Assembly: GCF_001458355.1 (NCBI RefSeq)
Contig: NZ_CYSA01000007.1
Coordinates: 126,501 to 190,500 of the forward strand
DNA: 64,000 nucleotides
Origin: Thalassovita gelatinovora
GTDB taxonomy: Bacteria > Pseudomonadota > Alphaproteobacteria > Rhodobacterales > Rhodobacteraceae
Direction of reading: 5' to 3'
The position numbers were made by a program, and so were the translations under genes. The notes beneath the pieces are model-generated. The model saw nothing but the letters and a program-made list of their open reading frames with translations. It was not told where the DNA came from and made no database searches. This document shows, piece by piece, positions 1-64,000 of the stretch. The number at the start of each line of letters is the position of its first letter. Position 1 is the stretch's first letter.

Positions 1-983
1 TGCGGAATGACCTTGCGCAGGGACAGGAAGGCGTGAACCTGTCCGGGATATTCCAACAGTTTCACCGTCACGCCCGTCGCCTGTAGGGCTTTGGCATAGT
101 TCTGCCCGTCGCTCCACAGCGCATCATGCCCACCCGCGATGATCAACGCGGGCGGCTGACCAGTCAGTCGGTTCGAATAAAGCGGTGAAATTCGCGGGTC
201 GAGCCGATCCTGCCCGTCGGGGATATAGAGATCCATGAACCAATCAATGCGGGTACGTGGCAATAGCGGCTGATCGCGCAAATCACGCATCGAAGCCGTA
301 TCCAACGCGGCATCCACCGCCGGATAGATCAGCAGTTGCGCCGCTGGCATCGGGTCGCCGGACACGGCTAGATCATGCATCAGGGCCGCCGTCAGGTTGG
401 CCCCGGCGCTGTCGCCGCCGACCACCAATTGCGATGCGTCCAGCGCAACCGGACCAGTGCCCAGCGTCAGCGCGCGATATCCGGCCAGCACATCGTTAAC
501 CGCAGCGGGGAATTTGTGTTCCGGTGCCAGCCGGTAATCGAGGGAAATCACCCGTATGCCTGCATCCTTGGCCAGTTGACCGCACAGCCCGTCATGGGTC
601 TTGATACTACCCTGAATCCAGCCACCGCCATGCAGATACAGCAGGGTCGGCTGCGCCCCAAAGGGATCGGTTCCTTGCGACGCATAGATGCGCACGATGC
701 GGGGACCTTCGGCCCCGGGCAGGGTGATATCGGTCTTGGCGACGTCAGCGGGACAGGGCAGATCGAACTTGGTTGCCAGTGTCGCCAATTGGGCGCGGCT
801 TTCTTCGACCGACGGCATGCCGCTGTCGCCACGAATATGTTGAACCAGACGGCTGACAGCGTGGGCTTTCGGGTCAATACGGCGGCCATCCACCACCGGA
901 AGTCGTCCCCCGTACAGTAGACGCACGATCCATTCGGGCATGAAAACAAGCAGCAGCCCGAATAAAATAGTAATTTTTCGCAT
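1..983 (-). CDS. alpha/beta hydrolase of the hormone-sensitive-lipase family (3' end cut by window edge)
   Basis: Carboxylesterase/lipase-type hydrolase. The frame reads from ATG at 983 to the window edge without a stop, about 327 codons. It starts with a hydrophobic stretch (MRKITILFGLLLVF) that may be a membrane anchor. HGGGW is the oxyanion-hole motif of the HSL family, GDSAG carries the nucleophilic serine, the Asp of GGHDALWSDG and the His of GQVHAF complete the triad, so only the extreme C-terminus should be missing. The substrate cannot be told from sequence. It stands alone, followed at 1095 by a thiolase on the same strand upstream in transcription (111-base gap). Confidence 0.88.
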   Translation of the reverse strand, partial: MRKITILFGLLLVFMPEWIVRLLYGGRLPVVDGRRIDPKAHAVSRLVQHIRGDSGMPSVEESRAQLATLATKFDLPCPADVAKTDITLPGAEGPRIVRIYASQGTDPFGAQPTLLYLHGGGWIQGSIKTHDGLCGQLAKDAGIRVISLDYRLAPEHKFPAAVNDVLAGYRALTLGTGPVALDASQLVVGGDSAGANLTAALMHDLAVSGDPMPAAQLLIYPAVDAALDTASMRDLRDQPLLPRTRIDWFMDLYIPDGQDRLDPRISPLYSNRLTGQPPALIIAGGHDALWSDGQNYAKALQATGVTVKLLEYPGQVHAFLSLRKVIP

Positions 984-1094
984 TTCCGATCCCTTCGCTT
1001 GCCCGATCTTTTCGGGTTGAGGGTGTAAAGTCAACGAAACTGAGTACTACTTTAAGGGGTTTTGCCGAGGCCCTGACGGCCCCGGCATATGGGA

Positions 1095-2267
1095 TCAAAC
1101 CCGTTCGATGGCAATCGCGGTACCTTCACCGCCGCCGATGCAGATCGCGGCAATGCCGCGTTTCAGACCGCGGGTTTCCAGCGCGTTGAGCAGCGTCACC
1201 ATGATCCGTGCGCCCGATGCGCCAATCGGATGGCCCAGCGCGCAGGCACCGCCGTTTACATTGACGATATCGCGGTGCAGGCCCAATTCGCGCATGAAAG
1301 CCATCGGCACCACCGCAAAGGCTTCGTTCACTTCCCACAGATCGACATCTTCGATGCTCCAGCCCAGACGATCAAGCAGGTTGCGTGCGGCGGGCACCGG
1401 GGCGGTGGGGAATTGCGACGGGGCCTGTGCGTGGCTGGCATGGCCCATGATCCGCGCCCGGACATTCAGCCCCTGCGCCTGCGCCGCGTCTTCGGACGCC
1501 AGAACCAATGCCGCCGCGCCATCCGAGATCGACGACGAATTGGCCGCCGTCACCGTGCCGTCCTTGCGGAAGGCCGGTTTCAGCTGCGGGATCTTTTCGG
1601 GCCGTGCCTTGGCCGGTTGTTCGTCGGTGGAAATCAGGTGTTCGCCATTTTTGTGATGCAGGGTGATCGGGGTGATTTCCCCCTTGAAGGCCCCGCTACG
1701 TTCGGCATCGAGCGCGTTGGACAGGGACGCCAGCGCATATTGGTCCTGTTCTTCGCGGGTGAATTGGAACGCTTCGGCGCAGTCTTCGGCGAAGGTGCCC
1801 ATCAGGCGGCCCTTGTCATAGGCATCTTCGAGCCCGTCGAGGAACATGTGATCCTTGACGTCCTGATGGCCGATCCGCGCCCCGCCGCGCATCTTGGGCA
1901 GCAGGTAAGGCGCGTTCGACATGCTTTCCATACCGCCCGCGATCATGGTGTCGGCATGGCCCAGCGCGATCTGGTCAAAGGCCACCATCGCCGCTTTCAT
2001 GCCCGACCCGCACATTTTGTTCAGCGTGGTGGCGGGGACTTCTTCACCCAGGCCACCGGCGAACCCGGCTTGACGGGCGGGGGCCTGACCCTGACCCGCG
2101 GGCAGGACGCAGCCCATCAGCACTTCGTCCACCGTGCCGGCGCCGGCATCGGCCAGCGCCGCCCGAATGGCGGCCCCGCCGAGAACCGACGCTTCGACCC
2201 CGTCAAAAACCCCCTGGAACCCACCCATCGGGGTTCGTGCTGCACCTGCGATGACGACCGGTTTCAT
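1095..2267 (-). CDS. acetyl-CoA acetyltransferase (thiolase family)
   Basis: Thiolase of 390 residues, which condenses two acetyl-CoA to acetoacetyl-CoA or cleaves 3-ketoacyl-CoA. The acyl-accepting cysteine is Cys86 (NKMCGSGM), followed by His346 in GGACALGHPIGASG and Cys376 in CIGGGEG, so the catalytic set is complete. The start at 2267 (MKPVVIAGAART) follows a strong AGGAGG-type ribosome site 7 bases upstream; the frame could be opened 10 codons earlier but without such a site. Length and motifs match PhaA/AtoB-type biosynthetic thiolases. No phaB or beta-oxidation partner is adjacent, so the pathway (PHB, ketogenesis or fatty acid breakdown) is open. Confidence 0.93.
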   Translation of the reverse strand: MKPVVIAGAARTPMGGFQGVFDGVEASVLGGAAIRAALADAGAGTVDEVLMGCVLPAGQGQAPARQAGFAGGLGEEVPATTLNKMCGSGMKAAMVAFDQIALGHADTMIAGGMESMSNAPYLLPKMRGGARIGHQDVKDHMFLDGLEDAYDKGRLMGTFAEDCAEAFQFTREEQDQYALASLSNALDAERSGAFKGEITPITLHHKNGEHLISTDEQPAKARPEKIPQLKPAFRKDGTVTAANSSSISDGAAALVLASEDAAQAQGLNVRARIMGHASHAQAPSQFPTAPVPAARNLLDRLGWSIEDVDLWEVNEAFAVVPMAFMRELGLHRDIVNVNGGACALGHPIGASGARIMVTLLNALETRGLKRGIAAICIGGGEGTAIAIERV

Positions 2268-2359
2268 GATACTTCCTCCTGTGTTCGCCCCCTGCATACC
2301 GAATGGTAAGGATTGCCGTCTAGCCTTGACTGAAATGGTTTCTCAGGAACGGAGGGAAC

Positions 2360-2698
2360 ATGGAGATGTCCAGCAGTCGCTATGACAACACCCAAGTGGT
2401 CACGATCGACGAAAACCGGATCGACGCAGCAATCGCCATCGCGTTCAAGGACAGGATGCGCGACTTGACTGAAAACGGTCCGGCGCATGTGATTTTGAAC
2501 CTTGATGGGGTGGAATTCATCGATTCCAGCGGATTGGGTGCAATCGTGGCGGCGATGAAACAGATGGGGCAGAACCGGACGCTGCAATTGGCCGGGTTGA
2601 TGCCCAATGTGGAAAAAGTGTTCCGCCTGACCCGCATGGATACGGTGTTTCGGATACACGAATCGGTCGATGCGGCGCTAAGCGCCAATGCAGGATGA
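2360..2698 (+). CDS. STAS-domain anti-sigma factor antagonist (SpoIIAA/RsbV type)
   Basis: Small (112 residues) single STAS domain. VEFIDSSGLGAIVAA is the conserved loop and helix whose serine is phosphorylated by a cognate anti-sigma kinase; the unphosphorylated form sequesters the kinase in partner switching. The next gene on the same strand, 29 bases later, is a matching HATPase anti-sigma factor, so the two very likely interact. A GGAGGG ribosome site lies at 2351-2356; ATG 2360 is close to it and ATG 2366 (MSSSRYD) is at wider spacing, so the true start may be six bases downstream. No sigma factor lies nearby, so the regulated target is unknown. Confidence 0.9.
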   Translation: MEMSSSRYDNTQVVTIDENRIDAAIAIAFKDRMRDLTENGPAHVILNLDGVEFIDSSGLGAIVAAMKQMGQNRTLQLAGLMPNVEKVFRLTRMDTVFRIHESVDAALSANAG

Positions 2699-2727
2699 CC
2701 GGGTCGAAGATTGAGCGCTGAGCCGCG

Positions 2728-3189
2728 ATGGAATCGGATCAAACGATCACGTTCTGCTTTGACGGCAGCGAAATCGGGGTCAGGCAGGCCCTGGCCCGGC
2801 TGATGCGGGATTTGCAGGCGCGTTCGGTTCGCAAGGTGGACCGGGAAAACGTGCAGCTGGTGCTGGCCGAAGCGTTGAACAATATCGTTGAGCACGGCTA
2901 TCCGGGGGACCAAAAGGGCCGGATCGAGTTGTGCTGCACCCTTGGGTCAAAGGGGATCGACATCGTGGTGATCGATTGCGGTGCCGAAGTGCCCGATGTG
3001 GTTCTGTTGCCGTACGACACCCCCGATCCCAAGACCCGGTTGCACGACCTGCCCGAAGGCGGCTGGGGTTGGGCGCTGATTCACATATTGACCGCCAGGT
3101 TGGTTTACAGCCGCAGCAACGGGCGCAACCGGTTGGAATTGCATCTGCCGTTTTCGCCACAGGATAGCAGCGATCACGACACCGGCTGA
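2728..3189 (+). CDS. anti-sigma regulatory factor, HATPase_c serine kinase (RsbW/SpoIIAB type)
   Basis: 153-residue GHKL ATPase domain. The N-box EALNNIVEHGY (about residue 51) and the G-box-like GGWGWALIHILT (about residue 112) mark the ATP site of anti-sigma kinases. It should phosphorylate the STAS protein encoded just upstream and bind a sigma factor or another effector. The pair forms a two-gene operon. There is no PP2C phosphatase or sigma factor in the window, so the rest of the module must be elsewhere. In alphaproteobacteria such pairs can also act on other targets, so the output is inferred only. Confidence 0.87.
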   Translation: MESDQTITFCFDGSEIGVRQALARLMRDLQARSVRKVDRENVQLVLAEALNNIVEHGYPGDQKGRIELCCTLGSKGIDIVVIDCGAEVPDVVLLPYDTPDPKTRLHDLPEGGWGWALIHILTARLVYSRSNGRNRLELHLPFSPQDSSDHDTG

Positions 3190-3303
3190 GACGGTGCCGT
3201 CATTTCGCCGGGAAAACGGGGAAAGCCGCAGATTCGCCATATTGCCCCCTCATTGCCGCCCGAATGGCGGGTCATAACGGGACCTGTAGCTGCTCAAAGC
3301 TTC

Positions 3304-3351
3304 CCTCGGCGTCATGCAAATATAGCCCCCACCCAGAGCATGACGCCGAGG
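3304..3351 (+). repeat. perfect 14-bp inverted repeat upstream of ggt
   Basis: CCTCGGCGTCATGC at 3304-3317 is exactly complementary to GCATGACGCCGAGG at 3338-3351, with a 20-base loop. It lies between the anti-sigma kinase stop (3189) and the gamma-glutamyltransferase start (3415). There is no T-run after it, so it is not a standard intrinsic terminator; it could be a leader hairpin or an operator. Confidence 0.6.
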
Positions 3352-3414
3352 CCTATCCCCCCTTTGATATCCCTGAAAAGCACTCTACTCTGCCGCAAAA
3401 TTGCGGAGAACAAG

Positions 3415-4992
3415 ATGAGAGACTTTCAACTGCCCGGACGGTCGCCTGTATTCGCGGCAAACGGTGTTTGCGCCACCTCGCACCCGCTGGCTGCAAAAAC
3501 CGCCATCGACATTCTGGAACGCGGCGGCAACGCGGTGGACGCGGCGATTGCCGGGGCCGTTCTGTTGGGGATCTGCGAACCGCAGATGACCGGGATCGGC
3601 GGCGATTGTTTTATATTGATGTCGCCACCGGGCAGCGACGAAATACTGGCGCTGAACGGATCGGGCCGCGCGGCATCGGCGGCGAATGCGGCGGATTTGC
3701 GCGATCGTGGATTGGTGGCGGTGCCGGTGCATGGCCCCGACGCGGTGACGATTCCCGGCGCGGTGGATGCGTTTTGCCGGTTGTCGGACGATCACGGCAA
3801 GATCGGGTTGGACGCGATCCTTGCCCCGGCGATCCGCTATGCCGAGGAAGGGGTGCCGGTCGCGCCCCGCGTCGCCTTTGACTGGCCGACAAGCGCCAAG
3901 GCTTTGCAGGGTCACGGATTGACCCATTTCCTGCCGGACGGCACCGCCCCGAAAGTCGGCGATTTGTTCCGGGCCCCGGCACAGGCCGAGGTGCTGCGCC
4001 GGATTGCCAAGGACGGGCGCAAGGCGTTTTACGAGGGCGAAGTCGCCGAGGATATGGTGCGGTGCCTGCAAGCGGCCGGCGGTGTTCACACGCTGGAAGA
4101 TTTCGCTGCCACCGCCTGCGATTACACCACCCCGATCAGCGGCAGCTATGCGGGGGCCGAATTGGTCGAGCATCCGCCAAACGGTCAAGGGGCGACCGCG
4201 ATCCTGCTGTTGAACATCCTGAGCCATTTCGACATTGCCGCGATGGACCCGTTCGGCAGCCAGCGCGCCCATATCGAAGCGGAAGCGGCCAAATTGGCCT
4301 ATGACGCGCGCAACCGGTTCATTACCGATCCCGAAAACTGTGCCCGGCTGGATTACATGCTGGCGCCGGAAACGGCGGCCAAGTTGGCGGCGCTGATCAA
4401 TCCGGGCAAGGCGATGCAGGCCGCCGCGCCGCTGACCGAAGCGGTACACAAAGACACGATCTATATCACCGTGGTGGACCGGGATCGGATGGCGGTATCG
4501 CTGATCTATTCGATTTTCCACGGTTTCGGGTCGGGACTCGCGTCGGAAAAATTCGGCGTCCTGCTGCAAAACCGCGGATCGGGGTTCACCCTGCAACAGG
4601 GCCATCCGAACGAAATGGCGGGCGGCAAGCGGCCAATGCACACGATCATCCCCGGCATGTTGCGCGAAAACGGCAAGGTGCGGATGCCGTTCGGGGTGAT
4701 GGGCGGACAATATCAATCCAACGGCCACGCCCGGTTGGTGTCGAATATCCGCGATTTCGGGATGTCGCCGCAGGACGGTATCGACGCGCCGCGCTGTTTC
4801 AGCTTCGACGGGGTGATGAAAGTCGAGCGGGGCTATTCCGACGCGGTGCGGCAGGACTTGTCCGATCTGGGGCACCGGGTGGAAATCCCCGAAGGCCCGA
4901 TCGGCGGCGCCCAGGCCATCGTGATCCGCGACGACGGCGTTTTGGAAGGCGGGTCGGACCCGCGCAAGGATGGCTGTGCCTTGGGGTATTGA
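3415..4992 (+). CDS. gamma-glutamyltransferase family protein
   Basis: GGT-type N-terminal nucleophile hydrolase of 525 residues, which transfers or hydrolyses gamma-glutamyl groups of glutathione-like substrates. The autoprocessing nucleophile is Thr348 in DTIYITVVDRD, matching TTHYSVVD of the E. coli enzyme, and is followed by GFGSGL; the N-terminal part has GGNAVDAAIAGAVLLGICEPQMTGIGGD. The frame is open 54 codons further upstream, but ATG 3415 has a GGAGA site just before it and gives the family N-terminus, so it was chosen. No clear signal peptide is visible, so the protein may be cytoplasmic, like the YwrD-type subgroup. Confidence 0.93.
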   Translation: MRDFQLPGRSPVFAANGVCATSHPLAAKTAIDILERGGNAVDAAIAGAVLLGICEPQMTGIGGDCFILMSPPGSDEILALNGSGRAASAANAADLRDRGLVAVPVHGPDAVTIPGAVDAFCRLSDDHGKIGLDAILAPAIRYAEEGVPVAPRVAFDWPTSAKALQGHGLTHFLPDGTAPKVGDLFRAPAQAEVLRRIAKDGRKAFYEGEVAEDMVRCLQAAGGVHTLEDFAATACDYTTPISGSYAGAELVEHPPNGQGATAILLLNILSHFDIAAMDPFGSQRAHIEAEAAKLAYDARNRFITDPENCARLDYMLAPETAAKLAALINPGKAMQAAAPLTEAVHKDTIYITVVDRDRMAVSLIYSIFHGFGSGLASEKFGVLLQNRGSGFTLQQGHPNEMAGGKRPMHTIIPGMLRENGKVRMPFGVMGGQYQSNGHARLVSNIRDFGMSPQDGIDAPRCFSFDGVMKVERGYSDAVRQDLSDLGHRVEIPEGPIGGAQAIVIRDDGVLEGGSDPRKDGCALGY

Positions 4993-5013
4993 GCCCTTAG
5001 CAATCAAGGAAAT

Positions 5014-5036
5014 CAAGGGGCCACAAAGGCCCCTTG
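5014..5036. terminator. hairpin between convergent ggt and hspQ
   Basis: CAAGGGGCC (5014-5022) pairs with GGCCCCTTG (5028-5036) over a 5-base loop. It sits between the stop codons of two converging genes. The T-run is weak on both strands, so termination is likely but not certain. Confidence 0.6.
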
Positions 5037-5056
5037 CGACGCCGATGGCGGCCCGA

Positions 5057-5383
5057 TCAGTTCAGTTGGAAATGCAGCGGGTAATGGCCGTCTTCGAACG
5101 GGCCGAACAGGTCGGGGATATCGGGATGATCCACCGGTTCGCCGGAATAATCGGCCACCAAATTCTGTTCCGACACGTAAGCGACATAGTAGCTTTGATC
5201 GTTTTCGGCCAAAAGATGGTAAAAAGGCTGCTCTCTCGATGGCCGACTTTCCTCGGGAATCGAGTGATACCATTCTTCGGTATTGCTGAATTCCGGGTCG
5301 ACATCGAACACCACACCCCGGAACGGGTGTTTCTTATGGCGGACGACCTGGCCCAGATGATATTTGGCACGCGTTCTTAACAT
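5057..5383 (-). CDS. hspQ: heat shock protein HspQ
   Basis: 108-residue HspQ family protein, known in E. coli as a hemimethylated-DNA-binding protein and a specificity factor for Lon protease. Recognised from AKYHLGQVVRHKKHPFRGVVFDVDPEF and FYHLLAENDQ plus YVSEQNL, which are family hallmarks. The start at 5383 (MLRTRAKYHLG) gives the family length; an in-frame extension to 5437 adds an unconserved leader. It converges on ggt across a hairpin. No clear heat-shock promoter could be defined by eye. Confidence 0.93.
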   Translation of the reverse strand: MLRTRAKYHLGQVVRHKKHPFRGVVFDVDPEFSNTEEWYHSIPEESRPSREQPFYHLLAENDQSYYVAYVSEQNLVADYSGEPVDHPDIPDLFGPFEDGHYPLHFQLN

Positions 5384-5468
5384 GGTCTTGCAGCCCCCAT
5401 GGCCCAGAGATAGACGGTTTTCATGGTATTTGTCCATGTTTGACGCCGGAATTTAAGGGAAACAGTTT

Positions 5469-6350
5469 GTGAACCTTGCCTTTACAGTGCTGGAAATCAC
5501 TGCGCCAGTGTTCATGCTCGCTGCCATTGGATTTGCATGGGTCAAAGCCGGTTTCGATTATCCGGTGCGATTCGTTACCCAACTGGCGATGTCGCTTTCG
5601 GTGCCCTGCCTGATCTTTACCGCGCTGATGAAAACCGAAATCGACCCGCAAGCGTTAACCACGCTGTCGTTAGCGTCGGTCGCGGCTTATGCGGCGGTTT
5701 CGATTGCGGCCTTTGTCATGGTGCGGATCGGGCGGTTGGACCTGCGCACCTATTTGGCACCGATCATTTTCAGCAATACCGGCAATGTCGGCCTGCCTTT
5801 GGCGTTGTTCGCCTTTGGCGATACCGGGTTGGGATATGCGGTTGTCGTTTTCGCGATCATGGCGATCTGGTCGTTTACCTTTGGCGTCTGGTTGGTTGCC
5901 GGCGGCGGATCGTTGATCAAGGTGGTCAAGGAACCGTTGGTCGGGGCCACGGTTCTGGGCGGGATATTCCTGTGGCAGGGGTGGCATACGCCGACATTCG
6001 TGACCAACGCATTGGATCTGGTCGGGCAGATGGCGATCCCGATGATGCTGATCACGCTGGGGGTGGCGGTGGCGCGGATGCATCCCGGCCATATCCGCAA
6101 GGCAACGTGGATTTCGTTGATCAAGCTGGCATTGTGTTTCGCGATTTCCTGGGCGGTGGGGCGATGGTTCCAGTTGGATGATATCGCCTTTGCCGTGTTG
6201 GTGATCCAGATTTCGACACCGGTGGCGGTGACGTCTTACCTGTTGGCGGAAAAATACGGGGCCGACGCGGAATCTGTGGCCGGATTGGTCGTGGTATCGA
6301 CATTGATGTCGGTGATCGCGATCCCGCTGATGCTGAGCGTGCTGCTGTAG
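5469..6350 (+). CDS. AEC-family (auxin efflux carrier-like) transporter
   Basis: 293-residue integral membrane permease with about ten hydrophobic segments and the conserved NTGNVGLPLALFAFG in the middle, typical of AEC/malonate-transporter-like permeases that move small organic anions. The start codon is GTG with an AAGGGA ribosome site 6-7 bases before it. Transcribed divergently from hspQ. The substrate cannot be assigned; there is no metabolic partner beside it. Confidence 0.9.
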   Translation: MNLAFTVLEITAPVFMLAAIGFAWVKAGFDYPVRFVTQLAMSLSVPCLIFTALMKTEIDPQALTTLSLASVAAYAAVSIAAFVMVRIGRLDLRTYLAPIIFSNTGNVGLPLALFAFGDTGLGYAVVVFAIMAIWSFTFGVWLVAGGGSLIKVVKEPLVGATVLGGIFLWQGWHTPTFVTNALDLVGQMAIPMMLITLGVAVARMHPGHIRKATWISLIKLALCFAISWAVGRWFQLDDIAFAVLVIQISTPVAVTSYLLAEKYGADAESVAGLVVVSTLMSVIAIPLMLSVLL

Positions 6351-6351
6351 C

Positions 6352-6369
6352 GGCGCGGGGGGCCGCGCC
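6352..6369. terminator. GC-rich hairpin after the AEC gene
   Basis: GGCGCGG (6352-6358) and CCGCGCC (6363-6369) pair over a GGGG loop directly after the stop codon. No T-run follows, so it may be a weak or Rho-assisted terminator. Confidence 0.4.
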
Positions 6370-6484
6370 TTGGAAAAGGCGTCCATTTCCGCCCCGCTTG
6401 ACCTAATTGTGACCGCATCCCCCTATTTGCAGCAGCCTTCATTTCCGCTAGAGTGTGGCAAAAAACAATGAAAGCGAGAGGCAA

Positions 6485-7075
6485 ATGAGCAGAGCTCTTC
6501 GCGCAATGGTCTTGTTGATGGTGCTGGCATCCTGCGGCGGCGGTAATTTCACTGCGCCGCGGAATTTGGATGACGCCTGTTCGATCCTCAGCCAGCGCCC
6601 GAAATACGGTCGCGCCTTCAAGGCCACCGAACGCCGTTGGGGCGTGCCGGTGCATGTGCAGATGGCCACCATTCATCAGGAAAGCAAATTCATCGGCAAT
6701 GCGCGCACACCGTACCGGTTCGCGCTGGGCGTGATCCCGATGGGGCGGCAAAGTTCGGCCTATGGCTATGCCCAGGCGATCGATTCAACATGGGATCAGT
6801 ATCGTCAGGAAACCCGGTCCCCCCGGGCGAAACGCGACAATATCCGCGACGCGACGGATTTCATGGGCTGGTACATGAACAAGACCCGTGAAAAGAATGG
6901 CGTGTCCCTGAACGATACCCGCAATCAATACCTGGCCTATCACGAAGGCCATACCGGATACGCGCGCGCCAGCTACAAGCGCAAAAGCTGGCTGATGCGG
7001 ATTTCCGGAGAAGTCGACGCACGGTCGCGGATGTATCAGGCGCAGTTGAACAGTTGCAATCGGCGGCTGCGCTGA
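6485..7075 (+). CDS. lytic transglycosylase (SLT-like) lipoprotein
   Basis: 196 residues. The N-terminus MSRALRAMVLLMVLASC has a lipobox (LASC, lipidated Cys17), so the mature protein should be anchored in a membrane. A lysozyme-like goose/SLT fold is indicated by VQMATIHQESKF with the likely catalytic Glu66 and by SAYGYAQAIDSTWDQY. It would cleave peptidoglycan glycan strands to anhydromuramyl products. The start at 6485 follows GAGAGG; an in-frame ATG ten codons upstream would spoil the signal peptide. It converges end-to-end with lolA, with no base between the stop codons. Confidence 0.88.
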   Translation: MSRALRAMVLLMVLASCGGGNFTAPRNLDDACSILSQRPKYGRAFKATERRWGVPVHVQMATIHQESKFIGNARTPYRFALGVIPMGRQSSAYGYAQAIDSTWDQYRQETRSPRAKRDNIRDATDFMGWYMNKTREKNGVSLNDTRNQYLAYHEGHTGYARASYKRKSWLMRISGEVDARSRMYQAQLNSCNRRLR

Positions 7076-7684
7076 TCAGCGATTGTCGCGCAGATCGGGC
7101 TGGGTGATGGTGAAAAGCCGGTTGTTCAACGCAACACCGGTTTTCATTGCGCCCAGCACCACGGTGGTGCTGGACCCGGCATCGTCATTGATCACCCATT
7201 GGCGCAATTGCACCGGGTCACCGGTGAACACCAGCTGAAGATTGCCGTATTCGGGATGATCGGGATCCTGCGCGGTGATGGTGGTGGCGGTGCCGTCATA
7301 GTCGTGCCCCACCACCATGTTGGCGCGCGCCAGATCGACCCGTTCATTCAGGATGATCGACAGCGGCGTTTGGTTCAGCGGATAGGTTTCCGGGCCGTTA
7401 TCGGGGGTTTTCGGATCATAGATCGCCACCGCGCCGGAACTGGCCAGAACCAGGGTGTTATCGGGGCTGGCATATTCGAACCGCATCCGACCGGGCCGTT
7501 TCAGCATCAGTTTGCCGGTGGAAATCGTGCCGTCATCGTTGATCTGGGTGAAATCCGCCTGGGCGGTTTTCAACCGGTTCAGATAGGCCGACAGGTCGTC
7601 CAGTGAAATTTGATCCGCCGAAACCGGCAGGGTCAGGACCAGAAATGCGGCAGCGGCGGCAAATGGGGTGCGTCGTTTGATCAT
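7076..7684 (-). CDS. lolA: outer-membrane lipoprotein carrier protein LolA
   Basis: 202 residues with a cleavable signal peptide (hydrophobic core AAAAAFLVLTLPVSA, cut about residue 23). The LolA core is visible: LKTAQADFTQINDDGTISTGKLMLKRPGRMRFEY. This periplasmic chaperone takes lipoproteins released by LolCDE and hands them to the outer membrane. It is the last gene of an aminotransferase-ftsK-lolA run; ftsK-lolA is a common order in this family. A 9-bp hairpin lies in the 72-base gap to ftsK. Confidence 0.94.
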   Translation of the reverse strand: MIKRRTPFAAAAAFLVLTLPVSADQISLDDLSAYLNRLKTAQADFTQINDDGTISTGKLMLKRPGRMRFEYASPDNTLVLASSGAVAIYDPKTPDNGPETYPLNQTPLSIILNERVDLARANMVVGHDYDGTATTITAQDPDHPEYGNLQLVFTGDPVQLRQWVINDDAGSSTTVVLGAMKTGVALNNRLFTITQPDLRDNR

Positions 7685-7718
7685 GTCACCAATCTAGGGA
7701 TTTCGCGTCCGATTGCAG

Positions 7719-7751
7719 CCGGCCCCTTGTCACGTTTGCGCGAGGGGCCGG
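7719..7751 (-). repeat. hairpin between ftsK and lolA
   Basis: CCGGCCCCT (7719-7727) pairs with AGGGGCCGG (7743-7751) over a 15-base loop in the short gap between ftsK and lolA. It has no T-run, so it more likely stabilises or separates the two messages than ends transcription fully. Confidence 0.45.
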
Positions 7752-7756
7752 GCCGC

Positions 7757-10747
7757 TTATTGTTGTTCCGGCACAAGGATTTCGCGCTTGCCGACATGGT
7801 TGGCAGCGCTGACGACGCGTTCGTCTTCCATCTGTTCGACCAATCGGGCGGCCTTGTTATAGCCGATCGCCAGTTTGCGTTGAATGTAGGAGGTCGAACA
7901 TTTGCGGTCCTTGATCACGATGGCGACCGCTTGATCGTAAAGCGCGTCTTCGCCGGTGGTGTTGCCGCCAAGGCCGAGCACCGCGTCGATATCGCTTTCC
8001 TTGTCTTCGTCGGGGCCTTCGACCACGCCGCCGATATAATCGGGGGGACCGTAGGCCTTGAGGTGGTTGACGATTTCTTCGACTTCTTCGTCGGATACGA
8101 AGGGACCGTGGCAACGGGTGATCTTGGCCCCGCCCGCCATGTAAAGCATGTCACCCATGCCCAGCAGTTGTTCGGCACCCATTTCGCCAAGGATGGTGCG
8201 GCTATCGATCTTGGACGTGACCTGAAACGAAATCCGGGTCGGGAAGTTGGCCTTGATCGTGCCGGTGATCACGTCGACCGAAGGCCGCTGTGTCGCCATG
8301 ATCAGGTGAATACCGGACGCCCGCGCCATTTGTGCCAAGCGTTGAATGCAGGCTTCGATTTCCTTGCCCGCGACCATCATCAGGTCGGCCATTTCATCGA
8401 CGATGACGACGATATAGGGCATTTTGAGCGGGGTGATTTCTTCGGTTTCGAACACCGGTTCGCCGGTATCGTCGTCAAACCCGGTCTGTACCGTGCGCGA
8501 GAAGGTTTCGCCCTTGGCCAGCGCGTCGGCCACGCGGCTGTTATAGCCGTCGATGTTGCGCACGCCCATCTTGGACATTTTGCGATAGCGGTCTTCCATT
8601 TCGCCGACGACCCATTTCAGTGCCACCACGGCTTTTTTCGGGTCGGTGACGACGGGTGACAGCAGGTGCGGGATGCCGTCATAGACCGACAATTCCAGCA
8701 TTTTCGGGTCGATCATGATCAGCCGGCAGTCTTCCGGCGTCAGCCGGTAAAGCAGCGACAGGATCATCGTGTTGATCGCCACGGATTTCCCCGACCCGGT
8801 GGTCCCTGCAATCAGCAGGTGGGGCATCTTGGCCAGATTGGCGACGATCGGATCCCCGCCGATATCCTTGCCCAGCGCCAGCGGCAGTTTCATGTTGCTG
8901 TCGCCGAAATCGCGGGCGGCGAGGATTTCACGCAGCACCACTTTTTCGCGGTTTTCATTGGGCAGTTCGATCCCGATCACGCTGCGCCCCGGCACAGTCG
9001 ACACCCGTGCCGAAAGGGCCGACATCGAACGGGCGATATCGTCGGACAGCCCGATCACGCGGGAGGCTTTCAAACCCGGAGCGGGTTCGAGTTCGTACAT
9101 GGTGACGACGGGGCCGGGACGGACCGAAACGATTTCGCCTTTGACGCCGTAATCATCCAATACGTTTTCCAGCATCCGGGCGTTTTCTTCCAACGCGTCA
9201 TCGCTGAGATGATGGCGTTGGATGCTGGTCGGGCTGGTCAGCAGGTTCAGCGGCGGCAGGTCGTAAACGGGGCGGTTTTTTTCTTCGAATTGCAGCGAAG
9301 GCTGCGCTTCGGCCCGGGCGCGGGTCGAGGGCTGCACCGGTTTGCGGTTGAGATGCTGCACCACCTTGCGCGGTTCGGGCGTCGGAATGTTGAGCGGGGC
9401 CGCCGGGACGGGGTCGGTCGGTTGATAGGCCATCGGGACTTCGACCGCCTGCGGGAAGTGAGCGATCGGCACCTCTTCTTGCGGAACGTCTTCGGCGAAG
9501 GGGGAATATTCGGCGTCGAAACCCGTTTCGGGCAGCGTTTCATAGTGCGGTTCGGGCACAGGTTCGGCCTGCTGCGGCTGAACCACCCGGCGCGGTGTGA
9601 CCAGAGGCGCCGCGACAGGCTGCGTCCGCGTGGTGACACCCGACGTCAGCGGCGGTTCGGGCGGTAGCGCGGCGTTGGGATGCGGGTTGAGCACCAGAGG
9701 ATCGGGACCACGGCCACGGCCCTTGGTCAGCGGCGTTTCGATTTCGGGTTGCACGACGGGGGTTTCGCGCACCCGGTTGCGGATCACATCGGCGATCTTG
9801 GCCTTGATCCGGGCATCTTCGGGGGCCGCGATATCGGCCATGCTGTGCCGTTCGACCAGTTCGGGTTCCGGCATCTGGTCCGGCATCGGTTCCGGGCGGC
9901 GGATAAGCGCGGGCATCCGGGCCAACAGGCCGGGTTTGGCCGGTTCCGGGGCTTCGATTTCTTCGATCAGGTCTTCGGGCACCTCTGCCCAAGCATTTTG
10001 CGCCTGCCATTCGGCCTGTTGCTGGGTCAGCCTGTCGCGGGTTTCCCGCCGGGCGGCGTTTCGCGCCTGCATCGTCTGTGCGGCGCTGACCGCGCCGGTC
10101 GCCCCCCTGCCCAGCGCCGTCATCAGCGCGGCATAGGCCATGATGATCCCAACCAGCAGGAAGCGGGCGACAAGTTGCAATTCCGGTACGGTAAAGCCCA
10201 GCACGAAGGCCGCCAGCGCGATCATCGCCAGCGCCAGCAGCACCGAGGCGAGTTTCAAACCGAAGCTCATCCCGACCGGCATGAAATTCAAGAACGCGCC
10301 CAGAATGGTATCGCCAAAGCGCCCGCCTAGGCCGAACCCGTGGGTCCATTCGGTGCCCGGCACCAGCGTGGCAGCATAGACGGACGTGACCGCGATCAGG
10401 ATCGGCAGGAAGATCAGCCGGCCAAAGGCGCGGTCCGACCCGTGATGCAGCGCCAGACGCAGGCCCCATGCAATAAGCGCCAGCGACAGAATCCAGCTGC
10501 CATTGCCGACCACCACGAACAAGAAGGCCGCGATCGACGCGCCGGGGCGGCCCATCCAGTTGCGCACCGGCGCATCGGTGGCCGACATGAAGGACGGGTC
10601 TTCGGGGTGGTAGGAAAACACCATTGCCGCCACCGCAAGCCCCAGCAGCGCCAGCACGATGCCCAGAAGTTCCTTGCCGCGCTTTTCGATTGCGGCTTGC
10701 ATGTTGCTGTCAAACAGCGGATCGCGTCCTCGAGTCTGATATGCCAT
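7757..10747 (-). CDS. ftsK: DNA translocase FtsK
   Basis: 996 residues, full length. Domain order: N-terminal membrane domain with several helices (about 25-200) that places it at the division septum; a long Pro/Glu/Arg-rich linker (about 230-480); then the RecA-like motor with Walker [13 protein letters not shown] (about 648) and Walker [14 protein letters not shown] (about 778); and a C-terminal winged-helix gamma domain (from [11 protein letters not shown]) that reads KOPS and activates XerCD. The chosen start (MAYQTRG) has GAGGGCAGGA before it; an ATG eight codons upstream overlaps the aminotransferase stop and is an alternative. Confidence 0.96.
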
Positions 10748-10763
10748 TCCTGCCCTCGTTCTT

Positions 10764-11942
10764 TTAGTCATAGATGCAATCGCGCAGCTGGATCAGCCCG
10801 CGTCGCATGTCTTGTTTTGGGGCCACCATGGCGACCCGGATATAGTTTTTGCCGGGATTGAACCCGGCCACGTCGCGCGCCAGATAGGCACCGGGCAACA
10901 CCCGGACCCCGGTTTCGGTCCACAGTTTCAGCGCCGCCTGTTCGCCATCTTCGACCGGCAACCACAGGAAAAACCCAGCCTGCGGGCTGTGATAGCCGGG
11001 CAGGCCCGCAAATATTTCGTCGGCGATATCGTATTTTTCCCGGTAGAGACGGCGATTTTCGATGACGTGATCTTCATCCGCCCAGACCGCTTCGGCCACC
11101 CGTTGCAGCGGCAGCGGCAGCGGTGCCCCGGCATAGGCGCGCAATTGTTTGATCCGGCGCAGGCATTCTGCCCCCCCGGCAACGAAGCCCGAGCGCAGAC
11201 CCGGCAGGTTCGACCGTTTCGACAGCGAATGGAATATCAGCACCCGTTCGGGATCGGTGCCCAGTTCCTGTGCCACCTGCAACGCGCCGACCGGTGGGTC
11301 ATCGCGGTAAATTTCGGAATAGCATTCATCGGCAAAGATGCGGAAATCGTGTTTTTCCGCCAGCCGGATCAGATCGGTCCAATAGGCGCGGTCGGCCACT
11401 GCGCCCTGCGGGTTGGCAGGCGAACAGACATAGGCGACGGCGGTGCGGTTCAGCACATCGTCCGGCAGAGAGGTGAAATCCGGCAGATGGCCGGTATCCA
11501 GCGTCGCCGGTACGAAAACCGGTTTGGCACCGACCGAAATCGCACCGATCATGTAGACTTGGTAAAACGGGTTCGGCATCAAAACAACGGGCGTCTGGCC
11601 GTTTTTCTGTTCCGGGACCAGCGCCATCGCGGCGTTGTACAGCCCTTCGCGGGTGCCGTTCAGCGCCATCACCTGCGTCGCGGGATCGACCGCAACGGTG
11701 TAACGGTGCCTGATCCAGTCCGCGATCGCGGCCTGCAATTCGGGTGTTCCGTCATTCGGCGGATAGTTTCCGAACCCGTCGATATTCTTGGCCAGAATAC
11801 CCGCCACCCAATCGGGAAAAGCGTGTTTCGGTTCGCCAATGGTCATATGCACGACCTCGCCGCCCGGTTCATGCACGTCCAACAGGGCGCGCAGACGCGG
11901 AAAAGCATAAGCCGGTAGGTTCGAAAACCGCTCGGGAAACAT
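10764..11942 (-). CDS. class I/II PLP-dependent aminotransferase (DapC-like)
   Basis: 392 residues with the fold-type I aminotransferase pattern: [15 protein letters not shown] near residue 62, [18 protein letters not shown], and the PLP-binding lysine Lys242 in [16 protein letters not shown]. The closest remembered type is succinyldiaminopimelate/aspartate-type transaminase (DapC), which would fit lysine and peptidoglycan precursor synthesis next to ftsK, but the exact substrate is inferred. Its stop is 16 bases from the ftsK start and it probably heads the operon with ftsK and lolA. Confidence 0.88.
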
Positions 11943-12086
11943 CTGGTACTGCCTCAGGTTACGGGATCGTTATCGCCCCGCTTTTTGTCAGAGTACCCAA
12001 TGACATGGCTTTCGTCCAGAATATTGCAGTGCGGGCGCGGGCAGCTGTGACCTTTTTGACGTAGCACCCGCGCCGCAGGTCGGGGA

Positions 12087-13421
12087 TCAGGTGGCGGTCA
12101 AAACCGACTCGGCCGCAGCCGCGATGCGCAGCAGACGTTCTTCCTGAAACGGCAATCCGTTGAACAGGATACCGCAACTGGGCACGCCGGTCGGTAACGT
12201 CACGCCGCAATTTCCCATCAGGTTGCCGACCCGCGTGTTGTTCAGCGTCAGCAGGTTTTCGGTGACGTAATAATCGCTGTCGGACATCAACCGGTCATGC
12301 TGCGGCGGCAGGTTCGGCGCGGCCGGGCACAGCACCGCATCATATCCGGCGACACGGGCGTACCAGCGATTGCGATAGCCTTCCAATTCCTGCCAAGCGG
12401 CGACGTAATCGGCCCCCAGATGATGCGCCCCGCTGCGGAACCGGTCCAAAATGCGGTCGAACATCAGGTCGGGATTGGCTTCGATCACTTCGCGCCATGT
12501 GCCATAGGCTTCGGTGGTGAACAGGATGCCGGCCAGATCCATCGCCTGCGCCACTTCGGGCGCGTCGATTCGGGTGATTTCTGCCCCGGCCTCGGCCAGT
12601 TTCGCCACCGCGTCGTCGAAGGCCTGTAACGGCTCTTTGCGGCAGGGCTCCATCACGGCGGTTTGCAACACCGCGAAGCGTTTACCTTTGACCTCCACGC
12701 CGCGCAGGTCTGCCGGTTTGCCGCCTTCCAGCAATGCCAGCATCAGCGCGGCATCTTCGACCGTGCGGCAGAGCGGCCCGACGGTGTCGAATTTTTCGCA
12801 CAGCGGCACCACGCCGCGCAGCGAAATCCGCCCCGATGTGGTTTTCAGCCCGACCAGATCGTTCCACGCCGAGGGAATGCGCACCGATCCGCCGGTATCC
12901 GACCCAATGCCACAGGCCGCCAGCCCGAAAGCGACCGAGGTCGCAGCCCCCGAGGACGACCCGCCCGATACCGCGTCATGGTCGTTGACGCAGGGCGGCG
13001 TTGCAGTCACCGGGTTCAAGCCCAGCCCGGAAAAGGCCAGTTCGCTCATATGGGTCTTGCCCAGGCAGACCAGCCCGTTCGCGGTGGCATTGAGCAGCAC
13101 TGGCGCGTCCCGATCCGGCACCCGGTCCTTCAGCAACGCCGACCCGGCTTCGGTCGCCACCCCGGCGGTGTCAAACAGGTCTTTCCAACTGATCGGCACC
13201 CCGTCGAGCGGCGACAGGCGCGCCCCGGATTTGGCCCGTGCGGCGGCGGCTTCGGCTTCGGCCAGCGCCCGGTCGGCGGTGACACGGGCATAGATCCGGT
13301 CGCGGAACGGGTGCGCGTCGATCGCATCGAGATAGGTTTGTGTCAGCGCCACCGGATCGATCGATCCGTCCGCGATCCCCCGGCCCAGTTCCGCCGCGCT
13401 TTGTCCCAACCAGTCCTGCAT
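12087..13421 (-). CDS. amidase-signature family hydrolase
   Basis: 444 residues. The Ser-cisSer-Lys triad is visible: Lys in SWKDLFD, the cis-Ser in SGGSSSGAATSVAFG and the nucleophile in GSDTGGSVRIPS. Such enzymes hydrolyse amides (GatA, acetamidase, aryl amidases). No gatB or gatC lies next to it, so a catabolic amidase is more likely than the Glu-tRNA amidotransferase. The start at 13421 (MQDWL) has AGGAG six bases before it; two in-frame ATGs just upstream are too close to or before that site. Confidence 0.9.
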   Translation of the reverse strand: MQDWLGQSAAELGRGIADGSIDPVALTQTYLDAIDAHPFRDRIYARVTADRALAEAEAAAARAKSGARLSPLDGVPISWKDLFDTAGVATEAGSALLKDRVPDRDAPVLLNATANGLVCLGKTHMSELAFSGLGLNPVTATPPCVNDHDAVSGGSSSGAATSVAFGLAACGIGSDTGGSVRIPSAWNDLVGLKTTSGRISLRGVVPLCEKFDTVGPLCRTVEDAALMLALLEGGKPADLRGVEVKGKRFAVLQTAVMEPCRKEPLQAFDDAVAKLAEAGAEITRIDAPEVAQAMDLAGILFTTEAYGTWREVIEANPDLMFDRILDRFRSGAHHLGADYVAAWQELEGYRNRWYARVAGYDAVLCPAAPNLPPQHDRLMSDSDYYVTENLLTLNNTRVGNLMGNCGVTLPTGVPSCGILFNGLPFQEERLLRIAAAAESVLTAT

Positions 13422-13501
13422 CGTCATCTCCTGCATTTTTCCGAACGGTAGCGGCAGCGCGGCGCATGGACAATCCCGATCAGGGCTGCATATTGCATCT
13501 C

Positions 13502-14719
13502 ATGGAACATGACAGCGATATCCTGATCGTCGGCGGCGGGTTGAATGGCCCGGCCCTGGCGCTGGCGCTTGCCGATAGCGGCTTTGGCGTCACGGTGATC
13601 GACGCCCTGCCCCGCAGCGCCCAAAGTCAGGACGATTTCGATGGCCGCGCCTATGCTTTGGCGCTGGCCTCAAAGCGGCTTCTGGCCAATATCGGGCTTT
13701 GGTCCGTGCTGGAAGATCACAGCCAGCCGATGCTGGAAATCAAGGTCAGCGACGGGCGCGCCGGCGAAGGGCCGCTATCGCCCTTCTTCCTGCATTTCGA
13801 CCATGCCGAAATCGAAGAAGGCCCGATGGGGTATATGCTGGAAGACCGGTTTTTGCGCCGCGCCCTGTTCGATGCGATGGCGGCAAACGACCGGATCACC
13901 GTGCTCGACGGCGAAACCGTCACTGCGCAGGCTGCCGATGCAACCGGGATCAGCGTGACGCTGGCCTCGGGCAAAATCCTGCGCGGCAAACTGCTGATCG
14001 GCTGTGACGGGCGCCAATCGGGCACGGCCGACCGGGCCGGGATCAAACGCAGCGGTTGGGATTACGGCCAGACCGCGCTGGTCTGTGCCATCGAACACGA
14101 CTTGCCGCATAAGGGTATCGCGCATCAGTTCTTCATGCCGCCCGGACCGTTGGCGATCCTGCCATTGCCGGGCAACATGTCATCGATCGTGTGGTCGGAA
14201 AGCCATGAAAACGCCGCCCTGTTTCAAGCGCTGTCGGATGACGATTACATGCAGGTGCTACGGCCGCGCTTTGGCGATTTTCTGGGCGATATCCGGCTGG
14301 CCGGGAAACGCTTCACCTATCCGCTCAACCTGACCGTGGCCAACAGTTTTGTCGGCGACCGGCTGGCGCTGATCGGCGATGCGGCCCATGGTATGCACCC
14401 GATTGCCGGTCAGGGGCTGAATGCCGGGCTGCGCGATGTCGGTGCCTTGGCGCAGGTGCTGACCGAAGCGCGGCGCCGCGGCGAAGACATTGCATCATCG
14501 CTGGTGCTGGACCGCTATCAGGAATGGCGCCGGTTCGACACCGCCACATTGGCGCTGACCACCGATCTGACCAACCGGTTGTTTTCCAACGATAACCCGT
14601 TGCTGCGCGCCACCCGCGATATCGGCATGGGGGTGATCAACGCATTGCCGCCGCTGCGCCGCAATTTCATCCGCGAAGCCGCCGGGTTGACCGGCGATTT
14701 GCCCGAGTTGATGCGCTAA
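13502..14719 (+). CDS. UbiH/UbiF/VisC/COQ6-family FAD-dependent hydroxylase
   Basis: 405 residues. FAD-binding Rossmann motif DILIVGGGLNGPALALALADSG at the N-terminus and the family signature GDAAHGMHPIAGQGLNAGLRDVG near residue 290. These flavin monooxygenases hydroxylate the ubiquinone ring at C5, C6 or C1; which position is served here cannot be decided. The start is ATG 13502, although no strong ribosome site precedes it; the frame is open a further 54 codons upstream, overlapping the divergent amidase. A bidirectional terminator separates it from petC. Confidence 0.9.
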   Translation: MEHDSDILIVGGGLNGPALALALADSGFGVTVIDALPRSAQSQDDFDGRAYALALASKRLLANIGLWSVLEDHSQPMLEIKVSDGRAGEGPLSPFFLHFDHAEIEEGPMGYMLEDRFLRRALFDAMAANDRITVLDGETVTAQAADATGISVTLASGKILRGKLLIGCDGRQSGTADRAGIKRSGWDYGQTALVCAIEHDLPHKGIAHQFFMPPGPLAILPLPGNMSSIVWSESHENAALFQALSDDDYMQVLRPRFGDFLGDIRLAGKRFTYPLNLTVANSFVGDRLALIGDAAHGMHPIAGQGLNAGLRDVGALAQVLTEARRRGEDIASSLVLDRYQEWRRFDTATLALTTDLTNRLFSNDNPLLRATRDIGMGVINALPPLRRNFIREAAGLTGDLPELMR

Positions 14720-14753
14720 GCCTTCTTCTGTTCCAAAATATCCCGGGGGAGGT

Positions 14754-14810
14754 GTTGAAAATCCAAAGATTTTCAACGGCGGGGGCAGCGCCCCCAATGC
14801 CCCCAACCAC
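14754..14810. repeat. intergenic hairpin element of a recurring GC-rich type
   Basis: GTTGAAAATC (14754-14763) and GATTTTCAAC (14768-14777) form a perfect 10-bp stem over CAAA, followed by a GGGGGC-AGC-GCCCCC stem. Together with the neighbouring TCCCGGGGGA it resembles the elements at 32357 and 56672 (CCGG/ATATTTT next to a GGGGGC stem). It looks like a dispersed intergenic repeat. Confidence 0.5.
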
Positions 14811-14830
14811 TACACCCGTTACGCAAAGAA

Positions 14831-14858
14831 AAAGCCCCGCCAGAAGCGGGGCTTTTTT
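14831..14858. terminator. bidirectional intrinsic terminator (ubiH-like / petC)
   Basis: AGCCCCGC-CAGAA-GCGGGGCT with TTTTTT on the plus strand and TTTTTC on the minus strand. It ends both the hydroxylase transcript and the pet operon. Confidence 0.88.
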
Positions 14859-14881
14859 AAATTCAGATGCGCATACGAAGC

Positions 14882-15673
14882 TTACGCTTCTTTCGCCTTT
14901 TTCTTGATCGGTGCCCAAAGACGTTTGTTGGTCAGGTACATAAGCACCGACAACACGCTAAGGAACAACACGGCGACGAAACCGGCATGCTGACGCGCCA
15001 TCATCTTGGGTTCGGCGGTCCACATCAGGAAGGCGGCGACGTCTTCGGCTTCGTGATGCAGATCGCTTGAATGACCATCGGCATATTCCACGTCTTCGCC
15101 ATACAGCGGCGGCGGCATGGAAATCCAGCCACCCGGGAAGGCGGTGTTTTCATAGAAGGTGGTGCCTGCCGATTCCTTTTCTTCGCCGGTATAGCCGGTC
15201 AGGATCGCGGTGATGTATTCCGGGCCGCCGATGCCTTTGAAGAATTGGTTGATCCCCGATCCCTGCGGACCGTGGAAACCCGCGCGTGCCTTCGCCATCA
15301 GCGACAGGTCGGGCGCGTTCGGGTCGCCGGAAAACGGGAAGTGATCTGCCGGTGTACGCGGCCGGTCGTCTTCGAGTTCCGGATCATAGATATCCATCTG
15401 CGCGGCATAGGCGCGGACCTGATCTTCGGGCAGCGCCGGGCCGCCTTCGTCGGCCAGCGTCCGGATCGGCACGAATTTCAGACCGTGGCAGGCCGAACAG
15501 ACTTCGGTATAGACCTGCAGGCCGCGTTGCAGCTGCATCTGGTCGAATTTGCCGAACGGTCCTTCGAAGGAGAAGTCCACATCATGGATGTGGCCTTCGC
15601 TGCCCGCAGCAATGGCGCCACCTGCCGAAAGGGTCAGGGCGGCAACTGCGGAAATCGCAAGTTTCTTAAGCAT
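14882..15673 (-). CDS. petC: cytochrome c1 of the bc1 complex
   Basis: 263 residues. Signal peptide (hydrophobic [17 protein letters not shown]), heme-c motif CSACH (Cys59, Cys62, His63), likely axial Met in [10 protein letters not shown], and a single C-terminal anchor ([19 protein letters not shown]) followed by a lysine-rich cytoplasmic tail. It passes electrons from the Rieske centre to a soluble or membrane cytochrome c. Last gene of petABC, 15 bases after petB, with a strong terminator behind it. Confidence 0.97.
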
Positions 15674-15688
15674 TATCCCGTTTCCTTC

Positions 15689-17002
15689 TTATTCGGCCGG
15701 TTTGCCATAATGGGCGTTGAAGTCTTCCTCGATCGAGGCCGGGGCCGCGGTCGGTTTTTCGATCACACCCAGAAGCGGCAGGATCACCAGGAAGTAGGCG
15801 AACCAGTAGGTCGCACCGATCAGCGAAATCGTGGAATAGGGCGGTTCGGCAGGCATTGCACCGGCCCACATCAGAACCACGAAGTCGACGATCAGCAGGT
15901 AGAACCACCACTTGAACTGCGGCCGGAACCGGCCAGACCGCACCCGGCTGGTATCCAGCCACGGCACCAGCACCATCACGATGATCGCGCCGAACATCGC
16001 CAGCACACCGAAGAACTTCGCATCAATGATACCGCCGGTGATCCAGCTTGCGAACATCACCACCCACACGTCGCTCGTGAAGGCACGCAGGATCGCGTAG
16101 AACGGCAGGAAGTACCATTCCGGAACGATATGCGCAGGCGTCGCCAGCGGGTTGGCTTCGATGTAGTTGTCGGGGTGGCCCAGGAAGTTGGGCATGAAGC
16201 CGACAATGGCAAAGAACACCACCAGGATGACCGCCAGCGCGAACACGTCCTTGATCACGAAATAGGGCCAGAACGGCAGGGTGTCTTTTTCGGCTTCTTC
16301 CTTCGACCCCTTACGGACATCAACGCCGGTCGGGTTGTTGTTGCCGGTGGTGTGGAACGCCCAGATATGGACGATGACCATCGCGGCGATCACGAAGGGC
16401 AGCAGGTAATGCAGCGAGAAGAAGCGGTTCAGCGTGGCATTGTCCACCGCCGGTCCACCCAAGAGCCAGGTCTGGATCGATTCACCGATGAACGGGATCG
16501 CGCCAAACAGGCCGGTGATCACGGTTGCGCCCCAGAACGACATCTGACCCCAAGGCAAAACATAGCCCATGAAGCCGGTGGCCATCATCAGCAGGAAGAT
16601 GATCATGCCAACGATCCAAGTGATTTCGCGCGGGGCCTTGTAGGACCCGTAGAACAGACCGCGGAAGATGTGGATATAGACCGCCAGGAAGAACAGCGAG
16701 GCGCCATTGGCATGCAGATAGCGCAGCATGAAGCCGCCGTTGACGTCGCGCATGATGTGTTCGACGCTGGCAAACGCCATGTCGACATGCGGCGTGTAAT
16801 GCATCACCAGAACGATGCCGGTGACGATTTGCATCACCAGGCAGAAGGCCAGGACGATACCCCAGATCCACCACCAGTTCAGGTTCTTGGGGGTGGGAAT
16901 CATCAAGGTGTCATAGAGCAGCCCAACAATGGGCAGGCGGCGGTGAAGCCATTTTTCGGGACCCGATTTGGGTTCGTAATGATCGTGCGGAATTCCGGAC
17001 AT
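15689..17002 (-). CDS. petB: cytochrome b of the bc1 complex
   Basis: 437 residues with eight membrane helices. The quinol-oxidation-site motif [13 protein letters not shown] is present, as are the heme-ligand helices ([13 protein letters not shown] with its His, and the second His pair around [23 protein letters not shown]). It carries hemes bL and bH and both quinone sites of the proton-pumping Q cycle. Single fused cytochrome b of the Rhodobacter type, not the split b6/subunit IV form. Twelve bases separate it from petA. Confidence 0.98.
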
Positions 17003-17014
17003 TTGCGCGCTCCC

Positions 17015-17575
17015 TTAACCCAGCTTGATCATGTTGGCATCTTCAAACGCGGCCAGGGGCACGTCCAGATTCCGCGGAGCGGGGCCTTTGCGAATGCGAC
17101 CGGACGCATCGTAATGCGATCCGTGGCAGGGGCAGAACCAACCGCCGAAATCACCTGCGCCATCACCGATCGGCACGCAGCCGAGATGGGTACAAACGCC
17201 GATCATCACCAACCATTCGCCGGCTTCGTCCAGCGTGCGGTTCGCGTCCGACGCGTCGGTGTCGGGTTTGTTGGCGTTTTCCGATTTCGTGTCGATCAGA
17301 TCGTTCAAGTCCACTGCGCGGGCCATTTCGATTTCTTCTGGCGTGCGGCGACGAATGAAGACCGGCTTGCCCAACCATTTCACGGTCAGCTGGGTACCCG
17401 GTTCAATGCCCGAGATATCGACGCGAATCGAGGCCAAGGCCTTGACGTCGGCGGAGGGGTTCATCTGATTGACAAGCGGCCAAACGGCGGCACCTGTGGC
17501 TACGGCACCGGCGCCTGCGGTGGCGTAATACAGGAAGTCCCTGCGGGTGCCTTCGTGATCTTCTGCGTGGGACAC
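17015..17575 (-). CDS. petA: ubiquinol-cytochrome c reductase Rieske iron-sulfur subunit
   Basis: 186 residues. N-terminal twin-arginine motif [16 protein letters not shown], kept as membrane anchor. The 2Fe-2S cluster ligands are Cys128/His130 in CTHLGC and Cys148/His151 in CPCHGS, with the disulfide Cys133-Cys150. The start is a GTG at 17575 (VSHAEDHEG) because GGAGAG lies at correct spacing; an ATG nine codons upstream would overlap that site. First gene of petABC, divergent from the beta-barrel gene across 237 bases that should hold both promoters. Confidence 0.97.
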
Positions 17576-17812
17576 GAGGTTCTCTCCATTTTTCGGCCGC
17601 ATCCGGCCTATAGCGGTTGGGGCCGCAGATTACGCAGCCTTTCCGTGGCGCTATTTAGCGGGGGATTCCCGCCCAGTCCAGCAGACAATCACGCTTTGGG
17701 GTTGCGCGAAAGCAACAGGTGCGGAAGTGTCGCGGTTGAACAGGCCCGGTTTCGGGCCTATTCCGCGCACTGAAAATCCTATACAATCGGTTTCATTCAG
17801 AAAGGGAACCAG

Positions 17813-18472
17813 ATGTCGCGCCTGTTGCTTGCCTCCACCGCACTTACCGTTTGTCTTGCCTCTGCCGCTGCTGCAGAGACCGAGCTTAGCCTTTATGGCG
17901 GCTGGCAGACATCGCCGCACAGCCGCCTGACCGGGACCCTGCCTGCGGGCGTGACCTATCCCGGCCCAGTCAGCCAGTCGATCGGCTGGGATGGCAAATC
18001 CTTTTCGATGCCGCCCTATTACGGTGCCCGCGTCACATTCTGGCAAAGCGGCAACTGGGGCTGGGGAATCGAACTGAGCCATGACAAGGCCTATGCCGGG
18101 TCCGACATGTCGCCGGAATTCACCCGGTTGGAATTCACCGATGGTCACAACATCCTGACGGTGAATTACATGAAGCGCTGGCCGGGCAAGTGGGACAAGT
18201 TCACCCCCTATGTCGGGGCCGGGATCGGGGTTGCGATTCCGCATGTGGACATCACCCCCACCGGCGGCGCGCATACTTATGAATATCAATATACCGGTCC
18301 GGCGGCGCGGCTGACGGCCGGTGCCAGTTACAAGTTGAATGACCGCTGGGCGCTGTTCGGCGAATATCAGTTCACCATTTCGGACAATGATGTGACCTTG
18401 ACCGGAGGCGGCGATCTGCACACGCGGATCATCACCAACGCATTGAATGTCGGCGTGAGTTTTTCGTTCTGA
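17813..18472 (+). CDS. small outer-membrane beta-barrel protein
   Basis: 219 residues with a signal peptide ([19 protein letters not shown]). The rest alternates hydrophobic and polar residues in short strands, for example [16 protein letters not shown] and [12 protein letters not shown], and ends in a terminal aromatic (LNVGVSFSF), typical of 8-stranded OmpA-like or opacity-type barrels. An AAGGGA ribosome site precedes the ATG. The function is not clear; possible porin-like or adhesion roles are guesses. It converges on the yehW-like gene. Confidence 0.82.
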
Positions 18473-18534
18473 TCTGAAATTGCCACCCTGTGCGCGCCAA
18501 TGGTGGGCGCAGGGTCAGCCCGCCGCGGCGCCCC

Positions 18535-19272
18535 TCAGACCGTACCAAGGCGCCGCGACAGACGGGTTTCGAGCTGCACCAGCGCGTCGTAGATCAGGAC
18601 CGCGAACAGTCCCACGATCAGCCCCCCTTGCAGGACGTAGGCCGTATTGTTGGTCAGCAACCCGGCGATGATGACCTCTCCCAATGTCTTGGCGGCGACG
18701 GTGGACCCAATCGTGGCCGTGCCCAAAGCAATCACCACGGAAAGGCGAATACCGGTCAGGATCACCGGCATCGCAAGCGGCAGTTCCACCCGCAGCAGAC
18801 GTTGCCAGCGATTGAGACCAATGCCGCGCGCCGCTTCCATCGTTGCCGGAGGCAAGGTCGAAAGCCCGGTGATCGCGTTTTCGAAGATCGGCAGCAGGCC
18901 ATAGAGGAAAAGCGCCACCAACGTCGGCCCGGCCCCAAACCCGAGCGCCGGCACCGCCAGCGCCAGAACCGCCACCGGCGGGAAGGTTTGGCCCACATTG
19001 GTGATCGTGCGCGACAGCGGGCGGAAAGCCGCGCCGGCCGGGCGCGTCACCAGAATGGCCAGCGTCACCGCCACCAGCGTTGCCGCGCCAGAGGCCAGCA
19101 CCACCAGACCAAGATGGCTGAGCGAGAGCGAAAGCAGCGTTGTGCGTTCATATATGACCGGCCCGCCTTCCGGCGCGAAGGGGGCGAAGGCCCAGACGAA
19201 CCAGCCCGGCCGAAGCACCAGCGCCCCCAAAAGCGCGACGAGCGCCGCGCGCAGCAGCATCCCCGCTCTCAC
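18535..19272 (-). CDS. glycine-betaine/choline-type ABC importer permease (YehW-like)
   Basis: 245 residues with about five membrane helices and the permease-ATPase coupling loop EAARGIGLNRWQRLLRVELPLAMPVILTGIR. Length matches E. coli YehW (243). Last gene of a four-gene operon in the order SBP, long permease, ATPase, short permease, which is the same order as osmF-yehYXW. Overlaps the ATPase gene by four bases, implying translational coupling. Confidence 0.88.
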   Translation of the reverse strand: MRAGMLLRAALVALLGALVLRPGWFVWAFAPFAPEGGPVIYERTTLLSLSLSHLGLVVLASGAATLVAVTLAILVTRPAGAAFRPLSRTITNVGQTFPPVAVLALAVPALGFGAGPTLVALFLYGLLPIFENAITGLSTLPPATMEAARGIGLNRWQRLLRVELPLAMPVILTGIRLSVVIALGTATIGSTVAAKTLGEVIIAGLLTNNTAYVLQGGLIVGLFAVLIYDALVQLETRLSRRLGTV

Positions 19273-20204
19273 CGCGGACCCTCTGCCCGGGCGCGGATTG
19301 CGTCAAGCGTTACTCGACCCAACGGCACGCCATCGCGCACCACCGGAAGCGCGTCTCGCCCGCTCCATAGACAGGTTGAAAGCGCATCTCTCAGGTTGGT
19401 ATCGGCGTCGAGCGGTTCCCCTTCTGCGGGACCATCCACAACGATCTCTGACACCGGAACAAGCGACAAAAGCCGCAAGGGGCGATCCACCCCGCCCACC
19501 ATTTCGGCCACGAATTCCGTCGCCGGTTGCCGGATGATTTCGGCCGGAGTGCCATGTTGCACCAGCCGGCCCTCATCCATCACGGCGACCCTGTCCCCAA
19601 GGTGAATTGCTTCTTCTATGTCATGCGTCACCAGCATGATGGTCGATCCGAGCGCCCGCTGGATACGCCGCAGATCTTGCTGCGCCCGTGCCCGGATGAT
19701 CGGGTCCAGCGCGCCAAAAGGTTCGTCCATCAAAAGCAGATCGGGCCGCGAGGCCAGCGCCCGTGCCACGCCGACACGCTGTTGCTGGCCACCGGACAAT
19801 TCACCCGGGAAGCGGTCGCGGAATTGCGCCGGTTCCATCGAGAAGAGATCAAGCAATTCATCCACCCGAGCGCGGATTTTTTCCGGCGGCCAGCGCAGCA
19901 GTTCCGGCACCGCGCCGATATTGCGCGCCACCGTGTGGTGCGGAAACAGTCCGTGGCCCTGAATCGCATAGCCGATGCGACGCCTCAGGACGTGTTTGGG
20001 CAGGGTTCCCGTTGGTTCGCCATTGATCCGCACTTCGCCCGAGCTCGGCTCTATCAACCGGTTGATCATGCGCAATAGCGTGGTCTTGCCCGACCCCGAG
20101 GTGCCCACGATCACGGTGATCGTCGCCGTTTCCACGATCATCGAGACGGCATCCACTGCGGCGACGCCGTCATACAGTTTGCTGATCTTGTCGATTTCGA
20201 TCAT
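19269..20204 (-). CDS. glycine-betaine/choline-type ABC importer ATPase (YehX-like)
   Basis: 311 residues. Walker A GTSGSGKTTLL, Q-loop GYAIQGHGLFPHHTV, signature LSGGQQQRVGVARAL, Walker B LLLMDEPFGALD and the switch His in LVTHDIEEA are all intact. A C-terminal extension (DALSTCLWSGRDALPVVRDGVPLGRV) resembles a CBS-type regulatory half-domain as in ProV/OpuCA. ATG 20204 overlaps the yehY-like stop by four bases. The reading frame stays open far upstream (to 21464), which is a GC-bias shadow and not a fusion. Confidence 0.92.
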   Translation of the reverse strand: MIEIDKISKLYDGVAAVDAVSMIVETATITVIVGTSGSGKTTLLRMINRLIEPSSGEVRINGEPTGTLPKHVLRRRIGYAIQGHGLFPHHTVARNIGAVPELLRWPPEKIRARVDELLDLFSMEPAQFRDRFPGELSGGQQQRVGVARALASRPDLLLMDEPFGALDPIIRARAQQDLRRIQRALGSTIMLVTHDIEEAIHLGDRVAVMDEGRLVQHGTPAEIIRQPATEFVAEMVGGVDRPLRLLSLVPVSEIVVDGPAEGEPLDADTNLRDALSTCLWSGRDALPVVRDGVPLGRVTLDAIRARAEGPR

Positions 20205-21373
20205 GGTGTGCGCTCCGGTATCGGTCTGGTCAGTTCGACAAGGATGTCCATGACAATGGCCGCTGAAAGAGCCAGCGCCACGGTGGGAAGCGCACCGAGC
20301 AGGATCAGGTCGGTGGCGGTCTGGTTCAGGCCCTGAAAGACGAATGTGCCAAAACCGCCGCCACCGATCAGCCCCGCGATGACCGCAAGGCCGATATTCT
20401 GCACCAATACGATCCGCACCCCGGCAAGGATCACCGACAAGCCAAGCGGCAGTTCGACCCGAAACAGGCGCTGCCGGTCGGTCATTCCCATGCCGCGCGC
20501 CGCTTCGATCACCGCCGGTGGTGCGCTTTGCAGACCGGCCAGCATGTTCGCCACGACGGGCAGCAGCGAATACAGCACCAGCGCCAGAAACGCGGGCGCG
20601 AAGCCGATCCCGGCGATACCGACGGATTGCGCGCCGGGCACCGTGTCGGCAACCCATCCCAGCAGCGGGATCATGATGCCGAACATCGCCAGCGAAGGGA
20701 TGGTTTGCAAAAAGCTGAGCACCGGCAGGAGCGCCCGGCGCAGGGTCTCGCGGCGATGACAGAGAACGCCGAGCGGCAAGCCGATTGCAGCCGCCACAGC
20801 CAAGGAACCGAAGGCGAGGCCAAGATGGCGCAGGCTTGCGTCCCCGAACGCATCCTGCCGGCTGGCATATTCCCGCATCACCGAAAGCTGCGACAGCGCC
20901 CCGGATTGCAACAGCAACGCCAGCGTTCCGACCACGGCGGCGAGCAGCAAGGCGCGCGCCAATGGTCCCGGCGAAAGTTGTGACAAGGCATCCGCCAGCA
21001 GCAGTGCCAAGATCACCAACAGGCACCAAAACCCTGCCCCGGGGGAAACCCGCGCGTATTGTCCTGCCCCGTCCAACAGCACGGTGGCCCCTTGCGATAA
21101 CAGCCAGACAAGCCCGGCCAACCCCATTGCCGCACCGGCAATCCGCACGCGCGGCCAAGCGGTCAGCAGTCCAAGACCAAGCCCCGCCGCCAACGCCACG
21201 ATCCCCGGCAGCGTCACCACCGGGTCGGCCACCCGCCAGACGGCGACGCCTTCGCCCGCGACGATCCGGTTGGCGGCGAGCGTCATGAACGGGGCCAGCA
21301 ATGCGGCAAATCCGAGACCGGCAAACAGCAGTCCCGGTGCCAACAGCGCCGGGCCTGCATCGCGCATGCGCAT
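20201..21373 (-). CDS. glycine-betaine/choline-type ABC importer long permease (YehY-like)
   Basis: 390 residues, close to YehY (385). The N-terminal half has four or five extra membrane helices of unknown role; the C-terminal half is the transport domain with the coupling loop EAARGMGMTDRQRLFRVELPLGLSVILAGVRIV. Such an extended permease separates OsmF/Yeh systems from ordinary OpuC systems. It starts 11 bases after the binding-protein gene. Low-affinity betaine import or osmotic/stationary-phase functions are known for the family; the substrate here is not established. Confidence 0.9.
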   Translation of the reverse strand: MRMRDAGPALLAPGLLFAGLGFAALLAPFMTLAANRIVAGEGVAVWRVADPVVTLPGIVALAAGLGLGLLTAWPRVRIAGAAMGLAGLVWLLSQGATVLLDGAGQYARVSPGAGFWCLLVILALLLADALSQLSPGPLARALLLAAVVGTLALLLQSGALSQLSVMREYASRQDAFGDASLRHLGLAFGSLAVAAAIGLPLGVLCHRRETLRRALLPVLSFLQTIPSLAMFGIMIPLLGWVADTVPGAQSVGIAGIGFAPAFLALVLYSLLPVVANMLAGLQSAPPAVIEAARGMGMTDRQRLFRVELPLGLSVILAGVRIVLVQNIGLAVIAGLIGGGGFGTFVFQGLNQTATDLILLGALPTVALALSAAIVMDILVELTRPIPERTP

Positions 21374-21384
21374 CGTGGCGGAGA

Positions 21385-22293
21385 TCAGTCCAGCACCCCA
21401 GTCGCGGTAAGGTAATCGCGCGCCACCGCTCCGGCCGGTTCACCGCCAACCTGAATGCGACCATTCAGGCTTTGCAGCGTTGCCATGTCCAGACCGGCAA
21501 AGATCGGGTTCAGCACCTCAGCGATGGCGGGGTATTCCGCCAGCACCGCGGCGCGGACAACCGGGGTGGGTTCATAGACCGGCTGCACGCCCAGATCATC
21601 GACCATCACCACAAGTCCGGTCGCGCCAACACCGCCATCCGTACCATAGGCCATGGCCGCATTCACGCCAGACGTGCCACGCGCCGCGGCCTGGATCGTC
21701 GCGGCCGTATCGCCGCCCGACAACACGATGGTCTGGTCGGGTGACAGTACGAAGCCATAGGCTTGCTGCATCGCCGGCAACACGGCGGGGGACGAAACGA
21801 ACTCCGTGGATGCTGCAAGCTTCACCTCACCACCGCCGGTGACCCAGGCGCCAAAATCGGACATGGTGACCAGATTGTTTTCGGTGGCAATAGCCCCCGT
21901 CACGGCAATCGCCCACGTGTTGTTCGCCGGGGCGGATTGCAGCCAGGTCAGGTCGTTTTCTGCGGCATCCAGTTCCGCCGCCCGTGCGCGGGACGCTTCG
22001 GCGTCTTTCCAGATATTGCTATCCGCTTCATTGAAAAAAAACGCCGCGTTGCCGGTGTATTCGGGGTAAATGTCGATCTGTCCGGCCAGTAACGCTTCGC
22101 GCACGACCTGGGTGCCGCCCAGTTGCAGGCGACGCTCGACCGGCAGGCCGGCGTCTTCCAGCGCAAGGGCAATGATATTGCCCAACAGGCCGCCTTCGGT
22201 GTCGATCTTGGACGAGACCGTGATATCGGCTTGGGCGACGGTGGCGAGCGCACCAACAAGCGCCGCACATGCAAGAACGAGTTTGGGTTTCAT
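21385..22293 (-). CDS. periplasmic binding protein of the OsmF/YehZ type
   Basis: 302 residues with a signal peptide (LVLACAALVGALATVAQA). Ligand-binding core of the OpuAC family: VSSKIDTEGGLLGNIIALALEDAG, QIDIYPEYTGNAAFFF and AMAYGTDGGVGATGLVVMVDD. First gene of the four-gene importer; promoter-like elements lie directly upstream. E. coli OsmF is 305 residues and heads the same gene order. The aromatic cage that would prove a quaternary amine ligand could not be confirmed by eye. Confidence 0.9.
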   Translation of the reverse strand: MKPKLVLACAALVGALATVAQADITVSSKIDTEGGLLGNIIALALEDAGLPVERRLQLGGTQVVREALLAGQIDIYPEYTGNAAFFFNEADSNIWKDAEASRARAAELDAAENDLTWLQSAPANNTWAIAVTGAIATENNLVTMSDFGAWVTGGGEVKLAASTEFVSSPAVLPAMQQAYGFVLSPDQTIVLSGGDTAATIQAAARGTSGVNAAMAYGTDGGVGATGLVVMVDDLGVQPVYEPTPVVRAAVLAEYPAIAEVLNPIFAGLDMATLQSLNGRIQVGGEPAGAVARDYLTATGVLD

Positions 22294-22351
22294 GGTCGGA
22301 AGCTCCCTGAGGCCTGTTGTGCTGTGGCAGTGGATCGTCGATTCGGGTGTG

Positions 22352-22379
22352 AGTCTAGCGCCCTGATCGGAGTTGCCAA
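22352..22379 (-). promoter_or_regulatory. candidate sigma-70 promoter for the osmF-like operon
   Basis: On the minus strand TTGGCA (22379-22374) and TAGACT (22357-22352) are separated by 16 bases, about 50 bases before the osmF-like ATG. This suggests that the importer can be transcribed independently of the long upstream gene run. Confidence 0.5.
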
Positions 22380-22386
22380 GGTCAGG

Positions 22387-22770
22387 TCAGAACATACCGT
22401 TGTCGTGGGCGCTGGTAACCGGCATCTGTTGAAGAACGTCCCAATGTTCCACGATCTTGCCCGCGCTATCGAGCCGGAAGATATCGATGCCCGCATATTC
22501 CAGACCCTCGGGCCAGATCTGGTGACAATGGAGGATGACAAAGTCGTCCTCTGCCAGGGCACGCTTCACGATCACATTCTTGCCGGGATATTCTGCGGCC
22601 ATCTTTTCGAAATAGTCGATGAACCCCTGTTTTCCGCTGCGCACATGCGGGTTGTGCTGAATGTAGTCGCCGCCCGCATAGGCGGCGATAGCGCCCTTTG
22701 GATCGCAATCGTTGAACATCTGTTCGTAGAAGGCGACCACGTTACGCTTGTTCTGTTCAAGATCCAGCAT
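22387..22770 (-). CDS. SnoaL-like / NTF2-fold protein
   Basis: 127 residues in a compact cone fold typical of SnoaL-like proteins: NVVAFYEQMFNDCDPKGAIAAYAGGDYIQHNPHVRSGKQGFIDYFEKM and VEHWDVLQQ. Family members include polyketide cyclases and many small hydrolases or isomerases of unknown role. GGAGCAAGCA precedes the ATG. It is the last gene of the aldehyde-dehydrogenase run, 84 bases after the second aldehyde dehydrogenase, so a role with the same substrate is likely but unproven. Confidence 0.85.
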   Translation of the reverse strand: MLDLEQNKRNVVAFYEQMFNDCDPKGAIAAYAGGDYIQHNPHVRSGKQGFIDYFEKMAAEYPGKNVIVKRALAEDDFVILHCHQIWPEGLEYAGIDIFRLDSAGKIVEHWDVLQQMPVTSAHDNGMF

Positions 22771-22854
22771 TGCTTGCTCCGCGTATCAGGGTTTGGGAAT
22801 GGCGAGGCCCACCAAGGGAGGCCGCGCCGATTATCGCTCTGGGTCAGGTTGAGA

Positions 22855-24300
22855 TCAGAACGGATAATGTTGGCCGGGGTCTTCGATCGTGACCCAGCGG
22901 GTAGAGGTGAAGGCTTCCACGGCCGCTTTGCCGCCGAAGCGGCCATAGCCGCTGTTCTTCACGCCGCCAAAGGGCATTTGCGCCTCATCCCCGACGGTCG
23001 GGCCGTTGATGTGACAGATGCCGCTTTCGACCTGATCGGCCACCCGCAACGCGCGCTGAATGTCGGAGCTGTAGACCGACGCTGACAGGCCGTATTCGGT
23101 GTCGTTGGCGACGCGGATCGCCTCTTCGTCCGACGCGACGCGGATGATGCTTTTGACCGGGCCGAAGCTTTCTTCCTGATACAGCCGCATGTTGGACGTC
23201 ACACCATCGATCAAGGTTGCCTGCATGATGGCACCGTCGCGCGCGCCACCCGCGATGACCGCACCGCCCTTGGCCGTTGCATCGGCGATCAACGCATCCA
23301 TCTTTTCGGCAGCCGCCAGCGTCACCAGCGATCCCAGCACCACCTTGTCGCGCGGATTGCCTGCGGGCAGGGCGTTGGCCTTGGCGGCAAACGCTTCGAC
23401 AAAGCGGTCGGCAATGCCTTCGTGAACGATGAAGCGTTCGGTGGACATGCAGATCTGGCCCTGGTTCATGAACGCGCCGAACGCGGCCCCGTTTACGGCC
23501 CCTTCGAGATCGGCATCGTCAAGAATGATCATCGGAGCCTTGCCGCCCAATTCCAACAGAACCGGTTTGAGATGGCGGGCCGCCTCCACCGCGATGATCC
23601 TGCCGACATTGGTGGACCCGGTGAAGTTGATGTGCCGCACCTCGGGGGCGCCGATCAGGGCATGGACCACGTCCGCCGCATCTTCGGGCGCGTTGGTGAC
23701 GACGTTCATCACACCATCGGGGAAACCGGCCTCTCGGAACACATGCCCGATGGCGAGATGGGTGGCCGGACAAAGTTCCGATGCTTTCAGCACCACGGTG
23801 TTACCACAGGCGATTGCCATCGCCACCGCGCGCACACCCAGAATGATCGGCGCGTTCCAGGGCGCGATCCCAAGGCACACCCCAAGCGATTTGCGTTGCG
23901 CCATGGCCAGCGTGCCGGGTTTGTTGGCGGGAATGACTTCTCCGGTGATTTGCGTCGTCATCGACGCCGCTTCGCGCAGCATCCCGGTCGCCAGCATGCA
24001 GTTGAACCCCGCCCAAGGCCCGGTGGCACCGGTTTCCTTGATCATCAGGCCGATGATTTCTTCGGTGCGTGCCTCCAGCACGTCGGCGGCCTTCAACAGC
24101 AACCCGCGCCGCAGCGCAGGGCCGGTTTTCGACCATTCTGCATAGGCTGCGCCAGCCGCCTTGGCGGCTTTCAGAGCATCCTCGACCGAGGCTGCGGCAG
24201 CGGTGGTTGCGACGTCTCCGGTGACCGGATCGTGGCGGTCATAAGTTTTATCATTTGCGGCCTTGGCATCCTGGCCACCGATCAGCATTTGCATTGTCAT
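22855..24300 (-). CDS. NAD(P)-dependent aldehyde dehydrogenase (salicylaldehyde/vanillin dehydrogenase-like)
   Basis: 481 residues. APWNAPIILGVRAVAMAIACGNTVVLKASE is the cofactor-binding region, NFTGSTNVGR the Rossmann turn, LELGGKAPM holds the general-base Glu and NQGQICMSTERF the catalytic Cys. The APWNAP and CMSTER variants are typical of the salicylaldehyde/vanillin/benzaldehyde branch, so an aromatic aldehyde is the best guess. GGGAG lies eight bases before ATG 24300. It is 13 bases after an SDR alcohol dehydrogenase and has a paralogue at the other end of the cluster. Confidence 0.92.
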   Translation of the reverse strand: MTMQMLIGGQDAKAANDKTYDRHDPVTGDVATTAAAASVEDALKAAKAAGAAYAEWSKTGPALRRGLLLKAADVLEARTEEIIGLMIKETGATGPWAGFNCMLATGMLREAASMTTQITGEVIPANKPGTLAMAQRKSLGVCLGIAPWNAPIILGVRAVAMAIACGNTVVLKASELCPATHLAIGHVFREAGFPDGVMNVVTNAPEDAADVVHALIGAPEVRHINFTGSTNVGRIIAVEAARHLKPVLLELGGKAPMIILDDADLEGAVNGAAFGAFMNQGQICMSTERFIVHEGIADRFVEAFAAKANALPAGNPRDKVVLGSLVTLAAAEKMDALIADATAKGGAVIAGGARDGAIMQATLIDGVTSNMRLYQEESFGPVKSIIRVASDEEAIRVANDTEYGLSASVYSSDIQRALRVADQVESGICHINGPTVGDEAQMPFGGVKNSGYGRFGGKAAVEAFTSTRWVTIEDPGQHYPF

Positions 24301-24313
24301 TTACGTGACTCCC

Positions 24314-25099
24314 TCAAAAATCCATGACTTCGGCCAAGATCGACGCCTCGAGCCCACCATCGCAGGCGATGTTGGTACCGTTCACCCAGCGTGCGCCGTC
24401 CGAGGCGAGGAACAGGATCGACGGCGCGATATCATTCGCCGTGCCAGCCCGGCCCACCCGATCGATGTCGCTGTCGACCCGTTCGTCGCCCAGCACGTCG
24501 CGGAATTGTTTGAGGATCGGGGTTTCCACCGGGCCGGGGCTGACGGCGTTGACGCGGATGTTGCGATCCTTGAACACCGGGTTTTGAGCCGCCTGATAGG
24601 TCCACATCAAAAGAAATTCTTTCGATGTGGGATAGCTGATTTCGTCGGTCACGCCATGATCGGCACAGAATTTCGCGGGGTCTGGGAACCCTTCGACGGC
24701 CACAGCAGCCTTGGTTTTTTCTGCGTTGCCACGCCAGCCAAAGCCGGCGATGGAGGCGACGTTGATGACCGATCCGTATTGGTTCATCTTCGGTGCCAGA
24801 CCCAGCGACAGCGCCCGCAGGCCAAGGAAATTGACCGCGATGGTCGGCACCGCCCCCGGCGTGCCCGACAGGCCCGCCACATTGGCCAGCGCGTCGATAC
24901 CGTTTGGCAGTTGCGCAATCAGCGCCGCAACACCGTCCGCCGATCCCAGATCCGCCGCGATAAAATGGCCCACCGGGTTGTCCGGCGTGTTGCGGTCGAC
25001 CGAGAACACGTTGGCCCCCATCGCCTGCGCTAATTCTGCCGTGCGTTTACCGATTCCAGACGCCGCTCCGGTGACGACGATGTTCTTGCCCATAAGCAT
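24314..25099 (-). CDS. SDR oxidoreductase (coniferyl-alcohol dehydrogenase-like)
   Basis: 261 residues. NAD(P) motif VVTGAASGIGK, NVAGLSG, the active-site Ser in INVASIAGFG and the Tyr/Lys pair in YPTSKE are intact; the long insertion between Ser and Tyr and the RNIRVNAVSPGPVETPIL segment recall coniferyl-alcohol / 3-alpha-hydroxysteroid dehydrogenases. It would oxidise an alcohol to the aldehyde that the adjacent dehydrogenases convert to an acid; this step order is inferred. ATG 25099 has AAGGAG seven bases before it. Confidence 0.88.
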   Translation of the reverse strand: MLMGKNIVVTGAASGIGKRTAELAQAMGANVFSVDRNTPDNPVGHFIAADLGSADGVAALIAQLPNGIDALANVAGLSGTPGAVPTIAVNFLGLRALSLGLAPKMNQYGSVINVASIAGFGWRGNAEKTKAAVAVEGFPDPAKFCADHGVTDEISYPTSKEFLLMWTYQAAQNPVFKDRNIRVNAVSPGPVETPILKQFRDVLGDERVDSDIDRVGRAGTANDIAPSILFLASDGARWVNGTNIACDGGLEASILAEVMDF

Positions 25100-25121
25100 G
25101 ATGATCTCCTTCGTGTTTCGA

Positions 25122-26117
25122 TCAAGTCTTTGATTTGTTGATGATATACCCGGTCGGGATTGCTTCTCCCGGTAGGCGCGGGCCAATCCAGCCCCACAAT
25201 CCGTTGGGCAGCACGAGCGCGAAGAACACCGCGACCCCGCCCAGACCGACCAGATACCAGGCGCCGTAAGACGCGAAGAACGTCTCGATCACGAAAAACA
25301 GCACCGCGCCGATCAGCGCCCCCTCGATCCGGCCAAGGCCGCCGACCAGCACCATGAACAGCATATACGCGGTCCAATGGACGCCGAAGAACGCCCGCGG
25401 CTGGAAGTTCAAGTTGGAGGCAAGCCACAAGGCCCCCGCCGCCGCCGTCCCGGTCGCAGCCAGAACGAAAACGATGCGTTTGGTGCGGATCACATTGACC
25501 CCGATGGATCGTGCGCCCAATTCGTCATCGCGGACGGCGGTGATCGCCGCCCCTGTCGGGCTGCGCAACAAGGCAAACAGCGCCGCCAACACAGCCAGAG
25601 TCAGCACCAGCGCCAGCCACAGAGTGATGCTTGACCGGGTTTCGATCGCATAGCCATTCAAGGATATCAGCGAGGTGCCGGTTTCGCCTTGGATCAATGG
25701 ATCGAGGTTGACGCAAAGATGTGCCAGCGAAGACAAGACCCACATGCCAATGGCGAATTCCCCGTCCTTCAGCGACAGCATGAACAGGGAGGTCACATAG
25801 CCCAGTACCGCACCGATCGCGACCGATGCCAGAATGGCCAGATAGGGATCAAGGCCGGCGTTTGAAAGGCGGATGGTGGTATACGCGGCGACCCCGAAAA
25901 ACAGCGTCTGGCCGATGGAGACAAGGCCCGCGAATCCCGCCAGCGCGTTCCACATCACCGCCAGAAGGACATAGACCAGAAGCGCCACCGCCCGGCCCGA
26001 ACCGCCCACACCGAAGAACCACGGTGTGGCCGCCAGCACGATCACCGCAAAGGCCAGCAAGGCCAGCGTGATCCGGGACGTTGTGCCACCGCGGGTGACA
26101 ACCAATTGCGCGCTCAT
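25122..26117 (-). CDS. branched-chain-type ABC importer permease (LivM family)
   Basis: 331 residues with about nine membrane helices. LAGFAGLVSIGQTLFFGVAAYT is the typical LivM entry motif and AVRDDELGARSIGVNVIRTKRIVFVLAATGTAAAGALW the coupling loop. It pairs with the LivH permease, whose gene it overlaps by four bases. In this context it likely imports an organic acid, aromatic or amide rather than leucine. Confidence 0.92.
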   Translation of the reverse strand: MSAQLVVTRGGTTSRITLALLAFAVIVLAATPWFFGVGGSGRAVALLVYVLLAVMWNALAGFAGLVSIGQTLFFGVAAYTTIRLSNAGLDPYLAILASVAIGAVLGYVTSLFMLSLKDGEFAIGMWVLSSLAHLCVNLDPLIQGETGTSLISLNGYAIETRSSITLWLALVLTLAVLAALFALLRSPTGAAITAVRDDELGARSIGVNVIRTKRIVFVLAATGTAAAGALWLASNLNFQPRAFFGVHWTAYMLFMVLVGGLGRIEGALIGAVLFFVIETFFASYGAWYLVGLGGVAVFFALVLPNGLWGWIGPRLPGEAIPTGYIINKSKT

Positions 26118-26998
26118 GTTCGGACCTCCCGACCCAGTAACCGGTTCAGGCTGAACGCACCGCCCCGGAGCCGCCAAAACACCGCCAGAAGGAATGCCAG
26201 ATGCCCGCCGATCAGAAACCCTTGCGGGTGGATCATTGCCGCCAGCGATTGCGCCAAGGCGAGGATCATCGCGCCCCAAAGCACCCGCCACAGGCTGCCC
26301 ATGCCGCCAATCACCACCGCCTCGAACGCGAACAGAAGCTGCGCCGATCCGGCATAAGGCCCCCAGGCCGTGCGCAGCCCCAACGCGGTGGCCGCGATCA
26401 CGCCGGTGGCCAGTGCGAGGCCGGTGGCAATCGCCGCCGTGCGCGCGGTGTCGATGCCCAGTAGGCGCGCCGTGGCACGATCCTGCGAGGTGGCTTGAAT
26501 ACGGTGCCCAAGGGTCGTGCGTCGCAACAGCCATTCCAGCCCCGCGATCACTGCGACCGCTGCAATCAGGGTATAGACGCTTAGCTTGCCGACAAAGATG
26601 AACCCCGGCAATTCGAAGGAGGCCCAGGACAGATCCCCCACCAGCGGCGCAAGCGACAGGCTGTCGGCACCAAAGACCTGAAACATCAGGTTGTCGAGGA
26701 TTATGGAGAGGCCGAAGGTGGCGAGAAGCGGCAGCAACTCTCCGCCTTTTGAGGCCCGCGCCAGGATCAGTGCGTGCAGCGCCAGACCGACGACAAACAT
26801 CACGATGATCATGATCGGGATTGCGATGGGGAGCCCCATCATCCCGCCCAGCACATAAAGCCCATAAGCCGACAGCACGATCAGTGCGCCATGGGCCAGA
26901 TTGATGATGTTCATCACCGAAAACATGAATGCGAGCCCAGTCGCCAGGACGGCATAGTAGCCCCCCAGAAGAACCGCACCGATAAGTTGCGAAATCAC
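26114..26998 (-). CDS. branched-chain-type ABC importer permease (LivH family)
   Basis: 294 residues with about eight membrane helices: GGYYAVLATGLAFMFSVMNIINLAHGALIVLSAYG at the N-terminus is characteristic of LivH, and GLRTAWGPYAGSAQLLFAFEAVVIGGMGSLWR lies towards the end. It overlaps both neighbouring genes by four bases (livF upstream, livM downstream), so the four transporter genes are translationally coupled. Confidence 0.92.
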   Translation of the reverse strand: MISQLIGAVLLGGYYAVLATGLAFMFSVMNIINLAHGALIVLSAYGLYVLGGMMGLPIAIPIMIIVMFVVGLALHALILARASKGGELLPLLATFGLSIILDNLMFQVFGADSLSLAPLVGDLSWASFELPGFIFVGKLSVYTLIAAVAVIAGLEWLLRRTTLGHRIQATSQDRATARLLGIDTARTAAIATGLALATGVIAATALGLRTAWGPYAGSAQLLFAFEAVVIGGMGSLWRVLWGAMILALAQSLAAMIHPQGFLIGGHLAFLLAVFWRLRGGAFSLNRLLGREVRT

Positions 26999-27711
26999 GC
27001 CGTTTCTCCCTCGTCATGCCCGAACGACGCCGCGGCCAGCGCGTTAAGGCTGGTCCGGGCCGGGGTTGCGTGCAGGGTCACATGGCCTTCGCACATCACC
27101 ATCAAATCGTCGGCGGTGTGCAGCGCACGGTTCAGGTCCTGTTCAACGACCAGAAGCGCGATGCCCATGTCACGCACCCGTTTCAGGGCGTCATAGGCGA
27201 AATCCACCGCTGCGGGGGACAGGCCCAGCGAAACTTCGTCCAGTATGATCGCCACCGGGTCCCCCATCAGCGCACGCCCGATGGCAACCGCCTGCTGTTC
27301 CCCGCCCGAAAGTTTGCCCGCCGGCGCGTGATCGAGTTTGGCAAGGTTCGGGAACGCTTCGTAGATCGCTTCGATCGTCCAAGGCCCTTCGCGCGAGGTA
27401 GAGCGCCCAAGCGCAAGGTTTTCGCGCACGGTCATGTTCGGAAACAGCCGCCGCCCCTCTGGCACCAGCGCCAGACCCGAACGCGCCCGGTGATGCGCCG
27501 CCAGTCCGGTAATATCGACACCTGACAGGCGCACGCTGCCCGCCTCGGCCCGGTGATCACCCGCAATGGATCGCAAAAGCGTTGTCTTGCCGGCCCCATT
27601 GGCACCAAGGACAAACAGCATTTCGCCGGGCTTCACGCTTAGCGACACGCCATGCACGGCGCGCAACTGGCCGTGAGAGGCTTGCAGATCCCGAATGTCC
27701 AGCGTGCTCAT
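26995..27711 (-). CDS. branched-chain-type ABC importer ATPase (LivF family)
   Basis: 238 residues. Walker A LGANGAGKTTLLRSI, signature LSGGEQQAVAIGRAL, Walker B VAIILDEVSLGLSP and switch region LLVVEQDLNRAL are intact. Usual LivF length. The signature and Walker B fit an active ATPase. Overlaps livG and livH by four bases each. Confidence 0.92.
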   Translation of the reverse strand: MSTLDIRDLQASHGQLRAVHGVSLSVKPGEMLFVLGANGAGKTTLLRSIAGDHRAEAGSVRLSGVDITGLAAHHRARSGLALVPEGRRLFPNMTVRENLALGRSTSREGPWTIEAIYEAFPNLAKLDHAPAGKLSGGEQQAVAIGRALMGDPVAIILDEVSLGLSPAAVDFAYDALKRVRDMGIALLVVEQDLNRALHTADDLMVMCEGHVTLHATPARTSLNALAAASFGHDEGETA

Positions 27712-28442
27712 GCTGCGGCTCCGAAATAGGCGACTTGGACGGCTTCGGATTCGACAACGTCTTTCGGCTCTCCATCGGCCAGAACCCGGCCTTCGGCCAT
27801 GCAGATCAGGCGGGTGCAGGTCTGCATCAGCAGACGCATGATATGTTCGATCCAGATGATGGTGACGCCGCGATCATGGATTTTCAGGATCAGCGCGACC
27901 AGCGCGTCGCCCTCCACATCGGTCAAGCCGCCACCGATTTCATCGAGCAGAAGCACTTTCGGATCGGTCGCCAATGCGCGGCTCAACTCCAGCCGCTTGC
28001 GATCCAGCAGGCCCAGAGTTTCGCCGCGCCGGTTGGCGACCTCGGCCAGCCCGGTTTGGTCCAGCACGTCCCACGCGGTCGCGATGGGATCAGCCGCCGG
28101 AACGTCTCGGCCCTGGGTGACGGCGACCAGCACGTTTTCGAACACGGTCATGCCCAGAAACGGCCTGGGCACCTGATGGGTGCGCCCAAGGCCAAGGTGA
28201 CAGCGCCCTGCCGTGTCCAGTCTGGTGACATCGCGCCCCAGCAGTTCCACCCGCCCCGCCGTCGGGGCAAGCGCACCTGTCAGCAGGTTCATAAAGGTTG
28301 TCTTGCCGGCCCCGTTGGGCCCAAGCACACCGACGATTTCACCGGTTCCAACGGAAACGGAGATGTCGCTGAGGACGTTAAAGGACCCGAACGACATCGA
28401 AATGCCGTCCGAGCGCAACACCGGGTTCGGGGCGGACATCAC
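27708..28442 (-). CDS. branched-chain-type ABC importer ATPase (LivG family)
   Basis: 244 residues. Walker A LGPNGAGKTTFMNLL, the Liv-specific GRTHQVPRPFLGMTVFENVLVA, Walker B VLLLDEIGGGLTDVE and IIWIEHIMRLLM. The usual ABC signature LSGGQQ is altered to LGLLDRKRLELSRAL, seen in a subset of LivG proteins; the dimer partner LivF keeps the canonical form. Starts six bases after the binding-protein stop. Confidence 0.92.
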   Translation of the reverse strand: MMSAPNPVLRSDGISMSFGSFNVLSDISVSVGTGEIVGVLGPNGAGKTTFMNLLTGALAPTAGRVELLGRDVTRLDTAGRCHLGLGRTHQVPRPFLGMTVFENVLVAVTQGRDVPAADPIATAWDVLDQTGLAEVANRRGETLGLLDRKRLELSRALATDPKVLLLDEIGGGLTDVEGDALVALILKIHDRGVTIIWIEHIMRLLMQTCTRLICMAEGRVLADGEPKDVVESEAVQVAYFGAAA

Positions 28443-28448
28443 CGCGCC

Positions 28449-29735
28449 TTACGCGTTGTAGGGCACAAGGGTGCCGACAACGGGAACGTTGGGATCGGTG
28501 GCATTTTCAGTCACGACATAGTCGAACTGATGCGGCCCCTTTTCCGACGGTTGCCATTGAGTGCCGATGATCGGGCCATGGGCCACGTTCGGCACCGGGC
28601 CTGTGGTGAAGTCCACGACCCCCGCGATACTGTCGGCCGTCAGACCCGCGATTGCGGCGGCCACGCCATCCTTGTCCTTGGGATCCGCCGCCGCAGCCAG
28701 CGCAGCCATGGCGACGTCGATTGCAGACAGGCTGGCGCCCAGCTGTTGCGTCCACTGACGCCCTGTTGCGGCTTCGTAGCCATCGCACAATGCGACCCCG
28801 TTCAACCCCGTAACGGGCGACGTATAGGGGAAATCGCGGTGCCAATACGCGGCGCTGGCGATGTTGTTGCCCAAGGTGCCCAGCGCTTCGATATCGCCGG
28901 GGAAGAGGCCGGTTTTGGCGGTTTGCACGATCTTGATTTGCCGATGCAGGCCCTGCTGCGCGGCCTGACGCCAGAACGCGGCGAAATCGGGCGGGATCGG
29001 GAAAGTGTTGAAGATTTCGATCCCGGCTTCGCGGAAGATGCGGATTTGCTGGGAATAATCCTGAGTGCCGGTTTCATACGCGCCGGGATCAATCACTTCG
29101 TAGCCCGCTTCGACCAGACGCGGCGCCAACACGGCGCGCACGGCGTTGCCATCGGCATCGTTGGGATACATGACGCCGACCTTGCGGTTGGTTTCGATCA
29201 GGTCCCATTGCGAGATATAGGCGCGGTAGAATTCATCGACGCCAAAGCCGAAGTGGAAGCCATAGGTGAACGGCGATGGTTCGCCCGGTTTTGCGCCGCG
29301 ACCGAAATACCATGCTTCCCACGGCATGACGGTCGAAATGCATGGCACGCCAGCGGCTTCGCAGGCATCGGAGACCGGGTTGATGGTTTCCGGTGTGGAC
29401 ACGGCGATCATGATGTCGACGCCATCACTGTTGATCAGCTCGCGCGCCAATTGGCCGGCGCGCGACGGGTCGGATTGCGTGTCGCGATCCAGCAATTCGA
29501 CCGAATAGCCGGTGCCGTTCATGGTGACGCCGCCTGCCAGGGCCTCGCGGGCGCGGTCTAGGATGTAACCATCGGTTTCACCGAAACCAGCCAGCGGGCC
29601 GGATACCGGGCTGATGAAGCCGATCTTCAATGGTACGGTCGCTTGCGCCAAGGCCTGGCTTCGGCCCAGAACGAACGTGCCCAAGGCGGCACCAGCCCCC
29701 AACAGGACCGAGCGGCGTGTAAAATCAAAAGTCAT
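28449..29735 (-). CDS. periplasmic substrate-binding protein of the Liv (type I) family
   Basis: 428 residues. The N-terminus FTRRSVLLGAGAALGTFVLGRSQALA is a twin-arginine signal peptide, so it is probably exported folded. PLKIGFISPVSGPLAGFGETDGYILDRAREAL and the DRDTQSDPSRAGQLARELIN segment are typical of Peripla_BP_6. Its relatives bind branched-chain amino acids, amides or lignin-derived aromatics. GGAGG precedes the ATG. Being placed between an aldehyde dehydrogenase and the ABC genes suggests an aromatic or alcohol ligand. Confidence 0.9.
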   Translation of the reverse strand: MTFDFTRRSVLLGAGAALGTFVLGRSQALAQATVPLKIGFISPVSGPLAGFGETDGYILDRAREALAGGVTMNGTGYSVELLDRDTQSDPSRAGQLARELINSDGVDIMIAVSTPETINPVSDACEAAGVPCISTVMPWEAWYFGRGAKPGEPSPFTYGFHFGFGVDEFYRAYISQWDLIETNRKVGVMYPNDADGNAVRAVLAPRLVEAGYEVIDPGAYETGTQDYSQQIRIFREAGIEIFNTFPIPPDFAAFWRQAAQQGLHRQIKIVQTAKTGLFPGDIEALGTLGNNIASAAYWHRDFPYTSPVTGLNGVALCDGYEAATGRQWTQQLGASLSAIDVAMAALAAAADPKDKDGVAAAIAGLTADSIAGVVDFTTGPVPNVAHGPIIGTQWQPSEKGPHQFDYVVTENATDPNVPVVGTLVPYNA

Positions 29736-29762
29736 GGTCTTTCCTCCCTATACCCCGTGCTT

Positions 29763-31184
29763 TCAGGGGCTGTCAGCGCGTGTTATCCAGCGCAATTCCG
29801 TGAATTCGTCGAGCGCCCAGCGGCCGCCGAAGCGGCCATAGCCGCTGCCCTTCACGCCGCCGAACGGGGCGTGCGGGTTGTCGTCGATGGTGGGGCGATT
29901 GATGTGGCAGATCCCGCTTTGGATCTGGCGCGCCATTGCATCTGCACGGTCCAGATCCCTTGAATAAACCGAGGCCGCCAGACCATAGGCGCTGTCATTT
30001 GCGACCGTGATCGCTTCGACATCACTGGCAATGCGCGTCACCCCGAGGATCGGGCCGAATATTTCTTCATGGTAGAGCCGCATATCCGGTTCCACACCAT
30101 CGATCAGGGTCGGTTCGAAGAACGCGTCCCGCATCGCGCCGCCGCCGATCAGCCGCGCGCCTTTGCCGATCGCATCACTGACCAGACCGGAAAGCCGTTC
30201 TGCGGCAGCGATATTAATGACCGGGCCGACATCGGTTGTCGGATCGCTGGGATCACCGAGGATCAGCGCGCTGCGGCGCGTTTCCAGTTGTTCGATCAAC
30301 GCATCGGCGACGCTGTCGGCCACGATCAGCCGTTCGGTCGACATGCAGATCTGTCCCTGGTTGCGGAAGGCCCCGCGTACCGCAGCCGCAGCGGCGAGAT
30401 CGAGGTCCGCATCTTCCAGAACCAGCATCGGTGCCTGTCCACCCAGTTCCAGCAAGGGCCGCTTGAGGTGTTTTGCGCAAATCTGTGCGACCCGCCGGCC
30501 GACACGGGTGGACCCGGTGAAATTCACCCGCCGCACCACCGGCGATTCGATCAACGCATCGACGATTTCCTCGCTGCCTGCGGCTGGACAAATCAACACC
30601 TTCGCCACGTCATCGGGAAACCCGGCCTCGGAGATTGCTTCGCCCAACAGGCGGAACGTGCGGGGGGCGACCTCATTGCCTTTCAGCAGAACCGTGTTGC
30701 CGCAGAGCAGCGGCGCAGCCAAGGCGCGCACGCCCAGCAGAAGCGGCGCATTCCAGGGCGCGATGCCGAGGCACACCCCACATGGCGCACGTTCCACACG
30801 GCTTTGAAGTCCGTTCTCGTGCTGCATCATCTCGGGTTGATCCAGCTGATCGGCATAGGTCGTGGCTTCGCGCAGCAGGCTGGCAGCAAAGCTCACGTTA
30901 TGAGCCGCCCAAGCCATCGGCGTTCCGACTTCTTCGATCATCGCGGTGCAGAAGGTTTCGGCGCGGCGTTCGATCACATCGGCCAGCGCCAGCAAATAGG
31001 TAGACCGTTCGGCTGCCGTCAGCGACGACCACCGGGGAAACGCCGCCGCCGCACGCACCGCATGTTGCAGACAGGTTTCAAGATCATACGCGAGTTCCCG
31101 GCTGACGACCTTCCCCGTCGCCGGATTTTCCCGATAGATCAGATGCCCCTCCAAAGCCTGGGGCTGGTTCTCCCGTGCAGTCAT
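29763..31184 (-). CDS. second NAD(P)-dependent aldehyde dehydrogenase (salicylaldehyde dehydrogenase-like)
   Basis: 473 residues, clearly a paralogue of the 22855-24300 enzyme: LGIAPWNAPLLLGVRALAAPLLCGNTVLLKGNE, NFTGSTRVGRRVAQ, LELGGQAPM and the catalytic Cys in NQGQICMSTERL. ATG 31184 (MTARENQPQ) gives the family length; the frame is open 31 codons upstream. First gene of the minus-strand run, facing the AraC gene across 109 bases. Two such enzymes in one operon suggest two aldehydes or two steps. Confidence 0.9.
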   Translation of the reverse strand: MTARENQPQALEGHLIYRENPATGKVVSRELAYDLETCLQHAVRAAAAFPRWSSLTAAERSTYLLALADVIERRAETFCTAMIEEVGTPMAWAAHNVSFAASLLREATTYADQLDQPEMMQHENGLQSRVERAPCGVCLGIAPWNAPLLLGVRALAAPLLCGNTVLLKGNEVAPRTFRLLGEAISEAGFPDDVAKVLICPAAGSEEIVDALIESPVVRRVNFTGSTRVGRRVAQICAKHLKRPLLELGGQAPMLVLEDADLDLAAAAAVRGAFRNQGQICMSTERLIVADSVADALIEQLETRRSALILGDPSDPTTDVGPVINIAAAERLSGLVSDAIGKGARLIGGGAMRDAFFEPTLIDGVEPDMRLYHEEIFGPILGVTRIASDVEAITVANDSAYGLAASVYSRDLDRADAMARQIQSGICHINRPTIDDNPHAPFGGVKGSGYGRFGGRWALDEFTELRWITRADSP

Positions 31185-31293
31185 ATTTTGCGCCCGGACA
31201 AGCCGGCCTCCCTTGTCATAGAGTAGCTTGCTTCTATACTCGCATGAAATGTGAAAATCTGGATATTTGTTGTTCAAAAATGGCTAATGCGAC

Positions 31294-32157
31294 ATGATTG
31301 AAGGCTACGCTTTGATCCACGACGAACGCGAAGCGCTACACCAGCGGACGCTGCGCGTGCGATTCCCCGAAGGGTTTGCGACCTTGCTGTTCTTGCAGCA
31401 TGGCGTTCTGCGCCATGGATCGGATGGCAGTATCGTCACCGGCCCCGCCCTGTGCTTCTGGCCGGGGTCCGAACGTCCCACCCTGACCCTGGATGCCGGG
31501 TCCGCCACGCGGCTTTTGGGTCTTAGCGACACGATCATCCTCGACGCCATCGGTGCGCGGTCGGAATCCGTGCATCTGCGGATGCTGGTCGAGCGTCCGT
31601 TCACGGCGGCGCTGGAAGAACAGCCGAAGATCCCGCAAGTGGAAATGATGTTCAGCTGGTTCGGCTACGAATTGAACTCTGCCCATCTGCAATCACCGAT
31701 GACCCTGTCTGCCTATCTGCGCCTTCTGCTGATCACTGCGCTGCGGGTTCACAATCCCGAGCCGATCGAAAAGGGCGGCGAGCAGACCAACATCCTGCGC
31801 CGTTTCCGGCATCTGGTCGAGCTTCACTACCGCGACCATTGGCAGGTTTCGGCCTATGCCAGCGAATTGGGTGTCGAATATGAACGGCTGCACCGGATCT
31901 GCAAACGCGAAACCGGGCGCGCGCCGGCGGAACTGGTTCACGAACGCCTGATCGCGGAAGCCAAGGCGCGGCTGGAAAATTCGGGGCATCCGCTCAAGAA
32001 GATCGGGGCCGATCTGGGTTTTGCGGACGGATCGCGCTTCAGTCACTTCTTCAAGCGCCGCACCGGCATGTCGCCCGGTGCCTATCGCGCCATTGTGTCC
32101 CGCCCGGCAGGGGAAGACCTGAGCGAGCTGCGGCGCAACTTTTCGGATTGGCCGTAA
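31294..32157 (+). CDS. AraC/XylS-family transcriptional regulator
   Basis: 287 residues. The N-terminal half is a cupin-like ligand domain (FPEGFATLLFLQHGVLRHG). The C-terminal 100 residues are two HTH motifs: VSAYASELGVEYERLHRICKRETGRAPAELVHERLIAEAKARL and KKIGADLGFADGSRFSHFFKRRTGMSPGAYR. Divergent from the aldehyde dehydrogenase/ABC run, so it very likely controls it. A GAGTA-N11-TACTC inverted repeat (31221-31241) in the shared gap is a weak operator candidate. Confidence 0.92.
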   Translation: MIEGYALIHDEREALHQRTLRVRFPEGFATLLFLQHGVLRHGSDGSIVTGPALCFWPGSERPTLTLDAGSATRLLGLSDTIILDAIGARSESVHLRMLVERPFTAALEEQPKIPQVEMMFSWFGYELNSAHLQSPMTLSAYLRLLLITALRVHNPEPIEKGGEQTNILRRFRHLVELHYRDHWQVSAYASELGVEYERLHRICKRETGRAPAELVHERLIAEAKARLENSGHPLKKIGADLGFADGSRFSHFFKRRTGMSPGAYRAIVSRPAGEDLSELRRNFSDWP

Positions 32158-32356
32158 GGATCAAGCCGGGGATCTTGGTTCTTGGTCGATTTCGTGCGTC
32201 AGAATTTCAGCCCGACCGCAGAATGCCGCTGAATCAGTTTGAAGTGGGCCGGGAAAATCTGACAGTCAACCAAGCCGCTTTCTCAAGTGATCCTTGCTTG
32301 ATCTTTCAAGAGAAGCGAGTCGATTAAGACCGTCAGATACGCAAAACACCGCATTC

Positions 32357-32385
32357 ATCCCGCGGTATTTTGACCAAGAAGAAAC
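32357..32385. repeat. GC-rich repeat remnant downstream of araC-type gene
   Basis: CCCGCGGTATTTTGACC followed by AAGAAGAAAC. It shares the C-rich/CGG then TATTTTG pattern with the elements at 14733-14810 and 56672-56701. It lies just behind the GST stop codon. Confidence 0.35.
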
Positions 32386-32387
32386 GC

Positions 32388-32993
32388 TTAGTCGCTGGGG
32401 CGGGTGGCGGTCATGCTGTCGCGTTGGGAAAACACCGCGAACCAGTCATCGAGCGCATCATTGCCCTTGCGCCAGTTGCGCCCGTCATGGCGAAAATCGA
32501 GATAGCCCAGCGCACAGGCGATGGCGATCTGACCGATATTGAGCGGCCCGGTCAGGTGGGCCATCCAACGGTCATTGACGGTTTTCACCGCACGCGAGGC
32601 TTTGTCCCACTGCGCTTCGACCCAGTCGTCATAAACCATATGGGCGGGCCGTACGCGGGTTTCGTAAACCATCAGCACGGCGGCATCGAGAATGCCGTCG
32701 GCGGTGGCTTCGAGCGTCATCACTTCCCAGCGCGCAGTGTCGGGATAGAGCCCGCCGCCAGCGCGGTCGTTGAGGAATTGGCAGATCACCCGGCTGTCAT
32801 AGATCGCCGGGCCGTCACCGCGGACCAGCGCCGGGATCTTGCCGACCGGGTTGGCCGATAGCACTTCGGGCGGGGTGGATACGGGGGTGGTTTTCACCGG
32901 CAACAGGTCGACATCGTCGATTTGGCCGGTTTCATGCAGCACCACCGCGACCTTGCGGACGAAGGGCGATGCGGGGGAATAAACGAGTTTCAT
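32388..32993 (-). CDS. glutathione S-transferase family protein
   Basis: 201 residues. Thioredoxin-like N-domain: LVYSPASPFVRKVAVVLHETG, NPVGKIPALV and the gamma-Glu contact site YDSRVICQFLN; all-helical C-domain with NIGQIAIACALGYLDFRH. The Ser in SPASPFVRK is the probable thiol-activating residue. Cytosolic; substrate unknown. It is separated by 55 bases from the PaiB-like gene on the same strand. Confidence 0.92.
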   Translation of the reverse strand: MKLVYSPASPFVRKVAVVLHETGQIDDVDLLPVKTTPVSTPPEVLSANPVGKIPALVRGDGPAIYDSRVICQFLNDRAGGGLYPDTARWEVMTLEATADGILDAAVLMVYETRVRPAHMVYDDWVEAQWDKASRAVKTVNDRWMAHLTGPLNIGQIAIACALGYLDFRHDGRNWRKGNDALDDWFAVFSQRDSMTATRPSD

Positions 32994-33048
32994 ATGGTTG
33001 GCTTCCTCTCTCCGGCGTTGAGATTAGCACCGGATGCGGCGCTGTCCA

Positions 33049-33672
33049 TCATTGATCGGGAGGCAGGTCGCGCATCAGGGCCGCCAGACCGGCCAGACCG
33101 GTACCGATCCCAGAGGTTTCGACCCCGTCGGCGGCGCCAAGGCGGGCGGCTTCGGGTTTGTTCTGAGCCAGTTTCCAAGTGCCCGAGACGTCTTCGATCC
33201 GCATCCGGGCGGGTACGATCATCCGCATCATCCGGGTCAACGCCTGATCCGGCATCTTGTCGCTTGTCCACACCGGTTTCGGGGCCAGCGCCGTTTCGAA
33301 CCGGTCCGACAGCCGGTCGAGCACGTCGCGCAGGCGGTCATCGGGCAGCAGATCGGCGGTGCCGGTCAGATGCACCGCGACATAGTTCCAGGTCGGCACC
33401 TGATCGTCGATCCCGTACCAATCGGGCGACACATAGCCATGCGGGCCGCTGATGGCGAAACGGGCCGGGCGGGGTTGTTTCAACCGCGCGGCAATCGGGT
33501 TGGCACGCACCAGATGGAACAGCACCTCGTCGCCATCGATCAAGAAGGGGATATGCGACATGAGCGGCAAGCCGGCGTCATCGGACAGCGCCAGAATGCC
33601 AAAGCCGGTGTCACGGGCGAAATCCAGATTGGTCTGTCGCGGGGTTTGGCGGTAGCTGGGGTTGGGGTGCAT
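33049..33672 (-). CDS. FMN-binding negative transcriptional regulator family protein (PaiB-like)
   Basis: 207 residues. Split-barrel flavoprotein pattern: ILALSDDAGLPLMSHIPFLIDGDEVLFHLVRANPIAARLK, GYVSPDWYG, PTWNYVAVHLTG and MMRMIVPARMRIEDVSGTWKLAQNK, which is the PaiB/FMN_bind_2 order. Bacillus PaiB represses sporulation and protease genes; other members are probably haem- or flavin-linked enzymes. The start at 33672 (MHPNPSYRQTPRQ) matches the family N-terminus; the longer open frame is noise. Confidence 0.9.
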   Translation of the reverse strand: MHPNPSYRQTPRQTNLDFARDTGFGILALSDDAGLPLMSHIPFLIDGDEVLFHLVRANPIAARLKQPRPARFAISGPHGYVSPDWYGIDDQVPTWNYVAVHLTGTADLLPDDRLRDVLDRLSDRFETALAPKPVWTSDKMPDQALTRMMRMIVPARMRIEDVSGTWKLAQNKPEAARLGAADGVETSGIGTGLAGLAALMRDLPPDQ

Positions 33673-33728
33673 GGCAGGACCTTGGGTTTTGTGCCGAAGC
33701 TCTGGCAAGCCCGGTCTTGATGCAAGGT

Positions 33729-34991
33729 TTAAACGACCAGACGGGTGCCCGACACACCGGAAATGCGCGCCGAAACGATGGTGCCTTCGGTTTGCGGTGT
33801 GGCAAAGCCGACTTCGGTGAATTGTTCGGTGCGGCCCATATGCGGGTTTTCCATCAGGATGCGATGGGATTTGCCGACCTGCGCAGCCAGATGCCTGGCG
33901 ACCTGAGCATCGCCTGCCGCGCGCAGCCGGGCAGCGCGGGACTTGATGATGTTTCCATTGATCTGGTTCGGGATTTTCGCCGCCGGGGTGCCTTCGCGTT
34001 TCGAATAGGGGAAGACATGCAGCCAGGTCAGGTCGCAATCGGTGACCAGTTTCAGCGAATTTTCGAAATGCGCTTCGGTTTCGGTGGGGAAACCGGCGAT
34101 GATATCGGCCCCGAAGGTCATGTCGGGGCGCAGTTTCTTTGCCTCTTGGGCAAAGCGGATCGCATCGTCGCGCAAATGACGGCGCTTCATCCGTTTCAGG
34201 ATCAGGTCGTCGCCATGTTGCAGGCTGAGATGCAGATGCGGCATCAGGCGCGGTTCGGTGGCGATCGCCTGCATCAGGTTTTCATCCACCTCGATCGAAT
34301 CGATCGAGCTGATCCGCAGCCGCGGCAGGTCCGGCACCAGTTTCAGAATGCGCATCACCAGATCGCCCAGTTTCGGCCCCGCAGGCAAGTCAGCACCCCA
34401 AGACGTCAGATCGACCCCGGTCAGCACCACTTCGTTATAGCCCTTATCGACCAATCGCTTGATCTGATCGACCACGACACCGGCGGGGACGCTGCGCGAA
34501 TTGCCCCGGCCATAGGGGATGATGCAGAAGGTACAGCGGTGATCGCAGCCGTTTTGCACCTGCACATAGGCGCGCGACCGGGTGCCGAAGCCGTCGATCA
34601 GGTGTCCGGCGGTTTCGGTCACGGACATGATGTCGTCGACCTGCACCTTTTCGGTCTGGCCGACAAAATCGGGACCCATATTGGCCCAGGTTTGCGGCTG
34701 CATTTTCTCGGCATTGCCGATGACCAGATCGACTTCGGTCATATTGGCGAAAGTGTCCGGTTCGGTCTGGGCAGCGCAGCCGGTGACGATCAGGCGGGCA
34801 CCGGGGTTTTCGCGCCGCAGTTTGCGGATTTCCTGCCGTGCCTTGCGCACCGCTTCGGCGGTGACGGCGCAGGTATTGACCACCACGGCGCCTTCGACAC
34901 CGGCCTGTTGGGCGAGGTCCTTCATCGCTTCGGTTTCATAGGCGTTGAGCCGACAGCCGAGCGTGGCAAAGATCGGGGGTTTTGCGGTCAT
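33729..34991 (-). CDS. mtaB: tRNA t6A37 methylthiotransferase MtaB
   Basis: 420 residues. Radical-SAM methylthiotransferase that makes ms2t6A at position 37 of ANN-decoding tRNAs, including tRNA-Lys(UUU) encoded nearby. The N-terminal UPF0004 domain has the second cluster cysteines in LGCRLN, NTCAV and GCAAQ; the radical SAM motif is [15 protein letters not shown]. The C-terminal TRAM-like part is short. ATG 34991 overlaps the dapF stop by four bases, so the pair is coupled. Confidence 0.94.
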
Positions 34992-35830
34992 CCGACCGAA
35001 TCCAAAAATTCCGGTGTCAGTTGCGCGGTAAAGACATGCATGGTTTGCCCGGTCATCCAGACGCCATCGTCGCGCCAATCGACCTGCAACGATCCACCAT
35101 CAAGATCGATCCGCACTTTGCGCCCGGTCAGGCCGCGACGTGCCGCCGCCACGGCGGTGGCGCAGGAGGACGAACCAGAGGCCAGCGTGACCCCGACACC
35201 GCGTTCCCAGACCCGCATGCGCAGGTGATCCGGCCCTACGACGCTGGCGAATTGCACATTGGTGCGTTGCGGATAAAGCGGGTGATGTTCAATTTCGGCA
35301 CCACGGGTTTGCAGATCGACCGCTTCGGCATCGTCGACGAAGAAGGTGCAATGCGGGTTGCCCATGCCGGTGGCGGTGGGCTTGCCGTCCATCGGCAGTT
35401 CCAACGTGTCCATTTCATGCGCCAGCGGGATTTCATCCCAAGCCAACTGCGGTTGGCCCATATTGACCGAGGTCAGGCCGTTGCCGGCGTCGACCGCATA
35501 AAGATCGCCGCGATCGGTGGTCAGGTGCAAATCGTGCTTGCCGGTTTCATCCATTAGGTAGCGCGCGATGCAGCGGGTGGCGTTGCCGCAGGCAGCCGAG
35601 GTCGATCCATCCGAATTGTAGAACACCAGATGGGCATCGCCTGCGCCCGGTTCAATCACGGCCAATTGGTCATACCCGACCCCTTTGTGCCGGTCGGCGA
35701 TAGCGATCACCAGTTCGGGCGGCAGCGGATGCGCGCGCAGGCGGGCATCGACAACGACAAAGTCGTTGCCCAGCCCGTGCATTTTCATGAACGGCAAGGG
35801 GGTATGTTCGCGGGCGACCATGAGCGGCAT
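34988..35830 (-). CDS. dapF: diaminopimelate epimerase DapF
   Basis: 280 residues. Interconverts LL- and meso-diaminopimelate for lysine and peptidoglycan. Both catalytic cysteines are visible: [12 protein letters not shown] in the N-terminal half and [13 protein letters not shown] in the C-terminal half; [15 protein letters not shown] is the N-terminal signature. The start at 35830 is not supported by a clear ribosome site; ATG 35821 or 35788 are possible. In an operon with mtaB. Confidence 0.94.
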
Positions 35831-36174
35831 ATACGTCTAAGGCCCACAGGTTTCCAGCCCGCAGGTGTCCGGACCCATCTGACCGCCGGGTCGGGTTGAT
35901 GCCTCCCTATGATAATCGAAGGTTTTACATGGCAAATTCGGCTGCTGGCAGCCGACTGCGCAGCGATGAGCACCGCATATCTGACAATGCCCCTCCGGCC
36001 GAACTGTCGCCGTGACCTTGGAAACCGGCAGATTTCGATTCGCAGCGGAAGATTCCCCGCCGCTTTTCACATCGGTCACGATCTGCTGACGGGAGGCTTG
36101 GAAAGAAAAGTAGACGCTTCTGGGTTTTTGGGGTTGACCCCCAAGGGCGCAGTTTCTAGAAGCGCCTCCACAGT
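35831..36174. other. 344-base intergenic region between dapF and tRNA-Lys
   Basis: No convincing gene. On the minus strand a GTG-started frame of 80 codons (35837-36079) holds a cysteine-rich stretch (CQICGAHRCAVGC) and ends CGLETCGP just before dapF, but it lacks a ribosome site. CGCTTCT (36115-36121) and AGAAGCG (36158-36164) form a wide inverted repeat just before the tRNA. The dapF and tRNA promoters must lie here. Confidence 0.4.
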
Positions 36175-36250
36175 GGGCCGTTAGCTCAGTTGGTAGAGCA
36201 ACTGACTTTTAATCAGTGGGTCGCAGGTTCGAATCCTGCACGGCTCACCA
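36175..36250 (+). tRNA. tRNA-Lys (UUU anticodon)
   Basis: Cloverleaf of 76 bases with encoded CCA. Acceptor GGGCCGT pairs with ACGGCTC (one G-T pair), D-arm GCTCAGTTGGTAGAGC, anticodon stem ACTGA/TCAGT enclosing CTTTTAA with anticodon TTT, and T-arm GCAGG-TTCGAAT-CCTGC. Gene remnants start directly behind its 3' end, as at many integration sites. Confidence 0.97.
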
Positions 36251-36273
36251 CTTTATCCTGATATACCAATGGA

Positions 36274-36588
36274 TTACGCGCCGCGCCTTCGGGCGCGGTC
36301 CGCGCGTTCCGGATTGCCGGAAGCAATACGGAAGCAGTGTGACAGGTAAATGCGGGGCGCCTTGGTGATGTACCTGCCCTTTGCCTCGCTCAACTTGTTA
36401 GCAACCCGCTCAGGATCGGCCTGAACGGCGTCGGACAACCGTTCGCCTACCGTCGTCATGTGATCCGCAAGTTCGCCCTTCTGCGGGCCTTCGAGTGCCG
36501 CGAGGGTGGTGGCGTTGCCGATGACTGTAGCGAGGATTAGGCGGATATGGTTTTCCCGGCGAACGCGGCAGACCGTCTTTTCCGAGAT
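36274..36588 (-). pseudogene. gene fragment next to tRNA-Lys, possible decayed HTH/phage-type protein
   Basis: A frame open from 36588 to a stop at 36274 reads ISEKTVCRVRRENHIRLI at its N-side and SHCFRIASGNPERADR at the end. Only ATG 36459 could start it, giving 61 residues and losing the best-conserved-looking part. The SEKTV-RR-EN segment is reminiscent of the helix-turn-helix of small phage-related proteins, but no family is certain. Its position 24 bases after the tRNA 3' end suggests the relic of an integrated element. Confidence 0.35.
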
Positions 36589-36668
36589 TCACGTTCCAGA
36601 TATCCCAACCGAGAAGACCAAAACACACCGAATGAACCATGTGGAAATCTTCAGGCTCCTCTTCTATT

Positions 36669-36686
36669 GTGAAATTCAGTTTTCAC
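36669..36686. promoter_or_regulatory. palindromic operator candidate before the RpiR-type gene
   Basis: GTGAAA-N6-TTTCAC ends three bases before the ATG at 36689. The same half-sites return in the palindrome behind the gene. Position would let the regulator block its own translation start region or promoter (autoregulation). Confidence 0.6.
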
Positions 36687-36688
36687 GA

Positions 36689-37531
36689 ATGGATCCCATG
36701 GCTGACATCCCTTTCTTGACCCGCGTCCGACGTATCTTGCCTGAACTTCACCCAGCAGAGCGCAAGCTGGGCGAGCTTGTTTGCAATTTTCCCGGAGAAC
36801 TCGCGAGCTATTCTGCATCGGAACTGGCGGATTTGGCGGATGTGTCCAATGCGACCGTCAGCCGGTTCGTAAGGCGTATAGGTTACAACTCTTATGAGGA
36901 AGCCCGGCGTCATGTGCGTCTTGAACAAGCCAGCGGATCGCGCCTGTATCGCGGAGCGGTCAAAGACAGCGCACCGCGTGCGCTGGGGTCCTATGAAGAG
37001 TCAGATATCCGCAATATCCAAGACACGCTTCAGGCTTTGGATACGGCAGAGATCGAAGACCTGGCGCAAGCCCTCCTCAAAGCAAGGAAAGTATGGGTTT
37101 TCGGTTTCCGTGCCGGCGCACCGCTGGCCAATTATCTGCAATGGCAACTGCTTCAAGTTATTGACAATATCGTTGCCTTGCCCGGAAACGGTCAGACGAT
37201 GGGGGAGCACCTTGCCAGTATAAGGTCAACAGATGTGGTGCTCCTGTTTGGACTGCGGCGCAGGGTTGCTGTTTTGCCGGACCTGATGTCGGGCATTCTT
37301 GAGCAAGGCGCACAATTCGCCCTGATCTCGGACGAAGGCATGCCGCCGCAGTCCGAGGCTTCGTGGCATTTTCGGTGCGTGACCGAGTCACCGGGACCGC
37401 TGTTCAGCCATACGGGCGTTATGGCCCTGCTGAATCTGATTGCCAACCGCACGATCGAGGCGGCAGCCGCCGAGGGACGCACGCGCCTCGCGGCCATAGA
37501 AGCCGCAAATGATCGCCTGAACGAGCTTTAG
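36689..37531 (+). CDS. MurR/RpiR-family transcriptional regulator
   Basis: 280 residues. N-terminal HTH_6 domain: ERKLGELVCNFPGELASYSASELADLADVSNATVSRFVRRIGYNSYEEARRHVR; C-terminal SIS sugar-phosphate-type domain around ARKVWVFGFRAGAPLANYLQWQLLQ. ATG 36689 (MDPMADIPFL) was chosen as family N-terminus; ATG 36698 is possible, and the frame is open to 36506. Transcribed towards a TRAP operon 186 bases downstream, with palindromes before and after the gene, so it most likely controls both. Confidence 0.92.
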   Translation: MDPMADIPFLTRVRRILPELHPAERKLGELVCNFPGELASYSASELADLADVSNATVSRFVRRIGYNSYEEARRHVRLEQASGSRLYRGAVKDSAPRALGSYEESDIRNIQDTLQALDTAEIEDLAQALLKARKVWVFGFRAGAPLANYLQWQLLQVIDNIVALPGNGQTMGEHLASIRSTDVVLLFGLRRRVAVLPDLMSGILEQGAQFALISDEGMPPQSEASWHFRCVTESPGPLFSHTGVMALLNLIANRTIEAAAAEGRTRLAAIEAANDRLNEL

Positions 37532-37541
37532 TGCGGCCATC

Positions 37542-37561
37542 TTTCACGCATATTCGTGAAA
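37542..37561. promoter_or_regulatory. perfect palindromic operator candidate upstream of the TRAP operon
   Basis: TTTCACG-N6-CGTGAAA with perfect 7-bp arms, eleven bases behind the RpiR-type stop codon and directly upstream of a promoter-like sequence. Half-sites are the same as at 36669-36686. Confidence 0.65.
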
Positions 37562-37574
37562 AAACGCTTTCTTT

Positions 37575-37603
37575 TTGAGCGCATTTACACATGGTGATAA
37601 GAA
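37575..37603 (+). promoter_or_regulatory. candidate promoter of the TRAP operon
   Basis: TTGAGC (37575-37580) and TAAGAA (37598-37603) with a 17-base spacer. It sits between the perfect palindrome (37542-37561) and another half-site pair, TTTCACG at 37611 and TGTGAAA at 37640, three helical turns apart. AT-rich surroundings contrast with the flanking genes. Confidence 0.4.
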
Positions 37604-37610
37604 AAAATCA

Positions 37611-37646
37611 TTTCACGTAAAAAAATAAATAATGATTCTTGTGAAA
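37611..37646. promoter_or_regulatory. widely spaced operator half-sites before dctP
   Basis: TTTCACG (37611-37617) and TGTGAAA (37640-37646) face each other, with their six-base cores 30 bases apart, and overlap a second inverted repeat AATCATT/AATGATT (37606-37612 and 37631-37637). Consistent with cooperative binding of a dimeric regulator. Confidence 0.45.
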
Positions 37647-37717
37647 AAATGTTTTCTTGTAAGAGCAACAACAAATCCATCACCGGCCTGCACCGGTGCA
37701 ACAGAGAGGACAACACC

Positions 37718-38743
37718 ATGCGTACGTTTATTGCCGTCACAGCCATTTGTATCGCCGGAGCTGCCAGCGCCGACACACCCAATTTCCGCGTCCTTGGGCA
37801 GCCCGTCGGGTCCGGCCTTATCCAGCAGAAAAAGGAACAACCATTCTTTGAAAATTTGACGGAAACCTCAGGCATCAATGCGACATTTGAATATCTGCCC
37901 GTAGATGTCGCCGGCATTCCGGACAATGACGGGATGCGGGTTGTGCGCACCGGACTGTTTGACATTGTCTCCTTCCGTGGACCGCAGGTCAGCCGCGACG
38001 AACCGACAATGCTGGGTCTCGATCTGGTCGGTCTCAACCCGACTTACGAAAAGGGCAAAACCCACTCCGCAGCTTTCCTGCCGACTGTTGATGCCGCTGT
38101 TCAAAAGCGGTTCAACGCGAAAGTTCTCGGCGTGTGGCCGGCTGGCCCGCAGGTCATTTTCTGCAAGCCCGAAATCTCTGGACTGGCCGATCTGGAAGGT
38201 CTGAAAGTGCGGGTCGGTGACCAATCTGCATCGGCATTCGTGGCGCAATTCGGTGCAACCGGTGTGCCAATGCCATTTGGCGAAGTTCAACAATCGCTGT
38301 CCCGTGGCGTGGTCGATTGTGCCATCACCGGGCCATCTTCGGCCAATTCGGCTGGCTGGCCCGAGGTGACAACAACCGTCCTGCCGATTGCACTGCAACT
38401 TGCCATGAACGGCTATGTCATGAACCTCGACAGCTGGAACGCGTTGGATGCAGAGCAGCAAGAAAAGCTGCAAACCGCGATGACTGAACTGGAAAGCGAC
38501 ATCTGGGATTACTCCGAAGAGCTGTATCAAGACGCGTTGAACTGCAACACCGGCCAAGAGCCCTGTGTGACAGGCACTTCCTACAACTTGACGGCGGCTC
38601 CCGTGTCAGACGCAGATCTGGAGGCCGTGTCCAAGGCGCTGGTTGGAAGTTCTCTGCCGACTTGGACCAAACAATGCAATGCCGTCAATGAAACCTGTGA
38701 GGCTGAATGGATGGCATCTATCGGTGCCGCGCTTGGTCTGTGA
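37718..38743 (+). CDS. TRAP transporter solute-binding protein (DctP family)
   Basis: 341 residues with a signal peptide (TFIAVTAICIAGAASA). Periplasmic receptor of a TRAP importer: the conserved ISGLADLEGLKVRVGDQSASAFVAQFGATGVPMPFGEVQQSLSRGVVDCA region contains the arginine that usually binds the ligand carboxylate. GAGAGGA lies before ATG 37718. It has four or more cysteines in its C-terminal part (LNCNTGQEPCVTG, KQCNAVNETCEAE), unusual for DctP and perhaps forming disulfides. Next genes encode the two membrane subunits. Confidence 0.92.
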   Translation: MRTFIAVTAICIAGAASADTPNFRVLGQPVGSGLIQQKKEQPFFENLTETSGINATFEYLPVDVAGIPDNDGMRVVRTGLFDIVSFRGPQVSRDEPTMLGLDLVGLNPTYEKGKTHSAAFLPTVDAAVQKRFNAKVLGVWPAGPQVIFCKPEISGLADLEGLKVRVGDQSASAFVAQFGATGVPMPFGEVQQSLSRGVVDCAITGPSSANSAGWPEVTTTVLPIALQLAMNGYVMNLDSWNALDAEQQEKLQTAMTELESDIWDYSEELYQDALNCNTGQEPCVTGTSYNLTAAPVSDADLEAVSKALVGSSLPTWTKQCNAVNETCEAEWMASIGAALGL

Positions 38744-38764
38744 TCCGATAGAAGGGTTTATGCA

Positions 38765-39322
38765 ATGAAGACCTATATGCGCCTGTGCGCCGTGGTTTTC
38801 GGTCTGATGATGACGGCGCTCTGCGTCGTCATCTCGATCGAGACAATCCTTCGTAAAGTTTTCAATTATTCTCTTGAAGGCGTCGATGAACTGTCTGGCT
38901 ATGCCATCGCGATTGGCGCGCCTTTGTGTTTTGCCATTGCTGCCATTGAACAAAGTCATATTCGTATCAACCTGCTCTACATGCGCCTTCCGCGCGGGAT
39001 ACAGGCGACGTTGAATGTCGCCGCCGCAAGTCTTCTGGCCGTTTTGTCCCTTTATCTTTTGTTTTTCACATTTCGCACGGTGGGCGAGACACGGTTGTTC
39101 GGGTCCGTCGCTCAAACGCCTTGGATGACCCCCTTGATTTGGCCGCAAACGGTTTGGCTGATCGGGATGCTGGTCTTTGCTGTGCCGGCGGTCTGGTTGG
39201 CGGTGCGGGTCGTTCTTTTCGCCATTCGGGGCGACACCGACGCGATCCTGACATCGTTCGGTCCCGACGAGGTCGAAGACGAACTGGCTGCTGAAGTGTC
39301 TGATCTGGAGGCCCGCACATGA
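38765..39322 (+). CDS. TRAP transporter small permease (DctQ family)
   Basis: 185 residues with four membrane helices. VISIETILRKVFNYSLEGVDELSGYAIAIGAPLCFAIA is the typical DctQ core. 21 bases after dctP and overlapping dctM by four bases. A negatively charged C-terminal tail (DEVEDELAAEVSDLEA) extends past the last helix. Confidence 0.92.
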   Translation: MKTYMRLCAVVFGLMMTALCVVISIETILRKVFNYSLEGVDELSGYAIAIGAPLCFAIAAIEQSHIRINLLYMRLPRGIQATLNVAAASLLAVLSLYLLFFTFRTVGETRLFGSVAQTPWMTPLIWPQTVWLIGMLVFAVPAVWLAVRVVLFAIRGDTDAILTSFGPDEVEDELAAEVSDLEART

Positions 39323-40620
39323 GCATTTATGTTATTTGCATCGGCTTTGTCGCGATGCTTGTTCTGATGTTCCTGTCGATGCCGGTCGCTGTGGCGATCC
39401 TGACAGTCGGTGGCATCGGCGGATATCTGGCCTATGGCATGCCGTTGGTCGAAACCATGGGCGGTGTCGTCTGGGGGACGCTGAACAATCCCGTGATGAC
39501 TGCGATCCCGCTGTTCATGCTGTTGGGTGAATTGCTGTTGCGTGGCGGCATTGCGGACAAGATGTTCGATGCCTTGGCCGTGTGGCTGGGCAAATTGCCG
39601 GGGGGCTTGCTGCATACCAATATCGGCACCTGTGCGTTGTTTTCCGCAACCTCGGGATCATCCGTTGCCACAGCTGCAACGGTTGGAACAATCGCACTCC
39701 CTGCATTGGGGGAACGCAACTATCCGGTGCGCCCCTCGCTGGGAACTTTGGCGGCTGGTGGAACATTGGGCATCCTCATTCCTCCGTCGGTGAACCTTCT
39801 GGTCTATGGCTCGCTTGCCAATGTCTCGGTCGGGCAGCTGTTTATCGCAGGGGTCTTGCCTGGGCTTATTCTGACCTTGCTCTTTATGGCCTATGTCGCT
39901 GCGCGTTATCCCGATGCGGGGCGTGACGCAGAGGCAATCGCGATCCCTGCCGCAGAAAAGCGGCGTCTGCTACGCCATCTCATCCCTCCTGCGGTCATTT
40001 TCGGTATTGTCATGGGCTCGATCTATGGAGGGCTTGCCACGCCGACCGAAAGTGCGGCTTTGGGTGTCATGGCGGCCTTCTTTTTCGTCTGGAAAAACGG
40101 GCGTTTGAAATGGAGCATGCTGGAAACCTGTTTCATTCAATCGGCGCGGACATCCGGCATGGTGATCTTGGTGATCGTTTGCGCGCTTTTGCTGAATGTG
40201 ACCTTGTCGATGACCGGCGGCACCCAGGCAATCACGCGCTGGGTGACTGAGTTGGGCTTGAGCAAGACCACCCTACTGCTCTTGTTTGTTTTGTTCTATG
40301 TGGTGTTGGGCATGTTCATGGACGCGATGTCGATGTTGGTCCTGACCGTGCCGATTGCCGTCCCCATGATCGCAGCGATCGGGATTGATCCCGTTTGGTT
40401 CGGTGTGTTCGTGGTCGTCATGTGCGAAATCGGCCTGATCACGCCGCCGGTGGGTATGAACCTGTTTGTCGTGCAAGGCGTGCGCAAAGGTGGTGGCAAT
40501 TTCAATGATGTGATTTGGGGTTCGGTTCCATTTGTTATCATCATGATTGTGTTTGCCGCGCTTTTGATCGCGTTCCCTGATATCGCGCTGTTCCTCCCCA
40601 ATGCTGTGGCAGGACGCTGA
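39319..40620 (+). CDS. TRAP transporter large permease (DctM family)
   Basis: 433 residues, about twelve membrane helices. Conserved GASGSSVATA-like segment FSATSGSSVATAATVGTIALPALGER and GTLGILIPPSVNLLVYG, plus ATPTESAALGVMAA. Sodium-driven uptake of an organic anion, delivered by the DctP protein. Ends one base before the racemase-like gene. Confidence 0.95.
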   Translation: MSIYVICIGFVAMLVLMFLSMPVAVAILTVGGIGGYLAYGMPLVETMGGVVWGTLNNPVMTAIPLFMLLGELLLRGGIADKMFDALAVWLGKLPGGLLHTNIGTCALFSATSGSSVATAATVGTIALPALGERNYPVRPSLGTLAAGGTLGILIPPSVNLLVYGSLANVSVGQLFIAGVLPGLILTLLFMAYVAARYPDAGRDAEAIAIPAAEKRRLLRHLIPPAVIFGIVMGSIYGGLATPTESAALGVMAAFFFVWKNGRLKWSMLETCFIQSARTSGMVILVIVCALLLNVTLSMTGGTQAITRWVTELGLSKTTLLLLFVLFYVVLGMFMDAMSMLVLTVPIAVPMIAAIGIDPVWFGVFVVVMCEIGLITPPVGMNLFVVQGVRKGGGNFNDVIWGSVPFVIIMIVFAALLIAFPDIALFLPNAVAGR

Positions 40621-40621
40621 G

Positions 40622-41320
40622 ATGATCATGGAAAACAAGTCTTCCGGTTCGCGACGTATCCTCGTCGTGAACCCCAATACCAACGCGGAGATCACAGCCG
40701 GGATCAGCAAGATCGCCTCTCGCATTCTTGATCGCGATTGCCAGTCCCTCGTCATTAACCCCGCTACGGGGCCTCGTGCGATCGAGTGCAAAAAAGACCG
40801 TGAGATTGCGGAGCCTTTGGTGATTGATCTCGTTCGTCAACATTCAGACTATGATGCGTATGTGATGGCATGTTTTGATGACATCGGCGTTGCAGGAGCG
40901 CGAAACCTGGTCAATGCGCCCGTCATCGACGCAGTCGAAGCCTCGGTGAGTGTGGCGCGCAGCTATGGATCACGCTATGCAATTTTGACCACGGTACAAG
41001 ACATGGTTCCTGGCATTTTGACGTGTCTTGAACGACTTGGAGCGCTAGAAGAATGCACGGTCAAAGCTGCTGGCGTCGGCGTGTCCTCAGCCGCTGCGGC
41101 GGATATGGGCACGCTCGCGCGCCTAGATGCAACGATGGCGGAACTCTGTGCGGATACCGATGTGGCCGCTGTGATTCTGGGATCAGGGGGGTTGGCAGGA
41201 CAGGCCAAACGGTTAAGTGAAAAATATTCGATTCCCGTCATAGACTGCATCGAGGCTGCTATAAAGCTGGCCAACACGCGCTCGCGCAAGCCGTATCTGG
41301 AATATGAATCTCCAGAATAA
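40622..41320 (+). CDS. Asp/Glu/hydantoin racemase-family protein with altered second active-site motif
   Basis: 232 residues. RRILVVNPNTNAEITAGI is the N-terminal motif of hydantoin/allantoin racemases and the first acid/base cysteine is Cys84 in YVMACFDDIG. The second motif, normally LGCAGM, reads LGSGGL (Ser188), and a cysteine appears later in VIDCIEA (Cys209). A standard two-cysteine racemase is therefore doubtful; a decarboxylase/isomerase-like role is possible. The context suggests action on the compound imported by the TRAP system. ATG 40628 is an alternative start. Confidence 0.85.
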   Translation: MIMENKSSGSRRILVVNPNTNAEITAGISKIASRILDRDCQSLVINPATGPRAIECKKDREIAEPLVIDLVRQHSDYDAYVMACFDDIGVAGARNLVNAPVIDAVEASVSVARSYGSRYAILTTVQDMVPGILTCLERLGALEECTVKAAGVGVSSAAAADMGTLARLDATMAELCADTDVAAVILGSGGLAGQAKRLSEKYSIPVIDCIEAAIKLANTRSRKPYLEYESPE

Positions 41321-41500
41321 AAGCAGGGAAAAACATGATGGGTGTACGCTTTTGGCAGTTTAAGCCACACATTTCGCACTCAACGGGCCCGGCGTTTTGA
41401 ATGAGATCGCGTTCGTGGCTGATCTGTTCCTGAATGCCGCTTGAGAAAGCACCTCAGTCGCCCAAATTCGGCCAAATCAAATTAATGCAACAGACCCCAT

Positions 41501-42691
41501 CTACCGGGGTGTCGAGGCTGATCGCTGTTGCAGGTATTCCGCTGCGGCGCGGCCGGCCCAGCGGCCGGTCGCAAGGCAGCCGGTCAGCAGATAACCGCCT
41601 GTCGGGGCCTCCCAATCGAGCATTTCACCAGCGGCGAAGGTGCCGGGATGCGTTTTCAGCATCAAGCCCGCGTCCAGCGCGTCGAACCGCAACCCGCCAG
41701 CGGTTGAAATCGCTTCGTCGATCGGGCGCGGGCCGACCAGCGGCACCGGCAGATGTTTCAGCACCGGGGCGATATCGGCGGGCAAGGGTCGGGCGCATTC
41801 CATGATCAGGGCCAGCTTCGCCGGGTCCAGTTTCAGCGCCTTGCGCAGACGGTTTTTCACGCTTTGTTTCGGGTCGGTGCGGGTCAGCCGGGTGCGAATA
41901 TCTTCGACCGTCAGGTCGGGCAGCAGATCAAGATACAGCGCCGCGCCGTTGCGCAGGTCGCGCGATACCGCATAAATGCCGCCCCCTTCCAGCCCGCGTT
42001 TTGAAATCACGCATTCGGCCCGGACCGCGCGGTCGCCCGCGTGCAGGGCAATGTTTTTCAGCGGCTGGCCGAAATGCGGTCGCATGTGATCCGACCAATC
42101 GACGATGAAACCCATGTTTGCGGGCCGAAACGGCGACAGGTCACCGGGGCCGAACAGACCGGCCCAAGCGCCGTCCGATCCCAGCCGTGCCCAGCTGGCG
42201 CCGCCACAGGCCAGCACGCAGATATCGGGGTGCAGATCCCGCCGCCCATCCGGTGTGTCGAAGCCAAAGGTGCCGTTCCATCCGACCCAGCGCCAGCGCG
42301 GCCTGATTTCGACCCCCAACCGCGCCAGATCGCCCAGCCAGGCGCGCAGCAAGGGCGAGGCTTTCATCGCTTTGGGAAACACCCGGCCCGACGATCCGGT
42401 GAACAGATCCTGGCCCAGCGCTTTGGCCCAATCCTGAACCTGATCGGGGCCGAATTGCCGCAACATGGGCCGCAGGACCGGCGCGGCATCGCCATAGGCG
42501 TGCAGGAAGTCATCGAAGCCTTCGTCCTTGGTCAGGTTCAGCCCCGATTTGCCCGCCATCAGCAATTTGCGCGCCACAGACGGCTTGGCATCTGTCACGA
42601 CGACGGAGACGCCTGCCCGGCCCAGTTCCTGCGCGGCCATCAACCCGGCAGGGCCCGCCCCGATCACCAGCGCCGAAAGCCGTTCCACCAT
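41501..42691 (-). CDS. NAD(P)/FAD-dependent oxidoreductase, HI0933/BaiN-type flavoprotein (TIGR03862-like)
   Basis: 396 residues. FAD motif ALVIGAGPAGLMAAQELGRAG, family motif KLLMAGKSGLNLTKDE, VLACGGASWARLGSDGAW and the C-terminal FAD contact LDWEAPTGGYLLTGCLATGRWAG. The HI0933-like family is widespread and mostly uncharacterised. The ATG at 42691 follows the mscS stop by six bases, and the two genes should be cotranscribed. Confidence 0.9.
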   Translation of the reverse strand: MVERLSALVIGAGPAGLMAAQELGRAGVSVVVTDAKPSVARKLLMAGKSGLNLTKDEGFDDFLHAYGDAAPVLRPMLRQFGPDQVQDWAKALGQDLFTGSSGRVFPKAMKASPLLRAWLGDLARLGVEIRPRWRWVGWNGTFGFDTPDGRRDLHPDICVLACGGASWARLGSDGAWAGLFGPGDLSPFRPANMGFIVDWSDHMRPHFGQPLKNIALHAGDRAVRAECVISKRGLEGGGIYAVSRDLRNGAALYLDLLPDLTVEDIRTRLTRTDPKQSVKNRLRKALKLDPAKLALIMECARPLPADIAPVLKHLPVPLVGPRPIDEAISTAGGLRFDALDAGLMLKTHPGTFAAGEMLDWEAPTGGYLLTGCLATGRWAGRAAAEYLQQRSASTPR

Positions 42692-42697
42692 GACCAA

Positions 42698-44035
42698 TCA
42701 GCCCTGATCGGGGGTCAGGGTCGCGCCCTTCAGTTCGACCACACGGTGCGGGTAAGGAATTTCGATGTCGTGTTCTTTCAGCGCGTTCCAGATCGCAAAC
42801 AGCACATGCGAGGTGTATTTGTTATGGCCGTCATCGATGCCTTCGACCCAGAATTCCACCGCGAAATCGACGCCGCTATCGCCGAAACCGCGCAATTCGC
42901 AATCGGAGGTATCAGGTTCGCTGAGCACGAAAGGCAGTTTATTCACCGCCGCTTCGATGATCCCCGGCACCAGATTGATATCGGTGTCATAGCTGACCGA
43001 AAACGCCGCTTCATAGCGGTTGGCCGATCCGCTATCGGAATAATTCACCACCCGGGTGATGATGAAATCTTCGTTCGGCACCACGATCCAGCGGCCATCA
43101 AAAGTTTCCAGAATCGCCGCCCGCGCGGTCATCTTGACGATGGTGCCCGCTTCACCACCATCGAGTTCGACATAATCGCCGACAGTGGCCTGACCTTCGA
43201 GCAGCAGGATCACCCCAGATATGAAGTTCGAGGCGATTTTCTGCAACCCGAAGCCCAAGCCGACACCGATCGCCCCGGTCAGCACCGCAAGCGAGGTCAG
43301 CGGGATGCCCATGATGTTCATGAAGACCAGAAAGGCGACACCGAAAATGGCGATTTCAGCGGCTTTTTCGGCCAGCTGCCGGGCCGCCGGGCGCATGTCG
43401 TCCTGTTTGCGGATCAGGCTGGCAGATTGATCGTTCGACCAGCGGCCAAGCCAGAAAACAATCCCGCCGATCATGATGAACCGGGCCAGATCGAGCAGGG
43501 AAAAGGACAGGTTGCCAAGCGGCACCACGGCTTGATCCAGCTTTTGTGCCGCCGGTGCCAACAGCCCCAGCGTATATAGCCCGGCAATCGGCAGCAGGAT
43601 ATATTTGCCCAGCAGTTTGAAAAACGAATCCCCGATGATGTCGCGCACCAATGCCCGCGCCGCGATGAACAGGAAGATCCGTTTTCCGAACGCGATCACT
43701 GCGCCGGAATCGAAGATCGAACGCACCACGCTTTCGCCGATCCCGGTCAGGACATAGGCCAGCACGGGCAGCAACAGCGGCAGGAATTGGCGGACAAACA
43801 GCCGGGTCTTGGCAAACAGGCCTTCATTGCCCGGTTCCGGTGTCAGCAGGTTTTGCAACAGCGGCCGGATTTTTTTTGTGGCAAAGAACGCGATGAACCA
43901 AGCCAGCAGCAACAGCGCGAATTGCGACCAGGCTTCGGGGCTTTGCGCCCAGGATTGGACCAGATCCCAGCCCTGCAAGGCATATCCGGCCACCTGCTGC
44001 ACGATGTCCGGCTGGTTTTGCAGATCAAATTTCAT
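42698..44035 (-). CDS. mechanosensitive ion channel of the MscS family
   Basis: 445 residues. Several N-terminal membrane helices, then the pore-lining helix and beta domain: LAVLTGAIGVGLGFGLQKIASNFISGVILLLEGQATVGDYVELDGGEAGTIVKMTARAAILETFDGRWIVVPNEDFI is the MscS core; the C-terminal vestibule domain ends at PYPHRVVELKG. The protein opens under membrane tension to release solutes on osmotic downshift. Longer N-terminus than MscS (286 residues), so a medium-size MscK/YbdG-like member. Confidence 0.93.
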   Translation of the reverse strand: MKFDLQNQPDIVQQVAGYALQGWDLVQSWAQSPEAWSQFALLLLAWFIAFFATKKIRPLLQNLLTPEPGNEGLFAKTRLFVRQFLPLLLPVLAYVLTGIGESVVRSIFDSGAVIAFGKRIFLFIAARALVRDIIGDSFFKLLGKYILLPIAGLYTLGLLAPAAQKLDQAVVPLGNLSFSLLDLARFIMIGGIVFWLGRWSNDQSASLIRKQDDMRPAARQLAEKAAEIAIFGVAFLVFMNIMGIPLTSLAVLTGAIGVGLGFGLQKIASNFISGVILLLEGQATVGDYVELDGGEAGTIVKMTARAAILETFDGRWIVVPNEDFIITRVVNYSDSGSANRYEAAFSVSYDTDINLVPGIIEAAVNKLPFVLSEPDTSDCELRGFGDSGVDFAVEFWVEGIDDGHNKYTSHVLFAIWNALKEHDIEIPYPHRVVELKGATLTPDQG

Positions 44036-44300
44036 AGCCGTCCCCTTGAAAAGCCCGCTAACCGGAATCCAGTCACTGTCTTGCCGCGCCTTTGGAACAA
44101 GAACAAGCCCCTAGGCCGGCGAACACCCGATCTATCGGGAACATCCCCGCCAAAGCCGTGTTTTTGTGGATCAGATCAAGCCGACCAGGAAACCGAAGGG
44201 GGGTCTCCTCAGCGTTTTGGTGGGTTTTGCCGACACAAGCTGCCAATCCGAGGGCATGGATGCTAGGGTCGTATTACCCCCCCGTGTTTGAGGCCCCGAA

Positions 44301-44663
44301 ATGACCCCATCCTTAGGACGCGTGATCATCTACACCAAGAAGATCGAAGCAATGGTCGACTTCTATTGTCGCTATTTCGGGTATGAAGCCGTCCGGCGTG
44401 AAGGTGATCGTATCGTCGAACTGAGACCGAAAAATTCGGGTATCCCTTTGCTTTTGCATCTCGCGTCGAAGGGTCAGAAAGAGGGGCAGTCGCTGGTGAA
44501 GCTTGTTTTCGACGTTTCGGACGTAGAAGCCTTCTGTGATCTTGCCAAAGATCGCGGTCTTGAATTCGGAAAGATCCATCAGGCAGATGGATACTGTTTC
44601 GCCAACGCAAAAGACCCTTCCAAGAATTCCGTTTCGGTCTCAAACCGTGCGTTTCGGCCATAG
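44301..44663 (+). CDS. VOC-family (glyoxalase/bleomycin-resistance fold) protein
   Basis: 120 residues. RVIIYTKKIEAMVDFYCRYFGYEAVRREGDRIVEL and the second half VKLVFDVSDVEAFCDLAKDRGLEFGKIHQADGYCFANAKDPSKNSVSVSNR show the paired beta-alpha-beta-beta-beta modules. The metal site residues are not obvious, so the activity is open. Stands alone between mscS and the RTX gene. Confidence 0.87.
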   Translation: MTPSLGRVIIYTKKIEAMVDFYCRYFGYEAVRREGDRIVELRPKNSGIPLLLHLASKGQKEGQSLVKLVFDVSDVEAFCDLAKDRGLEFGKIHQADGYCFANAKDPSKNSVSVSNRAFRP

Positions 44664-44808
44664 CCAATAAAAACACCGGCCCGGCCAAAGTCATGCGGTG
44701 TTGATCAGGTTTCCGACCACCGCCCGTGATGGGGGGAGGGGTTGGACGCTAAATAATTTTCGCGCCCGATGCGGAAAAGTTTGCTAACATGATCGCATAC
44801 TATGTTTA

Positions 44809-44889
44809 GCGAACCCTATCGCGAACCCTTTTTGAATTTAGATAGTGAACCGTCAGACGGGTCATTTTTTCATCTTACCGTGAACCGTC
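44809..44889. promoter_or_regulatory. array of four GAACC repeats upstream of the RTX gene
   Basis: GCGAACCCT occurs at 44809-44817 and 44821-44829, GTGAACCGTC at 44845-44854 and 44880-44889. The GAACC cores are 12, 24 and 35 bases apart, close to one, two and three helical turns. The last two copies lie inside short palindromes (CCGTC-A-GACGG; CCGTGA-N6-TCACGG). Probably binding sites for a regulator of the gene starting at 44928. Confidence 0.5.
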
Positions 44890-44927
44890 TCACGGATTTT
44901 TAAATCTCATAATTTTGGAGCACTAAA

Positions 44928-47900
44928 ATGGCCGATCCAACCCTTTATACATCCGTTACCGACAACACCCTTTTGCCCTATGGGCAAACCGTGATTGACC
45001 AAGGCGGTGAAAGCACCTTGATCGCTCAGGGTGACGACAATTCCGAACGGTTTGAAATTTCCGCCATCTTCGAAGACGGATTTTCGTTTGGGAACAGGGT
45101 ATTCAACGAACTGTTCCTAAGCACGAATGGCGGCGTTTCCTTCATCAACCAAACGATCAATTTTGCCGGGACGTTCGAAAACACCGATTACATCATCGCA
45201 CCGTTCTATGACGATCTGGACAATCGCACCCTGCCGCCGGGGGCAACGCCGGGGATCTATTTCAACATCAACGAGGAACGCGATTCCATCGTTGCGACCT
45301 GGGATGGGGTCGGCATTTACAGCAATGATGTCACGGCCCCGAACACATTCCAGCTTGAGATCATGGATCTTGGCAATGGGGATGCGGAAATCATCTATCG
45401 ATTCTCCGATATGGGGAATTCGCGGCTCGACAGTTTCCAACTGGGCGCTGTCGCCGATGGTGGGCCACGGGTGTTCCTGCGCGGCGGGACGGTTGCGGAC
45501 GAACTGGGGCTTGCCGCTGACATGGAAACGCTGGAAGGCAATACCGGCGTTGCGGGGGTCTGGCAGTTCCGGGTGATCGATGGGCAGCTACAGATCGACG
45601 ACCTTGAAGGCGATGTTCTGACCGGCAACGCCAATCCGAACACGATCAACGGCACCGCACGCAATGATGTCATTTCGGGCGGCGGCGGCAATGATACGAT
45701 TTTCGGCCTGATGGGCATTGACCGCCTGAACGGCGACGAAGGCGAAGACGAAATCCACGGCGAAAAAGACGACGATATCCTGCATGGCGGCGCGGATAAC
45801 GACACGCTGTTTGGCGATGCTGGCGACGATTCGCTGTTTGGCGATGAAGGCGATGACCGGCTTGAAGGCCATAGCGGTATCAATGAACTGGACGGTGGCG
45901 CAGGGGCGGACGCCTTGATTGGCACCGGCGGCACGTCTTATGCGTCCTACCGAAGCTCGGCTTCGGGATTGATCGTTAATCTGGGGTCCACCGGTGAAAA
46001 CACCGGCGACGCGGTTGGCGACACTTACACGTCAATTCTGAACGTGATCGGGTCCAATTTCGCGGATGAGATTGCCGGCAACAACAGCGCCAATATCTTG
46101 AACGGCTATGGCGGTAACGACAATCTGGACGGCGACGATGGCAACGACACCCTGTTCGGCGAAGCCGGGGATGACACCCTTGTGGGGGGCGATGGCAACG
46201 ACGAACTTTCCGGCGGTGAAGGGGCCGATGATCTGATCGGTGGTGCCGGGAGCGATGCGGCCAGCTATCGCGATGCGGTGACAAACGTCGTTGCAGACCT
46301 TGCAGACGCTTCCAGCAACAGCGGAGCCGCCGCAGGCGACAGCTATTCCAGCATCGAAAACCTGATCGGAGGCAGCGAAGACGATCTGTTGAGCGGAACC
46401 TCTACAGCGAACGAGATCTCCGGGTTCGATGGCAATGACACCCTGATCGGGCGGGATGGCGACGACACCTTGCGCGGTGAAAACGAAGACGACATTTTGA
46501 ACGGCGGTCTGGGTGCTGACCGGCTTGAAGGCGGGTTGGCCACTGACGCGGCAAGCTATGCCGATGCCACCACCGGTGTCCGGGCAGACCTGTCGAATTC
46601 GGCCACCAATACCGGCGAAGCCGCCGGCGACACCTATAGCAGCATCGAAGGGCTGATCGGGTCGGACTTTAACGACACATTGGTCGGCGATGGGGGCGAC
46701 AACCTGCTGCAAGCGGGAGGCGGGAACAACACCCTGATCGGCAATACCGGCGATGACACGCTGCGCAGCGGCGCCGGTGAAGACAACATGTCCGGCGGGT
46801 CCGGATCCGACACGGCCGATTATTCGATCGCGGCGGCGGGTGTGGCGGCAAGCCTGACCGACAGTTCGAGCAATTCGGGTGAAGCGCGCGGGGATACGTA
46901 TTCCAGCATCGAAAACCTGATGGGGTCCGCGTTCAATGATACTCTTACCGGTAACAGTTCGGACAACATGATCATGGGTCTTGCCGGGGACGACATGATC
47001 AGCCCTCTGGGCGGTGCGGATACGGTCGATGGCGGTGATGGGAATGATACCGTTTCCTACGAAACCGGTTCTTTCGTGACGATCGATCTGGAAGACGCGA
47101 CCCAGAATTCCGGGGCGGCAACCGGGGCGACCTTTACCGCGGTTGAGAACCTGGTCGGGTCGGCGCAATCGGATGTTCTGCTGGGTGACAGCGCAGATAA
47201 CATGCTGGCAGGTGGCGACAACGTCGACACCCTGAACGGTCGGGATGGCGATGATACCCTGCAAGGGGGTGCCGGAAACGACCAACTGACCGGCGGCTCC
47301 GGAGCCGATACCATCATCATCGAAAACGGTATGGGCAACGACACGGTTACCGACTTTGACGGGACCGAAGACACGCTGGATTTCTCAAATCTCAGCGCGA
47401 CGGATCAGGCTGCTGTGACCTATACGGCGAACGGGTCCGGCGACCGGGTGGTCAACCTTGGTGACGGATCAACCCTGACGATGACAGGTGTGCCGCGCAA
47501 CACCGCCCCAACCGGCGACGTGGGGATCAGCGGAACCGCCGCGCAGGGGTCGACCCTGACAGCCGACGCAAGCAGCGTGGCTGATGCGGACGGTCTTGGG
47601 CCGTTTTCGTACCAATGGATGCGCGGCGGGGCCGATATTGCCGGCGCGACCGGGGGAACTTATGGGCTGACGCAAGAGGATGTTGGTGAACAGATTTCGG
47701 TCCGTGTCAGCTATACCGACAGTTTCGACACCGACGAGAGTATCGCCAGCGATCCCACCACAGCGGTGTCTAACGTCAATGACGCCCCCACCGGGGCCGT
47801 GACCATTTCGGGTACGGCGGAAAGCGGTCAGACGCTTACGTCGGACACCTCCACCCTGGCCGATGCCGATGGGTTGGGCACACTTTCGTTCCAATGGCTG

Positions 47901-48731
47901 CGTGATGGCACGGCGATCACCGGCGCAACATCCGCGAGCTATGAGCTTACCAGCGCGGATATCGGGACGGCGGTATCGTTGATGGTCAGCTATACCGACG
48001 GTCAGGGCACCAACGAAATGGTGACAAGTGCGGCCACGGATACGGTCGCCACCAACAACCTGACCCTGACCGGAACGCCCGGTGCAGACAGGTTGATCGG
48101 CGCGGACGGAGATGACACCATTTCCGGGCTGGACGGCCCTGACACGCTGAGCGGCAACGGCGGCAATGACAGCATTACCGGCGGCGCAACCGAAGCCGAT
48201 CTGCGCGACGTCATATTCGGCGGCGATGGCAACGATTATATCGACGGCGGGTTTGGCAATGACGAATTGCGCGGCGATGACGGAAACGACACGATTATCG
48301 GTGGTTTCGGTGTCGATACGGTGATCGGCGGTACCGGCGACGATGAACTGACCGGGCAGGCCTGGTCGGACCTGATCTTTGGCGGCGACGGCAATGATTT
48401 CATCAATGGTGGCTTTGGTTATGACCGGGTCAATGGCGGCGCTGGCGGTGATCGGTTCTTCCATCTGGGGATTGCAGATCATGGTTCTGACTGGATTCAG
48501 GATTATTCGGCGACGGATGGCGATGTTCTGGTCTTTGGCCAAGCCGGAGCTTCGGCCGGTCAGTTCCAGATCAATCTGGCCGAAACCGCCAATGCCGGTG
48601 TTGCCGGTGTCCAGGAAGCCTTTGTGATCTATCGCCCGACCGGGCAGATCATGTGGGCGCTGGTCGATGGCGGCGGGCAAGACAGCATCAATCTGGTGCT
48701 GGATGGGGTCACCCACAACCTGTTGGAGTAA
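44928..48731 (+). CDS. large RTX calcium-binding protein with nidogen-like N-terminal domain
   Basis: 1267 residues, acidic. Domain order: nidogen-like domain (about 45-170, with [17 protein letters not shown] and [13 protein letters not shown]); RTX nonapeptide blocks GGxGxDxLxG (about 225-330, then between modules up to 850); five tandem modules of the form ASYxDAxxGVxADL..SNxGxAxGDxYSSIExLxGS; two Ig/cadherin-like repeats (about 855-1045, [14 protein letters not shown] and [14 protein letters not shown], each with FSYQWxRxG); a second RTX block (1046-1180); and a C-terminal tail expected to carry the type I secretion signal. No signal peptide. Nidogen domains mediate adhesion elsewhere, so surface attachment or biofilm matrix is inferred. 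No type I secretion genes lie nearby. TTGGAG precedes the ATG. Confidence 0.92.
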
Positions 48732-48737
48732 TCGGTT

Positions 48738-48755
48738 GGGCCGCTTTTGCGGCCC
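48738..48755 (+). terminator. first hairpin after the RTX gene
   Basis: GGGCCGC (48738-48744) and GCGGCCC (48749-48755) with a TTTT loop, seven bases behind the stop codon. No T-run; it may work together with the next hairpin. Confidence 0.55.
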
Positions 48756-48770
48756 GATCAGCGAAAAACA

Positions 48771-48798
48771 TACGGCGGCATGGAAACATGCCGCCGTA
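48771..48798. terminator. hairpin between convergent RTX and crotonase-like genes
   Basis: TACGGCGGCAT (48771-48781) and ATGCCGCCGTA (48788-48798), perfect 11-bp stem with a six-base loop and AT-rich flanks. Probably a bidirectional terminator. Confidence 0.75.
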
Positions 48799-48840
48799 AT
48801 TATTTCATCTTGCGACTTTGGTGTTTGCGCAACGCGCCGG

Positions 48841-49446
48841 TCAGCGGCACATATCCTTGATCCCGACCGCGATATCGGGACGTGCGGCCAGTGTATCGGC
48901 GGCGATTTCCCTGGCCGCGGCGACGACATCGCCTTCGACCAACCGGTCGACCAGACCGAACGCAAAGGCATCCTGAGCGGTGATTTTCTGACCCCCCATC
49001 AGGATCAGCTTGGTCCGGGCCGGACCGATCAGCGCCGTCATTCGTTTCGGATCGGACGGTTGCGGCAGATAACCCAGCTTCATCACCGGATAAAACACCT
49101 TGGCTCCCGGCACCGCCAGCCGCAAATCGCAAGCCAGCGCCATGCCGTTGGCCCCACCCGCCAAAGTGCCGTTCAGCGCCGCGATGGTCAGCCCCGGCAA
49201 AGCGGCGATGGCCCCCGACAGACGTTCCCATAGCGGCGAAGTGGCCAGCCCGGCCTTTGCTGCGTCCAGATCAGCCCCGGCGCTGAACACCTTGCCCGCA
49301 CCGGTCAGGATCAGACCCCGGGCTTCTTGCGCGGATTCGGCGATTTCACACAGCCGTTCCAGCATGTCGCCGGTCAGCGAATTGGCCTTGTCAGGGCGGT
49401 TGATCGTGACGATCCACAGCCCGTTATCCTGTTCCAGTTCAATCAT
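48841..49446 (-). CDS. crotonase-fold (enoyl-CoA hydratase/isomerase family) protein lacking both hydratase glutamates
   Basis: 201 residues, shorter than the usual 255-270. N-terminal part fits the fold: IVTINRPDKANSLTGDMLERL, SAGADL (CoA-binding A-D-L). The segment that normally reads GGxxE and GxPE reads GGANGMALACD and YPVMKLGYLPQPSDPKRM, so both catalytic glutamates of enoyl-CoA hydratase are replaced (Gly and Val). It must do another crotonase-type reaction or be inactive. The C-terminal trimerisation helix region is also short. Overlaps the upstream SDR by four bases. Confidence 0.85.
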   Translation of the reverse strand: MIELEQDNGLWIVTINRPDKANSLTGDMLERLCEIAESAQEARGLILTGAGKVFSAGADLDAAKAGLATSPLWERLSGAIAALPGLTIAALNGTLAGGANGMALACDLRLAVPGAKVFYPVMKLGYLPQPSDPKRMTALIGPARTKLILMGGQKITAQDAFAFGLVDRLVEGDVVAAAREIAADTLAARPDIAVGIKDMCR

Positions 49447-50189
49447 GTCAGCCCCACTTGTTTGCGCACGTCTTCATCCCGCAGCGACACTTCCTGACCG
49501 CGCAGTCCGTCCCCAGCGGGTCCGCACATCCACAACAGGCATTTGGCGGGCCATTCAGGGGGTACGTGGTCTTCCCAGTTCAGGTTCGAAACCGGGTTGA
49601 CGCCGCTGGCCTTGATTTCGCGCTGCATTTGGGTTGCCACCGTGCCCGGCGAAAGGCCCATGACCCGGATGCCCTTGTCGCGGCATTCCAGATCGGTGCA
49701 GCGGGTCAGCATCGCCGCTCCGGCCTTGGAACTGCAATAATGGCTCCAGCCTTCCAGCGGGCTATGCGCCGCGCCGGAACTGATGGTGATAATGGTGCCC
49801 GCCCCCGTGGCCACCATCCCCGGCAGCGCCGCGCGGATGCCGTTGAAAACGCCCTTGAGGTTGATGTCGATGGCAGTGGCCCAGCCGTCGGGATCGGCAT
49901 CAAGGACCGAAGCCACGGGTTCGATCACCCCGGCATTGTTGATCAGGATATCGAGACCGCCAAAGCGATCCACCGCAGCCGCGACGGCGTGGTCCATATC
50001 GCCATAGGTGGCGACATCGCCGGTGACTGCAAGGCCGCCGATTTCCGCCGCGATGTCTTCGATGGCACCGGCCGAACGGGCCATCAGGACCACGTTCGCC
50101 CCGGCGGCGGCAAATTCCCGCGCCGCAGCTGCGCCGATGCCGCGGCTGGCGCCAGTGATCAGCACTGTTTGACCGTTTATTTCTGTCAT
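49443..50189 (-). CDS. SDR-family oxidoreductase
   Basis: 248 residues. LITGASRGIGAAAAREFAAAG, NNAGV, the Ser in TISSGAAHS and YCSSK are a complete classical SDR active site; GIRVMGLSPGTVATQM follows. The C-terminal segment DHVPPEWPAKCLLWMCGPAGDGLRGQEVSLRD is a variant of the usual GG-xG end. ATG 50189 was chosen over the longer open frame. Coupled by overlap to the crotonase-like gene, so a CoA-thioester pathway step is possible. Confidence 0.9.
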   Translation of the reverse strand: MTEINGQTVLITGASRGIGAAAAREFAAAGANVVLMARSAGAIEDIAAEIGGLAVTGDVATYGDMDHAVAAAVDRFGGLDILINNAGVIEPVASVLDADPDGWATAIDINLKGVFNGIRAALPGMVATGAGTIITISSGAAHSPLEGWSHYCSSKAGAAMLTRCTDLECRDKGIRVMGLSPGTVATQMQREIKASGVNPVSNLNWEDHVPPEWPAKCLLWMCGPAGDGLRGQEVSLRDEDVRKQVGLT

Positions 50190-50315
50190 GTCGCTATCTC
50201 CTCGGTTGCGGTTAGAGGTAAACCGCGCGTTCCGCCGGGTCCAGCCCGTATGCCCTTGACCCTGACAATTCAAAAGCAGAAGCTAACGGCAAAATTTTCG
50301 GAGGAAGGTTCTTTC

Positions 50316-51833
50316 ATGAAAAATACGATAGCTTTTAAAACGCCGCTGATGGCGGCGATACTTCTGTCTGCCTCTGCGGCTTGGGCCGACGTTAAACCGA
50401 CCGATGTCTGGGGGGACTGGAAATCACAACTGTCCGGGTACGGGTACGATATTTCCGCGCAGGAAACCATGTCGGGCGGCGATTTGGAAATTTCCGATCT
50501 GAAGATGAACATCACCCTGCCCGAAGACGAAGGCACGGTTGACGTGATGCTGTCCGGGTTGAAATTCCGTGATAATGGCGATGGCACCGTTTCGGTTCAG
50601 TTCCCCGCGATCATGCCGATCGATATGCATGTCGAAGCAAAGAATGAAAACCCGGTCGATATCAAGGTGAATTACACCACCACAGGTTTGACCATGGTGG
50701 TATCGGGCACGCCTGAAAGCATGACCACGACCTTTTCCGCCGCATCGATGGGATTAGCCTTGGCAGATGTGATGGAAGGCGGGAATACCGTCGATATGGG
50801 TGACGCCAGTTTCAGCCTGACCAATATCAGCGGCAATTCCTCCACCGGCGGCACCGATATCAAGACCCGCAAACAGGATTTCCGCGCCGAGAGCCTGTTT
50901 TACGTGATCGACATGGCCAACCCGGACAATGCCGCCGACAAGGTGATGCTGAAGGGTCAGATGAACGGGCTGAGTTCCAATTTCGCGGCCGCGATGCCGG
51001 AAGGCGTGGATTTTCAGGATATGGCCGCAGCGCTTGCCGCCGGGTTTTCGGCCGATGGCACGTTCACCTATCAGGGTGGGCAATCCGAATTCGCCTTCTC
51101 CGGCGATGGCGACAGCGCCAGCGGCAATGGCAGTTCGAAAAGCGGCCAGTTCGCGGTTCAGATGAATGCCGACACGCTTGGCTATTCGTTCGAATCCACC
51201 GGCGCACAGATGACCATGCAGGTGCCCGATCTGCCGTTCCCGGTCGAATGGGCGATGGAAAAAGCCGGTTTTGCAATGGATATGCCCGCCGCCAAGACCG
51301 AAGACCCACAGGATTTCCGGTTCTCGGTGACGCTGGGCGATTTCACCATTTCCGACATGATCTGGGGCATGTTCGACCCCGCCGGTCAATTGCCGCGCGA
51401 TCCGGCGACCATCGCCATCGACATGGCTGGCAAGGCCAAGATGCTGACCAATATCTTCGACCCGGCGGAAATGGAAACGATCGGCGAGGCAGCCCCGGGC
51501 GAATTGCATGCGCTTGAAGTCAAGGATCTGACCGTGCGCGCGGTGGGGGCCGAATTGACCGGCAAGGGCGCGTTCACCTTCGACAATAGCGATCTGGAAT
51601 CCTTTGACGGCATGCCGCGCCCCGAAGGGGTGCTGAACCTGGCGCTGTCGGGCGGCAATGCGTTGCTGGACAAGCTGGTGGCGATGGGGTTCATCCCCGA
51701 GGATCAGGCGATGGGGACACGGATGATGATCGGCATGTTCGCGGTGCCGGGGGACGGGCCGGACAGCCTGAAATCAACCATCGAAGTCAACGATCAGGGC
51801 CATGTTATGGCCAATGGTCAACGGTTGAAATAA
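50316..51833 (+). CDS. DUF2125-type exported protein
   Basis: 505 residues with signal peptide (TPLMAAILLSASAAWA). Rich in beta structure with long repeats of short strands (NITLPEDEGTVDVMLSGLKFRDNGDGTVSVQFP) and the C-terminal ITLGDF/WGMFDPAGQLPRDPATIAIDMAGKAKM; I recognise it as a DUF2125-like alphaproteobacterial envelope protein. Function unknown. GGAGGAAGG lies before ATG 50316. Followed by a strong terminator. Confidence 0.78.
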   Translation: MKNTIAFKTPLMAAILLSASAAWADVKPTDVWGDWKSQLSGYGYDISAQETMSGGDLEISDLKMNITLPEDEGTVDVMLSGLKFRDNGDGTVSVQFPAIMPIDMHVEAKNENPVDIKVNYTTTGLTMVVSGTPESMTTTFSAASMGLALADVMEGGNTVDMGDASFSLTNISGNSSTGGTDIKTRKQDFRAESLFYVIDMANPDNAADKVMLKGQMNGLSSNFAAAMPEGVDFQDMAAALAAGFSADGTFTYQGGQSEFAFSGDGDSASGNGSSKSGQFAVQMNADTLGYSFESTGAQMTMQVPDLPFPVEWAMEKAGFAMDMPAAKTEDPQDFRFSVTLGDFTISDMIWGMFDPAGQLPRDPATIAIDMAGKAKMLTNIFDPAEMETIGEAAPGELHALEVKDLTVRAVGAELTGKGAFTFDNSDLESFDGMPRPEGVLNLALSGGNALLDKLVAMGFIPEDQAMGTRMMIGMFAVPGDGPDSLKSTIEVNDQGHVMANGQRLK

Positions 51834-51856
51834 TCCCGCCAGAACGACGTGATTTT

Positions 51857-51887
51857 GGGCTACGGGCAAATGTCCGTAGCCCTTTTT
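51857..51887 (+). terminator. intrinsic terminator after the DUF2125 gene
   Basis: GGGCTACGG (51857-51865) pairs with CCGTAGCCC (51874-51882), followed by TTTTT. Good stem and T-run. Confidence 0.85.
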
Positions 51888-51957
51888 GTGCCGGGAACTT
51901 GCACCGGGGGCCGTGGCGGTTTACCTGACGTGGACCCTTTGAGATGCGATTGAACCC

Positions 51958-53304
51958 ATGACCCAAGACCTGGACCAGCTGACCCATGCCCTTCTTGATG
52001 CCGCGCGCAAGGCCGGGGCAGAGGCCGCCGATGCCATCGCGGTGACCGACACGTCGGTTTCCATTGACGTGCGTGGCGGCGCGCTGGAACAGGCCGACCG
52101 GTCCGAAGGCACCGATATCGGATTGCGGGTTCTGATCGGACAGCGGCAGGCCAATGTGTCGTCATCGGACACCCGGCCGGAAACTTTGGCGATGATGGCC
52201 GAACGCGCGGTCGCGATGGCCAAGGAAGCCCCCGAAGACCCCTATATCGGTCTGGCCGATCCCAGCCAATTGGCACGGGATTGGGACATGGACGCGCTGG
52301 AAATGGCCGATCCGACAGCAGAACCCGACCCGGCGGTGTTGCAGGACGATGCCTGCCGCGCCGAAGCGGCTGCTTTGGCGATCGAGGGCGTAAGTCAGGT
52401 GCAATCGGCCAGTGCCGCCTATGGCCGTCGAAGGATTCACCTGGCCGCAAGCAACGGGTTTTCCGGCGGTTATGCCCGCACCGATCGTTCCACCAGCTGC
52501 GTTGCCATCGCCGGCACCGGGACCGAGATGGAGCGTGATTACGACGGCGATATGCGCATTTTCCAATCCGACCTGCGCAGCCCTGAAGACATCGGTGAAA
52601 CCGCAGCGCGGCGCACGATCGAACGGATGAACCCGCGCAAGCCCAAGACCGGCAGTTACCCGGTGTTGTTCGACGAACGTATCGCCGCGTCGCTGATCGG
52701 GCATCTGTTGGCCGCGATAAATGGCAGCGCCATCGCGCGCGGGTCGTCTTGGTTGCGGGATGCGATGGGGGAACAGGTTCTGCCCAAGGGGTTCGACCTG
52801 ATCGAAGACCCGTTGCGCCCGCGCGCCACCGGGTCGCGCCCGTTCGATGCCGAAGGATTGCCGACACAGCGCCGCGCCGTTGTCAGCGACGGGATGCTGA
52901 CCGGCTGGACGCTGGATCTGGCGACCGCGCGCAAGCTGGGGCTGCAATCGACCGGCAACGCGGCACGCGGCACGTCGGCACCGCCTTCGCCCGCGACATG
53001 GAACATGGCGCTGACCCAAGGCGACAAGACCCGGGCCGAACTGTTGCGGGACATGGGCACCGGGTTGTTGGTCACCTCGATGATCGGATCGACGATCAAC
53101 CCCAATACCGGCGATTATTCGCGCGGGGCGGCCGGATTCTGGGTCGAAAACGGCGAAGCGCAATACCCGGTCAACGAATGCACCATCGCGGGCAATCTGC
53201 GCAGCATGTTGAAATCGGTTCAGCCTGCCAATGATGCCCGCCCTTATCTGTCCCGCGTGGTTCCTTCGCTTCTGGTCAAGGGGCTGACCCTTGCCGGCGA
53301 CTGA
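51958..53304 (+). CDS. pmbA: TldD/PmbA-family metallopeptidase subunit (PmbA)
   Basis: 448 residues. N-terminal TVTDTSVSIDVRGGALEQADRSEGTDIGLRVLIGQRQANVSSSD and C-terminal STGNAARGTSAPPSPATWNMALTQGDKTRAELLRDMGTGLLVTSMIGSTINPNTGDYSRGAAGFWVENGE are PmbA hallmarks. In E. coli the TldD/TldE(PmbA) heterodimer degrades unfolded peptides and matures microcins; the TldD subunit holds the metal site and is not in this window. The next gene overlaps its end by 14 bases. Confidence 0.93.
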   Translation: MTQDLDQLTHALLDAARKAGAEAADAIAVTDTSVSIDVRGGALEQADRSEGTDIGLRVLIGQRQANVSSSDTRPETLAMMAERAVAMAKEAPEDPYIGLADPSQLARDWDMDALEMADPTAEPDPAVLQDDACRAEAAALAIEGVSQVQSASAAYGRRRIHLAASNGFSGGYARTDRSTSCVAIAGTGTEMERDYDGDMRIFQSDLRSPEDIGETAARRTIERMNPRKPKTGSYPVLFDERIAASLIGHLLAAINGSAIARGSSWLRDAMGEQVLPKGFDLIEDPLRPRATGSRPFDAEGLPTQRRAVVSDGMLTGWTLDLATARKLGLQSTGNAARGTSAPPSPATWNMALTQGDKTRAELLRDMGTGLLVTSMIGSTINPNTGDYSRGAAGFWVENGEAQYPVNECTIAGNLRSMLKSVQPANDARPYLSRVVPSLLVKGLTLAGD

Positions 53305-54076
53305 TCTTGACCTGTTGATCGAAGCCGCCCGCGAAGCCGGGGACATCGCCCGCAGTTTCAGCGGTCCGACAGCACAGGCGTGGAACAAACCCGGCGATCA
53401 GGGACCCGTGACCGAAGCCGATCTGGCGGTGAACAGCGCCTTGCATGCGCGGTTGATCGGGGCGCGGCCATCCTATGGCTGGCTGTCGGAAGAAGACGAA
53501 GACACAGCGCATCGGCTGACCCGGCCGCGGGTTTTCATCATCGATCCTCTGGACGGAACCCGCAGCTTTATCGAAGGGGCATCGACATGGGCGCATTCGC
53601 TGGCGATTGCCGATAACGGTGTAGTGACGGCCGCTGCGATCTATCTGCCAATGAAGGACAAGCTTTATACCGCCGCAGCGGGACAGGGCGCGTTTCTGAA
53701 CGGGCAGCCGATCAGGGTGTCAACGCGGCAGGATCTGACCGGGGCATCGGTTCTGGCGGCCAAACCCAACTACACGCCGACCAATTGGAAAGGTCAGCAG
53801 GTGCCGGATGTGAAGCGGTCCTACCGCCCGTCATTGGCCTATCGTTTGAGCCTTGTTGCCGAAGGGCGCTATGACGCGATGATGACCCTGCGCGACAGTT
53901 GGGAATGGGATATCGCGGCGGGTGATCTGATCCTGCGCGAAGCCGGTGCAACGGTGTCGGATGTGCGCGGCGCGGCGCTGCGGTTCAACAATCCCCACCC
54001 CAAGGTCAAGGGCGTGATCGCGGCCGGGAGCGCGGTGCATGACGCCATATCCCGGCGTTTGGCCCACTGGCCATAG
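53291..54076 (+). CDS. inositol-monophosphatase/CysQ-family phosphatase
   Basis: 261 residues. Metal site FIIDPLDGTRSFIEG and C-terminal WEWDIAAGDLILREAGATVSDV, with EEDED for the upstream Glu, define the lithium-sensitive phosphatase family. Members hydrolyse inositol phosphates, 3'-phosphoadenosine 5'-phosphate or histidinol phosphate; a 3'(2'),5'-bisphosphate nucleotidase role (CysQ) is a fair guess. The start is a TTG inside the end of pmbA (14-base overlap), implying coupling; no better ATG exists before the conserved region. Confidence 0.88.
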   Translation: MPATDLDLLIEAAREAGDIARSFSGPTAQAWNKPGDQGPVTEADLAVNSALHARLIGARPSYGWLSEEDEDTAHRLTRPRVFIIDPLDGTRSFIEGASTWAHSLAIADNGVVTAAAIYLPMKDKLYTAAAGQGAFLNGQPIRVSTRQDLTGASVLAAKPNYTPTNWKGQQVPDVKRSYRPSLAYRLSLVAEGRYDAMMTLRDSWEWDIAAGDLILREAGATVSDVRGAALRFNNPHPKVKGVIAAGSAVHDAISRRLAHWP

Positions 54077-54206
54077 TCGAATATATCCGACTTACCGGAT
54101 GTACGTTTCCACCTTGGCGAGGCCTGCGCCGCCGCCTGGGTCCAACGCTGCCTTGCAGCATCAAGCGTCACCGCTTAGATTGACCCCGTCCTATCAGGAG
54201 ACTTCC

Positions 54207-54449
54207 ATGACCCAGCGCCTGCATCTCGTCTTTGGCGGCGAACTTGTCGATCCGTCCAAAAATGTTTTCAAAGATGTCGACGACATCCATATCGTCGGCA
54301 TGTTCCCGGATTACAAAACCGCCTATGACGCGTGGAAATCCGAGGCGCAGCGGACCGTCGACAACGCTCATACGCGCTATTACATCGCCCATATCCATCG
54401 CCTGCGCGATGAAGAAGCGGAAGTATCGCCGACCGAAGAATTGGGCTGA
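54207..54449 (+). CDS. small DUF4170-family protein
   Basis: 80 residues, no signal peptide or membrane helix. Conserved pattern FGGELVDPSKNVFKDVDDIHIVGMFPDYKTAYDAWKSEAQRTVDNAHTRYYIAHIHRL. The family is restricted mainly to alphaproteobacteria and sits next to Kdo/lipid A genes, as here. AGGAG lies six bases before ATG 54207. Function unknown; a regulatory or assembly role in lipid A/Kdo synthesis is inferred from location. Confidence 0.85.
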   Translation: MTQRLHLVFGGELVDPSKNVFKDVDDIHIVGMFPDYKTAYDAWKSEAQRTVDNAHTRYYIAHIHRLRDEEAEVSPTEELG

Positions 54450-54459
54450 CCCGACCCCG

Positions 54460-55677
54460 ATGGCGCCTTCTCTCAGCCTCGTGGCCTATATGGCTCTTGC
54501 ACGGCGCGCGCCCCGCGACCGGATCGATTTCGATACCGACCGGCCCGATGGTGAACTGGTCTGGGCGCATGTGTCATCTTTGCCAAGAGCGGCGGCAATC
54601 TTGCAGCTGTTTCACCGGCTGGAACTGCTGCGCCCAGGGATCAGGCTGCTGTTGACCACCGCGCCGGGGCTGCCGCGCCCCGACCATCTGAAACGCCGTG
54701 TGATCTGGCAACAGATTCCCGAAGAATCGGTTGCAGCGATCCATCAGTTTCTGGACCATTGGAAACCCGATCTGTGCCTGTGGACCAGCGGCCATTTGCG
54801 CCCGGCGGTGATCGAGCTGACGGCGCGCAGCAATGTGCCGCTCTATCTGGTCGATGCCGAAACCGCCGCTTTGGAAGACGCGCGGTTTCGCTGGCTGCCG
54901 GATATGAGCCGCGGCATTCTGCGCCGGTTTCGCAAGATCCTGGCCAGCGATGCCGCCGCCGCGCAACGGCTGCGCCGGATCGGGCTGAGCAGCGATGACG
55001 TATTGAGCATCGGAGCGCTACAGGAAGGCCGCGCGGCGTTGAATTGCGACGAAGCTGCCCGTGATCGGCTGGCGGCGACGTTGACCGGGCGACCGGTCTG
55101 GTTGGCCGCGATGGTGCAGTTTGGCGAAGTCGGCATCGTCGCGCAGGCGCAGCGATCGGCGATGCGATTTGCCCATCGGCAATTGCTGATCCTGGTGCCA
55201 GATGACGAAACCCGAGGGCCGCAAATCGCCCGACAACTGCGCGATCAGGGCTGGACCGTCGCGGAATGGTCGCAAGGCGATTATCCCGAAGAAACCACCC
55301 AGATCCTGCTGGCCGATACCCGTGGCGAAATGGGGTTGTGGTACCGGCTGTCGCCGATCACTTTCATGGGCAGTTCATTGCTGTCCGGGTATGGTGGCCG
55401 CGATCCCTATGAACCGGCAGCGTTGGGATCGGCCATTCTTTACGGGCCGAATGTGGGCCGCTACCTGTCCGGCTACAGCCGGTTTTCGACCGCCGGAGCG
55501 GCGCGGATCGTGCGCGATGCCGATAGTCTGGCCGGTGCAGTGATGCAATTGTCGGCCCCCGATCAGGCCGCCGCAATGGCCCATGCGGCATGGGAAGTCA
55601 GTTCCTTGGGCGCAGAAGTGACCGATGCGGTGATCGAGATGATTCAGGACGAACTTGACCAGCGGGAGGCGTCGTGA
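54460..55677 (+). CDS. waaA: 3-deoxy-D-manno-octulosonic-acid transferase (WaaA/KdtA-like)
   Basis: 405 residues. Kdo transferase domain order: LVWAHVSS near residue 33, then [31 protein letters not shown], and the C-terminal half with [32 protein letters not shown], which matches the nucleotide-sugar and acceptor motif of GT30 enzymes. Attaches Kdo to lipid IVA on the cytoplasmic face. The N-terminal membrane anchor seen in E. coli WaaA is not evident. Directly coupled to lpxK by a four-base overlap. Confidence 0.87.
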
Positions 55678-56672
55678 TGCGACCACCGCGTTTCTGGTTC
55701 ACCGGTCCCGACAAACCCGCGATCCGGGCCCGGTTGTTGGCACCTTTGGGGTGGCTTTATGCCGCTGCGACGGCGCGGCGGTTGCGCCGGGGCGATCCGT
55801 ACAGGGCAAAAGTGCCGGTGATCTGCGTCGGCAATCTGAATGCGGGCGGCACCGGCAAGACCCCGACCGCAATCGCGGTGATCGAACGTCTGACCGCGAT
55901 GGGCAAGATGCCGGTGGTGGTGTCGCGCGGCTATGGCGGGTCCGAAACCGGGCCGGTCGCGGTCGATCCTGCATCCGATACGGCGGACCGGGTCGGGGAT
56001 GAGCCGCTGCTGCTGGCGGCCTTTGCCAAGGTGGTGGTGGCGCGCGACCGCGCCGCCGGGGCGCGGTTGGCCTGCGATCTGGGTGCCGATGTGATCGTGA
56101 TGGATGACGGGTTGCAGAACCCTGGATTGCACAAGGATCTGTCGATCATCGTGGTCGATGCCGCCAAGGGGTTCGGCAATGGCCGCTGCCTCCCAGCCGG
56201 ACCGCTGCGCGAGCCGGTGGCGGCGGGGCTGCGCCGCGCCGACTTAGTACTGTCGATCGGTGCGGATGATGCGCAAGCGGCGTTTGCGGCGCAATGGGCC
56301 GGGCAGATCGCCCTGCCGCATCTGGCCGGGCATCTGGCACCGTTGCGGACCGGGATCGATTGGCAGGGGATGGAGGTTCTGGCCTTTGCCGGGATCGGCC
56401 ATCCAGAGAAGTTTTTCCGCACCTTGCGGGAATTGGGCGCGGATGTTCTGCGGGCCGAGGCGCTGGACGATCACCAGATACTGACCCCGGCCTTGCTGAC
56501 CCGGCTGGAAACCGAGGCCCGGCTGCGCGGGGCGCAGATGGTGACGACCGAGAAGGATGCGGTGCGGTTGCCGGACAGTTTCCGATCCAAAGTGGTGACG
56601 CTGCCGGTGCGGTTGGAACTGAAAGACGGTGCCGCGCTGGACGCTATGTTGCACGGGCTGTTCACGTCTTAG
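55674..56672 (+). CDS. lpxK: tetraacyldisaccharide 4'-kinase LpxK
   Basis: 332 residues. Walker [22 protein letters not shown], family motifs [33 protein letters not shown] and the C-terminal [10 protein letters not shown]; a hydrophobic N-terminal segment ([14 protein letters not shown]) is the expected membrane anchor. It phosphorylates the 4' position of the lipid A disaccharide. Follows waaA in one operon and converges on the L,D-transpeptidase gene. Confidence 0.95.
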
Positions 56673-56701
56673 GGGGCGACGCCCCCCGGAAGTATTTTGC
56701 C
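56672..56701. repeat. GGGGGC/GCCCCC hairpin element behind lpxK
   Basis: GGGGGC-GAC-GCCCCC (56672-56686) followed by CGGAAGTATTTTG. It overlaps the lpxK stop codon and matches the type of element at 14733-14810 and 32357-32385. Can act as a terminator between the convergent genes. Confidence 0.5.
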
Positions 56702-56716
56702 GAACAGTGAAAGCGG

Positions 56717-57211
56717 TCAGCGGATGATCAGGCGGCAGCCCGGCGCGATGGCGCGGGCGATGCGGATCAGGTGATCGCGGCGAAAGGCGATGCAGCCTTC
56801 GGTCGGGAAATGCGGCCGCCGCCATTGATGCAGGAAAATGGCCGAGCCTTTGCCCGCTGTGGCGTCCGGGTAGTTCCAATCGGTGATCAGCACGATGTCG
56901 TATAGAGGATCAGCGCGGCGCAGGTTTTCGTGACTGTGGCGGTAAGGCGTGTGGACCGGGTGATTGTAATCGGGTTGTGACGCGTCGTCGGACCACAGGT
57001 CAGTCGGACCGATCGGGATTGCCCAAGGGGCCGGTTGCGGCAGCCGGTCGGGGCGGTAGAGCATGCCGAGGATGCGGTGCCGACCGATCGGCGTGGCACC
57101 GTCGCCTTCGCGCTTGTCGCCGGACAAACCGCCACGGCCGATGCTGCAGGGGAAATAGCGGCCCTGAAACCGCAGGCCGCGCCGGGTCAGTACCAGATCG
57201 GCAGGGGTCAC
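56717..57211 (-). CDS. L,D-transpeptidase (YkuD)-like protein
   Basis: 164 residues. The active-site region AIFLHQWRRPHFPTEGCIAF has the expected His and the nucleophilic Cys in TEGC, a variant of SxGC; the following residue is not the usual Arg, so catalytic competence is probable rather than proven. CSIGRGGLSGDKREGDGATPIGRHRIL is the substrate-loop start of the domain. No signal peptide, which is odd for a cell-wall enzyme and may mean a cytosolic relative. GTG start overlapping the ribA stop (GTGA), so coupled. Confidence 0.8.
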   Translation of the reverse strand: MTPADLVLTRRGLRFQGRYFPCSIGRGGLSGDKREGDGATPIGRHRILGMLYRPDRLPQPAPWAIPIGPTDLWSDDASQPDYNHPVHTPYRHSHENLRRADPLYDIVLITDWNYPDATAGKGSAIFLHQWRRPHFPTEGCIAFRRDHLIRIARAIAPGCRLIIR

Positions 57212-58299
57212 AGCAGGTGCCCCGATTTCGCTGCCTTGGTCGCCAGGTAGCCGCGATTGTGATGGGTTTCACCGACTTTCAGCGGCACCCGTTCGACCAC
57301 GTCGATCCCGTTCTTTTCCATCATCGCGATCTTACGCGGGTTGTTGGTCAAAAGCCGGATCTGGTGGAAACCCATCGATTTCAGGATGCTGGCCCCCAGT
57401 TTGAAATCGCGTTCATCATCTTCGAAACCGAGCCGGTGATTGGCTTCGACCGTGTCGAAGCCCTGATCCTGCAAGGAATAGGCGCGCATTTTATTGGCCA
57501 GCCCGATACCGCGGCCTTCTTGATTGAGATAGAGCAGAACACCGGCGCCTTCGGTGCCCATCTGGGCCAGAGCGCCGCGCAATTGCGGGCCGCAATCGCA
57601 TTTCAGGCTGCCCATCACGTCGCCGGTGAAACAGGCCGAATGCAGTCGCGCCAACACCGGTTTGTCACGTGGCGGCGAGCCGATTTCGAAAGCGTAATGT
57701 TCTTCGCCGCCGTCTTCGGGGCGGAAGATGTGCAACCGTCCCGCTTCGGACGCTTCGACCGGCAAGCGGGCGCTGACCACCGGGTGCGGATGCGGTGAGG
57801 CGGTCAGAAGCGGCGCAGCGAGAACGGTATTGACCGCAGTCAGCGCGTTTTCACCGGCAAACACGTAAGGATCGGTCAGCGGCAGTACCAGCGCAGCGGG
57901 CAACAACCGCGCCGATTTGGTCAGCGCAATGGCAACCCGGTGCAGATCGGCGGCACCGTCGCGCAGGGTCTGCAGCGGTCCCTTCATCGGCGATTTCAGG
58001 TCATCGGCGGGATCGGCAACCCCGCGCAGCCATGCCATCGACACGTCGGAGGGCAGGACCACCCGGGCCAGGTCGCCGTCATAGGCACGCGCCTTGAGCG
58101 TTTCGGCGCGGCGCGATGTGATCGCCAGAACCGGCTGCCCGCCCAGCGCACGCAGATCGGCCAACCGCTGCGCATCGAGCGTTTCGGCGGCAAGGATCAG
58201 CGCCCCTGCGCCATTGCCGACCAGCACGACCGGCACCCCCATGCGCAGGTCGGCGCGGGCACGGGCGATGATTTCAACGGTGTCAGGGGCAAAGCTCAT
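57208..58299 (-). CDS. ribA: GTP cyclohydrolase II with N-terminal extension
   Basis: 363 residues. The C-terminal 190 residues are RibA: zinc cysteines in CFTGDVMGSLKCDCGPQL, catalytic/GTP site LYLNQEGRGIGLANKMRAYSLQDQGFDTVEAN and LLTNNPRKIAMMEKNGI. The first 165 residues sit where DHBP synthase (RibB) would be in a bifunctional RibBA but lack DRENEGD-type catalytic motifs, so that half is degenerate or another domain. It opens the guanine ring for flavin synthesis. ATG 58299 has AAGGAA seven bases before it; the TTG five codons upstream is not needed. Confidence 0.92.
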   Translation of the reverse strand: MSFAPDTVEIIARARADLRMGVPVVLVGNGAGALILAAETLDAQRLADLRALGGQPVLAITSRRAETLKARAYDGDLARVVLPSDVSMAWLRGVADPADDLKSPMKGPLQTLRDGAADLHRVAIALTKSARLLPAALVLPLTDPYVFAGENALTAVNTVLAAPLLTASPHPHPVVSARLPVEASEAGRLHIFRPEDGGEEHYAFEIGSPPRDKPVLARLHSACFTGDVMGSLKCDCGPQLRGALAQMGTEGAGVLLYLNQEGRGIGLANKMRAYSLQDQGFDTVEANHRLGFEDDERDFKLGASILKSMGFHQIRLLTNNPRKIAMMEKNGIDVVERVPLKVGETHHNRGYLATKAAKSGHLL

Positions 58300-58463
58300 G
58301 CCGGATTCCTTCAAACTCAGGCCTGTGACTTAGTCCTTTTTGTTGGAATTTGAAACATTTCCCGGGCAAAGAACACGTCCGCGTGAGCGAATTGAAGCAA
58401 AACTTGTCAGGGTCGTCATCCAACCGCATGTCTATATCAACAAAAGGCAAGGAGGCCGTGACC

Positions 58464-59150
58464 ATGGGACAGCTCAAGAAAATTCTGCTGGTCGACGATG
58501 ATGACGATCTGCGCGAAGCGTTGAGCGAACAATTGGTGATGACCGAAGATTTCGACGTGTTTGAAGCCGATAGTGGCGTCGAAGCGATGAAACGGATCAA
58601 GGAAGGGATTTACGACCTGCTGATCCTTGACGTCGGATTGCCCGATACCGATGGCCGCGAGTTGTGCAAGCTGATGCGCAAGCAGGGGGTGAAAAGCCCG
58701 GTGCTGATGCTGACCGGTCATGACACCGATGCCGATACCATTCTGGGGTTGGATTCGGGGGCCAATGATTACGTGACCAAGCCGTTCCGGTTCCCGGTTC
58801 TGTTGGCGCGAATTCGCGCCCAGTTGCGCCAGCATGAACAATCCGAAGACGCGGTATTCCAGTTGGGCCCGTATTCGTTCCGCCCGGCGCAGAAGATGTT
58901 GGTGACCGAGGAGGACAAGAAAATCCGCCTGACCGAGAAGGAAACCAATATCCTGAAATTCCTCTACCGGTCGTCCGAAGGCGTGGTGCCGCGCGATGTG
59001 CTGCTGCACGAAGTTTGGGGGTATAATGCCGGGGTGACCACCCACACGCTGGAAACCCATATCTATCGTCTGCGGCAGAAGATCGAACCCGATCCGTCCA
59101 ATGCCCGTCTCCTGATCACCGAAAGCGGAGGCTACAAGCTGGTCGCGTAA
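58464..59150 (+). CDS. OmpR-family response regulator
   Basis: 228 residues. Receiver domain: acidic patch LLVDDDDDL, phospho-acceptor Asp56 in LLILDVGLPD, Thr in MLTGHD and Lys in YVTKPF. C-terminal winged helix: IRLTEKETNILKFLYR, LLHEVWGY and THTLETHIYRLRQKIEPDP. No histidine kinase lies beside it. ATG 58464 follows AAGGAGG; the frame is open back to 58350 but lacks support. The stop codon is only three bases from an FNR-type box. Confidence 0.93.
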   Translation: MGQLKKILLVDDDDDLREALSEQLVMTEDFDVFEADSGVEAMKRIKEGIYDLLILDVGLPDTDGRELCKLMRKQGVKSPVLMLTGHDTDADTILGLDSGANDYVTKPFRFPVLLARIRAQLRQHEQSEDAVFQLGPYSFRPAQKMLVTEEDKKIRLTEKETNILKFLYRSSEGVVPRDVLLHEVWGYNAGVTTHTLETHIYRLRQKIEPDPSNARLLITESGGYKLVA

Positions 59151-59153
59151 AAG

Positions 59154-59167
59154 TTGATCAGGATCAA
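59154..59167 (+). promoter_or_regulatory. perfect FNR/FnrL box
   Basis: TTGAT-CAGG-ATCAA matches the FNR/FnrL consensus TTGAT-N4-ATCAA exactly. Its centre (59160.5) lies 41-45 bases before the predicted start of the small RNA, the class-II activation position, with TAATAT at 59194-59199 as the -10 element. Confidence 0.7.
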
Positions 59168-59202
59168 GGAAACCGAGCCGTGTTCGAGTTACTTAATATG
59201 TA

Positions 59203-59276
59203 TACCGTCGCATAAGCGGTCATCTTATGCACCTCCCTGTTGGACTGCCCGGGCTTGAAGCCCGGGCGTTTTTTTT
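59203..59276 (+). ncRNA. candidate oxygen-responsive small RNA
   Basis: From the expected start (about 59202-59206) the sequence forms a hairpin GCATAAG-CGGTCAT-CTTATGC (59210-59230), a single-stranded ACCTCCCTGTTGGACT (59231-59246) with an anti-Shine-Dalgarno core, and a strong terminator. This is the layout of trans-acting sRNAs. An FNR box precedes it, so induction at low oxygen is expected. No ORF with start and ribosome site fits in it. The alternative is a read-through 3' UTR of the response regulator. Confidence 0.5.
59247..59276 (+). terminator. strong intrinsic terminator
   Basis: GCCCGGGCT (59247-59255), loop TGA, AGCCCGGGC (59259-59267), then G and eight T. The T-run reaches the stop codon of the convergent dioxygenase. 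Confidence 0.92.
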
Positions 59277-60405
59277 AACAGATGCGCGGGTCGCGTGACC
59301 GTGACAACACCCTTATGCGGCTTTCGAATTCGCCACGGTCGACATAGCAACCGCGCAGATGCCGGAACCCGGTTTGCGGATCGAAGGCGTCGCGCCCATG
59401 CAGCACCCGGCGATTGTCGAACACCACCATTTCACCCCCCGTCAGTTTGAACCGGACCAGATAGGACGGATCGCGCGTCATCTGCATGACCTGCCGGTAG
59501 GCACGGTAATAAGGCGTCATCAAATCAGGTGCCAAGTCGAAGAAATCCGCCAGATGCGCGTTGAAGCAAATTTCGATCACCTGCCCGTCTTCGTCGAGAT
59601 TGATCACCTTCTTGCGGTTGCGGATATCGGTCACCGCGTCGTGGAACCGGAACGGGATCGACACGGTGCTGAGCATTTCGAACGCTTCAGGGTCGCTTTG
59701 GCGCAGATCTTCGGCCACCGCATAGCCGTCACAGAACAGCGATCCGCCGCCTGTCGCCTCGTTGGCGAGGCAATGCAGAAACTGGAAGCCGGGCGGCAAT
59801 TCCTGATTGGTCAGATCGGTATGCAATGGCAGCGCGATGGGCGTATAGGCCAGATTGTTCGGGTTCGGTTTGGATTTAACTTCGAAGGTGATGCCGAAAT
59901 TGGTTTCGCGCAGGAACCCAATACGGCGGGCGATTTCCATCCCCGCTTCGGGATCGGCGCGCAGCCCCGCGACCACTGACAAACCGTGGCGTTGGGTCTG
60001 AATCAGCCAGTCTTGCAAAGCGGCATCCGACAACAGGATTTCGTCGGCTTGGATGCGCGGCACCCGATCGCGGCCGAGATCGGCGCGCCAAGGGGCGAAG
60101 CCGGTGCGGGCCGGATCGTGGGCGCGGCGGCCGGGCAGGTGCCCGCGCAGCCAAGTCAGGTCGAACCTGCTGGGGGTATCGCCGTCCTGCCACCAAAGAG
60201 TCAGGAAATTGCCGTCGGCTTGAACCTTGGTCACCCGGATATCAAGGGAAACCGCCGTCAGATCGGCCACCCGTTCGTGTGTTTCGGGGTGAAATCCGGC
60301 CGGATCGTTGTCTCGCAGCCAGATGAAGGGGAAATCGCCGCTGGTGCCGTCAGGCCAATCGACATGCACCATTGGGGCGTCGGGACGCAGATGAGCGTTC
60401 GTCAT
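59275..60405 (-). CDS. gamma-butyrobetaine dioxygenase-like 2-oxoglutarate/Fe(II) enzyme
   Basis: 376 residues. An N-terminal DUF971-like zinc-binding domain (DWPDGTSGDFPFIWLRDND, then HERVADL) is followed by a TauD/TfdA-type catalytic domain with HxD in PLHTDLTN, the distal His in NRRVLHGRDAF and the 2-oxoglutarate Arg in GFRHLRGCYVDRGE. This architecture is that of gamma-butyrobetaine/trimethyllysine hydroxylases of the carnitine pathway. ATG 60405 has GGAGG five bases before it; the ATG four codons upstream is less good. No carnitine genes are adjacent. Confidence 0.88.
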   Translation of the reverse strand: MTNAHLRPDAPMVHVDWPDGTSGDFPFIWLRDNDPAGFHPETHERVADLTAVSLDIRVTKVQADGNFLTLWWQDGDTPSRFDLTWLRGHLPGRRAHDPARTGFAPWRADLGRDRVPRIQADEILLSDAALQDWLIQTQRHGLSVVAGLRADPEAGMEIARRIGFLRETNFGITFEVKSKPNPNNLAYTPIALPLHTDLTNQELPPGFQFLHCLANEATGGGSLFCDGYAVAEDLRQSDPEAFEMLSTVSIPFRFHDAVTDIRNRKKVINLDEDGQVIEICFNAHLADFFDLAPDLMTPYYRAYRQVMQMTRDPSYLVRFKLTGGEMVVFDNRRVLHGRDAFDPQTGFRHLRGCYVDRGEFESRIRVLSRSRDPRIC

Positions 60406-60682
60406 GGGAGCCTCCATGAAATTGAATTTGAAAGGGGGTGTCACGCGCAGCACTGGACCGTGGCGGCGGCCACCAGTCATAGGCTTTGCGATACGGGTGC
60501 CCCGGACGGCGCCCAAGTACGACAACCATTTCAACTTCATCCAATCGCATGAGGAAAAAGATGGTTTTCCCATATTGGTGGCTTTGGCAAGCGAATTGTC
60601 GCGCGGTTGCGTCGTATTTCGGGTTGCACCCGGTTGGACGCTGCGGGCATCCTGCACCGCATATCGCTGATCGGAGACCGCA

Positions 60683-61471
60683 ATGTCCTTCACTCTTGCC
60701 ACATGGAACATCAATTCGGTCCGCCTGCGCGAACCTATCGTTTGCAAGCTGCTGGCCGAGGAAGGTCCGGATGTCCTGTGCCTTCAGGAATGCAAAAGCC
60801 CGGTCGACAAAATCCCGACCGAGGCGTTTCGCGAACTGGGCTATGGTCACATGGTGGCGCGCGGGCAGAAGGGCTATAACGGCGTGGCGATCCTGTCGAA
60901 ACTGCCGATCGAGGATGTCGGAGACAAGGATTTCGCATCCTTGGGGCATGCCCGGCACGTGGCGGGGCGGTTGGAAAACGGTGTCACCATCCACAATTTC
61001 TATGTCCCGGCGGGCGGCGACAAGCCGGATCGCGAAGTGAATGAAAAATTCGGTCAGAAACTGGATTACCTGACCGAGATGCGCGACTGGTTCCACAGCG
61101 ATCGGCCGGAAAAGGCGATTCTGGTCGGGGATCTGAACATTGCCCCGCGCGAAGACGATGTGTGGTCACATAAGCAATTGCTGAAAATCGTCAGCCACAC
61201 CCCGGTAGAGGTCGATCACCTGCACGACGTGATGGACGCGGGCAAATGGGCCGACGTGACCCGCAACGACATCCCCAAGGGCAAGCTTTATTCCTGGTGG
61301 TCCTACCGCGCTCGCGATTGGGACGTTGCCGACAAGGGCCGCCGTCTGGATCACATCTGGGCCACGCCGGACATTCAGAACGCTGCCCATTCCAGCCGGG
61401 TGCTGCGCGCAGCACGGGGATGGGAAAAGCCAAGCGACCACGCGCCGGTTTTTGCGACATTTGATTTGTAA
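60683..61471 (+). CDS. xthA: exodeoxyribonuclease III
   Basis: 262 residues. Endonuclease/exonuclease/phosphatase fold: ATWNINSVR, CLQECKSPVDKIP with the metal-binding Glu, VGDLNIAPREDDVW and the C-terminal RLDHIWAT and KPSDHAPVFA with the catalytic His/Asp. AP endonuclease and 3' repair exonuclease. GGAGA lies before ATG 60683. Divergent from the dioxygenase gene across 277 bases in which I see no further gene. Confidence 0.95.
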   Translation: MSFTLATWNINSVRLREPIVCKLLAEEGPDVLCLQECKSPVDKIPTEAFRELGYGHMVARGQKGYNGVAILSKLPIEDVGDKDFASLGHARHVAGRLENGVTIHNFYVPAGGDKPDREVNEKFGQKLDYLTEMRDWFHSDRPEKAILVGDLNIAPREDDVWSHKQLLKIVSHTPVEVDHLHDVMDAGKWADVTRNDIPKGKLYSWWSYRARDWDVADKGRRLDHIWATPDIQNAAHSSRVLRAARGWEKPSDHAPVFATFDL

Positions 61472-61482
61472 CCCGCGTCAGC

Positions 61483-62382
61483 CTATGCGTTGAGCCAGTT
61501 TTCAACCTCGATGCGCCGATTGCGCGCGACGGGGATTTCTTCGCCCTTCACCGTGGTCAGCAAGTGCTTGCCGCTTTTTCGGATCAGGTTTTCGGCCTCG
61601 GTGCGGGCGACCCAGTAGGATCGGTGGGGCTGGATGCCGTCGACCCCGTCAAGCTGATCGACGAGATCGCGCAAGACCGCGCGTTCCATGCGGGTTTCGT
61701 CGTCGTAGTTAAATTCGACATAATGTTCGACCGATTTCAGATACCGAAGGCCTTCGACCGGAAATTGCGTTTGATTGACACGCAGATGTTGCGTCTGCGT
61801 CGGTTCGGGCATGTCGCCGCTTTCTTCTGCGATCTCCCCCTGCGGTTTGGTTCCGAAAATCGACCTGCCCCATTTTTCGAAGGAGATTTGTTCGAACTGC
61901 GGCATGATGAAGGATACCGTGACGACTTCAAACACCAGCGCGATGAGCTGATAGCGCAGAAATTCCAGCCAGACGGACATCATGCTGAGTGCAGGGCCGC
62001 CCAGCAGTTCGCGGGAAATCAAATAATTCATCCAGACCGCCGCAGCGACGCCGACTGCGCTAAGAACGGTCAGGGGCGCGGGAATTTGCCGACCGGCACG
62101 CACATTCACCCAAGCGATCAACCAGAATTGCAGCATCCACAACGAAGTCACCAAGACGCAATCGAACAACCAGATCAGATATCGCCCGCCGAGCGACAGA
62201 GTCACCCCATGCGTTGGCGCGTTGAACATCGCCACCATGAAACAGAACAACAAAACCGACGTGAGTTGCAGTTTTGAAAAAACGACCTTCACCAGAACCT
62301 GAAAGGTCATCCGGTAGGCCGTGCCATTCATGGCAATCACGCACACTTCATGACAGTTGGGGTTGTTTGAATTGGTCTTCAT
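61483..62382 (-). CDS. membrane-bound LytTR-domain transcriptional regulator
   Basis: 299 residues. Four or five membrane helices in the first 150 residues (VVFSKLQLTSVLLFCFMVAMF, YLIWLFDCVLVTSLWMLQFWLIAWV, LTVLSAVGVAAAVWMNYLI), then a LytTR DNA-binding domain in the last 100 (LRYLKSVEHYVEFNYDDETRMERAVLRDLVDQL, GIQPHRSYWVARTEAENLI, IPVARNRRIEVENWL). It lacks a receiver domain, so its signal comes through the membrane part. Start uncertain: ATG 62382 or ATG 62331. No kinase adjacent. Confidence 0.88.
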   Translation of the reverse strand: MKTNSNNPNCHEVCVIAMNGTAYRMTFQVLVKVVFSKLQLTSVLLFCFMVAMFNAPTHGVTLSLGGRYLIWLFDCVLVTSLWMLQFWLIAWVNVRAGRQIPAPLTVLSAVGVAAAVWMNYLISRELLGGPALSMMSVWLEFLRYQLIALVFEVVTVSFIMPQFEQISFEKWGRSIFGTKPQGEIAEESGDMPEPTQTQHLRVNQTQFPVEGLRYLKSVEHYVEFNYDDETRMERAVLRDLVDQLDGVDGIQPHRSYWVARTEAENLIRKSGKHLLTTVKGEEIPVARNRRIEVENWLNA

Positions 62383-62423
62383 AAGGAAAAACGGCTTCGG
62401 TAGTTAACGAGTGTGATCAATGG

Positions 62424-62513
62424 AATAGCGCGACGTCAGGGCTATTTCTAATTCTAATCAGTGTCTACCTGCCATTAACCTTGCCCGCAGTCTTTATGGC
62501 TGCGGGTTTTTTT
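62424..62513 (+). ncRNA. weak small-RNA candidate in divergent intergenic region
   Basis: AATAGC (62424-62429) and GCTATT (62441-62446) form a hairpin, then an unpaired AT-rich stretch leads into the terminator at 62484-62513. No CDS on this strand could end here because the gene to the left is on the minus strand. The promoter is not clear (TTCATA at 62378 and TAGTTA at 62401 are poor). Confidence 0.3.
62484..62513 (+). terminator. orphan intrinsic terminator upstream of cnoX
   Basis: CCCGCAG (62484-62490) and CTGCGGG (62500-62506) with a nine-base loop and seven T. It points in the plus direction in a gap between divergent genes, so it ends either an sRNA or an attenuated leader. Confidence 0.8.
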
Positions 62514-62575
62514 CATTTCTCCCTTCGTTGAAGACAGCAGCCCGCCAATAAACACGGTTTGAAAAATCCCCGACC

Positions 62576-62606
62576 TTGGAATTTGTCCCGGCAGGGTTCA
62601 TATAAA
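62576..62606 (+). promoter_or_regulatory. candidate promoter of cnoX
   Basis: TTGGAA (62576-62581) and CATATA (62599-62604) are 17 bases apart; TATAAA at 62601 is an alternative -10. It lies behind the orphan terminator and about 35 bases before the cnoX ATG. Confidence 0.4.
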
Positions 62607-62639
62607 GACAAACGCGAAATCCCAAGGAATAGGGTTGTC

Positions 62640-63563
62640 ATGCTTGAACTAGGTTCCACCCCACCCGCCACCGATCTGATCAAGGACGTGACCGAGGCCA
62701 ATTTCATGGCCGACGTGGTCGAAGCCAGCCAGGACGTGCCGGTGATCGTCGATTTCTGGGCCACATGGTGCGGCCCGTGCAAAACGCTGGGCCCGATGCT
62801 GGAAGAGGCCGTGACCAAGGCCAAGGGCGCCGTGAAGATGGCCAAGATCGATGTAGATGCCAATCAGGGTCTGGCGCAGGCATTGGCCCAGCAGGGATTG
62901 CCTTTGCAGTCGATCCCGACGGTTGTCGCCTTTGTCAAAGGCCGCCCCATCGACATGTTCCAAGGCGCGGTTCCCGGATCGGAAATCGATGCCTTCATCG
63001 CGCGCGCGATTGAAGCGGGCGGCGGTGACGCCAGCGGCGGGTTGGATGATGCTTTGGCGGCCGCCGAAGAAATGCTGGCCGAAGGTGCGGTGGATGACGC
63101 CGCCCAGACCTTTGCCGCCATTATCGAAGAAGACCCGATGAATGCCGACGCCTTTGGCGGCCTGGCACGGTGCCAGATCGCGCTGGGCGAGCTGGATCAG
63201 GCCGAAGCGGTGCTGAACGGGGTTCCGGTGGAAATTTCCGCAGCCGCCCCAATCGAAGCGGCCCATGCACAGCTGGAACTGGCGCGGCAAGCGGCCAATT
63301 CCGGCCCGCTGGACGAATTGAAAGCCGCGATCGAAGCCGATCCGGACAATTTGCAGGCCCGGTTCGATCTGGCGACAGCGCAGCATGCTGCCGGTCAGGT
63401 CGAAGAAGCGGTCGATACCTTGCTGGAACTATTCCGCCGGGATCGGGAATGGAACGACGGCGCGGCCAAGACGCAGCTGTTCACGATCTTCGACGCGCTC
63501 AAGCCCAGCGATCCGATCGTGCTGCATGGGCGTCGCAAACTCAGCTCGATGATATTTGTCTGA
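62640..63563 (+). CDS. cnoX: thioredoxin-TPR co-chaperone CnoX (YbbN)
   Basis: 307 residues. N-terminal thioredoxin domain with active site FWATWCGPCKTLGP (Cys44, Cys47) and cis-Pro in QSIPTVVAF; the C-terminal half (from about 125) has TPR-like helices (EEMLAEGAVDDAAQTFAAIIEEDPMNADAFGGLARCQ). Holdase that hands clients to GroEL/DnaK; unlike E. coli CnoX this one keeps both redox cysteines, as in Caulobacter. ATG 62640 was chosen because the thioredoxin domain begins there. 15 bases upstream of the LON-domain gene. Confidence 0.92.
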   Translation: MLELGSTPPATDLIKDVTEANFMADVVEASQDVPVIVDFWATWCGPCKTLGPMLEEAVTKAKGAVKMAKIDVDANQGLAQALAQQGLPLQSIPTVVAFVKGRPIDMFQGAVPGSEIDAFIARAIEAGGGDASGGLDDALAAAEEMLAEGAVDDAAQTFAAIIEEDPMNADAFGGLARCQIALGELDQAEAVLNGVPVEISAAAPIEAAHAQLELARQAANSGPLDELKAAIEADPDNLQARFDLATAQHAAGQVEEAVDTLLELFRRDREWNDGAAKTQLFTIFDALKPSDPIVLHGRRKLSSMIFV

Positions 63564-63578
63564 GCGCCGGTTCGGGCT

Positions 63579-64000
63579 ATGTCCTCGATCATGACAAGAC
63601 CGATTGATCTGCCGGACACCATCCCGGTATTCCCGTTGCCCGGTGCGCTGTTGCTGCCCCGGGCCCGGCTGCCGCTACATATCTTTGAACCGCGTTATCT
63701 GGCGATGCTGGACGATGCTCTGAAAACGCCGGAACGGTTGATTGGCATGGTGCAAACCTGTCAGGCGCCGGGATGCGACAGCAACCGATTACATCAGATC
63801 GGCTGTGCCGGGCGGGTAACGCAATTTTCCGAAACCGAAGACGGCCGCTATATGATCACCCTGACGGGCATATCGCGGTTTCGCATTCGGTCCGAAGTCG
63901 ACGGGTTCGCCCCTTATCGTCGTTGCGAAGTGTCCTGGGCCGGGTTCGAAAAGGATCAGGGCGCGGAAGAACACGATCCGGGGCTAAACCGGGACGGTTT
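63579..64000 (+). CDS. LON-type substrate-binding domain protein (3' end cut by window edge)
   Basis: Frame reads from ATG 63579 (or 63591, MTRPIDLPDTIPVF) to the window end. IPVFPLPGALLLPRARLPLHIFEPRYLAMLDDAL and GCAGRVTQFSETEDGRYMITLTGISRFRI are the PUA-like N-terminal domain of Lon, here as a stand-alone protein as often seen in alphaproteobacteria (about 210 residues). No ATPase domain. Close behind cnoX, so probably one operon and a protein-quality role. Confidence 0.9.
   Translation, partial: MSSIMTRPIDLPDTIPVFPLPGALLLPRARLPLHIFEPRYLAMLDDALKTPERLIGMVQTCQAPGCDSNRLHQIGCAGRVTQFSETEDGRYMITLTGISRFRIRSEVDGFAPYRRCEVSWAGFEKDQGAEEHDPGLNRDG

Follow-up and report, generated by a model that had tools for sequence, protein, structure and literature searches.

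SorX in the 3' UTR of cenR

Which small RNA is encoded at positions 59154–59276 of the Thalassovita gelatinovora DNA analysed here (64,000 nucleotides, hereafter the window), and from which promoter could it be made? The initial annotation had described this segment as a free-standing, FNR-controlled sRNA gene. It had rightly recognised an sRNA, and all elements it named were found, but its statement that no named family exists was wrong: the element is SorX of T. gelatinovora, a member of Rfam family RF02784, and lies in the 3' UTR of cenR. RF02784 and one tRNA are the sole Rfam families reaching their gathering score in the whole 64-kb window. The features of the locus are as follows:

58373–58387, + strand: CenR-type direct repeat ACACGTCCGCGTGAG, probable autoregulatory site, upstream of the response-regulator gene
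58464–59150, + strand: OmpR-family response regulator (PF00072 and PF00486), orthologue of R. sphaeroides RSP_0847 (ompR-1, also named CenR); it hosts the sRNA
59154–59167, no strand assigned: FnrL box TTGATCAGGATCAA, centre at 59160.5, −41.5 from the predicted +1 at A59202, placed by comparison
59190–59195, + strand: −10 region TACTTA in the class-II register derived from comparison, T−12 being T59190 and A−11 being A59191
59194–59199, + strand: TAATAT, the −10 of the initial annotation, 4 nt off the comparative register, a possible alternative
59202, + strand: predicted FnrL-dependent start (A), one base before nucleotide 1 of the SorX model
59203–59273, + strand: SorX sRNA, match to RF02784 at 73.1 bits (gathering score 46.6), model positions 1–73
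59210–59230, + strand: 5' hairpin (7 bp) in which the family shows compensatory changes
59231–59244, + strand: single-stranded anti-Shine-Dalgarno seed ACCTCCCTGTTGGA, of which CCTCCCTGTTGGA is kept across loci
59246–59276, + strand: intrinsic terminator by structure prediction, with a 10-pair stem, a 3-nt loop and T8

FnrS of enterobacteria is an FNR-activated, stand-alone anaerobic sRNA, and Rfam includes a family for it. Nowhere in the window was a gathering-level match to the FnrS family found. The similar logic speaks for an unnamed FNR-controlled family of the FnrS kind, but FnrS belongs to a different family, is not a 3' UTR product and has the logic alone in common with SorX. The gathering-level match to RF02784 refutes the unnamed-family reading, which retains practically no probability. 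Moreover, the gene neighbourhood is the same as in R. sphaeroides, for which the authors of a ChIP-seq study report that the sRNA, under its former name RSs2461, has no sequence similarity to FnrS (PMC4263372).

The response regulator shows 86% identity to the gene that lies ahead of SorX in locus L139 (SorX at 2,598,225–2,598,299), which we take as R. sphaeroides 2.4.1 because the published 5' end of SorX is 2,598,224 (PMC6238624). Its stop codon occupies 59148–59150, the FnrL box begins 4 nt later and SorX follows from 59203, so that the element forms the 3' UTR of the regulator gene. The annotated absence of a coding gene on this strand is thus correct inside 59154–59276, but the RNA is not a free-standing gene: it belongs to the 3' UTR of cenR, and in R. 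sphaeroides SorX is processed from the cenR mRNA. Papers on SorX call RSP_0847 ompR-1; in PMC9275681 it is named CenR, an essential regulator, and the main text of the latter paper never mentions SorX, sRNA or FnrL.

Table 1 of the latter paper lists R. sphaeroides RSP_0847 with ACACGAGCGCGTGAG. Repeat words upstream of the regulator recur in relatives, namely GCGTGAG in 40/93, ACACGAG in 35/93 and ACACGTC in 31/93 loci. TGAAACA (TTGAAACATTT type) was observed in 82/93 loci at most 180 nt before the regulator start, near the CenR-like ACACG..GCGTGAG repeat. Simple patterns of the RpoH consensus occurred upstream of cenR in 1, 2 and 3 of 93 loci versus 2.4, 0.4 and 0.9 in shuffles. These patterns show no clear enrichment, and the published RpoHI/HII control is therefore not recovered from the sequence.

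The perfect 7-bp hairpin of the initial annotation is present (arms GCATAAG at 59210–59216 and CTTATGC at 59224–59230), as is its strong terminator, with stem positions 59246–59255/59259–59268 and T8 at 59269–59276. Among 23 SorX sequences double-sided changes were found in 6 of the 7 pairs of the 5' hairpin and in 8 of 16 predicted pairs overall. The proposed unpaired anti-Shine-Dalgarno stretch, ACCTCCCT at 59231–59238, is single-stranded in the centroid structure, while the minimum-energy structure has a few extra pairs around it. The fold of the RNA part beats 200/200 shuffles (z −3.0). The seed CCTCCCTGTTGGA is unchanged in 149/161 loci, a preselected count, as loci with more than 3 seed mismatches (18/194) had been left out beforehand. 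The full-length model match, the location in the 3' UTR of the RSP_0847 orthologue, the hairpin, the single-stranded CCUCCC seed and the terminator are all the same as in SorX of R. sphaeroides.

Of 394 family genomes, 315 (314/393 genera) contain an RF02784 match at E ≤ 1e-9, and in 311 the match exceeds the gathering score. Some genomes contain two or more matches, which derive at least partly from SorY-like loci that match as well. The family does not show a terminator conserved without box, hairpin and seed, the pattern that the initial annotation had named as contrary to its proposal: hairpin, seed and terminator are kept in most of the family, and the box together with the −10 in about one third of the loci examined.

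FnrL box and putative promoter layout

In a class-II layout the box is located at −41.5 and the −12 position lies 29.5 nt past the box centre. The perfect TTGAT-N4-ATCAA box that had been annotated, TTGATCAGGATCAA, has this distance to the predicted +1, with a −10 at the fixed offset, and an FnrL gene is present in the genome (NF045989, 469.7 bits). TAATAT, to which class-II spacing had been ascribed, is indeed there, but its first base lies 33.5 nt past the box centre, not 29.5 nt. No sigma-70 −35/−10 pair was found at the promoter region, as expected for a class-II promoter. The idea of FnrL control holds up better than that of a new family.

The box alone is not significant within the window, since at least one perfect box occurred in 10 of 100 shuffles (one observed, 0.11 expected). 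The genome contains 12 perfect boxes. At 7 of the remaining 11 boxes we inspected 8 proteins encoded alongside; these include a ccoN-type oxidase subunit, cytochrome oxidase subunit I and a CydC-like protein, which are typical of oxygen control, and others without an obvious oxygen role, e.g. TldD and glutamine amidotransferase. An RNA hairpin formed by the box was rejected, as 59154–59200 shows no folding advantage over shuffles (z −0.44).

We consider it probable, with odds of roughly three in four, that SorX in the 3' UTR of cenR has two sources, RNase E cleavage of the cenR mRNA and a class-II FnrL promoter of its own. On the one hand RNase E would cut SorX from the cenR mRNA, as others have shown for R. 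sphaeroides. On the other hand a short primary transcript would arise from the promoter inside the 3' UTR: at low oxygen FnrL, an iron-sulfur protein, would bind the box at −41.5, stand in for the missing −35 and activate transcription from about A59202, giving a primary 5' end close to that of mature SorX. The RNA would then pair via ACCUCCCUGUUGGA with ribosome-binding sites and block translation, plausibly that of uptake transporters among others.

Conservation of box and −10 across loci

To the top-scoring SorX matches we added the 80 best named regulator relatives, which yielded 194 fetched loci with the regulator and 14 without. Loci with a SorX seed at ≤260 nt were kept (176, with 18 left out), and 161 remained after removal of near-duplicates. 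Between cenR and SorX a perfect TTGAY-N4-RTCAA box is present in 45/161 loci and a box with at least 9/10 matches in 60/161. As controls we used the 150 nt upstream of cenR (0/94 perfect, 1/94 at ≥9/10) and the 150 nt downstream of the sRNA (3/161 and 7/161). An earlier set of 151 loci from the same pool gave 43 perfect boxes and 58 at ≥9/10, compared with 0.07 and 1.9 in dinucleotide shuffles.

The distance of the box is constant to SorX but not to the stop codon of cenR. Its centre is located 71–73 nt before the seed in 33/60 loci, 77–79 nt in 12/60 and elsewhere in 15/60, so that in 45/60 it lies about 41.5–43.5 or 47.5–49.5 nt before nucleotide 1 of SorX. A TA exactly 29.5 nt past the box centre was found in 42/60 loci, compared with an average of 2.8 at the other 51 offsets, and the hexamer at the class-II offset has at least 3 matches to TATAAT in 38/60 loci versus 15% at other offsets. 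The fixed distance and the TA at 29.5 nt together point to a class-II layout. In a logo of 52 loci T−13 occurs 41 times, T−12 45 times and A−11 43 times, and +1 is most often A (27/52). In L009, the nearest relative, the box is perfect and the −10/start region is identical at 24/25 positions, but only 8/21 positions of the 21-nt spacer are kept.

SorX itself is already known, as is binding of FnrL at its locus in one species, R. sphaeroides. What the comparison adds is a conserved class-II layout with a start predicted at or just before nucleotide 1 of SorX, together with its patchy distribution and the loci that leave no room for it.

A box at the 9/10 level is missing in 101/161 loci. Fewer than 70 nt separate stop codon and seed in 26/161, which leaves little or no promoter room, and a box occurs in only 2 of these. 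The 161 loci fall into 55 with a box at the right distance, 5 with a box elsewhere, 22 without room, 20 with a CTTATTGTTGCC-type motif, a class that was defined after viewing the sequences and without a shuffle control, and 59 others. Boxes with 8/10 matches are present in 16 loci, R. sphaeroides included, 6 of them 71–73 nt before the seed; boxes of this grade are about as frequent in shuffles (17.6/151). When box presence was mapped on a quick cenR gene tree at least 37 changes were required, compared with 40–52 (mean 45) for 100 label shuffles. This weak signal of inheritance may reflect either fast turnover or a noisy single-gene tree.

FnrL homologues were detected in 344/394 family genomes, so a missing FnrL does not in general account for a missing box. 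Among the 9 genomes without a detected FnrL, some loci of which may be SorY-like rather than linked to cenR, 8 have no box within 110 nt upstream of the seed, and the ninth, G121, which is 84% complete, carries a perfect box. These counts bear on the identity of the regulator. It is improbable that the box serves another member of the Crp/Fnr family, of the CrpK, Dnr or FixK type, because an FnrL gene is present in the genome and in most genomes of the family, the box is missing in those 8 of 9 genomes (few and not significant), and an FnrL ChIP-seq site is located at SorX in R. sphaeroides. Such a regulator would agree with the 5 Crp/Fnr-like genes over the Pfam cut-off in the T. gelatinovora genome, although the ORF at one of them, L207, looks GntR-type, and with the similar binding determinants of CrpK and FnrL in R. 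sphaeroides (PMC4263372).

Other sequences in the promoter slot

In 20/161 loci the slot between regulator and SorX is filled by another conserved element, CTTATTGTTGCC(N)GAATC (at most 4 mismatches), often with a TATAT-like box next to it. These loci include L193, L107, L094, L173, L166 and L109, and the motif is mostly located 89–107 nt before the SorX seed. A pattern resembling ECF-sigma promoters, GGGAAC-N14-19-YGTT, is present in the gap of 5 of the 101 box-less loci (L013, L061, L073, L089, L160; 0.12 in mononucleotide shuffles).

The FnrL box is missing in L015, L016, L019 and L020, which belong to the genus of the window, and an extra inverted repeat around CCTCCCTCC precedes SorX in these loci. 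The repeat reads ATCAATGGC...GCCATTGAT in L015 and L016 and has diverged in L019 and L020; its loop holds a second anti-Shine-Dalgarno stretch. CCTCC stretches between regulator and SorX were likewise seen in L066, L074, L081 and L104. In L105, L113, L149, L021, L065, L060 and L195 SorX abuts or nearly abuts the stop codon of the regulator, leaving no room for a promoter, so that processing is the sole obvious source of SorX in those loci.

SorX and FnrL in R. sphaeroides

In R. sphaeroides SorX is a 75-nt sRNA that RNase E releases from a 116-nt precursor (PMC6238624). An RpoHI/II promoter drives its co-transcription with RSP_0847, and both singlet oxygen and superoxide induce it (PMC3320616, Table 2); it has been recovered with Hfq, represses potA, and is cited in reviews as an oxidative-stress sRNA processed from a 3' UTR. 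An FnrL site was mapped by ChIP-seq to the putative RSs2461 promoter; the effect of this site was not established because the sRNA was off the array (PMC4263372). The passages of papers that name both SorX and FnrL make no link between them, the original SorX study lying outside this set.

The R. sphaeroides box, TTGCGTGAGATCAA at 2,598,148–2,598,161, matches at 8/10 positions and overlaps the stop codon of the regulator. Its left half, TTGCG, is the same as that of the hemN site TTGCGcaggATCAA in the FnrL ChIP-chip table (PMC2908626). TATAAA starts exactly 29.5 nt past the centre of TTGCGTGAGATCAA, from which we predict a class-II start at 2,598,196. Neither of the published 5' ends, 2,598,182 and 2,598,224, equals this position. 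The 5' end of the 116-nt pre-SorX (2,598,182) was rejected as an FnrL start, as it lies 27.5 nt past the box centre and not 41.5 nt. Compared with the window, where a perfect box lies at class-II distance and the predicted start nearly coincides with the mature 5' end, the box of R. sphaeroides is weaker and 28 nt further upstream of SorX, and the published work describes processing.

These published data, including the lack of an established regulatory effect in the 2014 ChIP-seq study, and the loci with little or no promoter room would fit a model in which SorX is only processed from the cenR mRNA and FnrL or a relative occupies the box without driving transcription. We regard this as unlikely, since it leaves unexplained both the −10 at the fixed 29.5-nt offset in 42/60 loci and a box distance fixed to SorX rather than to the cenR stop codon.

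The published inducers of SorX, singlet oxygen and superoxide, are the opposite of anoxia and count against activation at low oxygen. They would suit repression of SorX by FnrL at low oxygen, or an FnrL roadblock to read-through from cenR under the same condition. Activation, however, is what a layout with the box at −41.5, a conserved −10 and no −35 points to, and we hold repression or a roadblock to be very unlikely here. Some R. sphaeroides genes are repressed by FnrL, as indicated by minus signs in the ChIP-chip table (PMC2908626).

Alongside the preferred reading, with its two sources of SorX, an evolutionary picture may be drawn that we consider evenly balanced between right and wrong. 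SorX would be a fixed effector RNA behind a fast-evolving promoter slot, occupied by an FnrL class-II promoter in about one third of the loci examined, where the RNA would act, similarly to FnrS, as a low-oxygen brake on the translation of selected mRNAs including those of uptake transporters, by a CTTATTGTTGCCNGAATC element, or by nothing where SorX can only be processed. If so, some genera would obtain SorX by processing and others by independent transcription. If many genera use the FnrL promoter, SorX would exemplify an sRNA that shifts between processing and a promoter of its own, and it would join the CenR, RpoH/singlet oxygen and FnrL circuits, which have so far been studied apart, CenR being an essential envelope regulator and FnrL responding to oxygen limitation.

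Candidate seed targets and related sRNAs

The seed sequence confirms the annotated complementarity to ribosome-binding sites. The complement of 13 nt of the seed occurs with at most 1 mismatch at 8 places in the genome: SorX, one SorX/SorY-like locus and 6 others. One of these 6 belongs to a gene for a BMP-family ABC binding protein (L271), with a 12-nt seed complement at its ribosome-binding site, 6 nt before the ATG, which makes it the best candidate target in this genome. Conservation of this candidate was rejected, as no relative at 1e-60 was found in the other 60 genomes searched. For potA pairing we considered 6 PotA-like candidates, of which only the start region of L256 reached a shuffle rank of 0.045, uncorrected for multiple tests.

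Searching 198 genomes with TCCAACAGGGAG-N3-10-ATG gave matches in at least 116, many among the matches listed being the antisense of SorX/SorY-like genes. From the matches listed we chose by eye 30 sites unlike sRNA antisense. Five of the 30 lack an ORF of 90 amino acids and may in part be sRNA antisense after all. The 25 sites with an ORF of at least 90 amino acids comprise 18 parts of transporters and 7 other genes (nitrilase, fasciclin, a response regulator, a PF13769 protein, cytochrome c', alanine dehydrogenase and Ku). One permuted control pattern matched 6 sites in the same 198 genomes, and all 4 with an ORF of at least 90 amino acids were again transporter parts. A seed-specific transporter regulon is therefore not established, the common bias belonging to ribosome-binding sites of the AGGGAG type; it is the number of sites (at least 25 versus 4), not the transporter bias, that speaks for the seed. 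For the initial suggestion that the RNA represses aerobic genes no support was found: the reported target is potA, and the seed-complement sites are mostly those of transporters, with the bias that the control shares.

Anti-Shine-Dalgarno seeds like that of SorX are also found in SorY (RF02651) and in the alphaR8 sRNAs (MmgR/suhB, Caulobacter SisA-D), the loci and promoters of which differ from those of SorX. Three SorX loci score at most 33.7 bits with the SorY model, the gathering score of which is 111. SisA-D are sibling sRNAs that share one 10-mer and differ in their expression patterns. In rhizobia the anti-Shine-Dalgarno seeds of AbcR1/AbcR2 (alphar15) silence transport mRNAs including those of ABC transporters; unlike SorX these sRNAs have the seeds CUCCUCCC and UUCCCCUC, and size, locus and controls differ as well.

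The genome of T. gelatinovora contains a second SorX/SorY-like sRNA with the identical seed CCTCCCTGTTGGA, at L221:741-826 (G000:C3:138742-138825, − strand). This locus matches RF02784 at 47.9 bits, the SorY family RF02651 at 55.9 bits, which is below the gathering score of 111, and suhB/mmgR weakly. Antisense signatures like that of L221 recur in many genomes of the family.
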